The notes under the pieces: generated by a model
What the model saw: only the letters and a program-made list of their open reading frames with translations
Databases searched by the model: none
Told to the model about the DNA's origin: nothing
From: Natronococcus sp. A-GB1
GTDB taxonomy: Archaea; Halobacteriota; Halobacteria; Halobacteriales; Natrialbaceae
DNA: 64,000 nt
Reading direction: 5' to 3'
Assembly: GCF_029688845.1 (NCBI RefSeq)
Contig: NZ_JARUKW010000002.1
Location: forward strand, 62,001 to 126,000
Made by a program: the position numbers and the translations under genes
Part shown: positions 1-64,000 of the stretch, one piece after another
Position numbering within the stretch: position 1 is the first letter of the stretch
Layout: each line of letters begins with the position of its first letter

Positions 1-1223
1 GCGGAGTCTACGGCGGTGTCGATGGGCTGAGTCGGCGAAGCCGATACCCCTGGAGCCGTCTCGGAATCGGTCTGGGTATCGATCAGGAGCCGGAGTACGT
101 CGCTGTCCTCGAGGCGGTCACCGAACTGACAGACCGAGTCGACGAACACGGCATTACCTACGTCGAACGCGCGGCGACCGCCACGGATCTGAGCGTTCGG
201 GAGCTCGGATTTCCGACGCCGCCGGACGGGACCTGGCCCAGACTGACACTCGGACTTCTCTCGGTTGGGACAGACGATGGTTCGTACTGGACGCCGATCC
301 ACGGAACAGTTCTCGACGATGAAACGATTCGCGCTCGCGTCCCCGACGCGATCACCGATCGATTCGCTCGCGGCGGTATCGTCAGCGTCGCACTTGGAGT
401 CCCGGCGGAAGCGCTCGCAGCGGCGTACCACCTGACGGTCACTGACGGTCTCTCGGTGCCAGTCGAGGATCGGCGCGTCGGCTCGACAGTCCCGGTGATT
501 CCCACCTCTGGCGGACTCGTTCCCAGCTCTTCGGAGGTCGTCATTGAGGCTGAGATCGCGGATCAGCAGCCCGAAACCCGGTCGGAAAAACGTGAGTTCT
601 GGGAACGGATCGCCGACAGCACGACGTTGACACTCGACGTAACCAATGTATTCACTCGTGATGGCGCCGTCGTTCCGTTTACGCCGCTCGACGTCCCGCT
701 TTCGGACGATCTCCAGCTCGTCGCGCTAGCTCTGGCGGCACAGCTTTACGATCGGGTCAACAGCTACTGGGGCGTCGCGCCGGTCGAGTGGCTCTTGCTC
801 CCGGCGAGCGGGCGACTCGGAATCTGTGTGGTTTCGGCGAAGATGCTGTACGCCGGCTTCGAGTGGCAGCTCTCGAATTTCCTGTTTTCGTTCTCGAACT
901 GTTATGACACCGTCATTATCGTCGACGACGAAGCCAGCCCTCGCGACCTCGGACAGGTGCTTGCGGATATCTGGGTCAAAGCCCACCCGTCCCGAGACTG
1001 GCTGTTCAGCGAGTCCGACGCTCCCGTCGCCCGAATGCCGACGTACAGCCGTGAGGGGACCGGGGCGCGCCTCTATATCGACGCGACGTGGGATCCCCGG
1101 TGGGACGAAGAGTACATCGCTCCGCAGGTTTCGTTTACCGACTCGTATCCTCCAAATCTCCGGGCGGCCGTCCGCAGTTCGTGGGCCGAATTCGGATTTA
1201 ACACCAATCCTGACGGGCTGTGA
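1..1223 (+). CDS. UbiD-like decarboxylase, 3' part (5' end outside window)
   Basis: The frame is open from base 3 to a TGA at 1223, giving 406 visible residues without an N-terminus. The middle (RGGIVSVALGVPAEAL, then SSSEVVIEAEI) and the end (DDEASPRDLGQVLADIW, GARLYIDATWDP) follow the layout of UbiD-family decarboxylases, which use prenylated FMN on aromatic or unsaturated acids. The match is by eye and diverged: the N-terminal metal and prFMN-binding part is not in view, so activity cannot be judged. It lies upstream of an acyl-CoA ligase and carboxylase cluster, which fits a role in acid catabolism (inference). A promoter-like AT-rich gap separates it from the next gene. Confidence 0.6.
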   Translation, partial: GVYGGVDGLSRRSRYPWSRLGIGLGIDQEPEYVAVLEAVTELTDRVDEHGITYVERAATATDLSVRELGFPTPPDGTWPRLTLGLLSVGTDDGSYWTPIHGTVLDDETIRARVPDAITDRFARGGIVSVALGVPAEALAAAYHLTVTDGLSVPVEDRRVGSTVPVIPTSGGLVPSSSEVVIEAEIADQQPETRSEKREFWERIADSTTLTLDVTNVFTRDGAVVPFTPLDVPLSDDLQLVALALAAQLYDRVNSYWGVAPVEWLLLPASGRLGICVVSAKMLYAGFEWQLSNFLFSFSNCYDTVIIVDDEASPRDLGQVLADIWVKAHPSRDWLFSESDAPVARMPTYSREGTGARLYIDATWDPRWDEEYIAPQVSFTDSYPPNLRAAVRSSWAEFGFNTNPDGL

Positions 1224-1379
1224 GCGTTCCCTGAAAGAAGGAGGGCTCGGCGGCAGGAGGTCCGAAGTAGTATCCCTGAACTAACGAAGTTGAGCATCCT
1301 TTCTATGAGTTACTATCATAGACGATCATATTGGTGGACTCATAGGTGTTTTCGAAAGTGTTTACGCAAGACTGCGCTG

Positions 1380-1456
1380 TGGTGTCTATATATACCACTC
1401 TCAAAATTAAATTATATTTTTATTTTATTGTTCGAATTTAACCGATGCAGTTATTA
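1380..1456 (+). promoter_or_regulatory. AT-rich promoter region of the acyl-CoA ligase gene
   Basis: A sharply AT-rich stretch (runs of TATATA and TTTTATTTTATT) stands out from the GC-rich surroundings. TTATTA at about 1450-1456 lies 26-32 bp before the ATG at 1482, the spacing of a haloarchaeal TATA box for a leaderless transcript. The choice of TATA element among several is an inference. Confidence 0.5.
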
Positions 1457-1481
1457 CGGAAAACGAGACCAGCGAAGTTGT

Positions 1482-3164
1482 ATGACGGGCAGCCACAACA
1501 TGCCGGGGTACGAGGAAGTGTACGACGAGTTCTCGTGGGACGAAATCTACGAGGCCGCTGACTGGAACGCACCCACCGAACTGAACATTGCACACGAAGT
1601 CTGTGACCGCCACGCCGAGAACAAGGAGAAGGTCGCGCTCTATCAGGTGAGCGAGGACGGCGAGTTGACGACGATGACGTTCTGGGAACTCGCCGATCGG
1701 ACCGATCGGTTTGCGAACGTCCTCGAGTCGCTCGGCATCGAACAGGGCGACCGCGTCTTCTCGTACATGCCACGGATCCCCGAACACTACGTGGCGCTGG
1801 TGGGAACGCTCAAGCGCGGCGCCGTCTTCGGCGGCGTCAACGAGCGGTTCGGCCCCGACGGCATCTCCTATCGACTCTCCGACTGCGACGCGAAAGCGAT
1901 CGTCACGACTCCCGAAAACCGCGACACCGTCGCGGACGCCCTTGAGGACGCCCCTTCGGTCGAGCACGTCATCGTCGTCAGCGACGATGGAACGGGCATT
2001 CGACCCGGCGACGTCAGTTACCACAGCGAGCTCGAAACCGCGAGCCGCGAGTACGAGCCGGCCGCGACCGGCGGCGAGGACGACGCGTTGCTCTACTACA
2101 CCAGCGGGACGACCGGGCTGGCGAAGGGCGTCCGTCACAAACACCGCTGGGTCGCCGGCGTCGCCGCCACCCAGAAGTACGCCGTCGACCTTCAGGAGGG
2201 CGATTGCTACTGGTCGACCGGTGATCTGGGGTGGCTGACTGGACCGATCAATACTCTCGGTGCCTGGTTCTGGGGAACGGCGCTGTTCACCTACGAAGGC
2301 GAGTTCGATCCCGAGGAATGGGCCGACCTTCTCGATCGGTTCCCAGTCACGGTGTTGTTCTCGGTGCCGACGGCCTACCGGATGCTGCGCGAACACGAGG
2401 AGGTCCTCGAGGACGTCTCGCTGGATCTTCGCCATGCCCTGTCGATCGGTGAACCGCTTTCGGGGGGCGTCGTCGAGTGGGGCGAGGAGACGCTCGGCGT
2501 CACCATCCACGACACGTACGGCCAAACCGAGACGGGCAACATGATCATCAACAACTACCCGACGATGGAGCTCCGGCCGGGCTCGATGGGCAAGCCGCTG
2601 CCCGGAATCGAGGCCGACGTCGTCGATCCGGAGACGGGCGAAGTGCTCGAGCCCGGTGAAACGGGGGAGATCGCCCAGCGTGGAGACTACCCCTGCTTCT
2701 TCGCGGAGTACTGGCAGAAGCCGGAGAAGACCGCCGCCTGTTTCGTCGATGGCCCCGACGGCGAGTGGTATCTCTCGGGCGACCTCGCCCACAAGGACGA
2801 GGACGGCTACTTCTGGTTCGAGGGTCGAGCCGACGACGTTATCCTCTCGTCGGGCTACCGAATCGGTCCGTTCGAGGTCGAGAGTTCGCTGGGCGAACAC
2901 GAGGCCGTCGCCGAGTCCGCCGTCGTTCCGAAGCCCCACCGCGAGCGGGGTAACATCGTCAAAGCATACATCGTACCGAGCGAGGGGACGACGACTTCCG
3001 AGGAGCTCAAAGAGGAGATCAAGACCCACGTTCGGGAAGAGCTGTCGGCCCACGAGTACCCGCGCGAGATCGAGTTCCGCGAGGAGCTTCCGAAGACGGT
3101 CACCGGGAAGATCCGTCGGACGGAGCTACAAGACGATGTCGAAGAAGAGGCAGAGGCAACCTGA
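1482..3164 (+). CDS. AMP-forming acyl-CoA synthetase (acetyl/medium-chain type)
   Basis: A 560-aa member of the ANL superfamily that would activate a carboxylic acid to its CoA thioester with ATP. Visible motifs: YYTSGTTGLAKGV (ATP phosphate loop), STGDLGW, YGQTETG (adenylate binding), YLSGDLAHKDEDGYF, the hinge RADDVILSSGYRIGP, and a C-terminal TGKIRR carrying the catalytic lysine. The frame is open back to 1290, but those 64 residues come from the AT-rich leader and are not acidic, so ATG 1482 is chosen (a second ATG lies at 1500). It heads a same-strand run with an acyl-CoA dehydrogenase and a biotin-dependent carboxylase. The substrate cannot be read from the sequence. Confidence 0.9.
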   Translation: MTGSHNMPGYEEVYDEFSWDEIYEAADWNAPTELNIAHEVCDRHAENKEKVALYQVSEDGELTTMTFWELADRTDRFANVLESLGIEQGDRVFSYMPRIPEHYVALVGTLKRGAVFGGVNERFGPDGISYRLSDCDAKAIVTTPENRDTVADALEDAPSVEHVIVVSDDGTGIRPGDVSYHSELETASREYEPAATGGEDDALLYYTSGTTGLAKGVRHKHRWVAGVAATQKYAVDLQEGDCYWSTGDLGWLTGPINTLGAWFWGTALFTYEGEFDPEEWADLLDRFPVTVLFSVPTAYRMLREHEEVLEDVSLDLRHALSIGEPLSGGVVEWGEETLGVTIHDTYGQTETGNMIINNYPTMELRPGSMGKPLPGIEADVVDPETGEVLEPGETGEIAQRGDYPCFFAEYWQKPEKTAACFVDGPDGEWYLSGDLAHKDEDGYFWFEGRADDVILSSGYRIGPFEVESSLGEHEAVAESAVVPKPHRERGNIVKAYIVPSEGTTTSEELKEEIKTHVREELSAHEYPREIEFREELPKTVTGKIRRTELQDDVEEEAEAT

Positions 3165-3305
3165 TCGGCGTTACACCGCGATTCCAACCCGACGAACCCC
3201 TGTGGTTCGATCTCGGACGACGGCGTCGAGCTGCCCGAAAACGAGTCTCGATCCGGGACATCCCGGATCGAACGCTGCCAACACGACACTACGAAACCGC
3301 GATCA

Positions 3306-4472
3306 ATGAACTTCGAAGACACGCAAGAACGATCGATGATCCGCCGGACGGCGGCGGAGATTGCCGACCAGTACGGACCCGAACACTGGCGCGAGAAAGA
3401 GGAGAACAGCGAGTTCTCGACCGAGTTCTGGGACGAACTCGGCGAGGCCGGCTTCCACGGCCTGCTGGTCCCCGAGGAGTACGGCGGTGCCGGCATGGGG
3501 ATGCAAGAGATGGGACTGACGATGGAGACCCTCTGTGCTGAGGGTTGTGGGATGGCCGGTACCTGGTATCTGGTCCTGACTGCCGGAATGGCCGGAGTAG
3601 GGCTCCGCGACCACGGGACGGCTGAACAGAAGGACCGCTACCTGACCGATATCGCTACCGGAGCCCGAAACTTCTCGATCGGGATCACCGAACCCGAGGC
3701 GGGAACGAACACGCTGAACGTCGCTACCCGCGCCGAGCGCGATGGCGACGAGTACGTTCTGAACGGTCAGAAGGCCTGGATCACCTTCGCCGATCGCGCC
3801 GACAACATGATCCTCGTGACGCGGACGACCCCCCGCGAGGAAGTCGACCGCGGCACCGACGGTATCAGCCTCTTCGTCGTCGATATGGACGATCCAAACA
3901 TCGACGTCGCACCGATCCCCAAGCACGCAATAAACTATTCGAAATCCTGTGAGGTCTTCCTCGAGGACGTCCGCGTTCCCGCCGAGGACCTGCTGGGAGC
4001 GGAGGACGACGGCTGGCGGGTCTTGGTCGACATGCTCAATCCGGAGCGGATCGGGTTCGCCGCCGCCGGCACCGGAATCGGCAAGCTCGCATCGGATACG
4101 GCAATCGAGTACGCGAACGACCGCGAGGTTTTCGGGACACCGATCGGCACCCATCAGGCGGTCTCGTTCCCCATCACGGAAGCCTACGCGAAGATGGAGA
4201 CGGCCACACTCATGCGCGAGAAGGCCGCGTGGCTCTACGATCAGGGTGAGGAGTGTGGTTACGAAACCAACGTCGCGAAGGCGACGGCCGTCGAGGCCGG
4301 CATCGAGGCGGTCAAACACTCGATGCAGGCCTTCGGCGGCTGGGGGTATGCAAAGGAGTACGACGTCGAACGCTGGTGGCGCGAGATTAACCTCACTCGA
4401 CTCGCCCCGGTTAGCCAGCAGATGGCGTACAACCACATCGGCCAGCAGCTCGGCTTCCCCAGATCCTACTGA
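3306..4472 (+). CDS. acyl-CoA dehydrogenase
   Basis: A 388-aa FAD-dependent acyl-CoA dehydrogenase with the usual three-domain layout. Visible are the first family signature around [12 protein letters not shown], the substrate-loop region [15 protein letters not shown], and the C-terminal signature [20 protein letters not shown]. It would introduce the alpha-beta double bond into an acyl-CoA and pass electrons to ETF. It ends 2 bp before the biotin carboxylase gene, so they are very likely co-transcribed. That pairing is typical of branched-chain routes such as leucine (isovaleryl-CoA) degradation, but specificity is an inference. Start ATG 3306 follows a 141-bp gap. Confidence 0.92.
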
Positions 4473-4474
4473 CA

Positions 4475-6265
4475 ATGTTCGAGAAACTACTCGTCGCAAA
4501 CCGCGGCGAAATCGCCGTTCGCGTCATGCAGGCCTGCGAAGAACTGGGTATCGAAACGGTCGCCGTCTACAGCGACGCCGACCGATCGGCCGGCCACGTA
4601 ACCTACGCCGACGAAGCGTACAATATCGGTCCCGCACCCGCAAGTCGGTCCTACCTCGACGGGGACGCGATCATCGAGGTCGCCGATCGGGCGGGTGCCG
4701 ACGCGATCCACCCCGGTTACGGCTTCCTCGCGGAAAACGCCGGGTTTGCGAGTGCCGTTGAAGACGCCGAGGGAATCACCTGGGTCGGGCCCCCGAGCGA
4801 CGCCATGACGGCACTTGGCGAGAAGACGAACGCGCGTCGAATCCTGCAGGCGGCCGACGTACCCGTCGTTCCAGGAACGACCGAACCCGTCGAGTCGGCC
4901 GGCGAGGTGCGAGAGCTCGGCGCAAAGTTCGGCTACCCAGTCGCGATCAAGGCCGAAGGCGGTGGTGGCGGCCGCGGAATGAAGATCGTTCGCGACGATG
5001 ACGAGGTCGACGACGCTTTAGAGAGCGCCAAGCGTGAAGGCGAGGCCTACTTCGACAACGACTCGGTCTACGTCGAGAAGTTCCTCGAGAACCCGAAACA
5101 CGTCGAGGTCCAGATCCTCGCGGACGAACACGGGACGGCGTTGCATCTCGGCGAGCGGGACTGTTCGCTCCAGCGCCGCCACCAGAAAGTCATCGAAGAG
5201 GCCCCGAGTCCGGCGCTGGACGCCGACCTTCGGGAGGCGATCGGCGACGCGGCCCGTCGGGGCGTTCAGGAGGCCGGCTACACGAACGCTGGCACTGTCG
5301 AATTCCTCGTGGAGAACGGCGAGTTCTACTTCATGGAGGTCAACACCCGGATCCAGGTCGAACACACCGTCAGCGAAGAGGTAACAGGCATCGATATCGT
5401 CCGCGAACAGCTCCGTATAGCGGCCGGTGAAGAACTCCCCTACAGTCAGGACGATGTCGAGCTCGACGGCCATGCGATGGAGTTCCGGATCAATGCCGAG
5501 AACCCGGCCGACGGGTTCGCGCCGACGCCGGGGACGCTCACCACGTACGATCCACCGAGCGGTCTCGGCGTCCGGATCGACGACGCGATCTCCCGGGGCG
5601 ACGAGATCGCCGGTGACTACGATTCGATGATCGCGAAGCTGATCGTTCGCGCGCCAACACGAGAGCGCTGTCTCGAGCGCTCGAGACGGGCACTCGTCCA
5701 CTTCGACGTCGGTGTCGAAACGACGGTCCCGTTCCACCGGCTGATGCTCACAGACGACACGTTCCGTGCTGGCGAACATACGACGAACTACCTCGATGAA
5801 ACCGTCAGTGAGGACGACCTCGCGGCCGCCGTCGAACGGTGGAGTACGGCGGTCGACGACGATGGTGGGACGGCCGGCGGCGCGACGAACGATCTCGTCG
5901 TCGAGGTCGACGGACGACGGTTCGACGTCGCCGTCACGGGCGAACTCTCTCGGGGTGCGAGTAGCGCCAGCGAAACCGGCGACGAGACGACGTCGACGAC
6001 CTCGAGTACCGGCGGCACCGGAGCCGGAGCCGACCAGGTCACCGCGAGCGACGCGATCACGGCCGAGATGCAGGGTACCGTACTCTCGGTGAACGTCGAG
6101 CCCGGAGACAACGTCGCCCGGGGCGAGGTGGTCTGTGTCCTCGAGGCGATGAAGATGGAAAACGACGTGGTGGCACCGGCCGCCGGCACCGTCTCGGACG
6201 TCGCCGTGACCGACGGCGAGTCAGTCGATATGGGTGATCCGCTCGTCGTGCTGGAGGAATCATGA
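4475..6265 (+). CDS. acyl-CoA carboxylase, biotin carboxylase + biotin carrier subunit
   Basis: A 596-aa alpha subunit. The biotin carboxylase part begins [15 protein letters not shown] and carries the glycine-rich ATP lid ([10 protein letters not shown]) and the [15 protein letters not shown] catalytic stretch. After a linker rich in Ser, Thr and Gly (about residues 495-525) comes a C-terminal biotinyl domain with EAMKMEND, whose lysine is biotinylated. It charges biotin with bicarbonate for the carboxyltransferase encoded next, whose start overlaps its stop by 4 bp (ATGA). Its substrate class (propionyl-, methylcrotonyl- or geranyl-CoA) is not determinable here. The adjacent dehydrogenase favours a 3-methyl-enoyl-CoA type substrate (inference). 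Confidence 0.93.
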
Positions 6266-8064
6266 GAGCGACGGTTACCAACGTGGCGACGGAACAGAAC
6301 GCACGGGCGATCGCAAAGGCCCTCGCGTCCCACCTCGGGGAAAAGGTGGAGCTGTACACCGAAACGGGCGACGAGTTTCTCGCGAGCGCGTTGCCGGACC
6401 GAAGCGGGGGTCCGGACGGCGAGAGCGCGGCCGAGGCTGGCACCGTCACTGGCGACGGTGATGCCGATCCCGTATCGGACGACCTCGGACCGACCGAGCG
6501 AGAGGAGACGTTGTTGGACGAGATCGAAGACATTCTCGAGGGTGGCCCCGAGAAGTACCGCAAGCGCCTCTCCGAACAGGGTAAACTGTTCGTCCGCGAC
6601 CGGCTCGATCTCTGGTTCGGCGAGGATGGACTCGCGTTCGAGGACGGCAAGTTCGCCAGCTTCGACGAGTGGCATCCGAGCGGGCAGGTTGCCGAATCCG
6701 ACGCCGGGGATCGACTGCCCGCAGACGGCCTCATCACTGGCGCCGCCGAGTTCGAGGGCCGCGACGTCCACTTCATGGCCAACGACTTCACCGTCAAGGC
6801 TGGATCGATGGCCGAGAAAGGGGTCGAGAAGTTCCTCCGGATGCAACAGCGCGCGCTGAAAACCGGACGGCCGGTGTTGTACCTGATGGACTCCTCGGGC
6901 GGTCGGATCGACCAGCAGACCGGTTTCTTCGCCAACCGCGAGGGGATCGGGAAGTACTACTACAACCACTCGATGCTCTCCGGGCGTGTGCCACAGATCT
7001 GCGTGCTGTACGGGCCCTGTATCGCGGGTGCGGCGTACACGCCTGTCTTCGCGGACTTCACGATCATGGTCCGGGAGATGTCCGCGATGGCGATCGCTTC
7101 CCCGCGGATGGTCGAGATGGTTACCGGCGAGGTAGTCGACCTCGAGGAGCTGGGCGGACCGGACGTCCACGCCCGACATTCAGGCAGCGCAGATCTGATC
7201 GCCGAAGACGAGGAACACGCCCGTGAACTCGTCGCGAAACTGCTGAGCTACCTGCCCGACAACAGCGACGAGAAGCCGCCTCGAACCGAGGGAACCGCAC
7301 CCGAGCTATCGCCCGAGGGGATCGACTCGATTGTCCCACAGGAGCCAAACCGCGGCTACGACATGTACGACGTCGTCGATCGGATCGTCGACGCCGGATC
7401 GGTACTCGAGCTTCGGCCGGAGTACGGCTCCGAGATCATCACGGCGTTCGCCCGGATCGACGGCCGACCGATCGGGATCGTCGCCAACCAGCCCGCCCAG
7501 CGGGCCGGCGCGATCTTCCCCGACGCCGCCGAGAAGGCCGCGGGGTTTATTTGGACCTGTGACGCCTACGACATTCCGCTGCTGTACCTCTGTGACACGC
7601 CCGGCTTCATGGCCGGCTCGCAGGTCGAGAAAGACGGTATCCTCGAACAGGGCAAGAAGATGATCTACGCGACCTCCTCGGCGACAGTGCCCAAACAGGC
7701 CGTGGTCGTCCGGAAGGCCTACGGCGCCGGCATCTACGCCATGTCGGGACCGGCCTACGATCCCGAGAGCATCATCGGACTCCCGAGCGGCGAGATCGCG
7801 ATCATGGGTCCCGAGGCGGCGATCAACGCGGTCTACGCGAACAAGCTGGCAGCGATCGACGATCCGGAAGAACGCGCTCGAAGGGAACAGGAGCTTCGCG
7901 AGGAGTACCGCGAGGACATCAGCGTCCACCGGATGGCGAGCGAGGTCGTTATCGACGAGATCGTCCCGCCGAGTTCGCTCAGGGACGAACTCGAGGCTCG
8001 GTTCGCGTTCTACGAAACCGTCGAGAAGGACCTACCGGATAAGAAACACGGGACGATCCTCTGA
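6262..8064 (+). CDS. acyl-CoA carboxylase, carboxyltransferase subunit with N-terminal extension
   Basis: A 600-aa beta subunit. The carboxyltransferase core starts near residue 95 ([15 protein letters not shown]) and holds both crotonase-like halves: an oxyanion region [16 protein letters not shown], and the second-half stretches [17 protein letters not shown] and [18 protein letters not shown]. Typical family members are 510-550 aa. Here residues 1-45 form a compact segment ([21 protein letters not shown]) followed by an acidic linker. That segment recalls the small extra subunit of some haloarchaeal acyl-CoA carboxylases (inference). Start ATG 6262 overlaps the upstream stop. Confidence 0.93.
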
Positions 8065-8290
8065 GCAGGTATCTCGATCAACCCTCAACCAACAAATGTC
8101 AATATTTAGGCCAAAGTGCGAGGAGGTCGAAGGCGACGGCTCGTAACCCACGGGTGACGAACTGGTGACAGTTTCGGACGGGGTCCGAAGGCTTGAACCC
8201 CGTTTCGACATGTCTGGAGTAGAATAGGTATCCAAAACATTAATTGATGTGGGATGGCGTCCCAAACGGTACGCGAGACATCAACAAACA
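8065..8290 (+). promoter_or_regulatory. intergenic promoter region before the Liv-type importer operon
   Basis: A 226-bp gap that separates the carboxylase genes from livK. It holds short AT-rich elements (AATATTTA near 8102 and AACATTAATTGA near 8236-8248). The second lies about 45-55 bp before the chosen ATG 8291 and could be the TATA box of a transcript with a short leader. No operator dyad is obvious. Confidence 0.35.
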
Positions 8291-9628
8291 ATGAACGAAC
8301 GAAACACACGAATTTCACGGCGGCACTTCCTGAAGGGGTCCGCCGCGGTAACGACACTCGGATCACTGGCAGGCTGTGCCCTCCTACAGGAGGACTTCGG
8401 CGGAGAGGAGATCGATGGCATCCCGGACGAACCGTTCCGGATCGTCCAGGTTCTCTTCGAATCCGGCCCGCCAGCGTTCTACGGAGAGGAAGCGATGAAC
8501 GCGAGCGATATGCTCGTCGATCAGATCAACGAAGACGGCGGACTGATCGGCGAACGCGAGATCGAAGTCGTCGATCGACTCGATGAGGACGCGGGACCGG
8601 ATTCGCTGATCAGCGACGTCCAGGCGATGGCACAGGAGGGCGAGGTCGATATGCTCATGGGGATTATCTCGAGTGCCCATTCGCTCGCGGTAGCGCCGGC
8701 AGCGGACGATCAGCAGTTCCCGTTTCTCGTGACGATGCCCGGAACGTACCAGCTTTTCGAGGAGAATCCGGATATGGAGTACGTCGTTCGAACGGCTGGA
8801 ACGAACGCCGCCGGCGCGGTCGGGGCCGTCCGGATGGTCGAACAGATGGACGATATCGAGACGGTAGTCACGGTCGACCCCGACTACGCCTGGGGACACG
8901 ACCACCAAGAAATGTTCGAGGCCGGTCTCGAGGCAGTCGGTGTGGATGTCGAGATTATCGAGTCGCGCTATCCGGAACTCGGGGAAACCGATTACAGCGC
9001 TCACGTCTCTGCGATCGCCGATCAGGAACCGGATCTCCTGTTCTCGAGTTTGTGGGGGGGAGATATCGCGACGTTCGTCTCACAGGGCGTCGACGGCGGG
9101 CTGTTCGAGGCAGTCGACGAATCGCTACTGATTGGTGACACCGGTGCGCCCCTGCTCAATTCGCTGGGTGATGCTATGCCAGAAAACGTCTGGCTCGGCG
9201 GACGGGGTGGCTACCAGCCAAACTACCGCTACGATGAGGACGAATCCCATAGGGAGTTCGTCGACGAGTACTACGAGCGGTACGATCAGTTGCCGGGTTG
9301 GGGAGCCTACCACGAGTGGATGGGGTTCCAGGCGCTCCAGGAGGGCGTCGAGAGTGCAGTATCGATTATCGGTGACTGGCCGACCGGTGAGCAACTCATG
9401 GCAGCGATGAACAACATCGCGTTCGAGGCACCGCACGGACAGCACACCATGTACGGTCCACAGGCGGTCGCACCGGCCGTCTTCGGTCGACCGACCGACG
9501 ACCACGACCTCCCCGTCGATCACCCGCTCCTCGGGGAGTTCGAGTTCATCGAGGCGACGGAGGTCAACCCGCCCCAGGACGTTCTAACGATGGACTGGGT
9601 CGACGAACTCGAGCCGGTGACGGGGTGA
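8291..9628 (+). CDS. Liv-type ABC transporter substrate-binding lipoprotein
   Basis: A 445-aa extracellular binding protein of the branched-chain amino acid/amide family (Leu/Ile/Val-binding fold). The N-terminus has a twin-arginine signal (SRRHFLKG) and a lipobox (LAGC), so it is a Tat-exported lipoprotein. ATG 8291 is preferred over 8249 because it puts the twin arginines near the N-terminus. It is the first gene of a five-gene importer. Members of this family also bind aromatic acids, urea and short-chain amides, and the neighbouring catabolic genes make an organic acid at least as likely as an amino acid (inference). Confidence 0.88.
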   Translation: MNERNTRISRRHFLKGSAAVTTLGSLAGCALLQEDFGGEEIDGIPDEPFRIVQVLFESGPPAFYGEEAMNASDMLVDQINEDGGLIGEREIEVVDRLDEDAGPDSLISDVQAMAQEGEVDMLMGIISSAHSLAVAPAADDQQFPFLVTMPGTYQLFEENPDMEYVVRTAGTNAAGAVGAVRMVEQMDDIETVVTVDPDYAWGHDHQEMFEAGLEAVGVDVEIIESRYPELGETDYSAHVSAIADQEPDLLFSSLWGGDIATFVSQGVDGGLFEAVDESLLIGDTGAPLLNSLGDAMPENVWLGGRGGYQPNYRYDEDESHREFVDEYYERYDQLPGWGAYHEWMGFQALQEGVESAVSIIGDWPTGEQLMAAMNNIAFEAPHGQHTMYGPQAVAPAVFGRPTDDHDLPVDHPLLGEFEFIEATEVNPPQDVLTMDWVDELEPVTG

Positions 9629-9634
9629 GAACGA

Positions 9635-10543
9635 ATGCCGATCGAATCCCTCACGGTAAACGCGTTCAACGGGCTCTACTTCGCAGCCCTGCTGTTCTTC
9701 GCGTCGGTGGGATTGACCCTCGTATTCGGTATTCTCAATCTGCTAAACATGGCACACGCCGCGTTCTACGGTCTCGGTGCCTACGTCGCGGTCTGGACGC
9801 TGAACAATATGGGCGACGTCACGACGTCGACGGTCGCACTCCTGACAGTGCTCGTTCTCGTGATCCCGCTGGTCGTTTTCGTCCTGTCGGCGGCACTCGA
9901 CAAGACGGTATTCGCCCCGCTGTACGAGATCGAGCACGTCTACCAGCTGCTGGCGACGTTCGGCGTGATCCTGATGATCGACGACATAATCAAGTTCATC
10001 TGGGGCGCGTCGCCGATCACGGTCGACGGAGCCACCGATCCATCCCGACAGCTGGGGACGCTCGATCTGCTCGGCGTCTCGGTGTCGGCCTACCGATCGT
10101 TCGTTATCGTGATCGCCATCGCGTGTGCAGTCGGGCTCTACCTCATGTTCGTCAAGACGAAGCTCGGAAAGATCTCCCAGGCGATGTCCGAGGACTACGA
10201 GATGGTCCAGATGCTCGGAATTAACGTCAACCGCGTTCGCGTCCTGATCTTTAGTATCTCGGTCGCCATCGCCGCCCTCGGCGGTGCGCTGTTCGTCCCC
10301 TTCGCGACGGCGACGCCGGCAGTGACCCTCGAGTATGTCCTGCTCTCGTTCGCCGTGATCGTCATCGGTGGCCTCGGAAGCCTCAAGGGTGTCATCGTTG
10401 CTGCACTCGTTATCGGTATGGTCCGCAGCTTCGGGATCGCGTACTTCCCTGCGCTCGAGTTGGCGATCGTCTTCGGGCTGATGGCGCTGGTCATCATCTT
10501 CAAGCCCGAGGGACTGTTCGGCGACGAGGGGGTGGTCGAATGA
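9635..10543 (+). CDS. livH: Liv-type ABC transporter permease, LivH family
   Basis: A 302-aa polytopic membrane protein with about eight hydrophobic segments. It shows the LivH-like N-terminus (FNGLYFAALLFFASVGLTLVFGILNLLNMAH) in part and the family ending IIFKPEGLFGDEG. It pairs with LivM to form the channel of the importer. It begins 7 bp after the binding-protein stop and overlaps livM by 4 bp (ATGA), indicating one operon with translational coupling. The symbol describes family only; the transported compound is unknown. Confidence 0.9.
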   Translation: MPIESLTVNAFNGLYFAALLFFASVGLTLVFGILNLLNMAHAAFYGLGAYVAVWTLNNMGDVTTSTVALLTVLVLVIPLVVFVLSAALDKTVFAPLYEIEHVYQLLATFGVILMIDDIIKFIWGASPITVDGATDPSRQLGTLDLLGVSVSAYRSFVIVIAIACAVGLYLMFVKTKLGKISQAMSEDYEMVQMLGINVNRVRVLIFSISVAIAALGGALFVPFATATPAVTLEYVLLSFAVIVIGGLGSLKGVIVAALVIGMVRSFGIAYFPALELAIVFGLMALVIIFKPEGLFGDEGVVE

Positions 10544-11577
10544 GTACACGCTTACCGACGTTCGAAGACGTGCAAATCAAGGAAGTGAAGGGAGCCATCC
10601 TCGACAAACGTCTACTCACGGGGGGTGTGCTATTCGTCGCTCTCGCGCTGTATCCCGGACTGACGATGAACGCGTATCACACCCGTCTATTGGCGTGGAT
10701 CATGTGTTTCGCCATCGCCGCACTCGGATTCAACGTCGTCCTTGGCTACACGGGGCTGCTGTCGTTCGGCCACGCCGCGTTCTTCGGGACCGGGATGTAC
10801 ACCGTAGTGATCGCGATGCAAAGCGCCGGAATCACCGACCTCATCGTGTTACTCGTGCTGGCGACGTTGATGGCCGGCGTCGTCGGGGCGATCATCGGCG
10901 CGCTCTCGGTCAAGACCCACGAGATCTACTTCGCGCTGTTGACGTTGGCACTGGCACAGCTCCTCTACGTCCTCGCGGCTCGGGACGTGGGCGGCCTTAC
11001 CCGTGGAACTGACGGGATCGCGCTCAATCGTCCCGATTTCCTGGGTATTCCGATCGGTGACGCACCGGCACACATCTACCTAATGGGGTTCTATTACCAC
11101 GTAATTCTGGTGTGTCTGTTCGCGACGATCATCGTACTCTGGATCGTCCTCCGGTCGCCGTTCGGACTGACCCTGAAGATGATCCGCGAGAACGAGATGC
11201 GAGCCGAGATGAGCGGCGTTCCCATCCTCCGGTACCGGCTGTACTCGATGATTCTCTCGGCGATGATCGTTGGCCTCGGTGGCGCCCTCTACGCCGTCGT
11301 GGTCGGTCACATCACGCCGGAGTACCTCGACTGGACGATGTCCGGCGAGATCGTCTTCATGACACTACTCGGCGGTATCGGAACGTTCCTCGGCCCGGTC
11401 ATCGGCGCCGGCGGCTTCATCCTCTTACAGGAGGTGGCGCTTAACTTCACCACGTACTGGCACTTCACTATGGGCCTCGTGCTGTTCGTGGTAGTGTTGA
11501 CGCTCCGCGAGAAGGGTATCTGGGGGGGTGCGAAAGCGCTCGTCGACCGTGTCAACGATCGGAGGGATGACTCATGA
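10540..11577 (+). CDS. livM: Liv-type ABC transporter permease, LivM family
   Basis: A 345-aa permease partner of LivH. Family features include the GYTGLLSFGHAAFFG segment near residue 70, repeated hydrophobic helices, and a cytoplasmic coupling segment around SVKTHEIYFALLTLA. It starts inside the livH stop (ATGA) and its own stop overlaps livG the same way. The N-terminal 20 residues are hydrophilic, which is common for LivM. Substrate is unknown. Confidence 0.9.
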   Translation: MSTRLPTFEDVQIKEVKGAILDKRLLTGGVLFVALALYPGLTMNAYHTRLLAWIMCFAIAALGFNVVLGYTGLLSFGHAAFFGTGMYTVVIAMQSAGITDLIVLLVLATLMAGVVGAIIGALSVKTHEIYFALLTLALAQLLYVLAARDVGGLTRGTDGIALNRPDFLGIPIGDAPAHIYLMGFYYHVILVCLFATIIVLWIVLRSPFGLTLKMIRENEMRAEMSGVPILRYRLYSMILSAMIVGLGGALYAVVVGHITPEYLDWTMSGEIVFMTLLGGIGTFLGPVIGAGGFILLQEVALNFTTYWHFTMGLVLFVVVLTLREKGIWGGAKALVDRVNDRRDDS

Positions 11578-12368
11578 GTACGAAGAAAACCGAATCTACG
11601 AAACAGGACACACCGACTGAACCGATCCTCAGAACCGAAGACGTTCGCAAGGAGTTTGGGAACCTCGTCGCCGTCGACGGCGTGAGCCTCGAGTTCTACG
11701 ACGACGAGATCGTCGGTATCATCGGTCCGAACGGCGCCGGAAAAACCACGTACACGAATCTCATCTCGGGTGCGCTCTCGCTGACCGGCGGGAGAATCGT
11801 CTTCGATGGCGACGACATTTCCGATCTGCGAAAGTACAAACGCGTACGACGAGGCCTCGTTCGCTCGTTTCAGATCCCGCAGATCTACGACGAGCTCACG
11901 GTGTTCGAGAACGTACAGTCGAGCGTCATCTCCCGGAACGAGAAAAACAACCGGCTGTTCACACTCACCAGCCGTGATACTGACTCCATCGATGAGACCG
12001 AACGTCTCCTCGAGATGTTCAACCTCGAGACCCACGCAGACGAACACACCGAACACCTGCCACACGGGGTTCGAAAGATCCTCGACGTGGCGATGTCGTT
12101 CGCGCTCCGTCCGAAGCTGATGGTCCTCGACGAACCGACGAGCGGCGTCGGTTCCCGCGAAAAGAACGCGGTAATGGAGACGATCACCGACGCGGCGATC
12201 GATCGGAACATCGGCCTCATATTCATCGAACACGATATGGAACTCATCCGCAACTACTCCGACCGGATCGTCGCCCTTCACGAGGGCCGCGTACTCGCCG
12301 ACGACGACCCGTCGACCGTGATGAACTCCGAGGAGGTCAACCAGTTCATCCTCGAGGGAGGTGTGTGA
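11574..12368 (+). CDS. livG: Liv-type ABC transporter ATPase, LivG family
   Basis: A 264-aa nucleotide-binding subunit. Walker A is GPNGAGKTT (about residue 51), followed by the Q-loop in SFQIPQIYDELTVFENV. Walker B is LMVLDEPTSGV and the H-loop is FIEHDMELI. The signature motif is atypical: the usual LSGGQ position reads LPHGVRKIL, a variant seen in several LivG proteins. The C-terminal hydrophilic tail with VMNSEEVNQFILEG is a LivG feature. It overlaps both neighbours by 4 bp. Confidence 0.9.
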   Translation: MSTKKTESTKQDTPTEPILRTEDVRKEFGNLVAVDGVSLEFYDDEIVGIIGPNGAGKTTYTNLISGALSLTGGRIVFDGDDISDLRKYKRVRRGLVRSFQIPQIYDELTVFENVQSSVISRNEKNNRLFTLTSRDTDSIDETERLLEMFNLETHADEHTEHLPHGVRKILDVAMSFALRPKLMVLDEPTSGVGSREKNAVMETITDAAIDRNIGLIFIEHDMELIRNYSDRIVALHEGRVLADDDPSTVMNSEEVNQFILEGGV

Positions 12369-13099
12369 CGATGAGCCAGCAGCCGCTTCTCGAGGTCGAC
12401 GACCTCAATGTCACCATCGACAGAGCGACAGTCCTCGAAGACATTTCGCTGACGGTCAAGCCGGGAGAGACCGTCGCGTTGATCGGACGCAACGGAGCGG
12501 GCAAAACGACGACGTTCCGCTCGGTGATGGGACAGACCTCGATTCAAGGCGGTTCCATCCGTGTCAACGGAACCGATCTCACCGATCGGCCGTCGCGGGA
12601 ACGGATTCGGCACGGCGTCGGGTTCGCACCCGAAGATCGACGGCTGTTCACGACCCTCACCGTCGAGGACAACTTGCGGATGTCGACGTGGGGGAAAGGT
12701 GACGTCGACGAAAGCGGATTTCGGGACCGTCTCGATCGAGCCCTCGAGATCTACCCGGAGATGGAGAGGTTTCTCGACCGACCCGCCGGCCAGTTGAGCG
12801 GCGGCCAGCAGAAGATGGTCACCGTCGCCCGGGCGCTGACCTCTGAACCCGACATCGTACTGCTCGACGAACCGTTCGAGGGGCTCGCCCCCTCGGTTCG
12901 CGAGCAGTTCCGGGAGGGTGTCGAACGCATCAAAGCACTCGGCATCTCGATCGTCGTTGCGGAGTCGAACGTCCGTCACGCCGGAGAGATCGCTGACCGC
13001 GGATACGTAATCGAACGCGGCCAGATCGTCACCGAGATCGACCGCGACGAGCCGATCGTGGATAACGAGGAGATCAAACGGATCTTCGAAGGTGGATAG
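12365..13099 (+). CDS. livF: Liv-type ABC transporter ATPase, LivF family
   Basis: A 244-aa second ATPase of the importer. Walker A GRNGAGKTT, signature LSGGQQKMV and Walker B IVLLDEPFEGLAP are intact. The start is taken as GTG 12365, which overlaps the livG stop (GTGA); ATG 12371 two codons later is equally possible. The stop overlaps the start of the hotdog-fold gene that follows, so transport and catabolism genes share a transcript. Confidence 0.9.
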   Translation: MTMSQQPLLEVDDLNVTIDRATVLEDISLTVKPGETVALIGRNGAGKTTTFRSVMGQTSIQGGSIRVNGTDLTDRPSRERIRHGVGFAPEDRRLFTTLTVEDNLRMSTWGKGDVDESGFRDRLDRALEIYPEMERFLDRPAGQLSGGQQKMVTVARALTSEPDIVLLDEPFEGLAPSVREQFREGVERIKALGISIVVAESNVRHAGEIADRGYVIERGQIVTEIDRDEPIVDNEEIKRIFEGG

Positions 13100-13502
13100 T
13101 GTGCATCGGCCAACCGAAGGCGAGACGCACGCGTTCGAACGGACGTTCACGACCGAAGCGGTCGAACGGTTCGGCGAGGTGTCTCGGGACGAACAGGAAC
13201 GGCACACTGAACCCGACGACGACCGGTTGCTCGTCCATGGGCTGCTGACCGCGCCCCTTCCGACGAAGATCGGCGGCGACCTCGAGGTACTGGCGACGTC
13301 GATGACGTTCGAGTTCGTTAGGCCGGTCTATACGGGTGAACGGATCAGGTGTAAGTGGATCTTCGATTCCGTCGACGAGCGCGACGATCGCTACGAGGTT
13401 GCCGTCGAGGTGGTCGGTGAAAACGAGAGGGTCGAAACCGCTCAGACTGGAGCGATCGAGGGACTGATCTGGAAAGTTCCTCCCGCTGAACGGCCGGTGT
13501 AG
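13092..13502 (+). CDS. MaoC-like hotdog-fold protein (probable acyl dehydratase)
   Basis: A 136-aa single hotdog domain. The central helix region DRLLVHGLLTAPLPTKIGGD resembles the MaoC/FAS1-dehydratase helix, in which a histidine followed by glycine sits in the active site. The C-terminal half has the strand pattern of the family (MTFEFVRPVYTGERIRCKW). It probably hydrates an enoyl-CoA or dehydrates a hydroxyacyl-CoA. It overlaps livF by 8 bp if GTG 13092 is used (GTG 13101 is an alternative). Placement after the importer suggests it acts on the imported substrate's CoA ester (inference). Confidence 0.7.
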   Translation: MDSVHRPTEGETHAFERTFTTEAVERFGEVSRDEQERHTEPDDDRLLVHGLLTAPLPTKIGGDLEVLATSMTFEFVRPVYTGERIRCKWIFDSVDERDDRYEVAVEVVGENERVETAQTGAIEGLIWKVPPAERPV

Positions 13503-13556
13503 GATGTTGAAGAGTCGTTCCCATCGCTGGCGGAACGTTCGACCCGGGCAAACACG

Positions 13557-14468
13557 CTAGCCCGAGACGCGATCCGTCAAGTTCGGCTCGAAACCGTCCT
13601 CGAGTCCGAGATACTCGAGTGCGGTGCGATAGAAGATGTCGCGAGCCGTCTCCCGCGGAAGGTCCCGACCGAGCAGTTGTGCCCGTTCATCACGATAGGG
13701 ATAGGGAATGTTCGGAAAGTCGGAGCCGTACATAATCGACCCCGAACACTCGACGAGCGTCCGATCCGCGATCGATGCCGGATCGAACCCCATCGTCTCG
13801 ATAGCCGATGCTGACATCGCGAACGTCGTATCGAGATAGACGTTTTCGTGCTCCCGTGCGAACTCGAGGAACGCGTCGACTTCGTAGGTACCCATGTGAG
13901 CACAGCAGACTCGAAGTTCCGGATAGGAATCGATCAGGTCGGCGAACACATCCGCGCCGACGTACGGACTGTTCTCGAACATCGGAGCCGTCCCGCCGTG
14001 GTACGTGATCGGACGGTCGTACTCGACTGCGACCTCGAGGGCCGGTTCGATTCTCGAGTCGGCGGGACGACACTCCTGGACCGGGCAGTGGATCTTCAGA
14101 CCGCGAGCGCCCGCCTCGAACGCGTCCCGAACGATCGCAGCCGGTTTCTCGTCGTCGGGGTGAACCGTCGCAAACGGAACCAGGCAGTCGGAATCGGCAG
14201 CTTGTGACGAGAGCCACGCGTTCAGCTCGCTCGCGACGCCCGCCCGATGTGCGTACGGAAGCGCGATGTAGATCTCGACGCCCGCAGAGCGGAGAGTGGT
14301 TTCGATCCCGTCACGGGACGTCGGCGTCGAGAACTCCCAACCGGTTTCGTCGCCGAGCGATCGGCGGATCGCCTCGGTGAGCCGTTCGGGAAAGAGGTGA
14401 GTGTGAGCGTCGATCGCGGGCCGAAACTGGGACGATCGCTCCGTGGGCGTGGACTGTCGATCTGTCAT
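13557..14468 (-). CDS. amidohydrolase-2 family protein (metal-dependent hydrolase or decarboxylase)
   Basis: A 303-aa TIM-barrel enzyme of the ACMSD-like amidohydrolase-2 family. Visible metal-ligand motifs are DAHTHLF near the start, KIHCP, YHGG, CAHMGTYE and YGSDFPN. Family members hydrolyse C-N bonds, hydrate, or decarboxylate aromatic acids without oxygen. The frame is open to 14522 but begins there with TTG, so ATG 14468 is used. It converges on the MaoC-like gene with a 54-bp gap. Its place beside a carboxylic acid catabolism cluster is suggestive only. Confidence 0.8.
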   Translation of the reverse strand: MTDRQSTPTERSSQFRPAIDAHTHLFPERLTEAIRRSLGDETGWEFSTPTSRDGIETTLRSAGVEIYIALPYAHRAGVASELNAWLSSQAADSDCLVPFATVHPDDEKPAAIVRDAFEAGARGLKIHCPVQECRPADSRIEPALEVAVEYDRPITYHGGTAPMFENSPYVGADVFADLIDSYPELRVCCAHMGTYEVDAFLEFAREHENVYLDTTFAMSASAIETMGFDPASIADRTLVECSGSIMYGSDFPNIPYPYRDERAQLLGRDLPRETARDIFYRTALEYLGLEDGFEPNLTDRVSG

Positions 14469-14656
14469 GATGTTCGATGGAAGGGATGCGGTAGCCGGTC
14501 GTGGATCCGTGGCCGGGATCAATAGAGGTACTGGCGGCTAATAGACGGACTGCCGGTGCAGCGACACAGCAGTGTTAACCCGCGCTCAAAGAGGACGACG
14601 AGGTATGATAGGGACCCATCGACCTCGAAAGAGACACTCAACCCAGTTCGCAAGGC

Positions 14657-16318
14657 TCAACTGAACTTCTGTACAGTCACGTTGAGCGTATCGAGATCGA
14701 CGATCGGCGCGAACCCGGCGTCGGGCTGGATGTTGACGCTCTTCTGGAAGTCCGTCTGGGACTGCCAGCAGCCGGAGTTGATCGCGAGCACGTTGTGGTA
14801 CTTGCCAAAGCCCAGCTTGTGGACGTGGCCCGTATGGAAGATGTCGGGGACTTCCTCCATGATCAGGTAGTCCTTCTCTTCGGGTGCAAGTCGAGTGTGA
14901 CCCCCGAACTGCGGCGCGACGTGGCGTTTCTTCAGGAGCTGATACATGGCCCGGTGAGGTTCGTCGTAGCTGGCCTTCTCTTCGGGGAGTTCGGCGATCA
15001 CCTCGTCGAGACTGACCCCGTGGTACATCAGCACCGAGACGCCCTCGAGGGTCACCGTCGAGGGGTTGCTGACGATCCGAGCGTCGTGGGCCGACATGAT
15101 CTCCCGGAGCTCCTCGTCGAAGCCGGGCTGGGGTTCCGCGAGCCGCACCGCGTCGTGGTTGCCCGGGATCATGACGATCTCGATGTCGCCGGGAACCTGT
15201 TTTAGCCGCTCGTTGAACGCCTCGTACTGCTCGTAGATGTCGACGACGTCGAGTTCCTCGTCCTGGTTCGGGTAGACGCCGACGCCCTCGACCATATCAC
15301 CTGCGATGAGCACGTATTCGACGTGCTGGGCCTCGGGCGTGTGGAGCCAATCGGCGAATCGGTTCCAGGCCTCGCTCATGAACTCCTGGCTGCCGACGTG
15401 GACGTCGCTGATCAGCGCCGCCTGGACGTGGCGATCCGCCGTGGAGGGCTCGTGTGTGCGCGGAACGTCCGGGAAGTACATCGAGTCGACGAACGCGATT
15501 CCCGAGTCGTCGGCGAGGGTGCCCTCCATCGCCAGCACCTCGTCGTACAGTAGTTCGTTCACCAGATCGGCGTACTCGCGGTCTTTCATCACGAGCCACG
15601 GGAACGTTCCGGTGGCGTCCTCGAGTTCGATCAGCCAGTGGCCGCTCGCGGTGGAGCGCACGTCGTTGACCAGGCCGACCATTCCGGCCTCGCTGCCGCC
15701 CGGCATCGACTGGATCGCCGTCGCCGGTCGGTGGTTGACCCGCCCGCGGAGCTTCGATCCCAGCCGCTCGAGACGATCCCGGAACACCGAGACGAAGTCC
15801 CCGTACTCGCCGGTTCCCGTGCTCTCGCCGGTCATATCTCCGGCGATTTCGAGCGAACGCTCGAGCGGATCGGCCGACCGACCGCTGCCCTCGAGATCCC
15901 CCTTCGTTTCGACTGGACCTCCGGTAGCCGTCCGTCGAGAAGTGGGTTGTTCGTCTCCAGTTGAAGCGGAGGTGTTGCGGATCGACGGCTCGCCCGAATC
16001 GGGGCCGTCACCGGCCGATGATTCGCTCGAGCCGGAGCCATCGTCGGTCGGTGACTTCCGCGAGTCGGAGCCGTTATCGATCGAGGAACCGATCGGATCG
16101 GTGGTTCGAGCGCCGTCGGAAACGGGCGCTCGCTCAAGGAGCGAGTCGACGTGTTCCGATCGGACGACCAGCGCGTCGTCGGGAAGGTCCTCGAGGACCG
16201 CCTCGAGGGTCGTCGCCGGGTTCTCGGTCGCGGCGATCCGCGTCACCGCCTCGCGCTCGGCGTTGTAGCCGCGACTCGTGAGTTCGCTGACGATCCGAGC
16301 GGGTCCCTCGAGTGGCAC
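14657..16318 (-). CDS. polD1: DNA polymerase D small subunit (DP1, exonuclease subunit)
   Basis: A 553-aa DP1 with a C-terminal calcineurin-like phosphoesterase. Visible metal motifs: ISDVHVGSQ, IAGDMVEG, IPGNHDAVR, MYHGVSL, GGHTRLAPEEKD and HTGHVHKLG, all intact, consistent with 3'-5' proofreading exonuclease. The N-terminal third is a Ser/Asp/Gly-rich linker after a short helical domain. GTG 16318 is chosen because upstream residues are Arg-rich shadow sequence and because a TATA-like element (GTTTTTGATT, about 16342-16351) lies 24-33 bp before it. It lies next to orc1, as in other haloarchaea. The linker's coding DNA contains an ORB-like motif. Confidence 0.93.
   Translation of the reverse strand: MPLEGPARIVSELTSRGYNAEREAVTRIAATENPATTLEAVLEDLPDDALVVRSEHVDSLLERAPVSDGARTTDPIGSSIDNGSDSRKSPTDDGSGSSESSAGDGPDSGEPSIRNTSASTGDEQPTSRRTATGGPVETKGDLEGSGRSADPLERSLEIAGDMTGESTGTGEYGDFVSVFRDRLERLGSKLRGRVNHRPATAIQSMPGGSEAGMVGLVNDVRSTASGHWLIELEDATGTFPWLVMKDREYADLVNELLYDEVLAMEGTLADDSGIAFVDSMYFPDVPRTHEPSTADRHVQAALISDVHVGSQEFMSEAWNRFADWLHTPEAQHVEYVLIAGDMVEGVGVYPNQDEELDVVDIYEQYEAFNERLKQVPGDIEIVMIPGNHDAVRLAEPQPGFDEELREIMSAHDARIVSNPSTVTLEGVSVLMYHGVSLDEVIAELPEEKASYDEPHRAMYQLLKKRHVAPQFGGHTRLAPEEKDYLIMEEVPDIFHTGHVHKLGFGKYHNVLAINSGCWQSQTDFQKSVNIQPDAGFAPIVDLDTLNVTVQKFS
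15898..15917 (-). other. ORB-like motif inside polD1
   Basis: Read on the minus strand this matches the origin-recognition-box core of this window (CAGTCGAAACGAAGGGGG). It encodes Pro-Val-Glu-Thr-Lys-Gly in the disordered linker of DP1. The sequence match is direct; protein binding is an inference. Confidence 0.5.
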
Positions 16319-16455
16319 ACGCCTCGCATTCGCGAGCGGAATCAAAAACGTAGCGGAGTCGACGTTCGCGAGCGGGATCGGCGTGACGAACGGAACCCCG
16401 ATCGTCGGTGTGACGAACAGAACCTTGATGGCCGGGCCCAGTATAACACGGGACG

Positions 16456-17469
16456 ATGAGCGGTCCCGATTCCGACGACGAGAGGAGCGACGACAGCGGT
16501 GAGCCACGCCGCCACGACCCAAGCGGGGCCCCGTCGGACGGGACCGGCGAGCCCGCACGTGGTCCGGAATCGGCGAACGACGGCCGACCCCGAAACGGAG
16601 CCGGCACCGATCACAAGGACGAGGGATCGATCGTCCGGCACAGCAGCTCGGATTCGAAGGGCGACGACGTTTCGATCGAGGACGACGGGATCGTCCGATG
16701 GTTCTTCGGAACGGACGACGAGTCGGTCGTTCTCGTTCGGGATATCCTGAGTAGCGTCGCCATCGTCGCAGTGATCGGGCTCTTGTTGTTCGGAATCAGT
16801 GGCGTCTGGCCGCCGCTGGTCGCCGTCGAAAGCGGCAGTATGGAACCCAACATGGAGGTGGGTGATCTCATCTTCGTCGTCGCGGACGACCGCTTCGTCG
16901 GCGACGACTCGACCGGAGACACCGGCGTCGTGACACACGAGGACGGCGAGGACCACGAGAAGTTCGGCAAGGCCGGTGACGTCGTCGTCTTCGAACCCAA
17001 CGGGCAGGCTCACCAGACACCGGTGATACATCGTGCACACTTCTGGGTCGAAGAGGGTGAGAACTGGGTCGACACCAGGGCCGAACCCGAGTACGTCGAC
17101 GGCGCGAGCTGTGACCAGCTCCAGACCTGTCCGGCCGCCCACGACGGGTTCATCACGAAAGGTGACGCGAACCCCTACTACGACCAGTATCAGCGCGGCG
17201 GCGCGAACACCGACGTCGTCCAGCCCGGGTGGATCACCGGAAAGGCGTCGTTCCGGGTTCCGTGGCTCGGTTACGTCCGGCTCACGTTCGACTCGATCCT
17301 CGGTGGGATGCTCGCGCCGCAGCCGAGTCTCGAGACCCTCGCAGGCACGGTCGGGACGGAGAAGCCAGTCTCGAGTGCCGGAGCGGTCGGAGCGAGCGTC
17401 GGTGCGGCGGGCGTCGCCGCGGCCGGAACGGGTGCCGCGATGGCTGCGGGCCGACGGCGTCGACGGTAG
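16456..17469 (+). CDS. S26 signal peptidase, archaeal Sec11 type
   Basis: A 337-aa membrane protease that removes signal peptides after Sec export. The catalytic serine lies in ESGSMEPNM (Ser128). The archaeal-type histidine lies in VIHRAHF, replacing the bacterial lysine, and the acidic partner is in ITKGDANPYYDQ. Residues 1-80 are a hydrophilic, acidic extension. One transmembrane helix (about 97-117) precedes the active site, and an Ala/Gly-rich helix ending in RRRRR closes the protein. It is divergent from polD1 and convergent with orc1, a gene order conserved in haloarchaea. Confidence 0.9.
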   Translation: MSGPDSDDERSDDSGEPRRHDPSGAPSDGTGEPARGPESANDGRPRNGAGTDHKDEGSIVRHSSSDSKGDDVSIEDDGIVRWFFGTDDESVVLVRDILSSVAIVAVIGLLLFGISGVWPPLVAVESGSMEPNMEVGDLIFVVADDRFVGDDSTGDTGVVTHEDGEDHEKFGKAGDVVVFEPNGQAHQTPVIHRAHFWVEEGENWVDTRAEPEYVDGASCDQLQTCPAAHDGFITKGDANPYYDQYQRGGANTDVVQPGWITGKASFRVPWLGYVRLTFDSILGGMLAPQPSLETLAGTVGTEKPVSSAGAVGASVGAAGVAAAGTGAAMAAGRRRRR

Positions 17470-17481
17470 CCGGCCGCGTCG

Positions 17482-17502
17482 CTCGAGTCGAAACGGAGGG
17501 GT
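17482..17502 (+). other. ORB-like motif between signal peptidase and orc1 genes
   Basis: Thirteen bases after the signal peptidase stop, CTCGAGTCGAAACGGAGGGG matches the ORB core with the G-rich end to the right. It directly abuts the 23-bp tandem repeats. Confidence 0.55.
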
Positions 17503-17506
17503 TAGC

Positions 17507-17621
17507 GAGCGGGAAATAGTGGGATCAGCGAGCGGGAAATAGTGGGATCAGCGAGAGGGAAATAGTGGGATCAGCGAGCGGGAAATAGTGGGATCAGCGA
17601 GAGGGAAATAATGGGATCAGC
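17507..17621. repeat. five tandem copies of a 23-bp repeat
   Basis: Five uninterrupted 23-bp units at 17507, 17530, 17553, 17576 and 17599. Each runs GAG(C/A)GGGAAATAGTGGGATC plus AGC. The variable base alternates C, C, A, C, A, and the last unit has one further G-to-A change. The array lies between the convergent signal peptidase and orc1 stops, beside an ORB-like motif. No spacers separate the units, so it is not a CRISPR. It has no open protein role. It could bind a protein (iteron-like) or be a simple minisatellite. Confidence 0.9.
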
Positions 17622-17656
17622 GGAAGGAGGTTCGGGGTCGGAGACGAATTCGGCCC

Positions 17657-19315
17657 TCAGTTTTCGAACCGGGCCTGGACGAACGGCTGGATGTCGTCGA
17701 TGTTGCTCAGTCGGGAGTCCGAGAGCAGGACGGCCTCGGTCTCGTCGATCGGGACCGAGAGGCTGATCTCCTTGGTCCGACCGTAGCGCCCCTTCGAGAC
17801 GACGACGGCGTTGACGATGCCGAGCATGTCGAGTTCGCTGATGAGGTCGGTCACTCGGCGCTGGGTGAGGACGTCGGCGTCGATCTCCTCGCAGAGGCGC
17901 TTGTAGATGTTGAACACCTCGCCGGTGTTGATGCTGTGGACGCCGTTTTTTTCGAGCAGGATCGTCGAGAAGAGGACGAGCTTGCTCTGCGTGGGAAGGG
18001 TGCGGACGACCTCAACGACTCGGTCGAGTTCGATCTTGTCCTGGGCCTGTCGGACGTGTTTCTCGACGATCGTCTCGGCCTGGGAGCGCTCGGCGAGCTC
18101 GCCCGCCGTTCGGAGCAGATCCAGCGCGCGACGCGCGTCTCCGTGTTCTTGGGCCGCGAAGGCTGCACACAGCGGGATCACGTCGTCCGACAGTGCATCG
18201 CCCTTGAAGGCGACGTTGGCTCGGTGCTGGAGGATATCCCGGAGCTGATTCGCGTCGTACGGTGGAAAGACGATCTCCTCCTCGCCGAGACTTGACTTGA
18301 CTCGGGGGTCCAGAAAGTCGGTGAACTTCAGATCGTTCGAGATTCCGATGATCGACACGCGAGAGTTCTCGAGTTCGGAGTTCATCCGCGAGAGGTTGTA
18401 CAGCGTGTCGTCCCCACTCTTCTCGACGAGCTTGTCGATCTCGTCGAGCATGATGACGACGACCCGCTCGTCGTAGTCGACGGCGTCGAAGAAGACGCTG
18501 TACACCCGATCGGTCGGCCAACCGGTCATCGGCACCTCCTGGAACGACTCCTTGTCTTCCTCGAGGGAGTCGATCCGGTCCTCGACCTCCTCGCGATCGG
18601 AGAACGGCGTGGACGCGAGCGGGTGTTCCCCGTCGGCTACGCCGGCCTCCGTTGGATCTGCCGACCCCTCCGTTTCGACTGGAGAACCGGACGACGGCGA
18701 CTCGGTTTCGGTTGCAAACGAAACGTGGTCGTTCGGATCGGAGCCCGCTGCGTCCTCGACGGATCCGACGGCGGAATCGTCGCGACCGTCGTTCGCTTCG
18801 TACTCCTCGAGTGCCTCGAGGCGCGCTTCGAGCGACTCGATCTTTCGGTCGATCCGTGCCTCGTTCTTCTCGATGAACTTGTTCGCGAGCTGTGCGAGTA
18901 CCCGGTACTGGGTGTCGGTCACCTCGCAGTTGATGTACTCGACGTCACAGGGGACGCTGTACTTCTGGGAGGTACTCTCGAGTTCCTTGCTGACGAACTT
19001 CGCACTCGCGGTCTTTCCAGTTCCCGTCTTTCCGTAGATCAGGATGTTCGAAGGCGTCTCGCCCCGGAGTGCGGCGACCAGAATCGTCGCCATCTTGTTG
19101 ATCTGGTCGGTTCGGTGGGGGAGTTCGTGGGGCGTGTAGGACGGACGCAGCACCTCCTTGTTCTCGAAGATCGGCTCGCCGCTGAGCAGGTCGTCGAACA
19201 GTCCCTGGCTCGGTTCCTCGTCGCCGATCGCCGTCTCCTCGAGCGACGTCGAGAACCCGTCGGTCTCGCCCTCGACGTCGTCGGTTCGTGGCGGCTCTGA
19301 GTTGTCGTCTGACAT
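17657..19315 (-). CDS. orc1: Orc1/Cdc6 replication initiator
   Basis: A 552-aa initiator ATPase that binds ORB elements and recruits the MCM helicase. Walker A is GKTGTGKT (95-102), Walker B VVVIMLDEID (285-294), sensor 1 GISNDL, sensor 2 GDARRALDLL, and the C-terminus is a winged helix (about 450-540). Family members are usually near 400 aa. Here about 100 residues (roughly 152-255) of acidic, Ser-rich coiled-coil-like sequence are inserted between Walker A and B. It faces away from oriC1 and an ORB-like motif lies just upstream of its start, suggesting autoregulation (inference). A TATA-like TTTAATAT lies about 150 bp upstream, implying a leader. Confidence 0.95.
   Translation of the reverse strand: MSDDNSEPPRTDDVEGETDGFSTSLEETAIGDEEPSQGLFDDLLSGEPIFENKEVLRPSYTPHELPHRTDQINKMATILVAALRGETPSNILIYGKTGTGKTASAKFVSKELESTSQKYSVPCDVEYINCEVTDTQYRVLAQLANKFIEKNEARIDRKIESLEARLEALEEYEANDGRDDSAVGSVEDAAGSDPNDHVSFATETESPSSGSPVETEGSADPTEAGVADGEHPLASTPFSDREEVEDRIDSLEEDKESFQEVPMTGWPTDRVYSVFFDAVDYDERVVVIMLDEIDKLVEKSGDDTLYNLSRMNSELENSRVSIIGISNDLKFTDFLDPRVKSSLGEEEIVFPPYDANQLRDILQHRANVAFKGDALSDDVIPLCAAFAAQEHGDARRALDLLRTAGELAERSQAETIVEKHVRQAQDKIELDRVVEVVRTLPTQSKLVLFSTILLEKNGVHSINTGEVFNIYKRLCEEIDADVLTQRRVTDLISELDMLGIVNAVVVSKGRYGRTKEISLSVPIDETEAVLLSDSRLSNIDDIQPFVQARFEN
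18664..18684 (-). other. ORB-like motif inside orc1
   Basis: On the minus strand the core reads CTCCAGTCGAAACGGAGGGG, encoding Pro-Val-Glu-Thr-Glu-Gly at residues 212-217 in the acidic insertion of Orc1. The motif match is direct; function is an inference. Confidence 0.5.
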
Positions 19316-19328
19316 CCGTCGTTGGGAT

Positions 19329-19349
19329 ACCCCCTCGTTTCGTGTGGAG
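19329..19349 (-). other. ORB-like motif just upstream of orc1
   Basis: The minus strand reads CTCCACACGAAACGAGGGGG, ending 14 bp from the orc1 start codon. Its position inside the transcribed leader or promoter would allow Orc1 to act on its own gene (inference). Confidence 0.55.
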
Positions 19350-19841
19350 AGACGGACCCGAAAGCAGTGATGCAGCGTTTGAACGGCCAGTGCGGCCGAT
19401 CAAGCGGAATAGCGATCGGTTTCGGATCCAGTTGATGCAAACGAAACAGAGGAACACCGCGATATTAAATTCTTCCCTTTCACTCACGTAGGATATGATT
19501 CTTTTTGGACGGATCCGGCTGCGAATCGAGTTGGTACCAGCTGCCGACTCCGGCGGTGTTTCGGATCGATTCCGGTTCCAGCGGTGAACGGAACCGTACC
19601 GGTATCAGTTCGATCCTCCGTTCGATAGAATGATACCGATACTCATGGGACTCTTCGGATGGTGACGATACTCGTGATCGGCAGCTCTCACCCGGTCAGT
19701 CGGCTGAGCGATCGGCGATTCCTGTCAGCTTCGCGATTACTCGCCGCTGGGTCGGTTCGTTCGGAGTGTTCGATTCGAAGCCAGGGTGGTGGGAATCCGG
19801 TGAGGAGAGATCGGCTCCGACGTCGAAGGAAGCCGGTCGCT

Positions 19842-19862
19842 CTCGAGTCGAAGAGAGGGGGG
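19842..19862 (+). other. ORB-like motif, left part of oriC1
   Basis: CTCGAGTCGAAGAGAGGGGG core on the plus strand. Its G-rich end faces the C-rich end of the next ORB (19885), so the two form an imperfect hairpin. Confidence 0.6.
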
Positions 19863-19884
19863 TTGGTTGCGGCGTCCCCCTCCC

Positions 19885-19906
19885 CACCCCTTCGTTTCAA
19901 CTGGAG
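19885..19906 (-). other. ORB, left of the unwinding region
   Basis: The minus strand reads CTCCAGTTGAAACGAAGGGG plus TG and continues into a second G-run. It is a perfect inverted copy of the ORB at 20190-20211. Confidence 0.85.
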
Positions 19907-20019
19907 ACCGACGAGGGAGTGGGGTGGGAGAAACGGAAAGACGGCTACAGGGGACAGAGCTCGAGGGAGTAATCCGGTGATTTCAGGAGAGGTCAAGCGA
20001 TATACGGGAGGTCTGTAAC

Positions 20020-20160
20020 GAGAGTTATGATCTTGTTGCTCAGATGGAGAGTTCAGAATTGAGCTAGTAACTAGATTGGTAGTCCTAGTAAATAGCTTCT
20101 TTTGTACCTAATACGGGTGCTGTTTCTTTTGTATGTATATAAAACCTTCCTTATCTAGAA
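20020..20160. other. AT-rich duplex-unwinding element of oriC1
   Basis: An AT-rich block (for example TAGTAACTAGATTGG, TAGTAAATAGCTTCTTTTG, GTATGTATATAAAACC) in an otherwise GC-rich chromosome, bounded by two inverted ORBs. Strand opening here is inferred from the layout. Confidence 0.7.
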
Positions 20161-20189
20161 CACCCTCCCCCACCCCTCCCTTCGGAGCG

Positions 20190-20211
20190 CTCCAGTTGAA
20201 ACGAAGGGGTG
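20190..20211 (+). other. ORB with extended G-string, right of the unwinding region
   Basis: CTCCAGTTGAAACGAAGGGG plus TG, followed by GGGGG. Such G-string extensions are known from haloarchaeal oriC1 ORBs. A degenerate inverted partner (CCACCCCTCCCTTCGG) abuts it on the left. Confidence 0.85.
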
Positions 20212-20458
20212 GGGGGTTCCCGACATCTCGTCCGGTTGTGTTACGCTCCCCGATGAAACGATCTGCTCTCATGACATTCTTCTCTGGGGACTACTGTTCG
20301 TCCGTTCCTCCTGTATTCCGGCGCTTTGGATGGTGTGTGTTACCTTCCTCCATACCGTTCTTTCACAATAGTCGTATTATCTACACGTCTGACGTAGGCT
20401 TAAGTGAATCCAGTTTGTAGTACGCGCAGACGCACTTCGCGGTGCCGGAGGGCCAAGG

Positions 20459-21097
20459 ATGGGACTGTTAACAGGACTCAAAGATAGTATCTCCCGGGTT
20501 ACGGATCGGTTGTTTACCGACGAGCAACCCAAACGAATCGGAATCTATGGACCGCCCAACGCTGGAAAGACGACGCTTGCGAATCGCATCGCACGGGACT
20601 GGACCGGCGATGCGGTCGGAACCGAAAGTCACGTTCCACACGAAACACGCCGCGCACGTCGAAAGGAAGACGTCGAGATCGAACGCGACGGACGGTCGGT
20701 CTCGATCGACATCGTCGACACGCCCGGCGTAACCACCAAGGTGGACTACGAGGAGTTCACCGACGAGATGGAAGAAGACGACGCGATCCGTCGGTCCCGC
20801 GAGGCCACGGAGGGCGTCGCCGAGGCGATGCACTGGCTTCGGGAGGATGTCGACGGCGTCATTTACGTTCTCGACAGCGCGGAGGATCCGATCACGCAGG
20901 TCAATACGATGCTGATCGGCATCATCGAATCCCGCGATCTGCCGGTTCTCATCTTCGCGAACAAGATCGACCTCGACGAGGCGAGCGTCAAACGGATCGA
21001 GGACGCGTTCCCCCAGCACAAGACGGTCCCGCTCTCCGCGAAGGAGGGCCAGAACATGGACGAGGTCTACGACAATATCGCGGAGTACTTCGGGTGA
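20459..21097 (+). CDS. oapA: Era-like GTP-binding protein, origin-associated OapA
   Basis: A 212-aa small GTPase. The P-loop is GPPNAGKTT (31-39), G3 is DTPGV (about 84), G4 is NKID, and a G5-like SAK follows (PLSAKEGQN). It is the first of three genes that always sit beside oriC1 in haloarchaea (oapA-oapB-oapC). Their role near the origin is not understood. CTTAAG at about 20399 is a plausible TATA box and GGAGGG lies 8-13 bp before the ATG. Start ATG 20459 fits both. Confidence 0.88.
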   Translation: MGLLTGLKDSISRVTDRLFTDEQPKRIGIYGPPNAGKTTLANRIARDWTGDAVGTESHVPHETRRARRKEDVEIERDGRSVSIDIVDTPGVTTKVDYEEFTDEMEEDDAIRRSREATEGVAEAMHWLREDVDGVIYVLDSAEDPITQVNTMLIGIIESRDLPVLIFANKIDLDEASVKRIEDAFPQHKTVPLSAKEGQNMDEVYDNIAEYFG

Positions 21098-21103
21098 TCA
21101 GTC

Positions 21104-21508
21104 GTGCCCAAGGCAACTAACCCGGACGATCCCAACGGTAATGACGGCGTACAGATCGATCTCATCAGCGGCGAGCGGATGGACACACTCGCCTCCACGG
21201 AGAAGATCCGGATGATCCTCGACGGCGTTCACGACGGTAACATCGTTATCCTCGAGGAGGGGCTCACCCCCGACGAGGAGAGCAAGCTCATCGAGATGAC
21301 GATGGCCGAGATCAGCCCCGACGCCGGATTCAACGGTATCGAAATCGAGACCTACCCCAAATCGGAGACGAAGGACTCGTCGCTGCTGGGCCGGCTCATG
21401 GGGTCGAACGAGTCGGCGGCGAAGCTGACGGTGATCGGGCCCGCCAACCAGATCGAAACCCTTCACAAGGACGAAACGCTGATCAGCGCGCTCGTATCCC
21501 GTAACTAA
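21104..21508 (+). CDS. oapB: DUF2073 protein, origin-associated OapB
   Basis: A 134-aa cytoplasmic protein matching the DUF2073 pattern (VQIDLISGERMDTL, EKIRMILDGVHDGNIVILEEGLTPDEE). It starts with GTG 6 bp after oapA, and its TAA stop shares one base with the oapC start (TAATG). Biochemical role is unknown; its conserved link to the origin suggests cooperation with OapA and OapC. Confidence 0.85.
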   Translation: MPKATNPDDPNGNDGVQIDLISGERMDTLASTEKIRMILDGVHDGNIVILEEGLTPDEESKLIEMTMAEISPDAGFNGIEIETYPKSETKDSSLLGRLMGSNESAAKLTVIGPANQIETLHKDETLISALVSRN

Positions 21509-22491
21509 TGCCACACCAGTGTACGAACTGTGGCCACACGTTTCCGGACGGCTCGAAGGAGATGCTCTCGGGCTGTCCCGACTGTGGCGGGAACAAGTTC
21601 CAGTTCACGCCGAACTCGGACCGGAGCGCCGAGGACGGCGCCGACGGAGATGCCGACCCTGAAACGCCGGCGGCCGATTCCACCGAAGCGGAAGCCGACG
21701 GCGTCGCCTCTCGAGCGGCCGAAACCGTCCGCGGGTGGGTTTCTTCGGAGCCGACCGACGAGTCGGCTCCCGACGCCCCGGAGCCACCGGCAGCCGACCG
21801 ATCGACGGCGAGCGCCGGCACGGCCGATCCCCAGTCGACCGGTGACTCTCGAGGGTCGGACCCGACTCGCAACGAGCGGTCGACGTCCCCCGGAGACCGG
21901 GACCGAGCGAGCGACGACGAGGACGACTCGTTTACCGAGTGGCCCGACTCGGCTCGTCGCCCCGAGGACCGCTCGTCGCCGTCTGCGGAGTCCACGGCCG
22001 GCAACGTCACTGACGACCGCACCGGCTCCGAACTGAACTCGAGTGACCACCGGACCGATCCGATCGCGGACGCCTCGAGCGAGCGCTCCGAGCCCGACCA
22101 CGAGACGGCGGCGGTGGCGGACTCGGAGGACTCCGCGCAGGCGAGCGCCCGCAGCGAGGTCGTCCCGGCCGACGATCTCCCGACCGGTTCGGACGCAGCT
22201 GGCGAAGGTGATCCGATCACCGAGGTCGATCCCATTGACGACGGCGGGAGCGAGGAAACGCCCGATCACGGGCGGGTCGTCAGCGAGCCATCGGGTGAGC
22301 AGCCGTCGATCGAGGAACTTCGCGCGGAACTCAACGAGCAGTTCGAGAGCATCAAGATCCTCCGACCGGGCCAGTACGAACTCAACCTCATGGAGCTGTA
22401 CAACCGCGACGAGTACATCATCTCGCTCCAGGAGGACGGCCGGTACGTCATCGACGTTCCGGAGTCCTGGCACGACGACGCCGACGAGTAA
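21508..22491 (+). CDS. oapC: zinc-ribbon protein, origin-associated OapC
   Basis: A 327-aa three-part protein. Residues 3-30 form a zinc ribbon (CTNCGHTF and CPDCGGNKF). Residues of about 40-265 are acidic, Ser/Asp/Pro-rich and probably disordered. The C-terminal about 60 residues (SIEELRAELNEQFESIKILRPGQYELNL) form a compact, conserved-looking domain. The two ends match the OapC family; the linker is typical of haloarchaeal versions. It is translationally coupled to oapB. ORB-like motifs follow directly after its stop. Confidence 0.87.
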   Translation: MPHQCTNCGHTFPDGSKEMLSGCPDCGGNKFQFTPNSDRSAEDGADGDADPETPAADSTEAEADGVASRAAETVRGWVSSEPTDESAPDAPEPPAADRSTASAGTADPQSTGDSRGSDPTRNERSTSPGDRDRASDDEDDSFTEWPDSARRPEDRSSPSAESTAGNVTDDRTGSELNSSDHRTDPIADASSERSEPDHETAAVADSEDSAQASARSEVVPADDLPTGSDAAGEGDPITEVDPIDDGGSEETPDHGRVVSEPSGEQPSIEELRAELNEQFESIKILRPGQYELNLMELYNRDEYIISLQEDGRYVIDVPESWHDDADE

Positions 22492-22496
22492 CGCCG

Positions 22497-22580
22497 ACCC
22501 CTTCGGTTCGACTGTAGACGGCCACCACCAGCCCTCGGGTCGCCCCTTCTTCGAGTCGAGTTGCAGTCGAACTCGGGGTG
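22497..22580. other. cluster of three ORB-like motifs after oapC
   Basis: ACCCCTTCGGTTCGACTGTAG at 22497 (minus orientation), GCCCCTTCTTCGAGTCGAG at 22542 (minus) and TGCAGTCGAACTCGGGGTG at 22562 (plus). The last two form an imperfect palindrome. They are weaker than the oriC1 copies. Confidence 0.45.
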
Positions 22581-22645
22581 TGGCCAGCGAACGACGATCG
22601 GTCGAGAAACCCTGGCGTCTCGCGGTTTCGGCCGAGACAGATGGA

Positions 22646-22651
22646 TTTAAG
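22646..22651 (+). promoter_or_regulatory. TATA box of the micro-protein operon
   Basis: TTTAAG lies 25-30 bp before ATG 22676, the classic haloarchaeal spacing for transcription starting at the start codon (leaderless mRNA). Confidence 0.6.
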
Positions 22652-22675
22652 CGATGCGACCGATAGCGTCCGAAC

Positions 22676-22765
22676 ATGAGCACTGCAACCAAGGCCGTTC
22701 TCGCGACGATCACCGTGTCGGCGCTACTGTCGGCGCTGATCATCTTCCAGACCGTTCTCGTCTGA
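22676..22765 (+). CDS. 29-aa single-helix membrane micro-protein
   Basis: A short ORF of 29 codons: a short polar start (MSTATK) followed by one hydrophobic helix of about 22 residues (VLATITVSALLSALIIFQTVLV region) up to the stop. Three facts support it as a gene: a TATA box at leaderless spacing, exact stop-start overlap with the next gene (TGATG), and a composition typical of a membrane segment. No homologue is recognised. It could be a leader that couples translation of the next gene. Confidence 0.6.
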   Translation: MSTATKAVLATITVSALLSALIIFQTVLV

Positions 22766-23559
22766 TGTTCACCGCTCGAGAGCTCTCGTCCCCGGTTGCG
22801 GCGATCCGGGAGGAGCACGCTCCCGACGCAGTCGTCGTCGACTGCGATCGGGACTTCGAGACGCTCGCGCCCGCCCAGGCGGAGGACCTGGGCCTGCTCG
22901 TGGACTCACTCGAGCCGGCGACGTACCCGGCCGCGTGGCTCCCCGAGGACGCTCCGGAGCTCCTCGTCCGATACGCGAGCAGCGACTTCACGGTCGGAAT
23001 GCCCGGCGACGGGAGCATCACCTGGACCCACCAGACTGACCCACCGACAGTTATCGTCAAACCCCGCGTCGAAGGGTCGCCCGAACCGTTTCTCGACTTT
23101 CTGCTCGCGGAGGCACTCGTCGAGGTCGGACTCGAGGTTCCCGAACACTTCCTCGGGTTCTTCGAAGAGGAGTACCAAAACCTCGAGCAGGCGACGGCGC
23201 TCGATCCGGCCGGCACCTACCAGATTGCCGCGGCGCTGTACGACGGCTGGACGGGGCTTCAGACGCGCGACGTGTTCGCGGCGTGGCACGAGGACGAAGG
23301 CGGAACGCATCCGGAGCTGGCCGACGCCTGGCACGACGCGGGAACCCGCCTCGAGGACCGTGTCTCGGGGCTTCCGGGTGCGGTCGCTCGCGGTGAGACC
23401 GACTTCGCGGACGCGACCGAACTGGCCTGCGCCACGATCAAACACGGTCTCGAGCTCCCGGCGCCGTTCGCCGCGCTCGACACCGACGCCTACCGGGATC
23501 ACGGATCGAACTACGCGGTAACGTGGGCCAAAAAGACGTTCGACGCGCTCGAGGATTAG
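22765..23559 (+). CDS. uncharacterised haloarchaeal protein
   Basis: A 264-aa acidic soluble protein starting at ATG 22765, the A of which is the last base of the upstream stop. It begins MFTARELSSPVAAIREEH and is rich in Trp and acidic residues (LYDGWTGLQTRDVFAAWHEDEGG). No catalytic motif or signal peptide is recognised. The frame is open upstream to 22654, but that part lies over the micro-ORF in another frame and is rejected. Its stop overlaps the convergent next gene by 4 bp. Function unknown. Confidence 0.8.
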   Translation: MFTARELSSPVAAIREEHAPDAVVVDCDRDFETLAPAQAEDLGLLVDSLEPATYPAAWLPEDAPELLVRYASSDFTVGMPGDGSITWTHQTDPPTVIVKPRVEGSPEPFLDFLLAEALVEVGLEVPEHFLGFFEEEYQNLEQATALDPAGTYQIAAALYDGWTGLQTRDVFAAWHEDEGGTHPELADAWHDAGTRLEDRVSGLPGAVARGETDFADATELACATIKHGLELPAPFAALDTDAYRDHGSNYAVTWAKKTFDALED

Positions 23560-24134
23560 AACGTCGCGTCGATGCTGCCGTCCTCGTCGAGATCGATCGT
23601 GCCGTCGAACAGCGCGCGGAACTCCTCGACGAGTTCCTCGTCGTGGGGATCCTCCGAGAGGTGGAACAGCCCGACGGCGTCGTGTTCGTCGAGCAGCTCG
23701 AGAATACGGCTTGCGGCCTCGAGGGCCTGTTCTTCGCCGGCGTAGTAGGCGAGTTCGGTCACCGAGTCGAAGCTGAGCCGGAGTTTGCCGTCGTGGTTCT
23801 CGAGGAAGCCGTCGATGTGATCGACGATGCCGTCGACGTCGTCGGGCGCGGCGACGTAGTGGACGGTGTCGCTGGTCCGCCGCGAGTAGCCGCGCTCGAT
23901 GGAGAGCGTGTCGAGGATCTCGGCGCGGTTCTCGTCGACGTCGTAGTACTCGAGTTTCTGTTTGGCTTCGCGCGCGGTCGTTCGAGTGGAGACGACCAGA
24001 AAGTTGTCGGTGTCGGTCTTGAGAAAATCGGTGTCGATGCGGTCGGTCTCACCGGTACTCGGATGCAACAGAAGGATGCCGGTTCCCCCGGGGACCGTCT
24101 CGGGAGTCCCCTCGATCGCCAGTTCGTACTCCAT
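23556..24134 (-). CDS. RAD55/KaiC-like protein with degenerate P-loop (tentative)
   Basis: A 192-aa acidic protein. The N-terminal layout (GGTGILLLHPSTGETDR, a strand NFLVVSTRTTAREAKQKLEYYDV, then later strands and helices) recalls RAD55/KaiC-family ATPases of haloarchaea. The Walker A position reads HPSTGETDR, however, and lacks the GKT lysine. If the likeness is right it has lost ATP binding. It is convergent with the preceding gene with overlapping stops. The assignment is weak and rests on pattern alone. Confidence 0.5.
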   Translation of the reverse strand: MEYELAIEGTPETVPGGTGILLLHPSTGETDRIDTDFLKTDTDNFLVVSTRTTAREAKQKLEYYDVDENRAEILDTLSIERGYSRRTSDTVHYVAAPDDVDGIVDHIDGFLENHDGKLRLSFDSVTELAYYAGEEQALEAASRILELLDEHDAVGLFHLSEDPHDEELVEEFRALFDGTIDLDEDGSIDATF

Positions 24135-24228
24135 ACTGCGTGACCAATTGCCGGAACCGACTTAATACTGAGGATATGTCGTCCCACAGCACGCGACGGC
24201 CGTTCCCGAACCACACCGTCGGTCCCCT

Positions 24229-24250
24229 CTTCGAGTCGAAACGAGGGGGA
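24229..24250 (+). other. ORB-like motif in intergenic region
   Basis: CTTCGAGTCGAAACGAGGGG on the plus strand, with an opposed CCCCTCTTCGAG half on its left. It lies between a divergent gene start (24134) and the iron permease stop (24295). Confidence 0.5.
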
Positions 24251-24294
24251 GACCGGGATCGCCGTGCTGACGGTCGGGAGCGTTCGGCCGTCGA

Positions 24295-25905
24295 TTACAC
24301 CTCCTCCTGTCGGAGGAGCACGAGCATCGAGAGCCCGGAGATCACCACCAACAGGAGGGCGGGGACGGCCGCGTACCGATAGGCCAGCGCGTCCTGTGCG
24401 CCCCAGATGATCGAGACGAGCGTGTCCATTCCGACGGGCTGGAGCATCAGGGTCACCGGTAGCTCCTTCATCGTCGTCAGGAAGACCAGGACGCCGCCGG
24501 CGATCAGCCCGGGCATGATCAACGGCAGCGTGATCCGGCGGAACGTCTCGAGACGCCCGGCGTTGAGCGTACGGGCGGCCTCGATCGTCTTGTCGTCGAT
24601 CTGCAGGACCGACGATCGGACGGTGCCGACCGCCTGCGGAAGGAACCGGACGACGTACGCGAACACGAGCAGGGCGACGCCCTCCCGGTAGAACGAGGGA
24701 AGGGTCCTGGTCCCGAGGAAGACGAGTGCAAGTCCGATGACGACGCCGGGGACGGCAAAGCCGACGTAGGTCGCTCGCTCGAGGATCCGCGAGACGAGCG
24801 AGTTCGACCGACCGGAGTAGTACGCGACCGGTAGCGCGAAGAGGCACGCGACCAGCGCGGCCAGCAGGGCGAGGTACACCGAGTTGAACGCGAACTCGGG
24901 CTGGAACTCGAGTGACGGAATGGGATCGCCCTCGCTGCGGAACAGCCAGTTCGTGAAGATCGCGACCGGGACGACGAGCGTAAGAAAGCCGATGAACGAG
25001 ACGAACCCCATCGCCGGCCACTTCCAGCGGCCGAGGCGAACGACGCTCCCTTTCGCCGTCCCGCCAGCGACGTCCTCGTCGCGGCCAATGCCTGCTTCGA
25101 TGACGAGCACGATCGCAACGATCGCGATCAGCTGTAGCGCGAGCAACGCCGCGTACTCGACGGCGAAGTTGCTGAACTCCCAGTAGATCGTGCTCGTGAA
25201 GACGTCAGCCTGCATGAACGCCGGTGTTCCGAAGTCCGAGATCGCATAGAGGGCCGCGAGCAACGCGCCGGCCGCGATTCCCGGCCGAATCTGCGGGAAC
25301 GTGACGCGACGGAACGCCTCGAGGGGGCCGGCGTTGAGCGTCCGAGCCGCGTCGACGAGCGAGTTGTCCATCGACAGCAACGCGGCACGGGTCGTCAGGA
25401 ACACGTAGGGGTAGGTGTACAGCGTGATGATCAACACCGCTCCCGACAGTCCGTCGACGCGCGGGATCGTCGCGCCGAACAGCGTATCGACTTCGCCGCC
25501 CGGACCGAACATCCCCGCGAACGCGATCGCGCCGATGTAGCTCGGGATCACGAGCGGCAGCGCGGCGACGATCGTCCAGAGTCGAGGGTACGGGAGGTCC
25601 GTTCTCGTCGTCAACATGGCGAGTGGAACGCCGAGCAGGATCGAAAACACGGTGACGAGCACCATCAGCGTGATACTGTTGAACGTGATCCAGGCCGTCC
25701 GCGAGGAGACGACGAGATCGTACGCGCGCGTAGCCTCGACCGTCGTCGCCTGCCAGAACAGCCAGAACATCGGGGAGACGACGAGAAACGCGACGAGACC
25801 GCTCAGAAGTGCCAGGATCGTCATCGAACGGTCGGTGTTCCCGAGTCGATCCTGTACCGACTCGAGTCTCCGCGAGGAACCGAGATAGTCCGTAGGTAGT
25901 TTCAT
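24295..25905 (-). CDS. iron(III)-type ABC transporter permease, fused double domain
   Basis: A 536-aa permease with about twelve transmembrane segments and two binding-protein-dependent transport domains in tandem. Each half carries the EAA-like coupling loop (LVDAARTLNAGPLEAFRRVTFPQ and TIEAARTLNAGRLETFRRITLPL). This layout is that of FbpB/SfuB-type iron permeases. It lies 149 bp downstream of a binding-protein gene on the same strand. No ATPase gene is next to it, so the ATPase must be encoded elsewhere. A DtxR-type operator lies upstream at 25958-25973, supporting iron control. Confidence 0.9.
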   Translation of the reverse strand: MKLPTDYLGSSRRLESVQDRLGNTDRSMTILALLSGLVAFLVVSPMFWLFWQATTVEATRAYDLVVSSRTAWITFNSITLMVLVTVFSILLGVPLAMLTTRTDLPYPRLWTIVAALPLVIPSYIGAIAFAGMFGPGGEVDTLFGATIPRVDGLSGAVLIITLYTYPYVFLTTRAALLSMDNSLVDAARTLNAGPLEAFRRVTFPQIRPGIAAGALLAALYAISDFGTPAFMQADVFTSTIYWEFSNFAVEYAALLALQLIAIVAIVLVIEAGIGRDEDVAGGTAKGSVVRLGRWKWPAMGFVSFIGFLTLVVPVAIFTNWLFRSEGDPIPSLEFQPEFAFNSVYLALLAALVACLFALPVAYYSGRSNSLVSRILERATYVGFAVPGVVIGLALVFLGTRTLPSFYREGVALLVFAYVVRFLPQAVGTVRSSVLQIDDKTIEAARTLNAGRLETFRRITLPLIMPGLIAGGVLVFLTTMKELPVTLMLQPVGMDTLVSIIWGAQDALAYRYAAVPALLLVVISGLSMLVLLRQEEV

Positions 25906-25957
25906 TGTAGATTGTCTGCCCGGATCGGCGGAGCCGTGGACGTGGTCGGCCCTTGGA

Positions 25958-25973
25958 GCTAGGCGCTCCTAAA
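25958..25973. promoter_or_regulatory. DtxR-type iron box upstream of the permease gene
   Basis: GCTAGG-CGCT-CCTAAA. One half-site is perfect and the other matches at four of six positions against the TTTAGG-N4-CCTAAA pattern seen twice upstream of the binding-protein gene. It lies 53-68 bp before the permease start. Confidence 0.5.
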
Positions 25974-26054
25974 TCCCCCGAAGCGTTCCGAGGTGTGGGA
26001 AGCCGAAAAGCGGCAACCACGACGTCTCTGACTGAGTTTGCGCTCGTAGCCGCG

Positions 26055-27218
26055 TCAGACTGTCATCCCTTCCTCGCTGAGGAGGTCCTGGGCCTCCTCG
26101 AGATCCATGTCGAAGTCGCTCAAGTCGAACTCCGGCGGCTCGAGCTCCTCGAGGTCGGGGAGGTCGCCGACGTAGTCGACGCCCTCGACGACGGGGTACT
26201 CGCCGTTTGCGTCCATCATGAACTCCTGGCCCTCCGCGGCCAGCAGATGCCGGACGAACTCCGCGACGAGCTCCGGATTCTCCACGTCGTTCGTGACGCC
26301 GACGCCCGCGACGCTGAACAGACAGCCGGGATCGTTCTCGGTGAACGTTACGTCGATCGGCGCGTCGGGGTCCTCGTTGAGGATACGGGCGGCGTAGTAG
26401 CTGTTTCCGAGTGCGACGACCGGGTCGTCGTCGCCACCCCTCTCGATGGCTTCCGCCTGGTCGGAGCCACCCGAGAACAGCTGGATGTCCTGGTCCTCGA
26501 CCATCGCTCGGACCCACTCGCGAGTTTCCTCCTCGCCCTCGAGTTCGACCATCGCCTGGATGAACCCCCGGAAGGTTCCGGAGTTGGGACGCGTCGAAAT
26601 GATCCCCTCGAATCGGTCGTCGGTCGCAAACTCCATGATATCGGTCGGAAAGTCGTCGCCGTCGCCGTCCCAGCGTTCGGTGTTGTACAGAATCGAGCGA
26701 ACCCGACCGGAGACACCGGTCCAGTAGCCGTCCGGTTCGCGGTAGCTCTCCGGAACGGCGTCGACGACGTCCTCGGGCAGTTGCTGGACGGCACCCTCGT
26801 GCTCGAGCTCGGCCAGCGCGCCCGGATCCTGTGAGTACATCAGATCTGCCGCGACCGCGTCGCCTTCCTGGAGGATCTGGTTGACCTGCACGTCGTTGTC
26901 GTCGTAGTCGACGTTGAGCGTCAGCCCGTCGTACTCCTCCTCGAGCGCGACGAAGACGGGATCGATCTGGTCTCGGGTGCGCCCGGAGTAGATCGTCAGC
27001 TCGCCCTCGAGGTCGCCGAGGTCGTCCCAGGAGACGGCCTCGGAGTCGACCGACGCCTCGCGGGGACCGACGTCGGCGACCGCCCCGGCGCTTTCGCCGT
27101 CGTCGCCGAGACAGCCTGCGAGTCCCGCGAGCCCTGCGACCGACACCCCCGTCGCCGCGAGAAATCGTCGCCGTCCGGTCGCCGTTCGCTGCGTTCGATC
27201 GTCGTCTCGCTGGTGCAT
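26055..27218 (-). CDS. iron(III)-type ABC transporter substrate-binding lipoprotein
   Basis: A 387-aa binding protein with a twin-arginine signal (GRRRFLAATG) and lipobox (LAGC), hence a Tat-exported, membrane-anchored lipoprotein. The mature part follows the FbpA-type pattern (GELTIYSGRTRDQIDPVF near the start, then VALGNSYYAARI). Such proteins bind ferric iron or its chelates and deliver it to the permease encoded downstream. A palindromic operator at 27226-27241 sits between the probable TATA element (about 27245-27252) and the start codon, a position suited to repression. Confidence 0.88.
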   Translation of the reverse strand: MHQRDDDRTQRTATGRRRFLAATGVSVAGLAGLAGCLGDDGESAGAVADVGPREASVDSEAVSWDDLGDLEGELTIYSGRTRDQIDPVFVALEEEYDGLTLNVDYDDNDVQVNQILQEGDAVAADLMYSQDPGALAELEHEGAVQQLPEDVVDAVPESYREPDGYWTGVSGRVRSILYNTERWDGDGDDFPTDIMEFATDDRFEGIISTRPNSGTFRGFIQAMVELEGEEETREWVRAMVEDQDIQLFSGGSDQAEAIERGGDDDPVVALGNSYYAARILNEDPDAPIDVTFTENDPGCLFSVAGVGVTNDVENPELVAEFVRHLLAAEGQEFMMDANGEYPVVEGVDYVGDLPDLEELEPPEFDLSDFDMDLEEAQDLLSEEGMTV

Positions 27219-27225
27219 ATCTAGT

Positions 27226-27241
27226 TTTAGGTTGACCTAAA
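27226..27241. promoter_or_regulatory. DtxR-type iron box before the iron-binding-protein gene
   Basis: TTTAGG-TTGA-CCTAAA, a perfect dyad of 6-bp half-sites with a 4-bp centre, ending 8 bp from the start codon. It resembles the TTAGG...CCTAA boxes of DtxR-family iron regulators. Confidence 0.75.
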
Positions 27242-27332
27242 ACACTAATACCTTCCGATTGTTCCCGTCAGAAGGACCGAGAGGTCGGGGTAGCTACCGC
27301 TTCCCGTTTGGCCCGAATCCGATGCCCACGGA

Positions 27333-27348
27333 TTTCGGCCAGCCTAAA
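27333..27348. promoter_or_regulatory. DtxR-type iron box, near-perfect copy
   Basis: TTTCGG-CCAG-CCTAAA, one mismatch from the dyad. It lies 32 bp (about three helical turns) to the left of the perfect copy at 27365. Confidence 0.55.
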
Positions 27349-27364
27349 CCTCCACGTCGATCTT

Positions 27365-27380
27365 TTTAGGCCAACCTAAA
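27365..27380. promoter_or_regulatory. DtxR-type iron box before the methyltransferase gene
   Basis: TTTAGG-CCAA-CCTAAA, a perfect dyad. It may overlap the TATA element (CTTTTTAGG) of the methyltransferase gene that starts at 27449. Confidence 0.7.
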
Positions 27381-27448
27381 GAGCCTGTCGGTGACTTCCG
27401 GCACTGAGAGCCGAACCGGTTTTGACCCTCTGGAGGAAACGAGTCGGT

Positions 27449-28129
27449 ATGAGCGTACGCGAGGAGTTCGACGAGTGGGCTACGAGCGGTCGCGACAGGG
27501 GAATGGAGGAACGGCACTGGCACACCGCCAAACACGCGCTCGCGCGGATGCCCGTCGAACCGGGCGATACGGTTCTCGACCTGGGCTGTGGTAGCGGCTA
27601 CGCCGGTCGTGCGCTTCGAGACACCAAAGACGCCGGTCGGATCTACGGACTCGACGGCTCACCCGAAATGGCACACAACGCTGCGAGCTACACCGACGAT
27701 CCGCAGGTCGGCTACGTCGTCGGCGACTTCGGCGCCCTACCCTTTGCCGATGACTCGATCGACCACGTCTGGTCGATGGAGGCCTTCTACTACGCCGCCG
27801 ACCCCCACGAGACCCTCGAGGAGATCGCACGCATCCTCCGACCGGGCGGCACGTTCTACTGTGCGGTCAACTACTACGAGGAGAACGTCCACTCCCACGA
27901 GTGGCAGGACAACATCGCCGTCGAGATGACCCGCTGGGACCGCGACCAGTACCGCGAGGCGTTCCGTTCGGCGGACCTCTCGGTCGCCGAACAGGACAAC
28001 GTCCCCGACCGAGAGATCGCGATCCCCAGCGAGGCGGAGTTCCCGCTCGAGGACTGGGACACCCGCGAGGCGATGGTCGAGCACTACCGGGAGTACGGCA
28101 CCCTGCTCACGGTCGGGGTCGCCCCCTGA
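27449..28129 (+). CDS. class I SAM-dependent methyltransferase
   Basis: A 226-aa Rossmann-fold methyltransferase. Motif I is VLDLGCGSGYAGR, followed by YGLDGSPEM (motif II region), VVGDFGALPFADDS and the post-I motif DHVWSMEAFYYAADP. ATG 27449 is preferred over an upstream in-frame start because GGAGG lies 13-17 bp before it. The substrate is unknown. Two iron-box dyads lie upstream, so the gene may be iron-regulated, which is unusual for this family (inference). Confidence 0.88.
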   Translation: MSVREEFDEWATSGRDRGMEERHWHTAKHALARMPVEPGDTVLDLGCGSGYAGRALRDTKDAGRIYGLDGSPEMAHNAASYTDDPQVGYVVGDFGALPFADDSIDHVWSMEAFYYAADPHETLEEIARILRPGGTFYCAVNYYEENVHSHEWQDNIAVEMTRWDRDQYREAFRSADLSVAEQDNVPDREIAIPSEAEFPLEDWDTREAMVEHYREYGTLLTVGVAP

Positions 28130-28409
28130 TTTCGGGTCGACGCTCCGGCCGAACCCCTTGATTTCCACTCGAGCGTTCGGGCGCTCCCTCGGTTGTCTAC
28201 CCGGGGCGATAGATTCCTTTCCGGGACGGCGGCCAACGACGACGAGACGACCGCCGAAGCGCCGATCGATCGTGACGGTACGGACGAGAACGACACCGAC
28301 CGATCCGCAGCAAAACGCGACGAGAGCCACGGCCCCCTGCCCGAACAACGCGAACGTCGCTGTCGGCGTCCGTGCTGTACGGCGGTCTCACCGCCCCCAG
28401 TGAGTAGCG
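28130..28409. other. 280-bp intergenic region between convergent genes
   Basis: It contains an ORB-like motif at 28152-28173 (minus orientation, core CTCGAGTGGAAATCAAGGGG). Otherwise it is GC-rich, with only short overlapping frames that lack codon character. No terminator with a clear T-run is seen. Confidence 0.45.
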
Positions 28410-28985
28410 CTACTCGAACCGCTCGCCCGCCGGAATCGTCACCTCGAGCCAGTTCTCTTCGGGAGGCAGGGGACAGTCGAACGTCTCGCTGTAGGCACAG
28501 AACGGCGTGTACGCGAGGTTGAAGTCGACGACCAGCTCGTCGCCGGTTTCGAGATCCCGCTCGGCGGCCAGCTCCATATATCGCCCGCCCTCGTAGGTCT
28601 GCTGGCCCGTCGTCTTGTCCCGGAATGGGACGAAGTAGGGCTCCTCGTTCGGGCTCTCGAGTTGGTAGGCTGCCAGCTCGAACGCGCCGTCCTCGAGGTC
28701 TTCGTCCTCGCGATCCAGCTCGAACTCGAGCGTCGCCGCACGGAGGTAGCGCATCTCTCGACCCGCCGTGGTGTCCATCAGGACGACCTCCGGATCGTCG
28801 TGAGCGGTTACGGTCGCGGTCACCCGATAGGTCGGATCCGGCTCGAAGTAGTCCAGGCCCTCGAACGCCTCGCGGTCCTCGGGTGGTATCGGCGACTGGG
28901 GATGTTCGGCGAAGAAGTCGTCCTTCTCGGCGCGCTTTGTCTCGAGTTCCGCGCGCCACTTCTCGACGTCGATCGAATCGCTCAT
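28410..28985 (-). CDS. DUF1684 family protein
   Basis: A 191-aa cytoplasmic protein matching DUF1684: an N-terminal helical WRAELETKRAEKDDFF, then REMRYLRAATLEFEL, GGRYMEL and the family's C-terminal block DFNLAYTPFCAYSETFDCPLPPEENWL in part. The start is taken as ATG 28985; upstream in-frame residues lack acidic character. The family's biochemical role is not established. It is divergent from znuA across a 426-bp gap. Confidence 0.85.
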   Translation of the reverse strand: MSDSIDVEKWRAELETKRAEKDDFFAEHPQSPIPPEDREAFEGLDYFEPDPTYRVTATVTAHDDPEVVLMDTTAGREMRYLRAATLEFELDREDEDLEDGAFELAAYQLESPNEEPYFVPFRDKTTGQQTYEGGRYMELAAERDLETGDELVVDFNLAYTPFCAYSETFDCPLPPEENWLEVTIPAGERFE

Positions 28986-29411
28986 GCGGTCGGTTGTGCA
29001 GCGAGACTGGAAGGCGTTGCGTTTGACAGACGGGAGACTTACCCCACGAACGATAGCCGCCGCTGACAGCCAGTTCATGCGCTTGATCGCACGGGGGAAG
29101 CGCAGTCCGAACGAACAGCGTAAGCGAGGACCAGGGGACGGCGAACGGGGGGACGGAGTGACTCGCGAGCTGCAGATCCGGGTGTCGCAGTCCAGTCGTT
29201 ACCTCCCTCCCAAGACAGATTGGCACGTCCAGACCGGGCCAGGAGCCGAAGCTCCGACACCACGGCTAACCAGACAATCAGCGTGCCCTTTCGGGGGTGG
29301 TTCCTCGAGTAAGTACGCTGTACTCTGGTCCGGACCGGGACGGATTAGTCGCGTCTAATAATCTGTGTAGAAGCACAAACTATTTTAATTGGTGTGGCGG
29401 AATGCGAGCTA
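28986..29411. promoter_or_regulatory. 426-bp divergent region upstream of znuA
   Basis: No gene is supported here. On the znuA side, TATTTTAATT at 29381-29390 is a TATA box 22-31 bp before the ATG (leaderless). Upstream of it lies a dyad ATTAG-TCGCGT-CTAAT at 29344-29359, a candidate operator, and a self-complementary GGTCCGGACC at 29327-29336. A small hairpin GGAGC-CGAA-GCTCC lies at about 29241-29254. The remainder is GC-rich without signals. Confidence 0.5.
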
Positions 29412-30425
29412 ATGACAGATCTCTCGACGACGACTCAGCCTCGCTCTACGCGTCGGACGGTCCTCGCTGCGGGGGTCGGAACGCTCGCCGCGGGTATCGC
29501 GGGCTGTCTCGACGAGGATCCCCAGGAGGACAACGGTGTCGACGGCGACGATATAGCAAGTGAAGACGACGGAGGCGGGGGAGACGACACGTACACTGTT
29601 GCCGCCGGAATGCCAGCGCTCTGGGATTTCACACGGGAGGTCGGCGGCGATCACGTGAACGCCGTCGATCTGGTTCCGACCGGCGAGCACGGCCACGACT
29701 ACGAACCCGGGCCGGGGATCGTCGAGGAGATCGAGGAGGCCGACGCGTTCGTCTATATGCGGGAGTTCGCCGGCTGGATGGACGACGCCGTCGCGGAGCT
29801 CGAGGGCGACGACAGCGTCGCCGTCATCGACGCCTCCGCGGGGATCGAGTTCTTCGACAGTCCTGCCGAAGACGACGACGAACACTGGTGGATGGATCCC
29901 GTCGAGTGTCAGAACGGCGTCGACAACATCGCAGCCGGCTTCGCGGAGCTCGATCCCGACCACGCCGACGAGTACAACGAGAACGCGACCGCGTTCAGCG
30001 AGGACCTCGAGGAGATCCACGAGAAGTTCGAGGAGCTTGTCGATCGCGCGACTCTCGACGAAATCGTCATCGGCACCCACGACTCCTTCCAGTGGTGGAA
30101 CCGCCGATACGACATCGACGTCTACTCGCCGATCGGCACGTCGCCGGACGGAGAGGCGTCCGCACAGGACATCGAGGAGGTCGAAAACCACATCGAGGAG
30201 TACGGGATCGAGCACGTCCTCTACGACGTCGGCGAGCCGGCCCACCTCGCCGAATCGATCGCCGACGAGACGGGCGCGGAGGTGCTCCCGATCTCGCCGG
30301 TGGAGACGCAACTCGACGAAACCACGGAGGTCGGGGACGTCGAGATGGAGTCCGACTGGGGGTACGTCGCCCACTACCAGGAGATCAACTTCCCGTCGCT
30401 CGAGCGAGCCCTCCAGACAGCATAA
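29412..30425 (+). CDS. znuA: zinc ABC transporter substrate-binding lipoprotein (ZnuA)
   Basis: A 337-aa cluster A-I metal-binding protein. A twin-arginine signal (TRRTVLAAG) and lipobox (IAGC) mark a Tat lipoprotein. Metal-ligand candidates are the histidines in GEHGHDYEPGP, EHWWMDP and GTHDSFQWW, with a late acidic ligand near SIADETG. The His-rich loop of bacterial ZnuA is replaced by an acidic Asp/Gly stretch after the signal. ATG 29412 agrees with the TATA box. ATPase and permease genes follow on the same strand. Confidence 0.9.
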   Translation: MTDLSTTTQPRSTRRTVLAAGVGTLAAGIAGCLDEDPQEDNGVDGDDIASEDDGGGGDDTYTVAAGMPALWDFTREVGGDHVNAVDLVPTGEHGHDYEPGPGIVEEIEEADAFVYMREFAGWMDDAVAELEGDDSVAVIDASAGIEFFDSPAEDDDEHWWMDPVECQNGVDNIAAGFAELDPDHADEYNENATAFSEDLEEIHEKFEELVDRATLDEIVIGTHDSFQWWNRRYDIDVYSPIGTSPDGEASAQDIEEVENHIEEYGIEHVLYDVGEPAHLAESIADETGAEVLPISPVETQLDETTEVGDVEMESDWGYVAHYQEINFPSLERALQTA

Positions 30426-30485
30426 GAGTTAGCAGCCTCGAAAGATTTGGATAGCTCGAGAGCAAAAACTGGTTATCAACCTCAA

Positions 30486-31238
30486 ATGAACGCTGCAATA
30501 GCCGCCGAGAACGTTACCTTCGCCTACGACGACCAGCCCGTGATAAAAGACGTCTCCCTCACGGTCGAAGCCGGCGACTTCCTGGGGCTGATCGGACCGA
30601 ACGGCTCCGGGAAGACGACCCTGTTGAAGATCCTGCTGGGACTGCAGACGCCGGATACGGGAACGGTCGAGCTGTTCGGCACCGACGCGACGTCGTTCGA
30701 CGAAGGGACCCGACTCGGCTACGTCTCACAGCAGTCCTCGGAGGCCGACACGACGATGCCGATCTCCGTCCGTGAGGTCGTACGGATGGGACGGTACGCC
30801 CACGCTGGCCTCTCGCCTCTCACGTCGGACGATCATCGGATCGTCGACGACGCCCTCGAGCAGGTCGGTATCGTCGACCTGGCCGACCGGCAGATCAGCT
30901 CGCTCTCGGGCGGACAGAAACAGCGGACGTACATCGCTCGCGCGCTCGCGTCCGAAGCCGATCTGCTGGCGCTCGACGAGCCGACGGTCGGCGTCGACGC
31001 CGACTCGCGGGACGCGTTCTACGATCTGTTACACGAACTCAACGAGGCAGGGATCACGATCGTCCTGATCGAACACGATATCGGCGTCGTCACCGAGCAC
31101 GCCGATACGATCGCGTGTCTCAACCGCGAACTCTACGAGCACTGCGGTACGGAACGGTTCCTCGAAACCGACGCACTCGAACGCGCGTTCAGCTCGGCGC
31201 GAGCAGCGCGGTCGACAAGCGTTGCCTCCGGAGACTGA
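30486..31238 (+). CDS. znuC: zinc ABC transporter ATPase (ZnuC)
   Basis: A 250-aa ATPase. Walker A GPNGSGKTT, Q-loop YVSQQ, signature LSGGQKQR, Walker B LLALDEPTVGVD and H-loop IEHDIGVV are all intact. ATG 30486 is preferred; the frame is open to a TTG at 30447 with no support. It begins 60 bp after znuA and ends 2 bp before znuB. Confidence 0.92.
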   Translation: MNAAIAAENVTFAYDDQPVIKDVSLTVEAGDFLGLIGPNGSGKTTLLKILLGLQTPDTGTVELFGTDATSFDEGTRLGYVSQQSSEADTTMPISVREVVRMGRYAHAGLSPLTSDDHRIVDDALEQVGIVDLADRQISSLSGGQKQRTYIARALASEADLLALDEPTVGVDADSRDAFYDLLHELNEAGITIVLIEHDIGVVTEHADTIACLNRELYEHCGTERFLETDALERAFSSARAARSTSVASGD

Positions 31239-31240
31239 CG

Positions 31241-32206
31241 ATGAACGACGATACGTTCCGGTCCCGGCGCGGGCTGGCTGTTGCCGCGGTCGGTGTTCCT
31301 GCGGCGGTGATCGCTACCGCCGCGTTCGTCTACTGGGCTTTCCCGCCGCTTTTCGACGCGTTCTGGGGAACGACGTGCGGAGCGATCGACTCCTGGCTGG
31401 TCTGTAGTACGTTCCTTCAGCACGGCTTTACGGTCGGCGTTCTCGTCGGGATCGCCGCACCGCTCGTCGGCGCCTATGTCGTTAACCGGCAGATGGCGCT
31501 CATCGGAGAAGCTCTCGCTCACACCGCGTTCGGCGGCGTGGCGATCGGACTCGTGGTCGGCGCGAGCGTCGAGTGGCTGAACTATCCGCTGGTCTTCGCG
31601 CTGATCGCCGCCGTCCTCGCCGCGCTCGGGCTCCAGTATCTCGCCGTGACGACGGACGCCTACGCCGACGTTCCGCTGGCGATCATCCTGACCGGCGGGT
31701 TCGCCGTCGGGGTCGCCGTCATCTCCTACGGCGAGGGTGTCGCGTTCGGTCGCGAGATCGAGAGCTACCTGTTCGGCAACATCCTGTTCGTTCCCTTCGA
31801 GAACGTCCAGCTGATGGTCGCGCTCACGATACTGGTCGTCGGAATGGTGGGGCTAACCCACAAGCAGTTGTTGTTCATCACGTTCGACCGCGAAGCGGCG
31901 CGACTGGCTCGGATCAACGTCTGGTTCTACGATACGCTCCTGATCGTCGTGACGGCGCTGGTCGTCGTCGCGGCGATGCAGATCCTCGGTGCAATCCTCG
32001 TCGCCGCGATGCTCGTCGTTCCCGTCGCGGCCGCAATGCAACTGACGAGCAACTTCAACCACGGCCTCGTCCTCTCGATTCTGTTCGGCGAGATCGCGGT
32101 TCTCGCCGGCATTTTCTCCTCGTACTACCTCGACATCGCGACCGGACCGGCGATCGTTCTCGTCGCGATTCTGGTCTACGTATTTGCAATCGTCAACGAC
32201 AGGTAG
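31241..32206 (+). CDS. znuB: zinc ABC transporter permease (ZnuB)
   Basis: A 321-aa membrane protein with about eight to nine helices of the ABC-3 family (VNRQMALIGEALAHTAFGGVAIGL is the hallmark region, quoted in part). It would form the zinc channel with ZnuC. Manganese or iron transporters share this fold; zinc is favoured by the ZnuA-like binding protein. ATG 31241 lies 3 bp after the znuC stop. Confidence 0.9.
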   Translation: MNDDTFRSRRGLAVAAVGVPAAVIATAAFVYWAFPPLFDAFWGTTCGAIDSWLVCSTFLQHGFTVGVLVGIAAPLVGAYVVNRQMALIGEALAHTAFGGVAIGLVVGASVEWLNYPLVFALIAAVLAALGLQYLAVTTDAYADVPLAIILTGGFAVGVAVISYGEGVAFGREIESYLFGNILFVPFENVQLMVALTILVVGMVGLTHKQLLFITFDREAARLARINVWFYDTLLIVVTALVVVAAMQILGAILVAAMLVVPVAAAMQLTSNFNHGLVLSILFGEIAVLAGIFSSYYLDIATGPAIVLVAILVYVFAIVNDR

Positions 32207-32215
32207 CGTCAACCA

Positions 32216-32263
32216 ATGAGTAACAACACAAACGGAATGAATGCTATCAAAGAGGTGACCTGA
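32216..32263 (+). other. possible 15-codon leader ORF before the YdjM-like gene
   Basis: ATG 32216 opens a 15-codon frame (MSNNTNGMNAIKEVT) that ends 6 bp before ATG 32270. Its codons are unusually AT-rich for this genome. GAGGTGACC at about 32251-32259 lies within it and serves as a strong Shine-Dalgarno site for the next gene. It may be a leader or a chance frame. Confidence 0.25.
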
Positions 32264-32269
32264 ATCCGT

Positions 32270-32893
32270 ATGTGGCCCTGGGAACACGCGATCATGGGAT
32301 ACGTCGCGTACTCGCTGTTTTGCCACGCCTACTACCGCGACTCGCCCGGCGGACTCGAGGCGTTCGCGGTCGTCTTCGCCTCCGTCCTTCCGGATCTGAT
32401 CGACAAACCGCTGGCCTGGGAGTACGGCATCTTCGAGGTCGGCTACGCGATCGGTCACTCGATCTTCTTCGCCGTTCCGCTGTCGATCGCCGTCGGCGCG
32501 ATCGCCCGGTCGTACGGGCGTTCTCGAGCCGGACTCGCGTTCGCCGTCGGCTACCTCCTGCATCTCCCCGCCGATATCGTCGACGGCTACGTCCGGGACG
32601 ATCACCTCAGCTTCTGGATCGTGCTGTGGCCGTTCCAGCCGGACGAGGTTCACCACCACGCTCACGAGCACACCGGGTTCGCCGACCAGTTCTTCGTCCT
32701 CCTGGGGAACTACCACCAGGAGCTGTTCTCCGACGACCCGTCGACGTACGCCCTGGCCATGCTCGGTGCGACCGGGTTTGCCGCCCTGCTGTGGCTCTAC
32801 GACGGCGCACCGGTCCTCCGCGAGTCGGTCCTCGCGGTCAAGCGCGGACTCGAGCGATCGGTCGAGCTGGTAACCGACTCCCGGAGCCGCTGA
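32270..32893 (+). CDS. YdjM/DUF457-type membrane-bound hydrolase-like protein
   Basis: A 207-aa membrane protein with about four helices. The early histidine (WEHAIMGY), LPDLIDKPLAW, GHSIFF, LHLPADIVDGY and DEVHHHAHEHTG provide the conserved His/Asp set of the LexA-regulated YdjM-like putative metal-dependent hydrolases. The active reaction is unknown. A strong Shine-Dalgarno GAGGTGA lies upstream. It follows znuB by 63 bp and may be in the same transcript. Confidence 0.75.
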   Translation: MWPWEHAIMGYVAYSLFCHAYYRDSPGGLEAFAVVFASVLPDLIDKPLAWEYGIFEVGYAIGHSIFFAVPLSIAVGAIARSYGRSRAGLAFAVGYLLHLPADIVDGYVRDDHLSFWIVLWPFQPDEVHHHAHEHTGFADQFFVLLGNYHQELFSDDPSTYALAMLGATGFAALLWLYDGAPVLRESVLAVKRGLERSVELVTDSRSR

Positions 32894-32975
32894 CGCGAGC
32901 GGGCGTCGGTCCTCCCTCCCGAGGTTTATATCCGAAGCCGCGGCTACGGTTCGTCAACGCTATGAGCGACCGACG

Positions 32976-35360
32976 ATGAGTACGGCAGGAATGACCGACT
33001 GGCGCTCGATCTTCGGCCACACCCAGCCCTACGACGAGCAGGTCGACGGGATCGAGACCGCTATTGAGACGGCTCGAGACGGCGGCTACACTGTCGTCGA
33101 GGGTGCCTGTGGGACCGGGAAGACGATGATCGCGCTCACCGCTGGGATCGACCTCGTGCGCGACCCCGACACCGACTACGAGCGCGTCCTCGTCCTCACG
33201 AGCGTCAAACAGCAGCTTCGCCAGTTCGAGGCCGACCTCGAGACGATCAACGAGAACCTGCCCGACGACTGGAATCCCGTCTCGGGACTGACGCTCGTCG
33301 GGAAGGCCGACGTCTGTCCGTACAACCGCGCCGGTGCAGGAGGAATCGACGACGGCAACGTCTACGATCGCTGCGAGAGCCTGCGCGAGCGCACCCGCGA
33401 CCTCACGGGCGAGGGCGGCGAGACGACCCCAGGGACGCTGACCGCCCGCGCCCGCCAGCAACAGACGGGCCTCGCCGACAGCGGATCGACGGGACCGACG
33501 GGGCGATTTCTCGAGACCGCGGGCGAAACCGCGGCCTACCCGCCGGAGATGCCGACCTACGGCGACGGCGGCGCGGTCGGCGCCGAGACGGAGTACTGCC
33601 CGTTCTACGCCCAGTACCTCGAGGACCTGCCCGACGAAGAGAGCGACAGCGATGCGGCCGAGGCGGTTCCGTTCGATTTCACGAGTACCGGGATGTTGAC
33701 TCCCGACGATCTCGTCTCGCGCTCGGTCCGCAACGGCACCTGCCCACACTCCGTGATGGGCGCGGCGTTAGGCCACGTCGAGCTCGTCCTCGGCAACTAC
33801 TACCACGCGTTCGATCCGACCACGACGACCGCCTTCACGGGCGCCCTGCTCGACGACTCGACGTTCGTCGTCTGCGACGAGGCCCACATGCTCGAGCCGC
33901 GCGTGCGAGATCTGGTCAGCGACGGCGTCGCGGACCAGCGCCTCCGGGACGCCGAGACGGAGCTCTCTCGAGTGCTCCAGCCGATCAGGTTCGAGCGTGA
34001 GGGACGGGAGGCCCAGGGCGGTTCGAAGACCGCTGACGCCGACCTCGTGCGGGGCGAACTCGAGGACAGCGACGTCTCTTTCGAGGAGCTCTCCCGCACC
34101 CTCGAGTTCGTTCGTGACCTCCGGGAGGAACTCGACCGTCGCGTCACCGCCTACCTCGACCGGAACCATCGGGGGTGGCAGTCGAACCCGACCGAGCTCT
34201 CGGACGCCGAGATCCCGCTCCGCGACCCGCAGGAGCCCGCCGTCGACGAACTCACCGAGTGGGCCGCCGACGCGGGCTACAGCGACGCCGTCTGGGTCCG
34301 GGCCGAGAACGTCGGCGCCGTCGTCGAGCGCGTGTTGAACGAAGCCGAAGACGAGGACCGAACCCGCGCGGCGCCCGCTGTGGGTCGCGTTCTCGGCGAG
34401 TGGTACCGTCGCGATCACACCGACTACTTCCGGGAGATCGAGCTCGAGCGCACCTGGGACGAGACCGAGCCGACCGACTCCTGGCGGCGGGCCTACACTG
34501 CTCGCCTCGCCCTGCACAACTGCGTCCCCAGCGACGCCATCGGCGATCGACTGGCGGCGTTCGGCGGCGGAATCCTGATGAGCGCGACCCTCGAGCCAGT
34601 CGACGCGTTCACCGAGGTGACGGGACTCGACTACCTCGCCGACGAGGAGGACCGTCCGGTCGTCGAACGTCGCTACGGCCTGCACTTCCCCGAGGAGAAC
34701 CGCGAGAGCTTCGCGGTGGCCGCGCCGAAGTTTACCTACGACAACCGGGGTCGACCCGGCGAGACCAACCCGACGCGCACCCACTACGCCGACGCCGTCG
34801 CGAGGGTCGCCCGGCTCCCCGGCAACGTCCTCGTCGGGATGCCCAGCTACGCGGAAGCCGAGTGGATCGCGGGCGCCCTCGAGGGCCGGATCGACAAACC
34901 CGTCCTGCTCGACGCCGCGAGCGACGACGAGACGACCCAGTCGCTCAAGAACGACTTCTTCGCGGGCGAGGGAAAGGTACTCGTCACGAGTCTGCGGGGG
35001 ACGCTCACCGAGGGGGTCGACTACAGCGGCGACCGTCTCTCCGCCGCCGTGGTCTGTGGCGTCCCGATCGTCAACACCTCGAGCCCACGAACGACGGCCG
35101 TCCGTCGGGCCTACGACGACGCCTTCGGTGACGGGTTCGAGTACGCGCTGACGATCCCGGCGGTCCGGAAGACCCGCCAGGCCGTCGGACGGGTCATCCG
35201 CTCGGCCGAGGACGTTGGCGTGCGAGTGCTGCTCGACGAGCGCTACGCGCGGGACAGCTGGGACTCGGTGCGGGAGTACCTCCCCGACGACGGCGAGTTC
35301 CAGCCCGTCAGCTCCGACATGCTCGAGGTGGGTCTCGACCGGTTCCGGTCGCGGCTCTAA
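32976..35360 (+). CDS. XPD/Rad3-type DNA helicase with iron-sulfur cluster
   Basis: A 794-aa superfamily-2 helicase. Walker A is VEGACGTGKT (41-50) and motif II is CDEAHML (about 299). Four candidate cluster cysteines are at 114 (ADVCPYN), 133 (YDRCES), 208 (EYCPFYA) and 256 (GTCPHSV), the XPD pattern. The C-terminal half has motif V/VI-like GTLTEGVDYSGDRLSA and QAVGRVIRSAEDVG. Family roles are repair-linked 5'-3' unwinding. The spacing between the second and third cysteine is long because of an insertion around 140-200. Start ATG 32976; ATG 32991 is possible. Confidence 0.9.
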   Translation: MSTAGMTDWRSIFGHTQPYDEQVDGIETAIETARDGGYTVVEGACGTGKTMIALTAGIDLVRDPDTDYERVLVLTSVKQQLRQFEADLETINENLPDDWNPVSGLTLVGKADVCPYNRAGAGGIDDGNVYDRCESLRERTRDLTGEGGETTPGTLTARARQQQTGLADSGSTGPTGRFLETAGETAAYPPEMPTYGDGGAVGAETEYCPFYAQYLEDLPDEESDSDAAEAVPFDFTSTGMLTPDDLVSRSVRNGTCPHSVMGAALGHVELVLGNYYHAFDPTTTTAFTGALLDDSTFVVCDEAHMLEPRVRDLVSDGVADQRLRDAETELSRVLQPIRFEREGREAQGGSKTADADLVRGELEDSDVSFEELSRTLEFVRDLREELDRRVTAYLDRNHRGWQSNPTELSDAEIPLRDPQEPAVDELTEWAADAGYSDAVWVRAENVGAVVERVLNEAEDEDRTRAAPAVGRVLGEWYRRDHTDYFREIELERTWDETEPTDSWRRAYTARLALHNCVPSDAIGDRLAAFGGGILMSATLEPVDAFTEVTGLDYLADEEDRPVVERRYGLHFPEENRESFAVAAPKFTYDNRGRPGETNPTRTHYADAVARVARLPGNVLVGMPSYAEAEWIAGALEGRIDKPVLLDAASDDETTQSLKNDFFAGEGKVLVTSLRGTLTEGVDYSGDRLSAAVVCGVPIVNTSSPRTTAVRRAYDDAFGDGFEYALTIPAVRKTRQAVGRVIRSAEDVGVRVLLDERYARDSWDSVREYLPDDGEFQPVSSDMLEVGLDRFRSRL

Positions 35361-35418
35361 TCGCTCCCGACCGAGCGAACCCGATGTTGGCCGTCGACGA
35401 TATCGGTCGGCACTCGAC

Positions 35419-35727
35419 TTACGGCGATTTCCGCACCGTGACGGTTCTGGTCGGCGTCTCCGCGTATAGCGAGTACAGCAGGACCGCACAGCCGCCGGCG
35501 GTGAACGAGCTCTGGACGGCGACCCCGAGCGCGATCCGACCGGCGACGAGGTGGACGGCTCCACCGAGAACCGATCCGGCGACGAGCAGCCCGAATCCGA
35601 CGGCGACCGCCCGGAGGGGTCCGGCACCGGTCCGTCGGAACGCACGGTAAGCGAGGACGGCGACCGCGCCGCCGGTGAGCAACGTTGCCGTGTTTGCGGC
35701 TGCGATAAGGACGCTGTATTCGTTCAT
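35419..35727 (-). CDS. small three-helix membrane protein, haloarchaeal family
   Basis: A 102-aa protein with three hydrophobic segments (about 5-28, 38-62, 68-88) and a short basic tail. Haloarchaea carry many such small integral membrane proteins of unknown role, often near transcription regulators; none is adjacent here. Start ATG 35727 gives a compact protein without extension. Confidence 0.65.
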   Translation of the reverse strand: MNEYSVLIAAANTATLLTGGAVAVLAYRAFRRTGAGPLRAVAVGFGLLVAGSVLGGAVHLVAGRIALGVAVQSSFTAGGCAVLLYSLYAETPTRTVTVRKSP

Positions 35728-35843
35728 GGGACCTCGCTTCCCGAGCGGGAGTACCGCTCGAGAACGCGTTCGTTCGCCGCTGGGTCACGCGAGTACTTCA
35801 GTCGGGTGGCCGGTTCCCACTCGAGTGGAACCGTTCGGGTCCG

Positions 35844-37004
35844 TTACTCCGCGATCGTCTCCGCCCACTCGTCGACCCACCGCTCGAGGTCGGAGCGGAG
35901 TCGATCGTACCCGACCGAGACGGGGTCTGACGGAACCGCCGCGGTCTCCTCGAACGGTTCGTCCAGATCGAGGAACGCTCGGCTGAGCGCCGGCATCGCG
36001 GAGTGGCGCTCGGCGAACGCGGCCTGAACGTCGCTCGAGAGCAGGAAATTCAGGAAGTCGTAGGCGAGATCTACCTCCTCGGCGTCCTCGAAGACGGCCG
36101 CGCCGATCGGCGTCTCGTACCCCTGTTCGTTCGGGAAGGCGAGCTCCCAGTCGTCGGTCTCCCACCCCTCGCGCTCGGCGAAGGCGGCGTCGGTCGAGTA
36201 GCCGACCGTGAGCGGGCGATCGCCGTCGGCGAACGCGGTCGTCGACGCCACCCAGTCGTCGACGAGCTCGAGTCCGTTCTCCTCGAGGTCGCCCCAGTAG
36301 CGGCGATAGCCGTCGTCACCGACCGCCTCGACCGTCCAGAGCAGGAAGGCGAGGCCGGCGTCGGAGCGATCGGGACGCGGGGCGAGCAGGCGTTCCTCGT
36401 ACTCGTCGTCGAGCAGGTCGGTGAGTTCGTCGGGTCCGTCGAGTTCGCTCTCGTCGTACCACAGACAGCTATATCGGACGCCGACCGGAACGGCGCGTCC
36501 CGAAGGATCCCCGAACTCGAGGCCGTCCCGGATTCGCTCGGTTGTCGGAAGCCGATCGGCACCGGGTTCCCGAAACAGGGAGTGCGACGCGAGGTCGGCG
36601 TCGAGTCCGGCGAGATCCGGCGGCGTGAGCCCGAGGTAGACGTCGGCGTCGATCTCTGCGTTCTGCTCGGCTCGTCTACGGTAGTGGTTCAGACCGGCCT
36701 CCGGAATCGTCCACTGAAGTTCGGCGTCGGGGAACTCCTCTTCGAAGGCCTCCTTGATCCACTCGCCGACGGCCCGCTCGCCGACGACCATCGACTCGGT
36801 CGTCGCTACCCGGAACGTCCCCTCGAGGTCGGGCTCGTCCGGCTCGGTGTCGTCGCGCTCGGTCGCGTCGGTCGCCTCCTCGTCCTCGTTCTCGCCGTCT
36901 TCGTCGTCATCGTCCTCATCGTCGTCCCCGACGGGGGAGGAACAGCCGGCCATCCCGGCGAGCGCTCCGACGCCGACGGTCCGCACGACCGAACGCCGAT
37001 TCAT
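35844..37004 (-). CDS. thiamine/iron-type ABC substrate-binding lipoprotein
   Basis: A 386-aa binding protein with a twin-arginine-like start (NRRSVVR), lipobox (MAGC) and a run of Asp/Glu after the cysteine. The mature part fits the ThiB/TbpA pattern (FRVATTESMVVGERAVGEWI near the start and RYSCLWYDESEL, WELAFPNEQGYETPIG later). No permease or ATPase gene is adjacent, so it is an orphan. ATG 37004 matches a leaderless promoter (CTTAAG at 37029-37034). Thiamine specificity is inferred from family likeness only. Confidence 0.75.
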   Translation of the reverse strand: MNRRSVVRTVGVGALAGMAGCSSPVGDDDEDDDDEDGENEDEEATDATERDDTEPDEPDLEGTFRVATTESMVVGERAVGEWIKEAFEEEFPDAELQWTIPEAGLNHYRRRAEQNAEIDADVYLGLTPPDLAGLDADLASHSLFREPGADRLPTTERIRDGLEFGDPSGRAVPVGVRYSCLWYDESELDGPDELTDLLDDEYEERLLAPRPDRSDAGLAFLLWTVEAVGDDGYRRYWGDLEENGLELVDDWVASTTAFADGDRPLTVGYSTDAAFAEREGWETDDWELAFPNEQGYETPIGAAVFEDAEEVDLAYDFLNFLLSSDVQAAFAERHSAMPALSRAFLDLDEPFEETAAVPSDPVSVGYDRLRSDLERWVDEWAETIAE

Positions 37005-37110
37005 GCTGGGAGCCACACACCGTGTCGTCTTAAGCGCCGGGATCGTCCGTCGGATACCGAGGGGGCGCCCATCACAGAAAGGCTTTGACGGTCGACGGCG
37101 ATCGGCCCCT

Positions 37111-38202
37111 GTGACAGCCACCACGAACTCACCGCGGCGGCGCCACGTGCTCGGCGGCGTCGTCGCGGTCCTCGGCCTGCTGACCGGCGCGATCCTGCTC
37201 GAGGTGCTCGGAACGATCCTCTTTGCGCTGACGGTCGCGTACGTGCTGGTGCCGGTTCAGGCGTGGCTGGTCAGGCGCGGCCTCGGCGAGTGGACCGCCA
37301 CCGTCGGCGCGACGCTCGTCGGGTTCGTGAGCGCAACGGCGGTGTTCGCGCCGATCGTCCTCACGCTGTACTTCCGGGTCGACGAGGTGATCGCCCTCGT
37401 CGAGGGCGTGCCGGCCGAGATCCCGGTGACGGTTCTCGAGATGACGTACACGATCGAGACGCGGGAGGTCCAGGCGCTCGCGGTCTCGTTCCTCCGCGAC
37501 GTGGCCGTTTCGCTGGCCTCTTCCCTCCCCGTCCTCGCGATCAAGTTCGCGCTGTTCGTCATCCTGCTGTTCGCGCTGCTGTACAGGGGCGACGCCGCCG
37601 CGCGCGCCGCGATCGCGCCCGTCCCCCGCGAGTACAGAGGGATCGTTCGAGCGCTCGCTATCCGGGCTCGAGAGACGCTGTACGCGATCTACGTGCTGCA
37701 GCTCGCGACGTCGGTGACCTCGCTCCTGATCGGCTACCCGCTGTTTCACCTGCTTGGCTACGAGATGGCGTTCACCCTCGCGCTGTTCGCCGCGATCTTG
37801 CAGTTCGTGCCGATCATCGGTCCGAGCCTGTTGATCACGCCGATCGCGCTCTACCACGTGGCCGCGGGCGACCTCATCGCGGCCGCGCTGGTCGGCGTCC
37901 TCGGCATCACGCTCGTCGCCTGGCTGCCCGACATCGCCGTCAGACCCCGCCTCGCCCGTCGCTCGGCCGGGCTGCCTGGAAGCCTATACTTCGTCGGTTT
38001 TACCGGCGGACTGTTCACCCTCGGTGCGATCGGGATCGTCGTCGGCCCGCTGATCGTCGCGATCTTCGTCGAAGCCGTCGAGCTACTCGCCGACGAGGTC
38101 AACGGGGACGTGAGCCTCGCGGAGCTCGCACCGCCGGAGCTCGAGGACGGCACGCGAGCACCGAGTGCCGACGTGGAGTCCGAGGCTTCGACGGACGACT
38201 GA
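37111..38202 (+). CDS. AI-2E family (PerM-like) transporter
   Basis: A 363-aa polytopic membrane protein. Characteristic segments are the N-terminal paired helices (LFALTVAYVLVPVQAWL), the central amphipathic region and the family hallmark FVPIIGPSLLITPIALY. Members export small molecules or exchange ions; the autoinducer role is known for few. Start GTG 37111 follows the divergent thiB-like gene by 107 bp. The upstream frame to 36754 is a Ser-rich shadow of the opposite gene. Confidence 0.85.
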   Translation: MTATTNSPRRRHVLGGVVAVLGLLTGAILLEVLGTILFALTVAYVLVPVQAWLVRRGLGEWTATVGATLVGFVSATAVFAPIVLTLYFRVDEVIALVEGVPAEIPVTVLEMTYTIETREVQALAVSFLRDVAVSLASSLPVLAIKFALFVILLFALLYRGDAAARAAIAPVPREYRGIVRALAIRARETLYAIYVLQLATSVTSLLIGYPLFHLLGYEMAFTLALFAAILQFVPIIGPSLLITPIALYHVAAGDLIAAALVGVLGITLVAWLPDIAVRPRLARRSAGLPGSLYFVGFTGGLFTLGAIGIVVGPLIVAIFVEAVELLADEVNGDVSLAELAPPELEDGTRAPSADVESEASTDD

Positions 38203-38253
38203 TCGGATCGAACCAGCCAACACGCCTTTCTCCCTGCTCGTCGTCCATCCACC

Positions 38254-38838
38254 ATGGCCAGTGGCCGAACGATCATCAACGCGATCATCGGGGCCGTCGT
38301 CGGAATCGTCCTCTCCTTTATCCCCTTTTCGACGGTCGTCGGCGGCGCTGTCGCCGGTTTTCTCGAGGGGCCGGACGACCGGGACGGGGCGATCGTCGGC
38401 GCCCTCGCGGGCGCGATCACGTTCGTCCCGATCGCCGCCGTCGCGGTGCTGGGAATCGGCTTCGTCGGATTCGGGTTCGGCGTCGCCGCGGCACCCGCGG
38501 AGGGGTTTGCGTTCGTTATCCTGTTGATCCTCGTCGGGGTCCTGTTCGCGTTCGTCTACACCGTCGGCCTGTCGCTGCTTGGCGGGTACCTCGGGGCCTA
38601 CCTCGCGCGGGAGTACCCCGGAAAACACGCGCGAACGCGGGAGACGTTTGATGGGAGGCGACGGGAGCCGGCCTCCCGTTCCGGGACCCGACCGCGCGAG
38701 CGGGACGCGGAGAGGGCCGACCGATCCGAATCGGACCGACCGACGCGAAACGAACCGGCCGACGGACGCGAGGACGACGACCTCGATCCGTCGCGATGGC
38801 ACGAACCTGAACCCCGGGATCGTGAGCGAGACGAGTAG
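38254..38838 (+). CDS. DUF5518 membrane protein
   Basis: A 194-aa protein with three to four glycine-rich helices in residues 1-125, followed by a hydrophilic Arg/Asp/Glu tail rich in charged repeats (RDAERADRSESDRP). The helical part matches the haloarchaeal DUF5518 family, whose function is not known. It ends 6 bp before the stop of the convergent PQQ-repeat gene. Confidence 0.75.
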   Translation: MASGRTIINAIIGAVVGIVLSFIPFSTVVGGAVAGFLEGPDDRDGAIVGALAGAITFVPIAAVAVLGIGFVGFGFGVAAAPAEGFAFVILLILVGVLFAFVYTVGLSLLGGYLGAYLAREYPGKHARTRETFDGRRREPASRSGTRPRERDAERADRSESDRPTRNEPADGREDDDLDPSRWHEPEPRDRERDE

Positions 38839-38844
38839 CCGCCG

Positions 38845-40056
38845 CTAGGTGAATTCGAAGAGCGCCGACGTCCGGTCGTCCTCGTGGCCCGTGAGATACA
38901 GCGCCCCCGACTCCACGGCGGGGCCGCTCGTCGGCCTCGCGTCGCCGTCGTACTGCCACTCGAGCTCGCCGCTTTCGGCGTCGAACGCGCCGATCGTCTC
39001 GCCACTCCCCGATCCGGAACCCCGGTCGCGACGCACTCGAGCGAAGATCAGCCCGGAACCGATCACGGGTCCGGCCGCGTACGACGAGGCGCCTCGCTCC
39101 GATCGCCAGACGCGGTCACCCGAGTCGGGATCGACGACGGAGATCGCACCGCCGATATCCGACGCGCAGACGATCCCGTTCCCGACGGCGACGACGTCGA
39201 CCTCTCGATCGGCGACCTCGGTTCCCCACCGGACGGTGCCGTCGGTATCGACCGCGATCACCGTTCCCGACCCCGTCCCGACGTACACGACGTCGTCCGT
39301 GACAGCCGGTCCCGCCGTAATCTCGTCGTCGGCGTTGGCCCGCCAGCGGACGCCGCCGGTCTCGTCCTCGAGCGCGTGGAGTGTCGCGTCGCCGCCGCCG
39401 AGGTAGATCGTCCCATCCCGGCTCGCGGGGGTCGCCGTCGGTCGCACGCCGATCGGTTGCTCCCAGCGTCGGTCGCCGTCCTCGAGGTCGTGGGCGGCGA
39501 GGCCGAGCGGCGTACTCACCAGTGAGAGATCTCCGGTGACGGTCGGGTCGGACCGAAACTGTCCGAACCGAACCGACTCCTCGGTTCGCCAGCGCTCGTC
39601 GCCGTCGCGATCGAACACCCGGAGCGAGGACCGGGAGCCGATCAGAACTTCGTCCTCGGTTACGGCGGGCGCCGTCCGCGACTCGAACTCCTCCGGTGCA
39701 GCAGTCCACTCCCGCTCCCCGGTTTCGGCGTCGACCGCGAACAGCTCCTCGTCCAAGTCCGACGCGACGACGGTCCCGTCCCGAACGACCGGGTGAACGT
39801 GACCGATATGGGTTTTGTACGATTCGGTCCACGAGATCGATAGTGGCGGTTCCGGCGTCGCTTCCGGGGGAACGGCCCGCGTGTTCGCCGGATCGCCGTG
39901 GACGACGGACCACGACGTTCGGTTCGGGGCCAGCGACGGGTCGACGCTCACCTCGCCGTCGAACGTCTCGAGGTCGCTCGAGTCGCGGCCGAAACAGCCC
40001 GCGCCCGTAGCCGTTATCGCGCAGGCGCCCACCGCGAGGACGGCTCTACGACGCAT
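38845..40056 (-). CDS. PQQ-repeat beta-propeller lipoprotein (second of pair)
   Basis: A 403-aa secreted protein. The signal is RRRAVLAVG with lipobox TGAGC. Six or more repeats of the PQQ type follow, each with a strand like LFAVDAETGEREW or VIAVDTDGTVRW. Such propellers act as dehydrogenase-like or scaffold (BamB-like) domains; no PQQ ligand set is recognisable, so a structural role is favoured. ATG 40056 overlaps the end of the upstream paralogue by 11 bp, so the two are translationally coupled. Confidence 0.82.
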   Translation of the reverse strand: MRRRAVLAVGACAITATGAGCFGRDSSDLETFDGEVSVDPSLAPNRTSWSVVHGDPANTRAVPPEATPEPPLSISWTESYKTHIGHVHPVVRDGTVVASDLDEELFAVDAETGEREWTAAPEEFESRTAPAVTEDEVLIGSRSSLRVFDRDGDERWRTEESVRFGQFRSDPTVTGDLSLVSTPLGLAAHDLEDGDRRWEQPIGVRPTATPASRDGTIYLGGGDATLHALEDETGGVRWRANADDEITAGPAVTDDVVYVGTGSGTVIAVDTDGTVRWGTEVADREVDVVAVGNGIVCASDIGGAISVVDPDSGDRVWRSERGASSYAAGPVIGSGLIFARVRRDRGSGSGSGETIGAFDAESGELEWQYDGDARPTSGPAVESGALYLTGHEDDRTSALFEFT

Positions 40057-41374
40057 CGTCACCACCGAACTTCGCGAGCCGTCCCCATCGAGTGGTCGCG
40101 TAGAGCGCGCCGTTCGCGACCGCTTGGCCGTCGGTCGGAAGCTCGCGGCCGAACCACCCGCCTTCGAAGTAGTCGCTCTCCTCGTCGTCGCCGATCTCCC
40201 CCCACCGGTGGTCGCCGTCCTCGCGATCGAGCGCGCCGAACCCGACGAGGACGCGGTCGCCGACGACGACCGGGGCACCCGTGATCGGCGTCCGATCGGT
40301 TCCGCTCGAGGACTCGTCGTCGTCCGGGGCGAGGTTCACGTGGCGCCACCGCTCCTCGCCGGTGTTTCGATCGACCGCGTAGGCGTTCTTGGCGCCGAGG
40401 TATACCGCGTCCTCGTCGACGGTCGGCGAACTCGTCTCGTCGACGCCGGTCGCGAAGGTCCACTCGTGGCTTCCGTCGTCGATCGACCGTGCCTGTAGCT
40501 CGCCGGGAACGGCGACGTAGATGGCCTCCTCGGCGACGGCGGGAGAGGGAAACGTGCTGGAACGGACGGGATCCTCGAGTTCGATCGCCCACCGCTCCGA
40601 TCCGGACTCCCTGCCGAGTCCGCGAACGAACACCGTCCAGGGAGGCGGGTCGTCGCCCGACCCTGTCAGTACGACGACCGTCTCGTCGCCCACTGCGGGT
40701 CGCCCGGTCGCCCGATGCTCGTCTCCCAAGCCGAGTCGATCACGGATCCCCTCCTGTCGGTCGTCCCAGCACCGCTCTCCGGTGTCGACGTCGACGGCGA
40801 AGACGCGCCCGTCGTCGGTCTGGACGTAACACCAGCCGTCGGCGACCGCGGGCGTGCGAACCGCCGCGCCGAGGTCCGTCTCCCAGACGACGTCGCCGCC
40901 GCGGCGCTCGAGTCGGGTCAACGTCCCGTCGCCGTCGCCGACGACGAGGCCGTCGCCGACGAGCGCGGGCGCCCCGCTCGGATCCGAGAGCGAGTGTTCC
41001 CACTCGAGTTCGCCGGTGGCCTCCTCGAGTGCGAACACCGCGCCCTCGTCGTCCTGTTCCGGGGGAAATCGGTCGTCGGGAGCAGACAGGCCGTAGACGA
41101 CGTAAACTCGCTCGTCGTCGACGACGGGGCCGCTGGCGACGCCCCCGTGATCGTCGTGCTCCCAGGCGTCGAACCGCCAGCGTTCGAGCGGGTCGTCCGG
41201 CGGCGAATCGCCGTCGGGGTCGAGGCCGGTGTTCGCGGCGTCGAACCCGGGCATCGGCCAGCCCTCGGGCGGCGGATCGGCGTCCGTTCGGGGCGGACAC
41301 TCCTCGCCGAGGCAGCCGGCGACGCCGGCGGTGCCGGCTCCGCAGACCGCCGCGAGGACGTGTCGGCGTTGCAT
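40046..41374 (-). CDS. PQQ-repeat beta-propeller lipoprotein (first of pair)
   Basis: A 442-aa paralogue of the gene that follows it. It has the signal MQRRHVLAAVCG and a lipobox VAGC, followed by propeller repeats (VFALEEATGELEWEHS, VFAVDVDTGERCWDD, AYAVDRNTGEERW). A TATA box (minus strand, 41396-41405, GCATATAGTT) lies at leaderless distance from ATG 41374. The frame upstream to 41569 is Arg-rich shadow sequence. Both proteins probably sit on the outer face of the membrane. Confidence 0.85.
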   Translation of the reverse strand: MQRRHVLAAVCGAGTAGVAGCLGEECPPRTDADPPPEGWPMPGFDAANTGLDPDGDSPPDDPLERWRFDAWEHDDHGGVASGPVVDDERVYVVYGLSAPDDRFPPEQDDEGAVFALEEATGELEWEHSLSDPSGAPALVGDGLVVGDGDGTLTRLERRGGDVVWETDLGAAVRTPAVADGWCYVQTDDGRVFAVDVDTGERCWDDRQEGIRDRLGLGDEHRATGRPAVGDETVVVLTGSGDDPPPWTVFVRGLGRESGSERWAIELEDPVRSSTFPSPAVAEEAIYVAVPGELQARSIDDGSHEWTFATGVDETSSPTVDEDAVYLGAKNAYAVDRNTGEERWRHVNLAPDDDESSSGTDRTPITGAPVVVGDRVLVGFGALDREDGDHRWGEIGDDEESDYFEGGWFGRELPTDGQAVANGALYATTRWGRLAKFGGDDAS

Positions 41375-41421
41375 ACTGTTCGATTGCCAAACTGTAACTA
41401 TATGCTTTGTTGGTCGGCCGG

Positions 41422-42783
41422 TCACTCGTACCGGAGCGCGTCGATCGGATCCGTCCGGGCCGCTCGCCAGGCGGGGTACAGCCCGGAGAGGATCCCCACG
41501 AGGACGCCGACGGCGATCGCGAGCGCGACGTACTCGAGGGGGTAGACCAGCGGCAGGTCGATGTACCACGCGCCCAGATAGCCCGCGGCCAGCCCGAGTG
41601 CGGTCCCCAGGATCGCGCCGACGACGCCCAGAATCACCGCCTCGGCGAGGAACAGCCCCAGCACGTCGCGGTTCTGGGCGCCGACGGCTTTCATGATCCC
41701 GATTTCGCGGGTCCGTTCGGTGACGCTGACCAGCATGATGTTCGCGATCCCGATCGAGCCCACCAGCAGAGAGATCGCCGCGATGCCGACGATGAAGTTC
41801 TGCAGGAGGTCGAGGACGTCCTCGAGCTGCTGGAGCAACTCGGCGCTGGTCTGGAACGTCATCGCGAGGTCGTCGCCGAGGAACTCGCTTGCATCCGAGT
41901 CGTCGCTCTCGAGGTAGTCGATTGCGGCCTCGCGGGCGGCGTCGATGTCGTCCTCGTCGGCGGAGGGGGCCTCGACGACGACCGCGATGAAGCGCGCGTC
42001 GTCGCCGTCGGCCTGTGCCTGCGCCGCTTGGTCGGCGTCGTCAGCTTCGACTGCGTCCTCGGTGTCGGGTTCGCCGCCGTCCTCGCCCCCGTCCGGTCCG
42101 AGCGGTCCCTCGTCGCCGAGCCCCGCGGCGCCGGCCTGTTCGACGTAGTAGGGGTCGGTCGGCACGTAGATCCGCGGCGAGGCCTCGAAGCCTTCGAACG
42201 GGCTCAGCCCCTCGTTGCTGTCGGTGATGCCGACAACCTCTGCGGTCGCCTGTTGGCCGCCGAGGATCGTGATCGTGATCTCGTCGCCGACGCTGACGTT
42301 CTCCTCGAACTGGCCCGCCGCGGCGGGGTTCAGTACCGCCTCGCGTTCGCCCGGTTCGAACTGCCGGCCCTCACGGAGCGTGTCCTCGCGGACGTACGAG
42401 GAGCCGGTCGCGATCACCCCGTCGCCCTGGGCGACTTGCTCGCCGCCGCTCGAGACCGCCTGGCTCTGGATCGGCGCGTAGCCGTAGGCCGCGTCGACGG
42501 CCTCGAGTCCCTCGATCGACTCGAGGTCGTCCCCGCTGACGACGGGCTGGGCGCCCGCTAGCGGTCCGCCCTCGGTGTCTGGGTCGGCTGCCCAGCCGTA
42601 GATATTGCGCTGATCGTCCGGGCTGATGTCGCCGACGATCCCCGCCTGCAGGCTCGCACCCAGCGTGACGAACGCGATCACCGCGGCGATCCCGATCACG
42701 ATGCCGAGTGTCGTCAGCGCAGACCGGAGCTTGTGGCCCCGGATCGAGCGCCAGGAGAGTCGCAGGCTCTCGAGCGGGTTCAT
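41422..42783 (-). CDS. MacB-type ABC transporter permease
   Basis: A 453-aa permease of the MacB/FtsX family. One N-terminal helix ([24 protein letters not shown]) is followed by a large extracellular domain (about 50-330) with a haloarchaeal acidic insert, then three C-terminal helices. The hallmark [23 protein letters not shown] lies between them. The system typically exports or extracts lipoproteins and peptides using a separate ATPase, encoded by the overlapping upstream gene. Confidence 0.9.
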
Positions 42784-43550
42784 GGCTCCTCCGTCGCCGC
42801 ACTGCCGTCGACTGGCTCATCTGGCTTTCCCGCCGAGCCGAGCTCCTCGATCCGTTCGATCTTCCCGTCGAGCAGGTGGACGATCCGCTCGGCGCGCTCG
42901 GCGACGTGGCGCTCGTGAGTGACGACGACCAGCGTCGTCCCCGCGTCGTGGAACTCGCCGAAGAGGTCGAGCACCTCGGCTTCGGTCCCGGTGTCGAGGT
43001 TCCCGGTCGGTTCGTCGGCCAGTACGAGTGCTGGATCGTTCACCAGTGCCCGCGCGAGCGCGACCCGCTGGCGCTGGCCGCCCGAGAGCTCGTTCGGGAC
43101 GTGGTCGATACGGTCGCCGAGGCCGACCCGCTCGAGCAGCTCCCGGGCTCGTTCGCGGCGCTCGTCTCGGCCGACGCCCTGAAACAGCTGGGGGAGCGCG
43201 ACGTTCTCGAGGGCGGTCAGCCGTGGCATGAGGTTGAACGTCTGAAAGACGAAGCCGACCGTCGATCCACGAAGGGCGGTCCGTTCCCGATCGCTCAGGG
43301 TCGCCACGTTCGAGCCGTCGACGACGACCGCCCCCTCGGTCGGCGTATCGAGACAGCCGACGAGGTTCATCAGCGTCGACTTCCCGGAGCCGCTCGGTCC
43401 CATAATCGCGGTGTACGACCCCCTCGGAATCTCGAGATCGACGCCGTCGAGGGCGTGAACCGGCTCCCCGAGCTGGTAGGTCTTCCGGACGTTCTCGAGG
43501 CTGACGGCCGTCGCCTCCTTCACTTCGGTCTCGGCGTCCGGTCGTGCCAT
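42780..43550 (-). CDS. MacB/LolD-type ABC transporter ATPase
   Basis: A 256-aa ATPase. Walker [10 protein letters not shown], signature [15 protein letters not shown], Walker [13 protein letters not shown] and an H-loop [12 protein letters not shown] are intact, the pattern of LolD/MacB ATPases. ATG 43550 is chosen; upstream in-frame sequence is AT-rich intergenic DNA. The stop overlaps the permease start by 4 bp. Confidence 0.92.
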
Positions 43551-43705
43551 AGGGACCCAAAGGCTTCCCTGGCGAAAAAGGTTCCAATCCGGGTGATGGT
43601 CGCCGCAATCGGCGATTCTCGAGTCGGATCGCGCTCCGGACAGTCCTGTTAGTAGGCGACGAAAAACATATGTAGTTGCTAAGCAAATGATCAGTAAATA
43701 AAACC

Positions 43706-44635
43706 GTGACTGCAATCGACATCTCGAACGTGACCAAACGGTACGGCGACGAACTCGCCCTCGAGGGACTGGATCTCACCGTTCGAGAGGGCGAGGTGTA
43801 CGGCTTTCTCGGGCCGAACGGTGCGGGGAAGTCGACGACGATTAACCTCGTGCTCGACTTTATCAGACCGACCGCGGGCGAGGTGTCGGTGCTCGAGCGG
43901 GACGCCCAGGAGGGAAGTCTCGAGATCCGCGAGCGAACCGGGATCCTGCCAGAGGGGATCGAACTCTACGATCGACTGACGGGCCGCCAGCACGTCGAGT
44001 TCGCCATCGAATCCAAGGCGGCTGACGACGACGCCGACGAGTTGCTCGAACGGGTCGGCATCGCCGACGCCGCCGACAAGAAGGCCGGCGGCTACTCGAA
44101 GGGGATGGCCCAACGGCTCACGCTCGCAACCGCGCTGGTCGGTGAGCCGGACCTGCTGATTCTGGACGAGCCCTCGACGGGACTCGACCCCAACGGCGCC
44201 CGCGAGATGCGCGAGATCATCCGCGAGGAGAACCGCCGAGGCGCGACCGTCTTCTTCTCCTCGCACGTCCTCGGCCAGGTGGAGGCGATCTGCGACCGCG
44301 TCGGGATCCTCCGGGACGGCGAGTTGATCGCCGAGGACTCCATCGCCGGGCTCGAGGACGCGGTACCCAACCGAACCCGACTCCGCATCCGGCTCGATCG
44401 CATCCCCGAGGATTCGGCGGCAGCACTGTCGGCTGTCGAGTCGATCGACGGCGTCTCCGAGGTCGAGGCCGAGGGAACGACGCTGGTCGTGAGCGTCGCC
44501 GACGAGGCGAAGACGACCGTCTTGCGGACGATCGAGGACCACGGCGTCACCGTCGAGGACTTCGAGACCGACGAGTCCTCGCTCGAGGACCTGTTCGTGG
44601 CCTACACTGCCGAGGAACGGGAGGTTGCGCCGTGA
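43706..44635 (+). CDS. ABC-2 type transporter ATPase
   Basis: A 309-aa ATPase of the DrrA/NosF/CcmA-like class. Walker A GPNGAGKST, signature YSKGMAQRLTLA, Walker B LLILDEPSTGLDPNG and H-loop FFSSHVLGQVEAI are present, with an about 80-residue C-terminal domain typical of this class. Start GTG 43706 follows an AT-rich promoter (about 43670-43700). It pairs with the overlapping permease gene. Cargo unknown. Confidence 0.9.
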   Translation: MTAIDISNVTKRYGDELALEGLDLTVREGEVYGFLGPNGAGKSTTINLVLDFIRPTAGEVSVLERDAQEGSLEIRERTGILPEGIELYDRLTGRQHVEFAIESKAADDDADELLERVGIADAADKKAGGYSKGMAQRLTLATALVGEPDLLILDEPSTGLDPNGAREMREIIREENRRGATVFFSSHVLGQVEAICDRVGILRDGELIAEDSIAGLEDAVPNRTRLRIRLDRIPEDSAAALSAVESIDGVSEVEAEGTTLVVSVADEAKTTVLRTIEDHGVTVEDFETDESSLEDLFVAYTAEEREVAP

Positions 44636-45471
44636 GCGCGATCGCCGTCGCCAAGAAGGACTTCCGCGACGCCGTGCGCTCGCGGACGCTGCTGGTTCTG
44701 ACGGCGCTGTTCGCTCTCTTCACCGTCGGCGGGGCGTACCTGGCTTCCTGGGCCGCCGAGGTGTTCGAGGGTGGCGCCGAGACGACGCTCGATCTCATCA
44801 TCGCCCTCCAGACGCCCGCGGGCTACCTCGTGCCGATCATCGCGCTCGTCGTCAGCTACGCCGCGATCGCCGGCGAGCGCGAGAGCGGGAGCCTGAAGTT
44901 CCTGCTCGGCCTGCCTCACACCCGCCGCGATGTCGTGATCGGAAAGATCCTCGGCCGAACCGGCGTCGTCGGGGTCTCGATCGTCGTCGGGTTCGCGTTC
45001 GGGCTGATCGGACTGTTCGCGTTCGTGGGATCGGTCTCACTGGTCGACTACCTCGGCTTCACGCTCGTCACGTTGCTGTTCGGGCTGGTCTACGTCTGTA
45101 TCGGCGTGGGGCTCTCCTCGATGACCCGCTCGACGACGAAGGCAGCGATCGGCGCGTTCGGGCTGATCGTCTTCTTCTGGTTCGCCTGGTCGATTCTCGT
45201 CCAGCTCCTGTTGTACGCCGTCGAGGGGCAGTTCTTCGTCGAGGAGTTTCCCGACTGGTACGTCACGCTGCTCTCGCTGTCGCCCGACGCGGCCTACGGC
45301 TCGGCGCTGGGGGCCGTTCTCGGTGAGTCCGGACTGACGATGAGCGGAATGTACGGCGGCGACGAGCTCCCGCTGGCCGCCGGTCCCTGGTTCGGGTTCG
45401 TCGTGCTCGGCGTCTGGGCGCTCGTCCCGCTCGCGATCGGGATCCTGCGGTTCGACTCGATCGATCTCTGA
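44632..45471 (+). CDS. ABC-2 type (NosY-like) permease
   Basis: A 279-aa membrane protein with six helices. It begins AIAVAKKDFRDAVRSRTLL and contains the GERESGSLKFLLGLPHTRRDVVIGK segment (cited in part) characteristic of NosY-like permeases. Start GTG 44632 overlaps the ATPase stop (GTGA), so subunits are coupled. NosY proteins serve copper-site assembly of nitrous oxide reductase, but no nos gene is nearby, so general export is the safer call. Confidence 0.88.
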   Translation: MSAIAVAKKDFRDAVRSRTLLVLTALFALFTVGGAYLASWAAEVFEGGAETTLDLIIALQTPAGYLVPIIALVVSYAAIAGERESGSLKFLLGLPHTRRDVVIGKILGRTGVVGVSIVVGFAFGLIGLFAFVGSVSLVDYLGFTLVTLLFGLVYVCIGVGLSSMTRSTTKAAIGAFGLIVFFWFAWSILVQLLLYAVEGQFFVEEFPDWYVTLLSLSPDAAYGSALGAVLGESGLTMSGMYGGDELPLAAGPWFGFVVLGVWALVPLAIGILRFDSIDL

Positions 45472-45517
45472 GAGCCGAACTACAACGTTTTTCCCGCCGC
45501 CTCCCGCCCTATGAGCT

Positions 45518-46225
45518 ATGAAGACGACGGGCGGCTCCGACGCGGCGAAGCGACGCGCCGGCGAGCGCGCGGCCGAGGCGGTCGCGGACGGCGACGTCGT
45601 CGGGCTCGGAACCGGCTCGACGACCGCCTACGCGATCGAGGCAATCGGCCGGGCCGTCGACGACGGCCTCGAAGTCCGGGGAATCGCGACCTCCTTCCAG
45701 TCCCGCCGGCTGGCCCTCGAGGAGGGGATTCGGCTAACTGAGCTCGATGCCGTTGAGGGGGTCGACCTGGCGATCGACGGCGCCGACCGGGTGGTCGACG
45801 ATCCCGGGTCCGCGGCTCACGGCACGCTGATCAAGGGCGGAGGCGCTGCCCACACCCGCGAGAAACTCGTCGACGCAAGCGCCGATCGGTTCGTCGTCGT
45901 CGCCGACCCCTCGAAGCTAACCGACCGACTCGAGGCGTCGGTTCCGGTCGCCGTCCTTCCCGAGGCCCACACTGTCGTCGCCGAGCGGATCGCCGAACTG
46001 GGTGGCGAAGCGACGTTGCGGGACGCACAGCAGAAGGACGGCCCCGTCGTCACCGACGCCGGGAACCTGGTGCTCGACTGCGCGTTCGGCCCGATCGACG
46101 ATCCTGCTGAACTGGCCGAACGGCTCTCGAGTCTGCCCGGCGTCGTCGAGCACGGACTGTTCGTCGACGTCGCGGACGCGACCTACGTCGGGACGGACGA
46201 CGGCGTCGAGGTCCGACGCTACTGA
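45518..46225 (+). CDS. rpiA: ribose-5-phosphate isomerase A
   Basis: A 235-aa RpiA. Hallmarks are GLGTGSTTAYAIEAI, the active-site IDGADRVV and KGGGAAHTREKLV, and the late ELAERLSSLPGVVEHGLF. It interconverts ribose-5-phosphate and ribulose-5-phosphate for nucleotide synthesis. It stands alone, in tail-to-tail orientation with the next gene. Confidence 0.95.
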   Translation: MKTTGGSDAAKRRAGERAAEAVADGDVVGLGTGSTTAYAIEAIGRAVDDGLEVRGIATSFQSRRLALEEGIRLTELDAVEGVDLAIDGADRVVDDPGSAAHGTLIKGGGAAHTREKLVDASADRFVVVADPSKLTDRLEASVPVAVLPEAHTVVAERIAELGGEATLRDAQQKDGPVVTDAGNLVLDCAFGPIDDPAELAERLSSLPGVVEHGLFVDVADATYVGTDDGVEVRRY

Positions 46226-46231
46226 CGGCGG

Positions 46232-46645
46232 TCAGTTCCGTGCGGGCTCGGCCTCGCTTTCGTCGCTTCCGATCGTCGACAGCGCCGCGACGGTCAGATA
46301 GAGCACGCCCAGCAGCCGCGCGGCCGGGTTCACCCACGGCTTCGGCTCGAGCTCGTCGACGTTCTCGTAGACCAGTTGCTGGCTCAGTTCGACGAGGGGC
46401 CGGGGAACGAGCACGAGCGCGATCCCCGCGAGCGCGAGCAGCCGGTTGGCGATCGTCGCCCCCGATTCCCGGCGAGCCAGTACCCAGACGAACAGCGCGC
46501 CCTCGAGGCGGGCTCCCCACAGCGCCTGTGGCCGAAGTTGGGCTTCCCCGGCGTTCTCGAGCCCGATTCGCTCGCAGGCGTCGATCACCGGTTGGGGCTT
46601 TGCGATCTCGAGGATTCCGAACGCGATCAGTAGTTTGCGAAGCAT
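46232..46645 (-). CDS. small membrane protein, unknown function
   Basis: A 137-aa protein beginning MLRKLLIAFGILEIAKP, with about three hydrophobic segments (4-16, 52-85, 112-125). The motif VIDACERIGLENAGEAQLRP and the balanced composition suggest a real, conserved protein. No family with known role is recognised. ATG 46645 is chosen over an open frame to 46720. Confidence 0.65.
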   Translation of the reverse strand: MLRKLLIAFGILEIAKPQPVIDACERIGLENAGEAQLRPQALWGARLEGALFVWVLARRESGATIANRLLALAGIALVLVPRPLVELSQQLVYENVDELEPKPWVNPAARLLGVLYLTVAALSTIGSDESEAEPARN

Positions 46646-46743
46646 CTCGTTCTCCCGATGAACGGGAACGCTCAAAAAATCGGCCCCGCACTCGCGCGCG
46701 GCGAACGGTTCCCTTTTCACGATCCTCGTGTCGCTACTAGCTA

Positions 46744-47802
46744 ATGACCGAGACCGCCGACCGCAAGGACGATCACATCCGTATTATCGAGGAAGAGGAC
46801 GTCGAGACGAAGGGCACTGGATTCGAGGACGTCGAACTGATCCACGAGGCCCTGCCCGAGATCCACCGCGACGAGATCGACACGTCGACGACCCTCTTCG
46901 GCTCGGAAGTCGACGCACCGATCGTCATCGAGAGCATGACCGGGGGCCACCCCAACACGACGAAGATCAACCGGGCACTCGCCGAGGCCGCCCAGCGGAC
47001 GAACGTCGCGATGGGCGTCGGCAGCCAGCGCGCCGGCCTCGAACTCGACGACGAGGAACTGCTCGAGTCCTACACCGTCGTCCGCGAGGCCGCGCCCGAC
47101 GCCGTCCTCTACGGCAACGTCGGCGCCGCACAGCTGCTCGAGTACGACCTCGCGGACGTCGAGCGGGCCGTCGAGATGATTGATGCCGACGCGATGGCAG
47201 TCCACCTCAACTTCCTCCAGGAGGCGGTCCAGCCCGAGGGCGACGTCGACGCCAGGGGGTGTCTCGCCGAGATCGAACGCGTCGCCGACGGGCTCTCGGT
47301 GCCAGTCGTCGTCAAGGAGACGGGCAACGGCATCTCACGGGAGACCGCCCGACGGCTCGCCGACGCCGGCGTCGACGCCATCGACGTCGCGGGCAAGGGC
47401 GGGACGACGTGGTCGGGAATCGAATCCTACCGGGCCGCTGCGGTCGGCGCCGACCGACAGGAGCAGATCGGGAGGCTGTTCCGCGCGTGGGGCGTTCCGA
47501 CCGCCGTGAGCACCCTCGAGGCCGCCGACGAACACGATACCGTCGTCGCAAGCGGCGGCGTTCGGTCGGGACTCGACGTCGCGAAGGCGATCGCGATGGG
47601 TGCCAGCGCCGGCGGGCTCGCGAAGCCGTTTCTCGGTCCTGCGGGACAGGGCGCCGACGCGGTCGTCGACCTGCTCGAGACCCTCGAACTCGAGTTGCGA
47701 ACGGCGATGTTTGTCACTGGCGCGGCGTCGATCGAGGCGCTCGGCGAACGCGAGTACGTCCTCACCGGGCGGACGAAGGAGTACCTCGAGCAGCGCCGGT
47801 AA
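46744..47802 (+). CDS. fni: type 2 isopentenyl-diphosphate isomerase
   Basis: A 352-aa FMN enzyme that interconverts IPP and DMAPP for archaeal lipid synthesis. Family markers are RKDDHIRI at the start, [43 protein letters not shown] and [20 protein letters not shown]. Length is standard. The stop lies directly against a palindromic element (47803-47888). Confidence 0.95.
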
Positions 47803-47888
47803 CTATAGTAGCCACTGACAGTCAGTGGGGATCCGATCGCACAGCCGTCGTGCGATCGGTGTGCAAACAGTTTCAGTTGTTACTATAC
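47803..47888. repeat. compound palindromic element after fni
   Basis: Three nested or adjacent perfect inverted repeats: outer TATAGTA (47804-47810) / TACTATA (47881-47887); inner CCACTGAC-A-GTCAGTGG (47812-47828); and CCGATCGCAC / GTGCGATCGG (47833-47842 and 47850-47859, 7-nt loop). This is the layout of a small non-coding mobile element (MITE) or a structured 3' end. A likely repeated element, but copies outside the window cannot be seen. Confidence 0.65.
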
Positions 47889-47969
47889 CCGCTTTCGCCT
47901 CTAGCGCTGACGGACCCAGTCGGGACTACGTATCGTCGTTTCGATAAAAGATCGCTCGAGCGAGTTGCC

Positions 47970-48137
47970 TTACAGGTCGCGCGGCTGGACCGTCTTCCGG
48001 TCGTTCTCCTCGGCGCGGCGGGCGGCGTCCTCGAGAAGCTGGTCGACTTCCTCGTCGAGGGCGTCGTAGAAGTCCGAAGCGACGTTCTTGTCATCGAGCG
48101 CTTCCTTCACAGCGGCTTTGACGATAAGGTCTGCCAT
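47970..48137 (-). CDS. DUF1931 small histone-fold-like protein
   Basis: A 55-aa acidic protein beginning MADLIVKAAVKEALDD and ending ENDRKTVQPRDL, the pattern of the archaeal DUF1931 family, which adopts a histone-like helical fold. A DNA-associated role is possible but unproven. ATTATAAG (plus 48163-48170; minus CTTATAAT) is at perfect leaderless distance, which fixes the ATG at 48137 rather than an upstream MGKRERTHR extension. Confidence 0.85.
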   Translation of the reverse strand: MADLIVKAAVKEALDDKNVASDFYDALDEEVDQLLEDAARRAEENDRKTVQPRDL

Positions 48138-48392
48138 ACGATGTGTCCGTTCCCGTTTCCCCATTATAAGTATTGTGGTTATGCGGGGGGAGACCGGGGC
48201 TGCAGCGGTTCGTTCGCCTGTTTGGGGCGCACATGCCACCGGAAAATATATGGTTGATGAACTCCGCCGCCCCGACTCGGGGTGATCGCACCGGAAAATC
48301 GGTCTCGCGCGCGGTCTGGGTCCGCTCGCGCGCGTTTCCAAACTCGCAGTTCGGGTCGACGGATTCGAGTAGATCGACCCCCCAGTTCGGGT
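48138..48392. promoter_or_regulatory. 255-bp divergent region between DUF1931 and larB genes
   Basis: It holds the TATA box of the DUF1931 gene (48163-48170). AAAATATATGG at about 48243-48253 could start a larB transcript with a leader of more than 100 nt. The rest is GC-rich with no supported gene. Confidence 0.4.
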
Positions 48393-49151
48393 ATGCGCGA
48401 ACTCCTCGAGGCCGTCGCCGATGGCTCGCTGTCGCCAGCGGAGGCCGAGGCCGAACTCAACGGCTACGTCACCGGCGAGGCGGGACGGTTCGACGCGGCT
48501 CGCCAGCAACGTCGCGGCATTCCGGAAGGGATCTTCGCGGCAGGCAAGACCGCCCCGCAAGTCGTCGCCCTCGCCGAGACCGCACTCGAGACGACCGACC
48601 GGGCGCTGATCACCCGCGCCGACGACGCCCAGATCGAGGCTCTGGAGTCGAGCCTGCTCGATTCGTTCCCCGATGCGACCCTCGAGCGCTGGAGCACCAC
48701 TGTCCTCGTTCGGACTGCCGACGCCAAGCAGCCGACTCTCGACGCGACGGTCGGCATCGTCACCGCGGGCACCGTCGACGGCCCGGTCGCCGACGAGGCC
48801 GCAGCGGTCTGTCGGGACGCCGGCGTCACCGTCGACCGGGTCGACGACGTCGGCGTCGCCGCGCTCGATCGCCTGCTCGACCAGCTCGAGCGACTCCGCG
48901 AGGCCGACGTGTTGCTCGTCGCCGCGGGCCGGGAGGGCGCGTTGCCGACCGTCGTCGCCGGCCTCGTCGACTCGCCGGTAATTGGGGTTCCCGTCTCGAG
49001 CGGGTACGGCCACGCCGGTGACGGCGAGGCGGCGCTTGCGGGAATGCTCCAGTCATGTACGATCCTCTCGGTCGTCAACGTCGACGCGGGGTTCGTCGCG
49101 GGCGCACAGGCAACCCTAATCGCACGGACGCTCGACGACGCCCGAAGCTGA
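48393..49151 (+). CDS. larB: LarB-type nickel-pincer cofactor biosynthesis protein
   Basis: A 252-aa protein with a PurE-like C-terminal domain. It begins MRELLEAVADGSLSPAEAEAEL and carries VGIVTAGTVDGPVADEAA and the VSSGYGHAGDGEAALAGMLQ region characteristic of LarB, which carboxylates and hydrolyses NaAD. No larC or larE gene is in the window. ATG 48393 fits this family start. Some genomes annotate it as a circadian or PurE-like protein. Confidence 0.85.
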   Translation: MRELLEAVADGSLSPAEAEAELNGYVTGEAGRFDAARQQRRGIPEGIFAAGKTAPQVVALAETALETTDRALITRADDAQIEALESSLLDSFPDATLERWSTTVLVRTADAKQPTLDATVGIVTAGTVDGPVADEAAAVCRDAGVTVDRVDDVGVAALDRLLDQLERLREADVLLVAAGREGALPTVVAGLVDSPVIGVPVSSGYGHAGDGEAALAGMLQSCTILSVVNVDAGFVAGAQATLIARTLDDARS

Positions 49152-49179
49152 GTTGATAACGGGATTCTGGAAAATATTC

Positions 49180-49210
49180 TTCCGAAGTCGGAAAGCCAAA
49201 CTACGTTTGG
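49180..49210. promoter_or_regulatory. two adjacent palindromes upstream of a zinc-finger gene
   Basis: TTCCGA-AG-TCGGAA (49180-49193) and CCAAAC-TAC-GTTTGG (49196-49210) lie 3 bp apart, just upstream of a TATA-like TTTTTATT (about 49219-49226). Position suggests operators; the first could also end the larB transcript. Confidence 0.4.
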
Positions 49211-49246
49211 GAAAGCGTTTTTATTCGTATACTGACTACGGTTGGA

Positions 49247-49264
49247 TGCCGGCCGAAGCCGGCA
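49247..49264 (+). promoter_or_regulatory. stable hairpin in the leader of the zinc-finger gene
   Basis: TGCCGGC-CGAA-GCCGGCA forms a 7-bp stem with a CGAA tetraloop, ending 5 bp before ATG 49270. It would overlap the ribosome-binding region. Confidence 0.5.
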
Positions 49265-49269
49265 CCACA

Positions 49270-49419
49270 ATGCCCACCTGTGACCACTGCGACGCGCACG
49301 TCTCCGAACGGTTCGCCCGCGTGTTCGCCGACGAGCACGGCGAGATTCACGCCTGCGTCAGCTGTTCGGCGAACGCCGGGATTGCGGAAGCCGCGAAGGA
49401 GCGCGTCCGCGGTACCTGA
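49270..49419 (+). CDS. 49-aa zinc-finger micro-protein
   Basis: A small protein with two CxxC pairs (CDHCDAHV and CVSCSANAG) flanking a short linker FARVFADEHGEIHA, enough for one zinc site. Haloarchaea encode many such zinc-finger micro-proteins, some affecting motility or biofilms; this one's role is unknown. ATG 49270 is preferred to an open frame from 49153 because the region between holds palindromes, a TATA-like box and a hairpin. Confidence 0.75.
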   Translation: MPTCDHCDAHVSERFARVFADEHGEIHACVSCSANAGIAEAAKERVRGT

Positions 49420-49523
49420 CCCGCTCGAGTACCGTCACCGATAGACCACGGCCGGACCCCGATCCCTAGCTCCCACCCTGCGGACGAGACGATTTTTACC
49501 CGCCAACCCCGTATTCTCGAGCG

Positions 49524-49778
49524 ATGGCCGACGCCGACCATGTGGTTTACGTACTCGAGTGCGCCGACGGCTCGCTGTACACGGGGTACACGACCGACCT
49601 CGAGCGCCGCGTCGCAGAACACGACGCAGGCGAGGGTGCGAAGTACACCCGGGGACGGACGCCGGTGGAGCTGTGCTACGAGGAGGAGTACGACTCGAAG
49701 TCCGCGGCGATGTCCCGGGAATACGAAATAAAGCAGCTGACCCGGGGACAGAAGGAAGAGTTGGTCGGGCTCGAGTGA
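49524..49778 (+). CDS. GIY-YIG domain nuclease-like protein
   Basis: An 84-aa single-domain protein. [17 protein letters not shown] supplies the GIY and YIG elements (as VYV and YTG), followed by [20 protein letters not shown] with the conserved arginine, and the terminal [16 protein letters not shown]. This is the short UPF0213/YhbQ class of GIY-YIG proteins, implicated in DNA repair. A TATA-like ATTTTTAC lies about 30 bp upstream. Confidence 0.88.
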
Positions 49779-49849
49779 GTACAGAAGTGACGAGTCACTC
49801 TCGGAACTGCACTCGTGTCGATTGGGTCGCTACGTGTAGCAACCTCTTC

Positions 49850-50230
49850 TACCGGGGGCATCGGCTGGCGTCGTAGACGCCAGTCTCAACCCCCGACAAA
49901 ACCCGTTGATGTCGTCAGAACGCAACGCGTTCTGACTGCTGATCAGAACCGTGAAGCGGTTCTGATGATGCCAAAAGGCCGCCGTCGCGGGGTTTCACCC
50001 CGCTCCGGCGGTGAACCGTTCGCTTCGCTCACGGATGCTCGGCAGTTTCCGCAGTGTTCCATACGCGAAAAGATGTAACGTATCACGCTGGCAGCAAGGA
50101 ATTTCCACGTTCTCCCTGCCGATTCGTTCGTTCACTCATCCTCTGTCAGAGCACGCTCTGACGAGCCTTCGCTGATGCAGTATGAGCGAAGACCTCCACG
50201 TGGGTGAACCACAGTTTGCTGGTGGCTCAC
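49850..50230. repeat. palindrome-rich non-coding region
   Basis: The 470-bp gap 49779-50248 holds no gene but a dense series of perfect inverted repeats: CTGGCGTC/GACGCCAG (49865-49883, inside an outer GGGGG/CCCCC pair); GTCAGAACGC/GCGTTCTGAC (49914-49936); ATCAGAACCG/CGGTTCTGAT (49942-49966); CCGCCG/CGGCGG with inner GCGGGG/CCCCGC (49979-50011); GTCAGAGC/GCTCTGAC (50145-50162); CTTCGCT/AGCGAAG (50167-50191); and near-perfect GTGAACCAC/GTGGCTCAC (50204-50230). It may be a structured RNA or a relic of a palindrome-ended mobile element. Confidence 0.7.
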
Positions 50231-50248
50231 TGTGATCCAGTCGCATCA

Positions 50249-50833
50249 CTACTCGTCGGCCGCAGCCGTTCGTGGAGTGCTCACGTCGGGTTCGATGTGG
50301 GCGTACTCGACGAGCATCCGCCCGAGCTTTCTGGTCCGGTCCTCGAGTTTCTCGTCGACGAACGCGCGGCCGTCGATCGCCTCCGGATCGGCCTCGAACT
50401 CGCCGGATGCGCCGCGGATCCCGACCTGGTGGGGGAGGACCCAGCCGTGGACGCCCCGGACCGTGATCCGGAGGTGGTCGAGCGTCGAGCCGTAGCTGCC
50501 CCCGCCGGCGGTCGCGAGCAGGCCGACGGTCGTGTCCTCGAACTCCTTGAACCCGCAGTAGTCGTGGAGGTTCTTCAGCGCCCCCGAGTACGAGCCGTGG
50601 TAGACCGGAGAGCCGAGCGCGACGGCGTCGGCCTCACGGACGAGCCGTTTTACCGCCTCGCCGTCGCCCTGATCGTCGATATCGGGATCGTAGACGGGGA
50701 GGTCGTACTCGCGTAGATCGAGTAGCTGCGTCTCGGCGCCGGCCTCCCGGGCCGAGTCGAGGACGTACTCGAGGGCGGTTCGAGTGTAGCTTTCGTCCCG
50801 GAGACTGCCGGAGACAGCGAGAACGTTGGTCAT
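50249..50833 (-). CDS. NADPH-dependent FMN reductase family flavodoxin-fold protein
   Basis: A 194-aa flavodoxin-like protein beginning VLAVSGSLRDESYTR (FMN phosphate loop), with YDLPVYDPDIDD, ALGSPVYHGSYSGALKN and the flavin-facing ATAGGGSYGST. It likely reduces quinones, azo compounds or metal complexes with NAD(P)H. ATG 50833 is at the start of the first strand; upstream in-frame residues are Arg-rich. Confidence 0.88.
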   Translation of the reverse strand: MTNVLAVSGSLRDESYTRTALEYVLDSAREAGAETQLLDLREYDLPVYDPDIDDQGDGEAVKRLVREADAVALGSPVYHGSYSGALKNLHDYCGFKEFEDTTVGLLATAGGGSYGSTLDHLRITVRGVHGWVLPHQVGIRGASGEFEADPEAIDGRAFVDEKLEDRTRKLGRMLVEYAHIEPDVSTPRTAAADE

Positions 50834-50922
50834 ACTATCGGTAGCGAGGACGCGGACAAAACCCCGTTGCCTTCGCCCTCGACAGCGTCGCCTTTTTCGC
50901 ACCGGACGATGAGGGGCGGAGT

Positions 50923-52311
50923 ATGGAGACGATCTCGTTCGGAACCGACGGCTGGCGGGCGCCCCTCGAGGAGTTTACGGCGCCGAGAGTGCGGATGGTC
51001 GGACAGGCGGTCGCGACGTACCTCGCTGACGAGGGGCTCGAGGGTCCCGTCGCGGTCGGCTACGACGCCCGCGAGACCTCGCGGGGGTTCGCCGAGGAGT
51101 TAACTCGAGTACTGTGTGCCAACGGGTTCGACGTCCTGCTGTCCGACCGGGATCGACCGACGCCGCTTTTCGCTCACGCGATCGTCGAACGAGATCTGGC
51201 GGGGGCGATGGTCGTCACGGCCTCGCACAACCCGCCGGAGTACAACGGCGTGAAGTTCATCCCCGAGGACGGCTCGCCCGCGCTCCCCGAGGTGATGGAC
51301 GCGGTTGCGGATCGCCTCGCCGAGCCCGACCCGCTCCCCGAGGACGAGCACGGAAGCGCCGAGGAGATCGACTTCGTCACGCCCCACGCCGACGCCGCGT
51401 TCGCCCTCCTCGAGGAGACGATCGGCGACGTCGACCTCGAGGGGCTGTCGGTCGCCTACGATGCGATGTACGGCAGCGGCCGCGGGACGACCGACGCCAT
51501 CTTAGAGCGGGCCGGTGCCGACGTCGACCGGCTGCGCTGCGAGCAGGATCCGGAGTTCGGCGGCGGAGCGCCCGAACCCGCCCCGGAGAACCTCGAGGCG
51601 CTCGTCGAGCGCGTGACCGACGGTGCCGACGACCTCGGGATCGCCAACGACGGCGATGCAGACCGGATCGCGATCGTGACGCCCGACAGAGGCTACCTCG
51701 ACGAGAACCTCTTTTTCGCCGCGCTGTACGACTACCTGCTCGAGCGCGACTCGGGGGCCGTCGTCAGGACGGTGTCGACGACGTTTCTCATCGATCGTGT
51801 CGCCGATGCCCACGACGAGGCCGTCCACGAGGTCCCGGTCGGCTTCAAGTGGATCGCGAAGGGGATGGCCGACCACGACGCCCTGGTCGGCGGCGAGGAG
51901 TCCGGCGGCTTCACCATCCGCGGGCACGTTCGCGAGAAGGACGGCGTCCTGATGGCGCTACTGGCTGCTGCGATGCACGACGCCGAACCGATCGACGACC
52001 GCGTCGACCGACTGCTCGAGGCACACGGCACCGTCGTCCAGGACAAGCGCAGCGTCGCCTGCCCCGATCACGAGAAGGCGCGCGTGATCGACGACCTCGG
52101 CGACGAAATTCCCGACGACGTCGCCGGCACGCCCGTCGAGGACGTCAACACCGCCGACGGCTTTAAACTCCAGCTCGAGGACGGCTCCTGGCTGCTGGTT
52201 CGCCCGAGCGGCACCGAACCCAAGCTGCGGGTGTACGCGGAGGCGACCGACGAGGATCGGGTCGAGGAACTGCTCGAGGCCGGCGAGGCGCTGCTCGAGC
52301 CGCTGGTCTGA
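50923..52311 (+). CDS. phosphoglucosamine/phosphomannomutase family enzyme
   Basis: A 462-aa alpha-D-phosphohexomutase. The phosphoserine loop is VVTASHNPPEYNG (Ser101), the metal loop NDGDADRIA, the sugar-binding loop GGEESGGF and the phosphate-binding RPSGTEPKLR. All four active-site elements are intact. GlmM-, ManB- and Pgm-type specificities cannot be separated by eye. Haloarchaea carry several paralogues. Confidence 0.92.
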   Translation: METISFGTDGWRAPLEEFTAPRVRMVGQAVATYLADEGLEGPVAVGYDARETSRGFAEELTRVLCANGFDVLLSDRDRPTPLFAHAIVERDLAGAMVVTASHNPPEYNGVKFIPEDGSPALPEVMDAVADRLAEPDPLPEDEHGSAEEIDFVTPHADAAFALLEETIGDVDLEGLSVAYDAMYGSGRGTTDAILERAGADVDRLRCEQDPEFGGGAPEPAPENLEALVERVTDGADDLGIANDGDADRIAIVTPDRGYLDENLFFAALYDYLLERDSGAVVRTVSTTFLIDRVADAHDEAVHEVPVGFKWIAKGMADHDALVGGEESGGFTIRGHVREKDGVLMALLAAAMHDAEPIDDRVDRLLEAHGTVVQDKRSVACPDHEKARVIDDLGDEIPDDVAGTPVEDVNTADGFKLQLEDGSWLLVRPSGTEPKLRVYAEATDEDRVEELLEAGEALLEPLV

Positions 52312-52364
52312 GGGTTGCGAGATCCGGGCCCACGTTTACCGGGACAGGGATCCCAGCGACGAAC

Positions 52365-52748
52365 ATGAGCAGAAGCGACGAGGCCGCGTACACGGAACTC
52401 GAGCCCGACGCGTGGCACCAGAACGAGCAGGGCAACTACACCATCGACTGTCCGGAGTGTGGCTCCGAGGCGACACTGATGAACGTCGTCAAACACGGTC
52501 GCTGCAACGGCTACCTGAGCAAGCACGACGAAGACGTCGAGCTCGATACCCAGCCGATGGACTGTACGGCCAAGCTCTGGTTCGAACTCGGCTACGTCTC
52601 CGATCCCGACGAGTCGATGACCGACGACGCCGTCGGCGCGGACGACGAGAACGGGACCGACGAGGGAGTCGAATCCGAGGAGGGAGTTCCCGCCTCGGAC
52701 TCGCCCGCAGGTGCCGAGGGGACTGTCGACGACGATCAGACACAATAA
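52365..52748 (+). CDS. zinc-ribbon-like acidic protein
   Basis: A 127-aa protein. The N-terminal half has CPECGSEATLMNVVKHGRCNGYL and a later DCTAKLWFELGY, giving four cysteines for a zinc site. The last 45 residues are acidic and low-complexity. Probably a haloarchaeal-specific family; function unknown. It is convergent with cysE, 4 bp apart. Confidence 0.7.
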   Translation: MSRSDEAAYTELEPDAWHQNEQGNYTIDCPECGSEATLMNVVKHGRCNGYLSKHDEDVELDTQPMDCTAKLWFELGYVSDPDESMTDDAVGADDENGTDEGVESEEGVPASDSPAGAEGTVDDDQTQ

Positions 52749-52752
52749 CGAC

Positions 52753-53262
52753 TCAGTCGATCCGTTCCGCGGGAACGCCAGCGACGGTCGTCCCGGCCTC
52801 GACATCGGCGGCGACGACCGATCCCGCACCAACGGCTGCGTTCTCGCCGACCGTGATATCGCCCAGTAGCGTCGCGTTCGCGCCGATCGTGACGCCGTCC
52901 TCGACGGTCGGATGGCGCTTGACGGGTTCGTTCGCCGTCCCGCCGAGGGTGACGCCGTGGTACATGTGGACGTCGTCGCCGACCTCGGCCGTCTCACCGA
53001 TGACGACGCCCATTCCGTGGTCGATCGTGACGCGGCGTCCGACCGTCGCGGCGGGGTGGATCTCGACGCCAGTTACCATACGAACGAAATAGGCGAGCAC
53101 GCGAGCGACGAGTTCGAACCCACCGTTCCAGAGGCGGTGAGCGAGGCGGTGCCCCCAGACGGCGTGGACGCCGGGATACGTGAGCCAGACCACGCGACAG
53201 CCCGTTGCCGCAGGATCGCGGTCGCACATCGCCCGTACGTCCTCGCGGAGCTTTCCGATCAT
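52753..53262 (-). CDS. cysE: serine O-acetyltransferase
   Basis: A 169-aa short CysE. The left-handed beta-helix begins near IHPAATVGRRVTIDHGMGVVIGETAEVGDD, with the catalytic histidine in DHGMG and hexapeptide repeats onward (VTIGANATLLGDITVGENAAVGAGS region). It acetylates serine for cysteine synthesis. It lacks the long N-terminal domain of bacterial CysE, as in other short forms. The upstream gap 53263-53480 includes a TTTTAG TATA-like element on its strand. Confidence 0.92.
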   Translation of the reverse strand: MIGKLREDVRAMCDRDPAATGCRVVWLTYPGVHAVWGHRLAHRLWNGGFELVARVLAYFVRMVTGVEIHPAATVGRRVTIDHGMGVVIGETAEVGDDVHMYHGVTLGGTANEPVKRHPTVEDGVTIGANATLLGDITVGENAAVGAGSVVAADVEAGTTVAGVPAERID

Positions 53263-53480
53263 GCGTTCTCGAGGCTGCTCGTGCGGTTGTTCGATGCTGT
53301 TCGTACGAGCGGGGACCGTGAAGGGTATCGACCGCCAGCGGGCACGGCGAACGCGGTGCTCCGAACGTCGTTCCCGGTGCGGCCGGTCGAAGGCATACCT
53401 TCCACTACTCCGATCGACAGGCTAAAAGGACTCGCTTCGCGGACCGAATCATAAACCGGTGGCGACGATACCTTTTCGAG

Positions 53481-54149
53481 TCACTTCCCGCGCTCGAGCC
53501 GGCTCCCGATCTGCTTGGGCAATCCTGCGGCCGAAACGGCATCCCTGACGTGGCCGATGTCGTACTCCACACGATAGGTTTCGGCGATCATGGCCTCGAG
53601 ATCGACGACGGCGTAGGCCGCTCGTGGGTCGCCGTCGCGGGGCTGGCCGACGCTGCCGGGGTTTATGACGAAACCCTCGCCGTAGCGCTCGACGTGTTGC
53701 ACGTGGGTGTGGCCCAAAACGAGGACGTCCTCGTCGTCGAGCAGTCGCGGCGAGAACTCGGCTGGACGGGTGTAGCGGGTGTAGCGATCCGGATCGTCCG
53801 GGTGACCGTGGACGAGTTTCACCCGGCCATCGCACTCCAGTCGTTCCTCGGGGAGGGCAGCGAGCCACTCGAGCTGCTCGGCCGAGAGCTGCTCGAGGGC
53901 GTGTTCGACTCCCGCTTTGGCCATGCTGTTGAAGCGAAACGGCGTCTCCTCGACGACCGCGGCGTCGTGGTTGCCCATCACCGTCGGCACCGCACGCTCG
54001 CGGAGTTCGTCGACGCAGGCCCCCGACCAGGGGTTGTAGCCGACGACGTCGCCCGCACACAGGAGTTTGTCGACTGCGGGCATGTCGGCGAGGACTGCCT
54101 CGAGGGCGATCCGATTGCCGTGAATATCGGAGATGAGCCCGATCTTCAT
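53481..54149 (-). CDS. YfcE/MJ0936-type metallophosphoesterase
   Basis: A 222-aa calcineurin-like phosphodiesterase. Metal motifs are SDIHGN, GDVVGYNP, GNHDAAV, HGHPDDP and GHTHVQ, followed by NPGSVGQPRDGDPRA near the C-terminus. The family hydrolyses phosphodiesters in a metal-dependent way; the physiological substrate is unknown. ATG 54149 places the first strand at the N-terminus. Confidence 0.9.
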   Translation of the reverse strand: MKIGLISDIHGNRIALEAVLADMPAVDKLLCAGDVVGYNPWSGACVDELRERAVPTVMGNHDAAVVEETPFRFNSMAKAGVEHALEQLSAEQLEWLAALPEERLECDGRVKLVHGHPDDPDRYTRYTRPAEFSPRLLDDEDVLVLGHTHVQHVERYGEGFVINPGSVGQPRDGDPRAAYAVVDLEAMIAETYRVEYDIGHVRDAVSAAGLPKQIGSRLERGK

Positions 54150-54194
54150 GGGCAGGAACAACGGGTGCAAGCGGTATGTAGGTTCGCCAGGGCG

Positions 54195-54689
54195 CTACGC
54201 AGACTCGAGGCCTGATCGCGCTGCCTCGAGAAAGACGACCGCGGAAACGCCGAGCAATCCCCCGTTCGCGAAGCTCACCAGCGGTCCCGCCGGAATTTCG
54301 AGGAGGGGGACCGATATCCAGACGGCGGCTACGAACGCCACGATCGCGATCACTCGGCCCTCATATCCGATAGCGCGGAACCACGCGCCGACTCGAGACC
54401 CAACCGAAGATGCGGCAACCGGACCGGTCGCCGCGGCGAACGAGACAAAACCGACGCCGATCCAGGGCCAGAAAACTGACTCGACAACCCACAGGCTCAG
54501 GGCCGCGAGCGCGACGGTCAGCGCCGATCCCGCCAGCTGTCGGCGCGTGGGCGCCCCCACCGAGGACCACCGGCCGGTAGTTCGTCGCTCCACGATCCAA
54601 CAGTTCGCTGTGAAGATTGATAATGATACTGCCAGGAAGGCTATCGCCAGGTGATGGAATCGATCGGAAAACCGACGGACGTCTCTCAA
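54195..54689 (-). CDS. putative membrane protein, four to five helices
   Basis: About 164 aa if it starts at TTG 54689, which follows the purO stop closely and leaves a short basic N-terminus before the first helix (AIAFLAVSLSIF). A GTG at 54752 would extend it but overlap purO by 62 bp. Hydrophobic segments recur to the C-terminus (SLWVVESVFWPWIGVGF, VIAIVAFVAAVW). No family is recognised. Start is uncertain. Confidence 0.55.
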   Translation of the reverse strand: MRDVRRFSDRFHHLAIAFLAVSLSIFTANCWIVERRTTGRWSSVGAPTRRQLAGSALTVALAALSLWVVESVFWPWIGVGFVSFAAATGPVAASSVGSRVGAWFRAIGYEGRVIAIVAFVAAVWISVPLLEIPAGPLVSFANGGLLGVSAVVFLEAARSGLESA

Positions 54690-54690
54690 G

Positions 54691-55281
54691 TCAGTCGCCG
54701 TTCTCGATTGCCGTCTCGAAGCCCTCGTCGGTCCGGGCGATTCCGGCCGCACAGACGGCGTGTTCGAACTCGTGGTCGTAGACCTCGCTCGCCGCCTCCG
54801 AAGCGGTATTGGCCTCGAGGTCGAACGCTGTCGGCGAGTCCTCCTCGTAGGTCGCGACCAGCGTCGGCTCCTCGACGGTCTCGACGAGTAAGGCGTCCTT
54901 CCGAACGGTACCGATCAGCGCCTCGCCGTTCTCGTCGAGGGTCGCCGCGATCCGGGGCGTGTCGTAGTCGTCCTTTTCGTAATCCAGCGCGAGCAGGCTC
55001 TCCGCGAGGGCGTCCCGGGCGGGGTAGCCCATCTCGAGCTTCTCGGCGATCGGGTCGACGTGGGAGCCGTTGCCGAAGGCGGCCGTCTCGCCCGTCGGCG
55101 TCTCGACGATCCGCAGGCAGTTGTAGGAGACGTAGGGGTTGTCCGTCTCGGGGGCGTCCGCGGTCGGACCCACCGTGATGGCCTCGTCTCGAGCGGTGAG
55201 CTTTCGGTTCGGGAACGATCTCGAGGAAACGCGGTAGGCGCCGACCTCGGGGCCGACGACGACGAATCGTCCAACGTACAT
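54691..55281 (-). CDS. purO: archaeal IMP cyclohydrolase
   Basis: A 196-aa PurO, the archaeal-type enzyme that closes FAICAR to IMP in purine synthesis. Characteristic stretches are [47 protein letters not shown] and [15 protein letters not shown]. The start ATG 55281 lies inside an inverted repeat GTACA-N10-TGTAC (55276-55295), a possible control site. The upstream open frame to 55512 lies over the divergent gene and is rejected. Confidence 0.93.
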
Positions 55282-55393
55282 ACACGTGGCTGTACAGTGA
55301 GAGGTGAAGTGTGTGTCGATCTGTGCACTATCGTCGACTCCGCGTAATCGAACGAGGCGAGATTTTATAGTCAATAGTACGATAATTCCAGGT

Positions 55394-56185
55394 ATGGCGA
55401 CGGAGGAGGCCTGTCTCGAGGCGCTGCGACGCGCCGCGGACGAACTCGGCGAATCACCGTCGAAGGCGCAGTACGAGGATCTCGGACTGACGCCAGCTTC
55501 GGCGACGATCATTCGAACCGTCGGCGGATGGAACGCGGCGAAAGAGCGAGCCGGGCTGGCAACCGAACCGTCTACTGGTTCCCGAACACTGCCGAAACCG
55601 GACGATGTGGATTTGCCACCGGATACAGTCTGGAAGGAGCTTTCGGTCGATCAACGGTGGCACTATCGGAACGTCGAGCGGAATACCGAACGGACGCTGT
55701 TCCGTCGTTCCGGCCTCCGTTCGTGGCTCAATACGAAAAAGCGTGACCGGGGCTGTTCGCGTTGCGACGTTGATACGCCGACCTGTCTCGACTTCCACCA
55801 CCGAGACGGAGAAACGAAACGGATGGCAGTCGGACGAATGATCACATTCGGATACGGGAAGGATGCACTCCGGGAAGAGATCCGAAAGTGTACGCTGCTC
55901 TGTGCGAACTGCCATCGAAAGCTCCATCATACGCCGCCGGAACGGGAGCGCAGACGGTGGGTTCACGACCGAAAACGCGCCGAGGGGTGCGAACGCTGCG
56001 GTGAATCGGTTCCGGCGTCTCTGGACTTCCACCATACGACTGATCGAAAGGAAGCGACCGTCGCGAGATTGATCTCGGACGATCGATCGAGAGAACGCAT
56101 TCGAACCGAAATCGACCGCTGTACCGTTCTCTGCGCGAACTGTCATCGAAAGGAACACCACGATGTCTCCGCTGCTGATCGCTGA
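55394..56185 (+). CDS. double-HNH zinc-module protein with homing-endonuclease-associated repeat
   Basis: A 263-aa protein. Residues 7-55 resemble a homing-endonuclease-associated repeat ([30 protein letters not shown]). Two HNH-like modules follow: CSRC...LDFHH...[11 protein letters not shown] (121-179) and CERC...LDFHH...[11 protein letters not shown] (199-256). Both keep the cysteine pairs and the His-His, Asn and His positions. TATA box TTTATA (55364-55369) is at leaderless spacing from ATG 55394. It sits just upstream of tRNA-Gln. Nuclease activity is inferred. A double module is uncommon and could act as a single-chain dimer. Confidence 0.75.
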
Positions 56186-56296
56186 TCGCCGTCGGCCGAT
56201 TAGGGAGACAGACGATAGTTCGTCGGAGTTCGTAACACTCTAATACGGACCCGCCGTTACGAGTAGATAGGTCGTCTCCGACAGACGACGCGATGC

Positions 56297-56369
56297 AGTC
56301 CATTGGGGTAGCGGCCAATCCTGAAGCCTTCTGGGGGCTTCGACCCTGGTTCGAATCCAGGATGGACTA
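56297..56369 (+). tRNA. tRNA-Gln (anticodon CUG)
   Basis: A 73-nt cloverleaf. Acceptor stem AGTCCAT/ATGGACT with discriminator A; D arm GGGGTAGCGGCC; anticodon stem AAGCC/GGCTT with loop TTCTGGG, so the anticodon is CTG; variable loop CGAC; T arm CCTGG-TTCGAAT-CCAGG. No intron, and CCA is not encoded (CTT follows). Confidence 0.95.
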
Positions 56370-56417
56370 CTTCCTCTCGAGTTCGTTTCGACCCATTTCG
56401 TAGCGCCCGCTGTCGAT

Positions 56418-56439
56418 CTCCAGTTGAAACGAAGGGGTT
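56418..56439 (+). other. isolated perfect ORB-like motif beside tRNA-Gln
   Basis: The first 21 bases (CTCCAGTTGAAACGAAGGGG plus T) are identical to the oriC1 ORB at 20190. It lies 48 bp after the tRNA, with no second copy or AT-rich region nearby. Confidence 0.7.
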
Positions 56440-56496
56440 CCCAGATCGTCGTCCCGACCAGAACCCATATTCGGTCAGCCTCCCTAGAAGTCGTCG

Positions 56497-57240
56497 ATGA
56501 GACGACGGGAGCTTCTCGCTACGGGAACGGCGGTGACGGCGGCGGCTATCGCGGGCTGTCTCGGCGACGACGATAGCGCCGACGGCTACGGACCCGAACA
56601 GGACTCGGTACCCGAAGAGCGGTCGATCGACACCGACGCCTACGAGATTCTCGAGGTCGGCGACGTCGACGTTCCGCTGGCACCGCTCGAGGATGTCGCC
56701 TACTGGTACGAGCGACGGGAGGCCCGCTTCGTCGACACGCGAGGGAGCGACCAGCACGAGGACCTCCGGATCACGGGTTCGGCGCTCAGCAGCGCTCCGG
56801 ACGGCGTCTCGAGCGATCCGGTCGAGGACTGGTCGACGGACGACCGCATCGTCACCTACTGCGTCTGTCCCCACGCGCTGGCGGGTCAGCGGGCCGCATC
56901 GCTGATCGACGCAGGCTACGAGAACGTCTACGCGTTCGACGAGGGGCTCGAGGCGTGGGTCGCACAGGGGTATCCCGTCGAGGGCGAGCGGGCGACCCAG
57001 AGCCTGACGTCGTACCAGGTGCGTGGTCGGTCCGATCCCGCCTACGCCGGCGAGTACGTTCACGCCCGAACCGTCGACGCCGATCAGAGCGAGCTGAGCA
57101 CCGTCGAGGACGACGGCAGCTACGAGCTGACGCTTCATTTCACCGGCCTCGAGGCCGACTCGCTGCTCGAGATCGATGCGCCGGACTACACCCGGGAGCT
57201 AACCCTCGAGGAGGCGACCGACGGCGTCGTTACCGCCTGA
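56497..57240 (+). CDS. rhodanese-like sulfurtransferase lipoprotein
   Basis: A 247-aa exported protein. Signal RRRELLATG with lipobox IAGC. A rhodanese domain follows (about 65-165) with RFVDTRG and the active-site loop TYCVCPHALAGQRAA, whose cysteines could carry sulfur, then the terminal VYAFDEGLEAWVAQGYPV. About 80 C-terminal residues form an additional beta-rich domain of unknown role. Extracellular rhodanese domains of this type are common in haloarchaea. Confidence 0.85.
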   Translation: MRRRELLATGTAVTAAAIAGCLGDDDSADGYGPEQDSVPEERSIDTDAYEILEVGDVDVPLAPLEDVAYWYERREARFVDTRGSDQHEDLRITGSALSSAPDGVSSDPVEDWSTDDRIVTYCVCPHALAGQRAASLIDAGYENVYAFDEGLEAWVAQGYPVEGERATQSLTSYQVRGRSDPAYAGEYVHARTVDADQSELSTVEDDGSYELTLHFTGLEADSLLEIDAPDYTRELTLEEATDGVVTA

Positions 57241-57244
57241 ACGG

Positions 57245-58597
57245 TCAGTCGCCGGTTCCTCGTTCGTAGGCGCCCTCTCGCTCGAGTTCGCCGCGTCGCC
57301 GTAGCACCGCCGGGGTTCGACAGATTCCCGGGGCACCCGTCACCTGCGGCACCGTACAGTTGTTACAGCTCTCACAGAGAACGCGCACGTCCTCGCCGCC
57401 GTTCGCGGACTCCGTCTCGAGCAACCGGGCCCCCAGTCGCGGCTCGGCGTAGAACGGGCGGGCCATCCCCACCATGTCACAGGCGCCAGCTCCGGGCTCA
57501 CCGCCGAGCAGGCGATCCATCTCCCGACGCTCGCGGATTCCACCTTCCGCGAGAACGGGAATCGAGACCTGCTCGCGCACCCGTCGACAGAACGCTTCGT
57601 TCCAGGCCGGTTCGGTGTTGTACTGCAACGACTGGAGCCGGTTTCCAAGGGCGACGAGACGCTTTCGCACTGTGCCCCCGAACGCGGCGTCGTACCCCTC
57701 CTGGAGCGCCTGGTTCTCCCACGCTCGGTCGGGGTACTTCCCGCGGACGATGCTCATGTCCCAGACGACCGACGTCTGTACCGGGACGACGGCGTCGTAG
57801 CCGACCTTCTCGAGTCGGCGAGCGATCTCGACCCCGTCCTCGAGCGAGAGTTTCCGTCGAACGATCGGTGCGGGCGGGGCGGGAGTCTCGGCGGGCACCT
57901 TCGCCATCACCGGAAGCTCGCCCGCGCGCTCGCGGATCTCCTCGTAGATCACAGCTAAAAAGCGAAGCCGGGCCTCCGGCGAGCCGCCGAACTCGTCGTC
58001 GCGTCGGTTGTAAAACGGTGAGAGGAACTGCTGGACGATCCCCATGTTCGCGCCGGCCAGGTGGATCCCGTCGTAGCCCGCCTCGGCCGCATATCCCGCG
58101 ACCCGACCGAAGTCGGCCGCGAGTTCGTACACCTCCTCGGTCTCGAGGACGTGGGGATCGTACGAGAGAAAGCCGGCTCGATCGAGCGCCCGGAGCTGCC
58201 AGGGTGGCTCCGAAACCGCGAGCTGTTCGAGCCCCGAATGCTCCCGGCGGTACTCGGCGTGCCAGGTCTCCATGCTCCGTAGGCCGCCGTGTTCGAGCTG
58301 GATGAAGAGCTTGCTGCCGTGATCGTGGATCCGGTCGGTCAGCCGCGAGAGTCGGGAGACGAAGTCGGGATCGTGGACGCGGGTCATCCCCGGCGCCGCA
58401 CAGCCGCCCTCGCCGCGGACGATCGTCGCGCCCTGACAGAGCAGTCCGACTCCCGACGCTGCGGCTGGCTCGAGGTCCTCGATCAGCGTGTCGACGGCGT
58501 CGGGGCCGTTGCCCGCACACTCGAGCAGCGGCGCGCGGTAGAGTCGGTTCGGAACGCGACAGCCGCCGATCTCGATCGGATCCTCGAGGGTTGCCAT
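57245..58597 (-). CDS. Old-Yellow-Enzyme family NADH:flavin oxidoreductase
   Basis: A 450-aa FMN TIM-barrel enzyme. Visible are NRLYRAPLLECAGN, FIQLEHGGLRS, the active-site DGIHLAGANMGIVQQFLSPFYNRRDDEFGGS (quoted in part) and VLAEGGIRERREMD. The C-terminus carries CESCNNCTVPQ...GICRT, a cysteine set suited to an iron-sulfur cluster as in 2,4-dienoyl-CoA reductase. The usual HxxH appears as HLAGAN, a deviation near the active site. The FAD/NAD domain of full-length dienoyl-CoA reductases is absent. Confidence 0.85.
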   Translation of the reverse strand: MATLEDPIEIGGCRVPNRLYRAPLLECAGNGPDAVDTLIEDLEPAAASGVGLLCQGATIVRGEGGCAAPGMTRVHDPDFVSRLSRLTDRIHDHGSKLFIQLEHGGLRSMETWHAEYRREHSGLEQLAVSEPPWQLRALDRAGFLSYDPHVLETEEVYELAADFGRVAGYAAEAGYDGIHLAGANMGIVQQFLSPFYNRRDDEFGGSPEARLRFLAVIYEEIRERAGELPVMAKVPAETPAPPAPIVRRKLSLEDGVEIARRLEKVGYDAVVPVQTSVVWDMSIVRGKYPDRAWENQALQEGYDAAFGGTVRKRLVALGNRLQSLQYNTEPAWNEAFCRRVREQVSIPVLAEGGIRERREMDRLLGGEPGAGACDMVGMARPFYAEPRLGARLLETESANGGEDVRVLCESCNNCTVPQVTGAPGICRTPAVLRRRGELEREGAYERGTGD

Positions 58598-58707
58598 GCC
58601 AGAGACGTATCACGCGTTCGCACAAGAGGCTAGCGTCGCTTTCGACCCGATAGCACTGTGTGACACACCATCCCTAATTTCAAGTACACCGCGATCGAGC
58701 GGCGAGT

Positions 58708-59238
58708 ATGGCGGGAACGACGTTCCTTCGGGGCGAACGTGTCGAACTGCAGCCGATCGAGCGCGACGATGCCGCTTTCCTGGCGGGACTGGTCAACGAC
58801 CCGCGGGTTCGCCGTCACCTCGGCGCCGCCGACCCGCTGAACCGAATCCAGGAGCGCGAGTGGATCGAGTCGCTCGACGACATGGAAGGGTCCCACTTTC
58901 TGATCGTCGTCGACGGGCGCCCGGTCGGATCGATCGGGTTGCACGAGCCGAACGAGATCTGGGGGACGATCGAGCTCGGATACATGATCGACCCCGACTG
59001 CTGGGGCCGGGGCTACGCGACAGACGCCGTTTCGCAGGCGTGTCGCTACGCGTTCGGCGAACGGCGCTTGGAGAAGGTGTTCGCCTGCGTGTACGAGACC
59101 AACCCCGCCTCGTGCCGCGTCCTCGAGAAGGCCGGGTTCGTCGAGGAGGGTCGGTTTCGCGACGAGGCGTTCGTCGAGGGCGAGCGCGTCGATCTCTTTC
59201 GGTACGGACTGCTGGCTGCGGAGTGGACCGACGGTTGA
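58708..59238 (+). CDS. GNAT acetyltransferase, RimJ/RimL-like
   Basis: A 176-aa acetyltransferase. It begins FLRGERVELQPIERDDAAF, with the acetyl-CoA-binding segment ELGYMIDPDCWGRGYATDAV and the late VFACVYETNPASCRVLEKAGFVEEG typical of RimJ/RimL proteins that acetylate N-termini or small molecules. Substrate unknown. The 110-bp gap upstream has an AT-rich CCCTAATTTCAAG patch. Confidence 0.9.
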   Translation: MAGTTFLRGERVELQPIERDDAAFLAGLVNDPRVRRHLGAADPLNRIQEREWIESLDDMEGSHFLIVVDGRPVGSIGLHEPNEIWGTIELGYMIDPDCWGRGYATDAVSQACRYAFGERRLEKVFACVYETNPASCRVLEKAGFVEEGRFRDEAFVEGERVDLFRYGLLAAEWTDG

Positions 59239-59251
59239 CTCGAGGGCGTAT

Positions 59252-60295
59252 TCAAGGCGGCGTGATCACCGCCCGCCCCTCGATCTCGCGGTGTTCGAGC
59301 CGCTCGGCGACGGTGTTGATCTCTTCGAGGTCGTGAATTTCGGTACGGAGCTCGACGTCCCCGCGATCGACCAGCGCGACGAGTTCCTGGAGTTCGGCGT
59401 ACTTCCCCACCAGGGTTCCCTTGAACGAGAACTCGCCGTTGACCAGCGCCTGGCAGGGCTCGTGGATGTGGCCGCCGTAGCCGATCACGTGGTGATCGCC
59501 GCCCGCCGCGACCATGTCGGGTGTCGCACCGGTCGTCTGATCGGCTCCGACGAAGTCGAGCACCTGCTGGGCGCCCTCGTCGTCGGTCAGGTCCATCACG
59601 CTCTCGGCGAGGTCGTCCTCCCCGGGGTTGATCGTGTGGCGAGCGCCCAGATCCTCGGCCAGCTCGAGGGCATCGTCCTTCAGATCGGCGGCGACGATAT
59701 CGGCCGCGCTCATCGCGTCGAGACACTGCAGCCCGATGTGGCCGAGTCCGCCGACGCCGATGACGACGCAGGTGTCGCCGGGGTTCAGCTCGCGAACGGC
59801 CTTCTTCGTGGCGTGGTAGGCCGTGATCCCCGCGTCGGCGTGGGGAGCGATCTCGGTCGGATCGACGCCGTCGGGGAGCGGGATCACTGCGCGTTCGTTG
59901 GTCTGAAGGTACTCCGCGAACCCGCCATCCGTGGTGAGGCCGTTGAACGCGCTGTTCTCGCAGTACATGTCCTCCCCGAGCCGACAGGGCCGACAGATTC
60001 CGCAGGTCTGGACGGGGTGACAGATCACCGGATCGCCCTCCTCGACGAGGGTTACCTCCTCGCCGACTTCCGCGACGATGCCCGCGTTCTCGTGGCCCAG
60101 CGTCATCGGCAGATCTTGTGGGGCGTACTCCTCCCACATTCCCTCGATGATGTGGTTGTCGGTCTGACACCAGCCGGCGCCCGAGACCTCGACCAGGATC
60201 TCGTCGGATTTCTCGAGCTCCGGCCGGTCGATCTCCTCTACCTTGAGGGCCTCGCTCATGTCGTCGGTGTACTCGTGGAGACGGGCTGCTTGCAT
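59252..60295 (-). CDS. zinc-dependent medium-chain alcohol dehydrogenase
   Basis: A 347-aa dehydrogenase. Catalytic zinc ligands lie in GWCQTDNH and GHENAG; structural zinc cysteines in CGICRPCRLGEDMYC; the NAD(P)-binding motif is GVGGLGHIGLQ. It oxidises an alcohol or reduces an aldehyde. ATG 60295 starts MQAARLHEY, the usual family start; the open frame to 60409 is intergenic. It is divergent from an amidohydrolase-DUF59 pair, a grouping also seen beside bacterial di-iron monooxygenases (established for some actinobacterial propane clusters). Confidence 0.92.
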   Translation of the reverse strand: MQAARLHEYTDDMSEALKVEEIDRPELEKSDEILVEVSGAGWCQTDNHIIEGMWEEYAPQDLPMTLGHENAGIVAEVGEEVTLVEEGDPVICHPVQTCGICRPCRLGEDMYCENSAFNGLTTDGGFAEYLQTNERAVIPLPDGVDPTEIAPHADAGITAYHATKKAVRELNPGDTCVVIGVGGLGHIGLQCLDAMSAADIVAADLKDDALELAEDLGARHTINPGEDDLAESVMDLTDDEGAQQVLDFVGADQTTGATPDMVAAGGDHHVIGYGGHIHEPCQALVNGEFSFKGTLVGKYAELQELVALVDRGDVELRTEIHDLEEINTVAERLEHREIEGRAVITPP

Positions 60296-60447
60296 GTTAT
60301 CATGCCACGCTTCAACGTACTGTGTCAAAACGTTCGCCCAACGTGTTGTTGATCGAATATGATCGTCGTCGAAACGGATGTCGGATACGAGAGTCCGTGG
60401 ATCCATCACGAAGAATAATGGTTGTTGATACCTAGCACCATACTGCG

Positions 60448-61512
60448 ATGTACGATCACAACGGCGAGGAGATCTTCGTTATCGACGGTCACGTCCACCT
60501 GTGGGACGCGACGGAGGGAAACATCACCCACGAGGGCGGCGAAGAGTTCATCCAGTGTTTCTACGACTACCACACGACGTTCACGCCCGAGGATCGGCAG
60601 TGGGACCTCGAGGAGTACCGCAAGTACGGCGTCGAACGGATGGTCGAGGACCTGTTCGAGAACGCCGCCGCCGACATGGCGATCTTCCAGCCGACCTACC
60701 TCACCGACTTCTACGGGGAGGGATTCAACACCACCGAGCAAAACGCCGAGCTCGCGACCGAGTACCCCGAACGGTTCGTCCTCAACGGAAGCTTCGATCC
60801 CCGCGACGGTGAGGAGGGGCTGGAGTACCTCGAGGAACTGAACGAGACCTACGACATCCAGGGTGTGAAGGTGTACACCGCGGAGTGGCGCGGTGAGTCC
60901 AAGGGGTGGCGCCTCGACGACGAGGCCGCCTTCGAGTACTTGGAGAAGTGTGAGGAGCTCGGCATCGAGAACATTCACGCCCACAAGGGGCCGACGATCA
61001 GGCCGCTGAACCGCGACGCGTTCGACGTCGCCGACGTCGACGACGCCGCGTCGTCGTTCCCGGACCTCAACTTCGTCGTCGAACACGTCGGGCTCCCACG
61101 ACTGGACGACTTCTGCTGGATCGCCGCCCAGGAGCCCAACGTCTACGGCGGGCTCGCGGTCGCCGCTCCCTTCGCCCAGAACCGTCCGGCGAAGTTCTCC
61201 GAGATCCTCTCCGAACTACTCTGGTGGCTCGGCGAGGACCGGGTCCTGTTCGGCTCGGATTACGCCATCTGGAACCCCGACTGGCTCGTCGAGGCGGTTC
61301 TCGAGGCCGAACTCACTCAAGACGATCGGATGGAGTACGGCGTCGAGTGGGATCTCGAGACCAAACGGAAGGTGATGGGCGAGAACGCCGCCGAGCTGTA
61401 CGACATCGACATCGATGAGAAGAAAGCACAGTTCCGCGAGGACGAGATCAGCGAGCGGTTCGGCCTCGAGGACCACTACGCGAGCGACGCCCCCGCGGCG
61501 GCCGACGACTGA
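60448..61512 (+). CDS. amidohydrolase-2 family protein
   Basis: A 354-aa TIM-barrel protein. Metal motifs: DGHVHLWD, VKVYTAEW, HAHKGPT, VEHVGLPR and FGSDYAIWNPDW. The lysine/tyrosine pattern differs from the other amidohydrolase in this window (13557-14468), so they are distant relatives. Its stop overlaps the DUF59 gene start (TGATG). In monooxygenase clusters such proteins are thought to help enzyme maturation rather than catabolism (inference). Confidence 0.85.
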   Translation: MYDHNGEEIFVIDGHVHLWDATEGNITHEGGEEFIQCFYDYHTTFTPEDRQWDLEEYRKYGVERMVEDLFENAAADMAIFQPTYLTDFYGEGFNTTEQNAELATEYPERFVLNGSFDPRDGEEGLEYLEELNETYDIQGVKVYTAEWRGESKGWRLDDEAAFEYLEKCEELGIENIHAHKGPTIRPLNRDAFDVADVDDAASSFPDLNFVVEHVGLPRLDDFCWIAAQEPNVYGGLAVAAPFAQNRPAKFSEILSELLWWLGEDRVLFGSDYAIWNPDWLVEAVLEAELTQDDRMEYGVEWDLETKRKVMGENAAELYDIDIDEKKAQFREDEISERFGLEDHYASDAPAAADD

Positions 61513-62273
61513 TGACCGACCCAACACCCACCCGCGAGGCCGTCCGCAACCGACTGGACCGGGTCACCGATCCCGAACTCGACCGCTCGATCGTCGCACT
61601 CGAGTACATCGACGCCATCGAGATCGACGCCGGAACCGTCACCGTCCACCTGACGCTGCCGACGGCGTGGTGTTCGCCCGCCTTCGCCTGGATGATGGCG
61701 GCTGACTCCCGCACGGAGGTCGAGGAACTCCCGGCGGTCGAGCGAGCGAGGATCTACCTCCACGAACACATGCACGAGATCGAGATCAACCGTGGCGTGA
61801 ACGCGGGCCGTTCGTTCCCGGAGGCGTTTCCCGACGCCGAGGACACCGTCGACGCCGTCCGCGCGGAGCTCGATCGGAAGGCCAGAACCGCCCGCCAGTA
61901 CGGCGCCGTCGAAGCGCTACTCGAGGCGGGCCTCGAGCCCGAGAGGATCGTCTCGCTCCGACCGAAGGACCTCGAGCGCACCGACGGCGACGACCGGCTA
62001 TCGATCTACCTCGCGGATCGAGCGGTCGCCGTCTCCGTGCCCGCGGAACCGGTAGACCACTACCTCGAGAAGGCCCGCGAGACGGGCCTGGTCGCCGACG
62101 AGACGGACCCGCTGTTCCTGACTCCCGAGGGCGAGCCGATCGACCCCGACGAGTTCGAACTTGTCCACCGACGCGGACGGCTCGCGCAGGTCAACATGTC
62201 GAGCCAGGGCGGGATCTGCGACGGGCTCCGGAAGTCCCGGGAACGGCGGCTCGGGGGAGTCGCGAACGACTGA
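61512..62273 (+). CDS. DUF59 (MIP18-like) iron-sulfur assembly domain protein
   Basis: A 253-aa protein. Residues 5-100 match DUF59: VRNRLDRVTDPELDRSIVALEYIDAI and TVHLTLPTAWCSPAFAWMMAAD with the conserved cysteine. The C-terminal 150 residues (LERTDGDDRLSIYLADRAVAV and LFLTPEGEPIDPDEFEL) form a domain without a recognised family. It is translationally coupled to the amidohydrolase. Expected role: metal-cluster insertion or maturation. Confidence 0.85.
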   Translation: MTDPTPTREAVRNRLDRVTDPELDRSIVALEYIDAIEIDAGTVTVHLTLPTAWCSPAFAWMMAADSRTEVEELPAVERARIYLHEHMHEIEINRGVNAGRSFPEAFPDAEDTVDAVRAELDRKARTARQYGAVEALLEAGLEPERIVSLRPKDLERTDGDDRLSIYLADRAVAVSVPAEPVDHYLEKARETGLVADETDPLFLTPEGEPIDPDEFELVHRRGRLAQVNMSSQGGICDGLRKSRERRLGGVAND

Positions 62274-62289
62274 CCCGCCGACCGAGCGT

Positions 62290-63441
62290 TCAGGACTCGA
62301 CCGCGATCGGGCCCTCACCGCCCTCGTCCGTGTCGCCCGTTTCGCCGCCGATCGACCCGTTAGGTTCGATCGGATCGACCGTCGCGCCGAGCGCCGCGAA
62401 CGTCTCGTCGTCGGGGCTCGCCCAGGGGACGAACTCGCAGTGTTCCCGCACGATCTCGCTTCGCTGGTCGACGAAGATGTCGGTCCACACGCCGTACTCG
62501 CAGCTGATGGCGTCCCCGTCGTCGGGAATCGTCACGGTCTCGCCGTCGACGTGCATCGCGAGTTGCGCGCGGAGCTCGGCCTCGGTGAACTCGTCGCCGT
62601 CGACGTGAGTTGTGAACCACTCGACCACTTCGTCGTTGTCTAACTCGGCGACGAAGGTGATCTCGCGGCTCTCCCCCGGCGGGATGTTCGTATCGTACGT
62701 CCCGCGGAGGAACTCGACCTCGTGGGCCTCCCACTCGGCGACCGGTCGCTCGTTGAACTCCATCTCGCCGGTCATCGCGGGCGTCGGCAGCGGATGGGCG
62801 TTGGGGTTGTGGATCTCGTACGTGAAGTGGAGCTCCGTCCGCTCCTCACTCACCTCTCCCCACCCGGCGTCAGTGTCCCGAATTTTGACGGTCGGCTCGA
62901 TGGTTCCACCTTCCGAGTCGGCCGGCGAGAGCGAGTGCTCTCCTTCCTGTTCGGCGAGCGTCTCCTCGATCATCGACTCGAGGTCGGTTTCGACCTCGTC
63001 CTCGTGGGTGTGGGAGGGTGACCCCGAGAGGGGCCCGACCGTCGCATGAGCCGTGAGGTCGACTTCGAGCGCGCTCCTCTCGTCGTTCCGAACGTGCGAA
63101 GCCCACCACGACGGCAGCCGATCGTACTCGAGATCGGTCCCGAGCTCCGTCGTCGAGTTGCCCGACGGAACCGCGACGTCGTCGGCCGAGCCGGTTGCGA
63201 GAGCCACGTCGTTCATGCCGAGTTCGTACTCGACGGCCAGGTCGTCGAGTTCGACGCCAGGATTGGGGTTGTCGATCCAAACGGCCGTGATCACCTCGAT
63301 GCGTTCCTCCTCTACCTCACCCCACGCGTTGTCCTCGAGGCCGGCGTCGGGGAGCCCGACTACCCCCGTCGCGGCGAGTCCTCCGAGCGCACCCGCGAGG
63401 CAGAGACCGATCACGAGGACGAACGCGAGATATCGTTCCAT
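62290..63441 (-). CDS. LEA type 2 / WHy-domain membrane-anchored protein
   Basis: A 383-aa protein with one N-terminal helix (YLAFVLVIGLCLAGALGGLAATG region) and an extracellular part holding two WHy-type repeats. The markers are WIDNPNPGVELDDLAVEYELG (about 56-76) and YEIHNPNAHPLPTPAMTGEME (about 205-225), each followed by IPPGESREITF-like or similar strands. WHy domains occur in desiccation and stress proteins. The acidic tail is typical for haloarchaea. The upstream region is AT-rich with an inverted repeat ATATGA/TCATAT (63451-63469). Confidence 0.8.
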   Translation of the reverse strand: MERYLAFVLVIGLCLAGALGGLAATGVVGLPDAGLEDNAWGEVEEERIEVITAVWIDNPNPGVELDDLAVEYELGMNDVALATGSADDVAVPSGNSTTELGTDLEYDRLPSWWASHVRNDERSALEVDLTAHATVGPLSGSPSHTHEDEVETDLESMIEETLAEQEGEHSLSPADSEGGTIEPTVKIRDTDAGWGEVSEERTELHFTYEIHNPNAHPLPTPAMTGEMEFNERPVAEWEAHEVEFLRGTYDTNIPPGESREITFVAELDNDEVVEWFTTHVDGDEFTEAELRAQLAMHVDGETVTIPDDGDAISCEYGVWTDIFVDQRSEIVREHCEFVPWASPDDETFAALGATVDPIEPNGSIGGETGDTDEGGEGPIAVES

Positions 63442-63558
63442 GAAGATATAATATGAATAAAAATCATATATTTCTTCTGAATGGATAGGAAAACTATTCG
63501 CGCTGGCTCCGAGTGTTCGGTCGGACTCGAGATACGATCGAGCGCGACCGGACGCCGC
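63442..63558. promoter_or_regulatory. AT-rich promoter of the WHy-domain gene
   Basis: An AT-rich patch at 63445-63475 includes ATATGA-ATAAAAA-TCATAT (63451-63469), an inverted repeat around a likely TATA box 10-30 bp from the start codon at 63441. Confidence 0.5.
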
Positions 63559-64000
63559 CTACTTCTCGACCTCGAGCAGCGCCACCCGCTCGCGGACCAG
63601 TGCGCCCAGCGAGGCGTCGGTCGCCGCCCGTTCGCGGTCGGGAATCTCGAAGAACTCCTGGAGCGTCTCTTCGTCGGGCGACTCGAGGGTCGTCGCCGTC
63701 CCGCCGAACGCCGTGAGTTCCCGGACGTTCTCGAGCGCTGCGGCCTCGTCGCCCCCGTCCGCGATGACGACGGCCCGATTCTCGCCCTCGCCGACGCCCA
63801 TCTCCAGCGCGCGGTCGATCTGGCGGCGCCCCGCGGCGTACAGCAGGATCTCGACGGCTCGGTCACGGGCGACGTTCTCGCCGCGCTCGATCGAGCGATC
63901 CGCCAGTTCGACGGCGCGCTCGAGGTGGTGAGGCCCGGCGACGTAGCGGGCGTCGAACGCCTGCAGGGTGGTTCCGTGGGTCTCGCCGATTGCGCCGAGG
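63559..64000 (-). CDS. cgi121: KEOPS complex subunit Cgi121, 3' part
   Basis: The frame runs from the window edge (first codon at 63999) to 63559, giving 146 visible residues; the N-terminus is outside. ETHGTTLQAFDARYVAGPHHLERAVELA and ARDRAVEILLYAAGRQIDRALEMGV match Cgi121, the subunit that delivers tRNA to the KEOPS complex for N6-threonylcarbamoyladenosine synthesis (sequences quoted in part). The C-terminal third is less conserved. Confidence 0.85.
   Translation of the reverse strand, partial: LGAIGETHGTTLQAFDARYVAGPHHLERAVELADRSIERGENVARDRAVEILLYAAGRRQIDRALEMGVGEGENRAVVIADGGDEAAALENVRELTAFGGTATTLESPDEETLQEFFEIPDRERAATDASLGALVRERVALLEVEK

Follow-up and report, generated by a model that had tools for sequence, protein, structure and literature searches.

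The oriC1 core and its gene neighbourhood

The window, by which we mean the whole 64,000-nucleotide stretch of DNA analysed here, covers positions 62001-126000 of contig C12 in a source genome of 4.5 Mb. The region under study (19316-20458) is the entire gap between the initiator gene orc1/cdc6 (17657-19315, minus strand) and oapA, which starts at 20459 on the plus strand. The initiator protein belongs to the Orc1-1 type; it carries the Pfam domains Cdc6_C and Cdc6_lid, and its best PDB match is S. solfataricus Cdc6-1 (2qby_A, E 3e-106). On the other side lies the cluster encoding the OapA GTPase, OapB and OapC (20459-22491, plus strand; PF09846, PF09845 and MMR_HSR1), in which OapA matches the Natronococcus amylolyticus protein with 100% identity. 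Within the gap we find two ORBs in inverted orientation, at 19882-19906 (minus strand) and 20190-20214 (plus strand), both with G-strings pointing outward. They are separated by 283 bp that enclose an AT-rich core, the presumed duplex unwinding element, whose best 60 bp (approximately 20089-20148) are 70% AT. The first-pass annotation of this DNA, which was made from the letters alone, had recognised an oriC1 with ORBs and G-strings, the outward direction of the G-runs, and the spacing around an AT-rich core, all of which are borne out here. It had also described the ORBs as exact 22-bp inverted copies; the exact inversion stands but the identity is three bases longer, at 25 bp. Across 300 dinucleotide shuffles of the gap, no exact inverted repeat was longer than 18 bp. 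Both ORBs score 44.2 bits against an ORB matrix trained on the origins of relatives, whereas the maxima for shuffled gaps average -21.5 and reach -0.5 at the highest. An inverted ORB pair is present in all 73 of the named relatives in which cdc6 adjoins oapA, and 52 origins of an anonymous genome set (the window counted among them) also have the core pair. The two sets overlap in species, and these and all other counts given here are phylogenetically correlated and do not represent independent events.

The region is a canonical haloarchaeal oriC1. It shares with Haloarcula hispanica oriC1-cdc6A, Halobacterium oriC1-orc7 and Haloferax volcanii oriC1-orc1 an adjacent orc1/cdc6 gene (here of the Orc1-1 type), two inverted ORBs with the extended, outward-facing halophile G-string, an AT-rich core inside the pair, an inner G-rich inverted repeat and a conserved gene neighbourhood, and we see no essential difference between its core and those already known. 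The oap genes are not always neighbours of the origin: in three relatives (G034, G040 and G012), oapA lies between about 10 kb and more than 100 kb from cdc6 and the oriC1 ORBs. GC skew was dropped as a proof of origin function because the signal is too weak, with only a slight change of sign near 80-90 kb of contig C12.

The inner repeat has its left arm at 19915-19928 (plus strand), where it is G-rich in 39 of the 52 origins, and its right arm at 20163-20180 (minus strand, and hence C-rich on the forward strand), which is seen in 21 of the 52. The same G-rich inverted repeat lies directly inside both ORBs of H. hispanica oriC1, where mutation of the ORB G-string abolishes plasmid replication and mutation of the inner repeat reduces it (Wu et al.; PMC3936714). 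It has been reported in most haloarchaea, sometimes as one half only (PMC3936714), and the arms seen here are the known H. hispanica enhancer III/IV. Their identification bears on the remainder of the earlier annotation, which had paired each strong ORB with a weaker opposed ORB (at 19842 and about 20170) in hairpins said to be convergent on the left and divergent on the right, an asymmetry that might impose a polarity on initiation. Position 19842 scores -3.6 bits, in contrast to 44.2 for the true ORBs, and is not recognisable as an ORB, while the best score on the opposing strand between 20155 and 20200 is -18.4. The supposed right partner is in fact the C-rich arm of the inner repeat, whose other arm had been overlooked. 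Since a G-rich element lies directly inside both strong ORBs, the layout is symmetric. Conservation of the partners had been named in advance as a point on which the hairpins would stand or fall. On the left, a degenerate ORB-like sequence occurs in about five genomes of the same genus (one with a core score of 17.7, the rest between -2.7 and 3.2) and a stronger site is found at this position in one unrelated genome; on the right, no relative has an ORB, the best scores lying below -7. In some relatives, moreover, the inner arm is C-rich rather than G-rich (for example on the left in G019 and G049 and on the right in G032), which would abolish any hairpin with the ORB G-string. The degenerate sequence at 19842 and a pair of segments with 88% complementarity (20167-20182 and 20200-20215) can be cited for the hairpin model. 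Given the scores and the conservation we nevertheless reject the two partners as true ORBs, and the idea that hairpins set initiation polarity is left with hardly any credibility.

Satellite ORBs outside the core

The ORB core TCCANNNGAAAYNANGGGGT has just four exact matches in the 4.5-Mb genome, two of which are the core pair and two of which (S3 and S7) lie elsewhere in the window, while the reversed control pattern has none genome-wide. Allowing a single mismatch gives ten matches, eight of them on the contig of the window. We took a census with a 21-bp core matrix at a threshold of 18 bits, comparing the 20 kb around oriC1 in 20 relatives with 20 control segments of 20 kb from the same genomes. 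There are 129 sites around oriC1 (about 40 of which are the core pairs themselves) and one in the matched controls, and most of the non-core sites recur at a few fixed places. Initiator boxes beyond the origin are thus present well above chance, as at titration loci of the oriC2D or datA kind. They do not form a dense cluster in one short non-coding block around oriC1, but are scattered as single sites and one pair, some of them within genes.

S3 (19325-19349, minus strand) is an exact match to the ORB core that ends 9 bp before the ATG of cdc6. It has the general archaeal G-string but not the additional GGGG found at the origin pair. The site recurs in relatives: among 58 upstream regions, 32 have an ORB that ends 8-10 bp ahead of the cdc6 start, and four more can be recognised by eye where the start is mis-set. 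Of the 45 named loci with the site, 38 have it 7-9 bp from the ATG. In one relative (G012), some 1.3 Mb separate cdc6 from the putative oriC1 ORB pair and S3 is still found at 9 bp, which ties the site to the gene and not to the origin. A promoter search found a weak AT-rich element that precedes the ORB core by approximately 25 bp, and no clear TATA box or start site. Many relatives also have a GGCC-N5-GGCC dyad with flanking ATC/GAT (19380-19404 in the window) upstream of S3 and of the cdc6 start; it shows matching changes on both arms in some of them (GAGCC/GGCTC and GGGCC/GGCCC) and is possibly another operator. A conserved RNA hairpin upstream of S3 was considered and rejected, as RNAalifold supported neither folding nor covariation and there was no match in Rfam.

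S7 (56418-56442, plus strand) is an isolated exact core match 47 bp past the 3' end of tRNA-Gln(CTG) and 36 kb from oriC1. Many relatives have an ORB about 45-55 bp after this tRNA gene on the same strand. By a strict pattern the arrangement occurs in 49 of 293 genomes across the order, 37 in the family of the window and 12 in another. Every specified ORB position is identical in 15 aligned loci and the flanks are 43-66% identical; these loci were found by the ORB pattern, so that the contrast with the flanks is the informative part. The site usually lies 15-40 kb from oriC1, on a side that varies, as would be expected from inversions around the origin. The gene downstream was rejected as the target of the site, since this rhodanese gene is missing from several relatives that retain the pairing of tRNA-Gln and ORB. 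At loci from another family (for example L141), the stretch between tRNA-Gln and the ORB contains another ORB-like sequence, inverted and with only a short G-string (TTCCAGTCGAAATGAGGGT), suggesting that S7 may be an inverted pair of which one half has decayed.

Two further satellites lie within genes. S2 (18660-18684, minus strand) falls in the variable linker of the cdc6 coding sequence, where it encodes PVETEGS, and is found in 26 of 73 named loci. An inverted pair, S1, occupies the variable linker of the gene for the small subunit of PolD (DP1), a gene that is also near oriC1 in H. volcanii (PMC7776575). Its left half is at 15894-15918 (minus strand), and its right half (15955-15979, plus strand), 61 bp away start to start, is degenerate in the window genome and strong in relatives. 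The pair, with G-strings outward, is present in 43 of 69 named loci, with the 61-bp spacing in 37, and a strict paired pattern is matched in 69 of the 293 genomes across the order, including several other families. In G012 it is kept in DP1 despite being far from oriC1.

An alternative explanation for the coding sites is that they are short linear motifs (PVETEG and PSVSTG) for protein-protein contact, with an incidental resemblance to ORBs, and the Cdc6 and DP1 copies do share one reading frame for PVETxG. Matches nevertheless vanish when synonymous codons are shuffled: there are 31 ORB matches in DP1 compared with 0.20 expected from shuffles within the gene (maximum 2 in 300), and 16 in Cdc6 compared with 0.12 (maximum 2 in 500; frame trimmed to leave out S3). 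In a set of 20 relatives plus the window that was not chosen by DNA pattern, the codons CCA, GAA, GGG and ACT-GGA are fixed although they are minority codons, and the amino acids vary where the ORB leaves bases free. Furthermore, Cdc6 of G020 retains an ORB-like site without the peptide, and S3 and S7 are non-coding. We reject the protein motif as an explanation on the basis of the synonymous shuffles and consider it very improbable. Because the matches are lost on shuffling, minority codons are fixed and residues change at free ORB positions, the comparison of sequences shows that the coding copies are under selection at the level of DNA and are not kept as protein motifs.

The placement of the satellites also bears on two other possible roles. 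They might be accessory parts of an extended origin, in which bound Orc1 loops or bridges to the core pair and builds the initiation complex or loads extra MCM. Such a role would fit the concentration of sites within a few kb and the layout of S1, an inverted pair that faces outward exactly as at oriC1. Yet a minimal H. hispanica oriC1 with two ORBs only replicates a plasmid (PMC3936714), the 36 kb to S7 are hard to accommodate, and S3 and S1 stay with their genes when these are unlinked from oriC1, so we regard an extended origin as unlikely. Alternatively, the sites might organise or segregate the origin region in the manner of the parS sites clustered around bacterial origins. This would be in keeping with their origin-centred clustering and the conserved distal site, but no partner protein or partition phenotype is known, and in G012 the sites go with genes rather than with the origin; we consider a segregation role to be rather improbable.

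A proposed role in Orc1 autoregulation and titration

Of the roles considered, we think that autoregulation and titration of the initiator is the most likely one for the satellite ORBs, by analogy with dnaA/datA of E. coli and oriC2D of H. hispanica, and we place at roughly one in two the probability of the reading as a whole, namely a canonical oriC1 accompanied by conserved satellite ORBs that bind Orc1 to these ends. In E. coli, as here, initiator boxes occupy a fixed place in the control region of the initiator gene and a further titration locus, a putative one in the window, lies at a distance, although the proteins involved are unrelated to those of the window and the distal site of the window is a single ORB. 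In H. hispanica, a dense cluster of ORBs keeps oriC2 in check, probably via titration of Cdc6E (PMC3936714). There too, extra initiator boxes lie outside the origin and are not expected to have origin activity of their own; oriC2D, however, comprises 11 ORBs in a single 722-bp intergenic block downstream of cdc6E, whereas the satellites of the window would serve oriC1 and are dispersed singles and a pair, partly in genes.

Orc1 is known to bind ORBs as monomers with polarity and to recruit MCM (PMC12141716; PMC7776575). At the core, Orc1 would bind the two outward-facing ORBs and load MCM at the AT-rich core, with assistance from the inner G-rich repeat. The same Orc1 would most likely also occupy the satellites, which would not themselves be origins. 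Lying directly before the orc1/cdc6 start codon, S3 most likely represses the gene when Orc1 is abundant, while the ORBs in cdc6, in DP1 and at tRNA-Gln most likely hold spare Orc1. Origin-adjacent satellites would double once the fork has left, reducing free Orc1 and discouraging re-initiation. A tentative proposal, to which we give somewhat less than even odds, is that haloarchaeal Orc1 is controlled by just such a conserved array. Its operator would lie at the start codon of orc1/cdc6 itself and its decoy ORBs in the coding sequences of cdc6 and of the replicative polymerase subunit DP1 and next to tRNA-Gln, and the whole would act on oriC1 as a circuit of feedback and titration.

Several considerations temper the titration component in particular. 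The extended GGGG, which the satellites do not have, is essential within the ORBs of H. hispanica oriC1 (PMC3936714), so the affinity of the satellites may be lower, which weakens this reading. So does the DP1 pair that is kept far from oriC1 in G012: the sites evidently need not be close to the origin, and the argument from gene dosage loses force. In addition, S1 and S2 are not universal among relatives, and S1 is degenerate in the window genome. Haloarchaea are polyploid and can lose oriC1, and strict once-per-cycle control may thus not apply to them. If the proposal is correct, a few conserved ORBs at predictable places, which can be recoded synonymously, would make Orc1 autoregulation and titration testable in a tractable haloarchaeon, and initiator-binding sites would be maintained within protein-coding DNA across an archaeal order.

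The core origin was already known, and earlier work has remarked on ORBs that lie downstream of other cdc6 genes (PMC3936714). Among the openly licensed papers searched, none reports an ORB within a coding sequence, at the start codon of cdc6 or beside tRNA-Gln. The haloarchaeal surveys among them scanned only the intergenic regions flanking cdc6, which placed S1, S2 and S7 beyond their search; priority for S3, which could appear in their supplementary lists, is particularly uncertain.

Further ORB-like sites

The core-matrix census also picked out two ORB-like sites seen mainly within the genus, namely S6 downstream of cdc6 (17482-17506, plus strand) and S5 just past the OapC stop codon (22493-22517, minus strand). 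Two weaker ones on the oapA side (24230-24254 and 28149-28173) have core scores of 17.7 and 16.8, below the threshold. Pairs of ORB-like sequences in direct orientation, of which the window's genome contains no exact match, occur about 108 or 246-250 bp apart at loci L133, L138, L139 and L140 (near position 1200-1550) and in G012 (C1:1917885 and 1918132), at distances from oriC1 of tens to hundreds of kb. In L133 and L139, these direct pairs are at or near the gap between an NMD3-like gene and one for an HtpX-like protease, as named from reading their translations.
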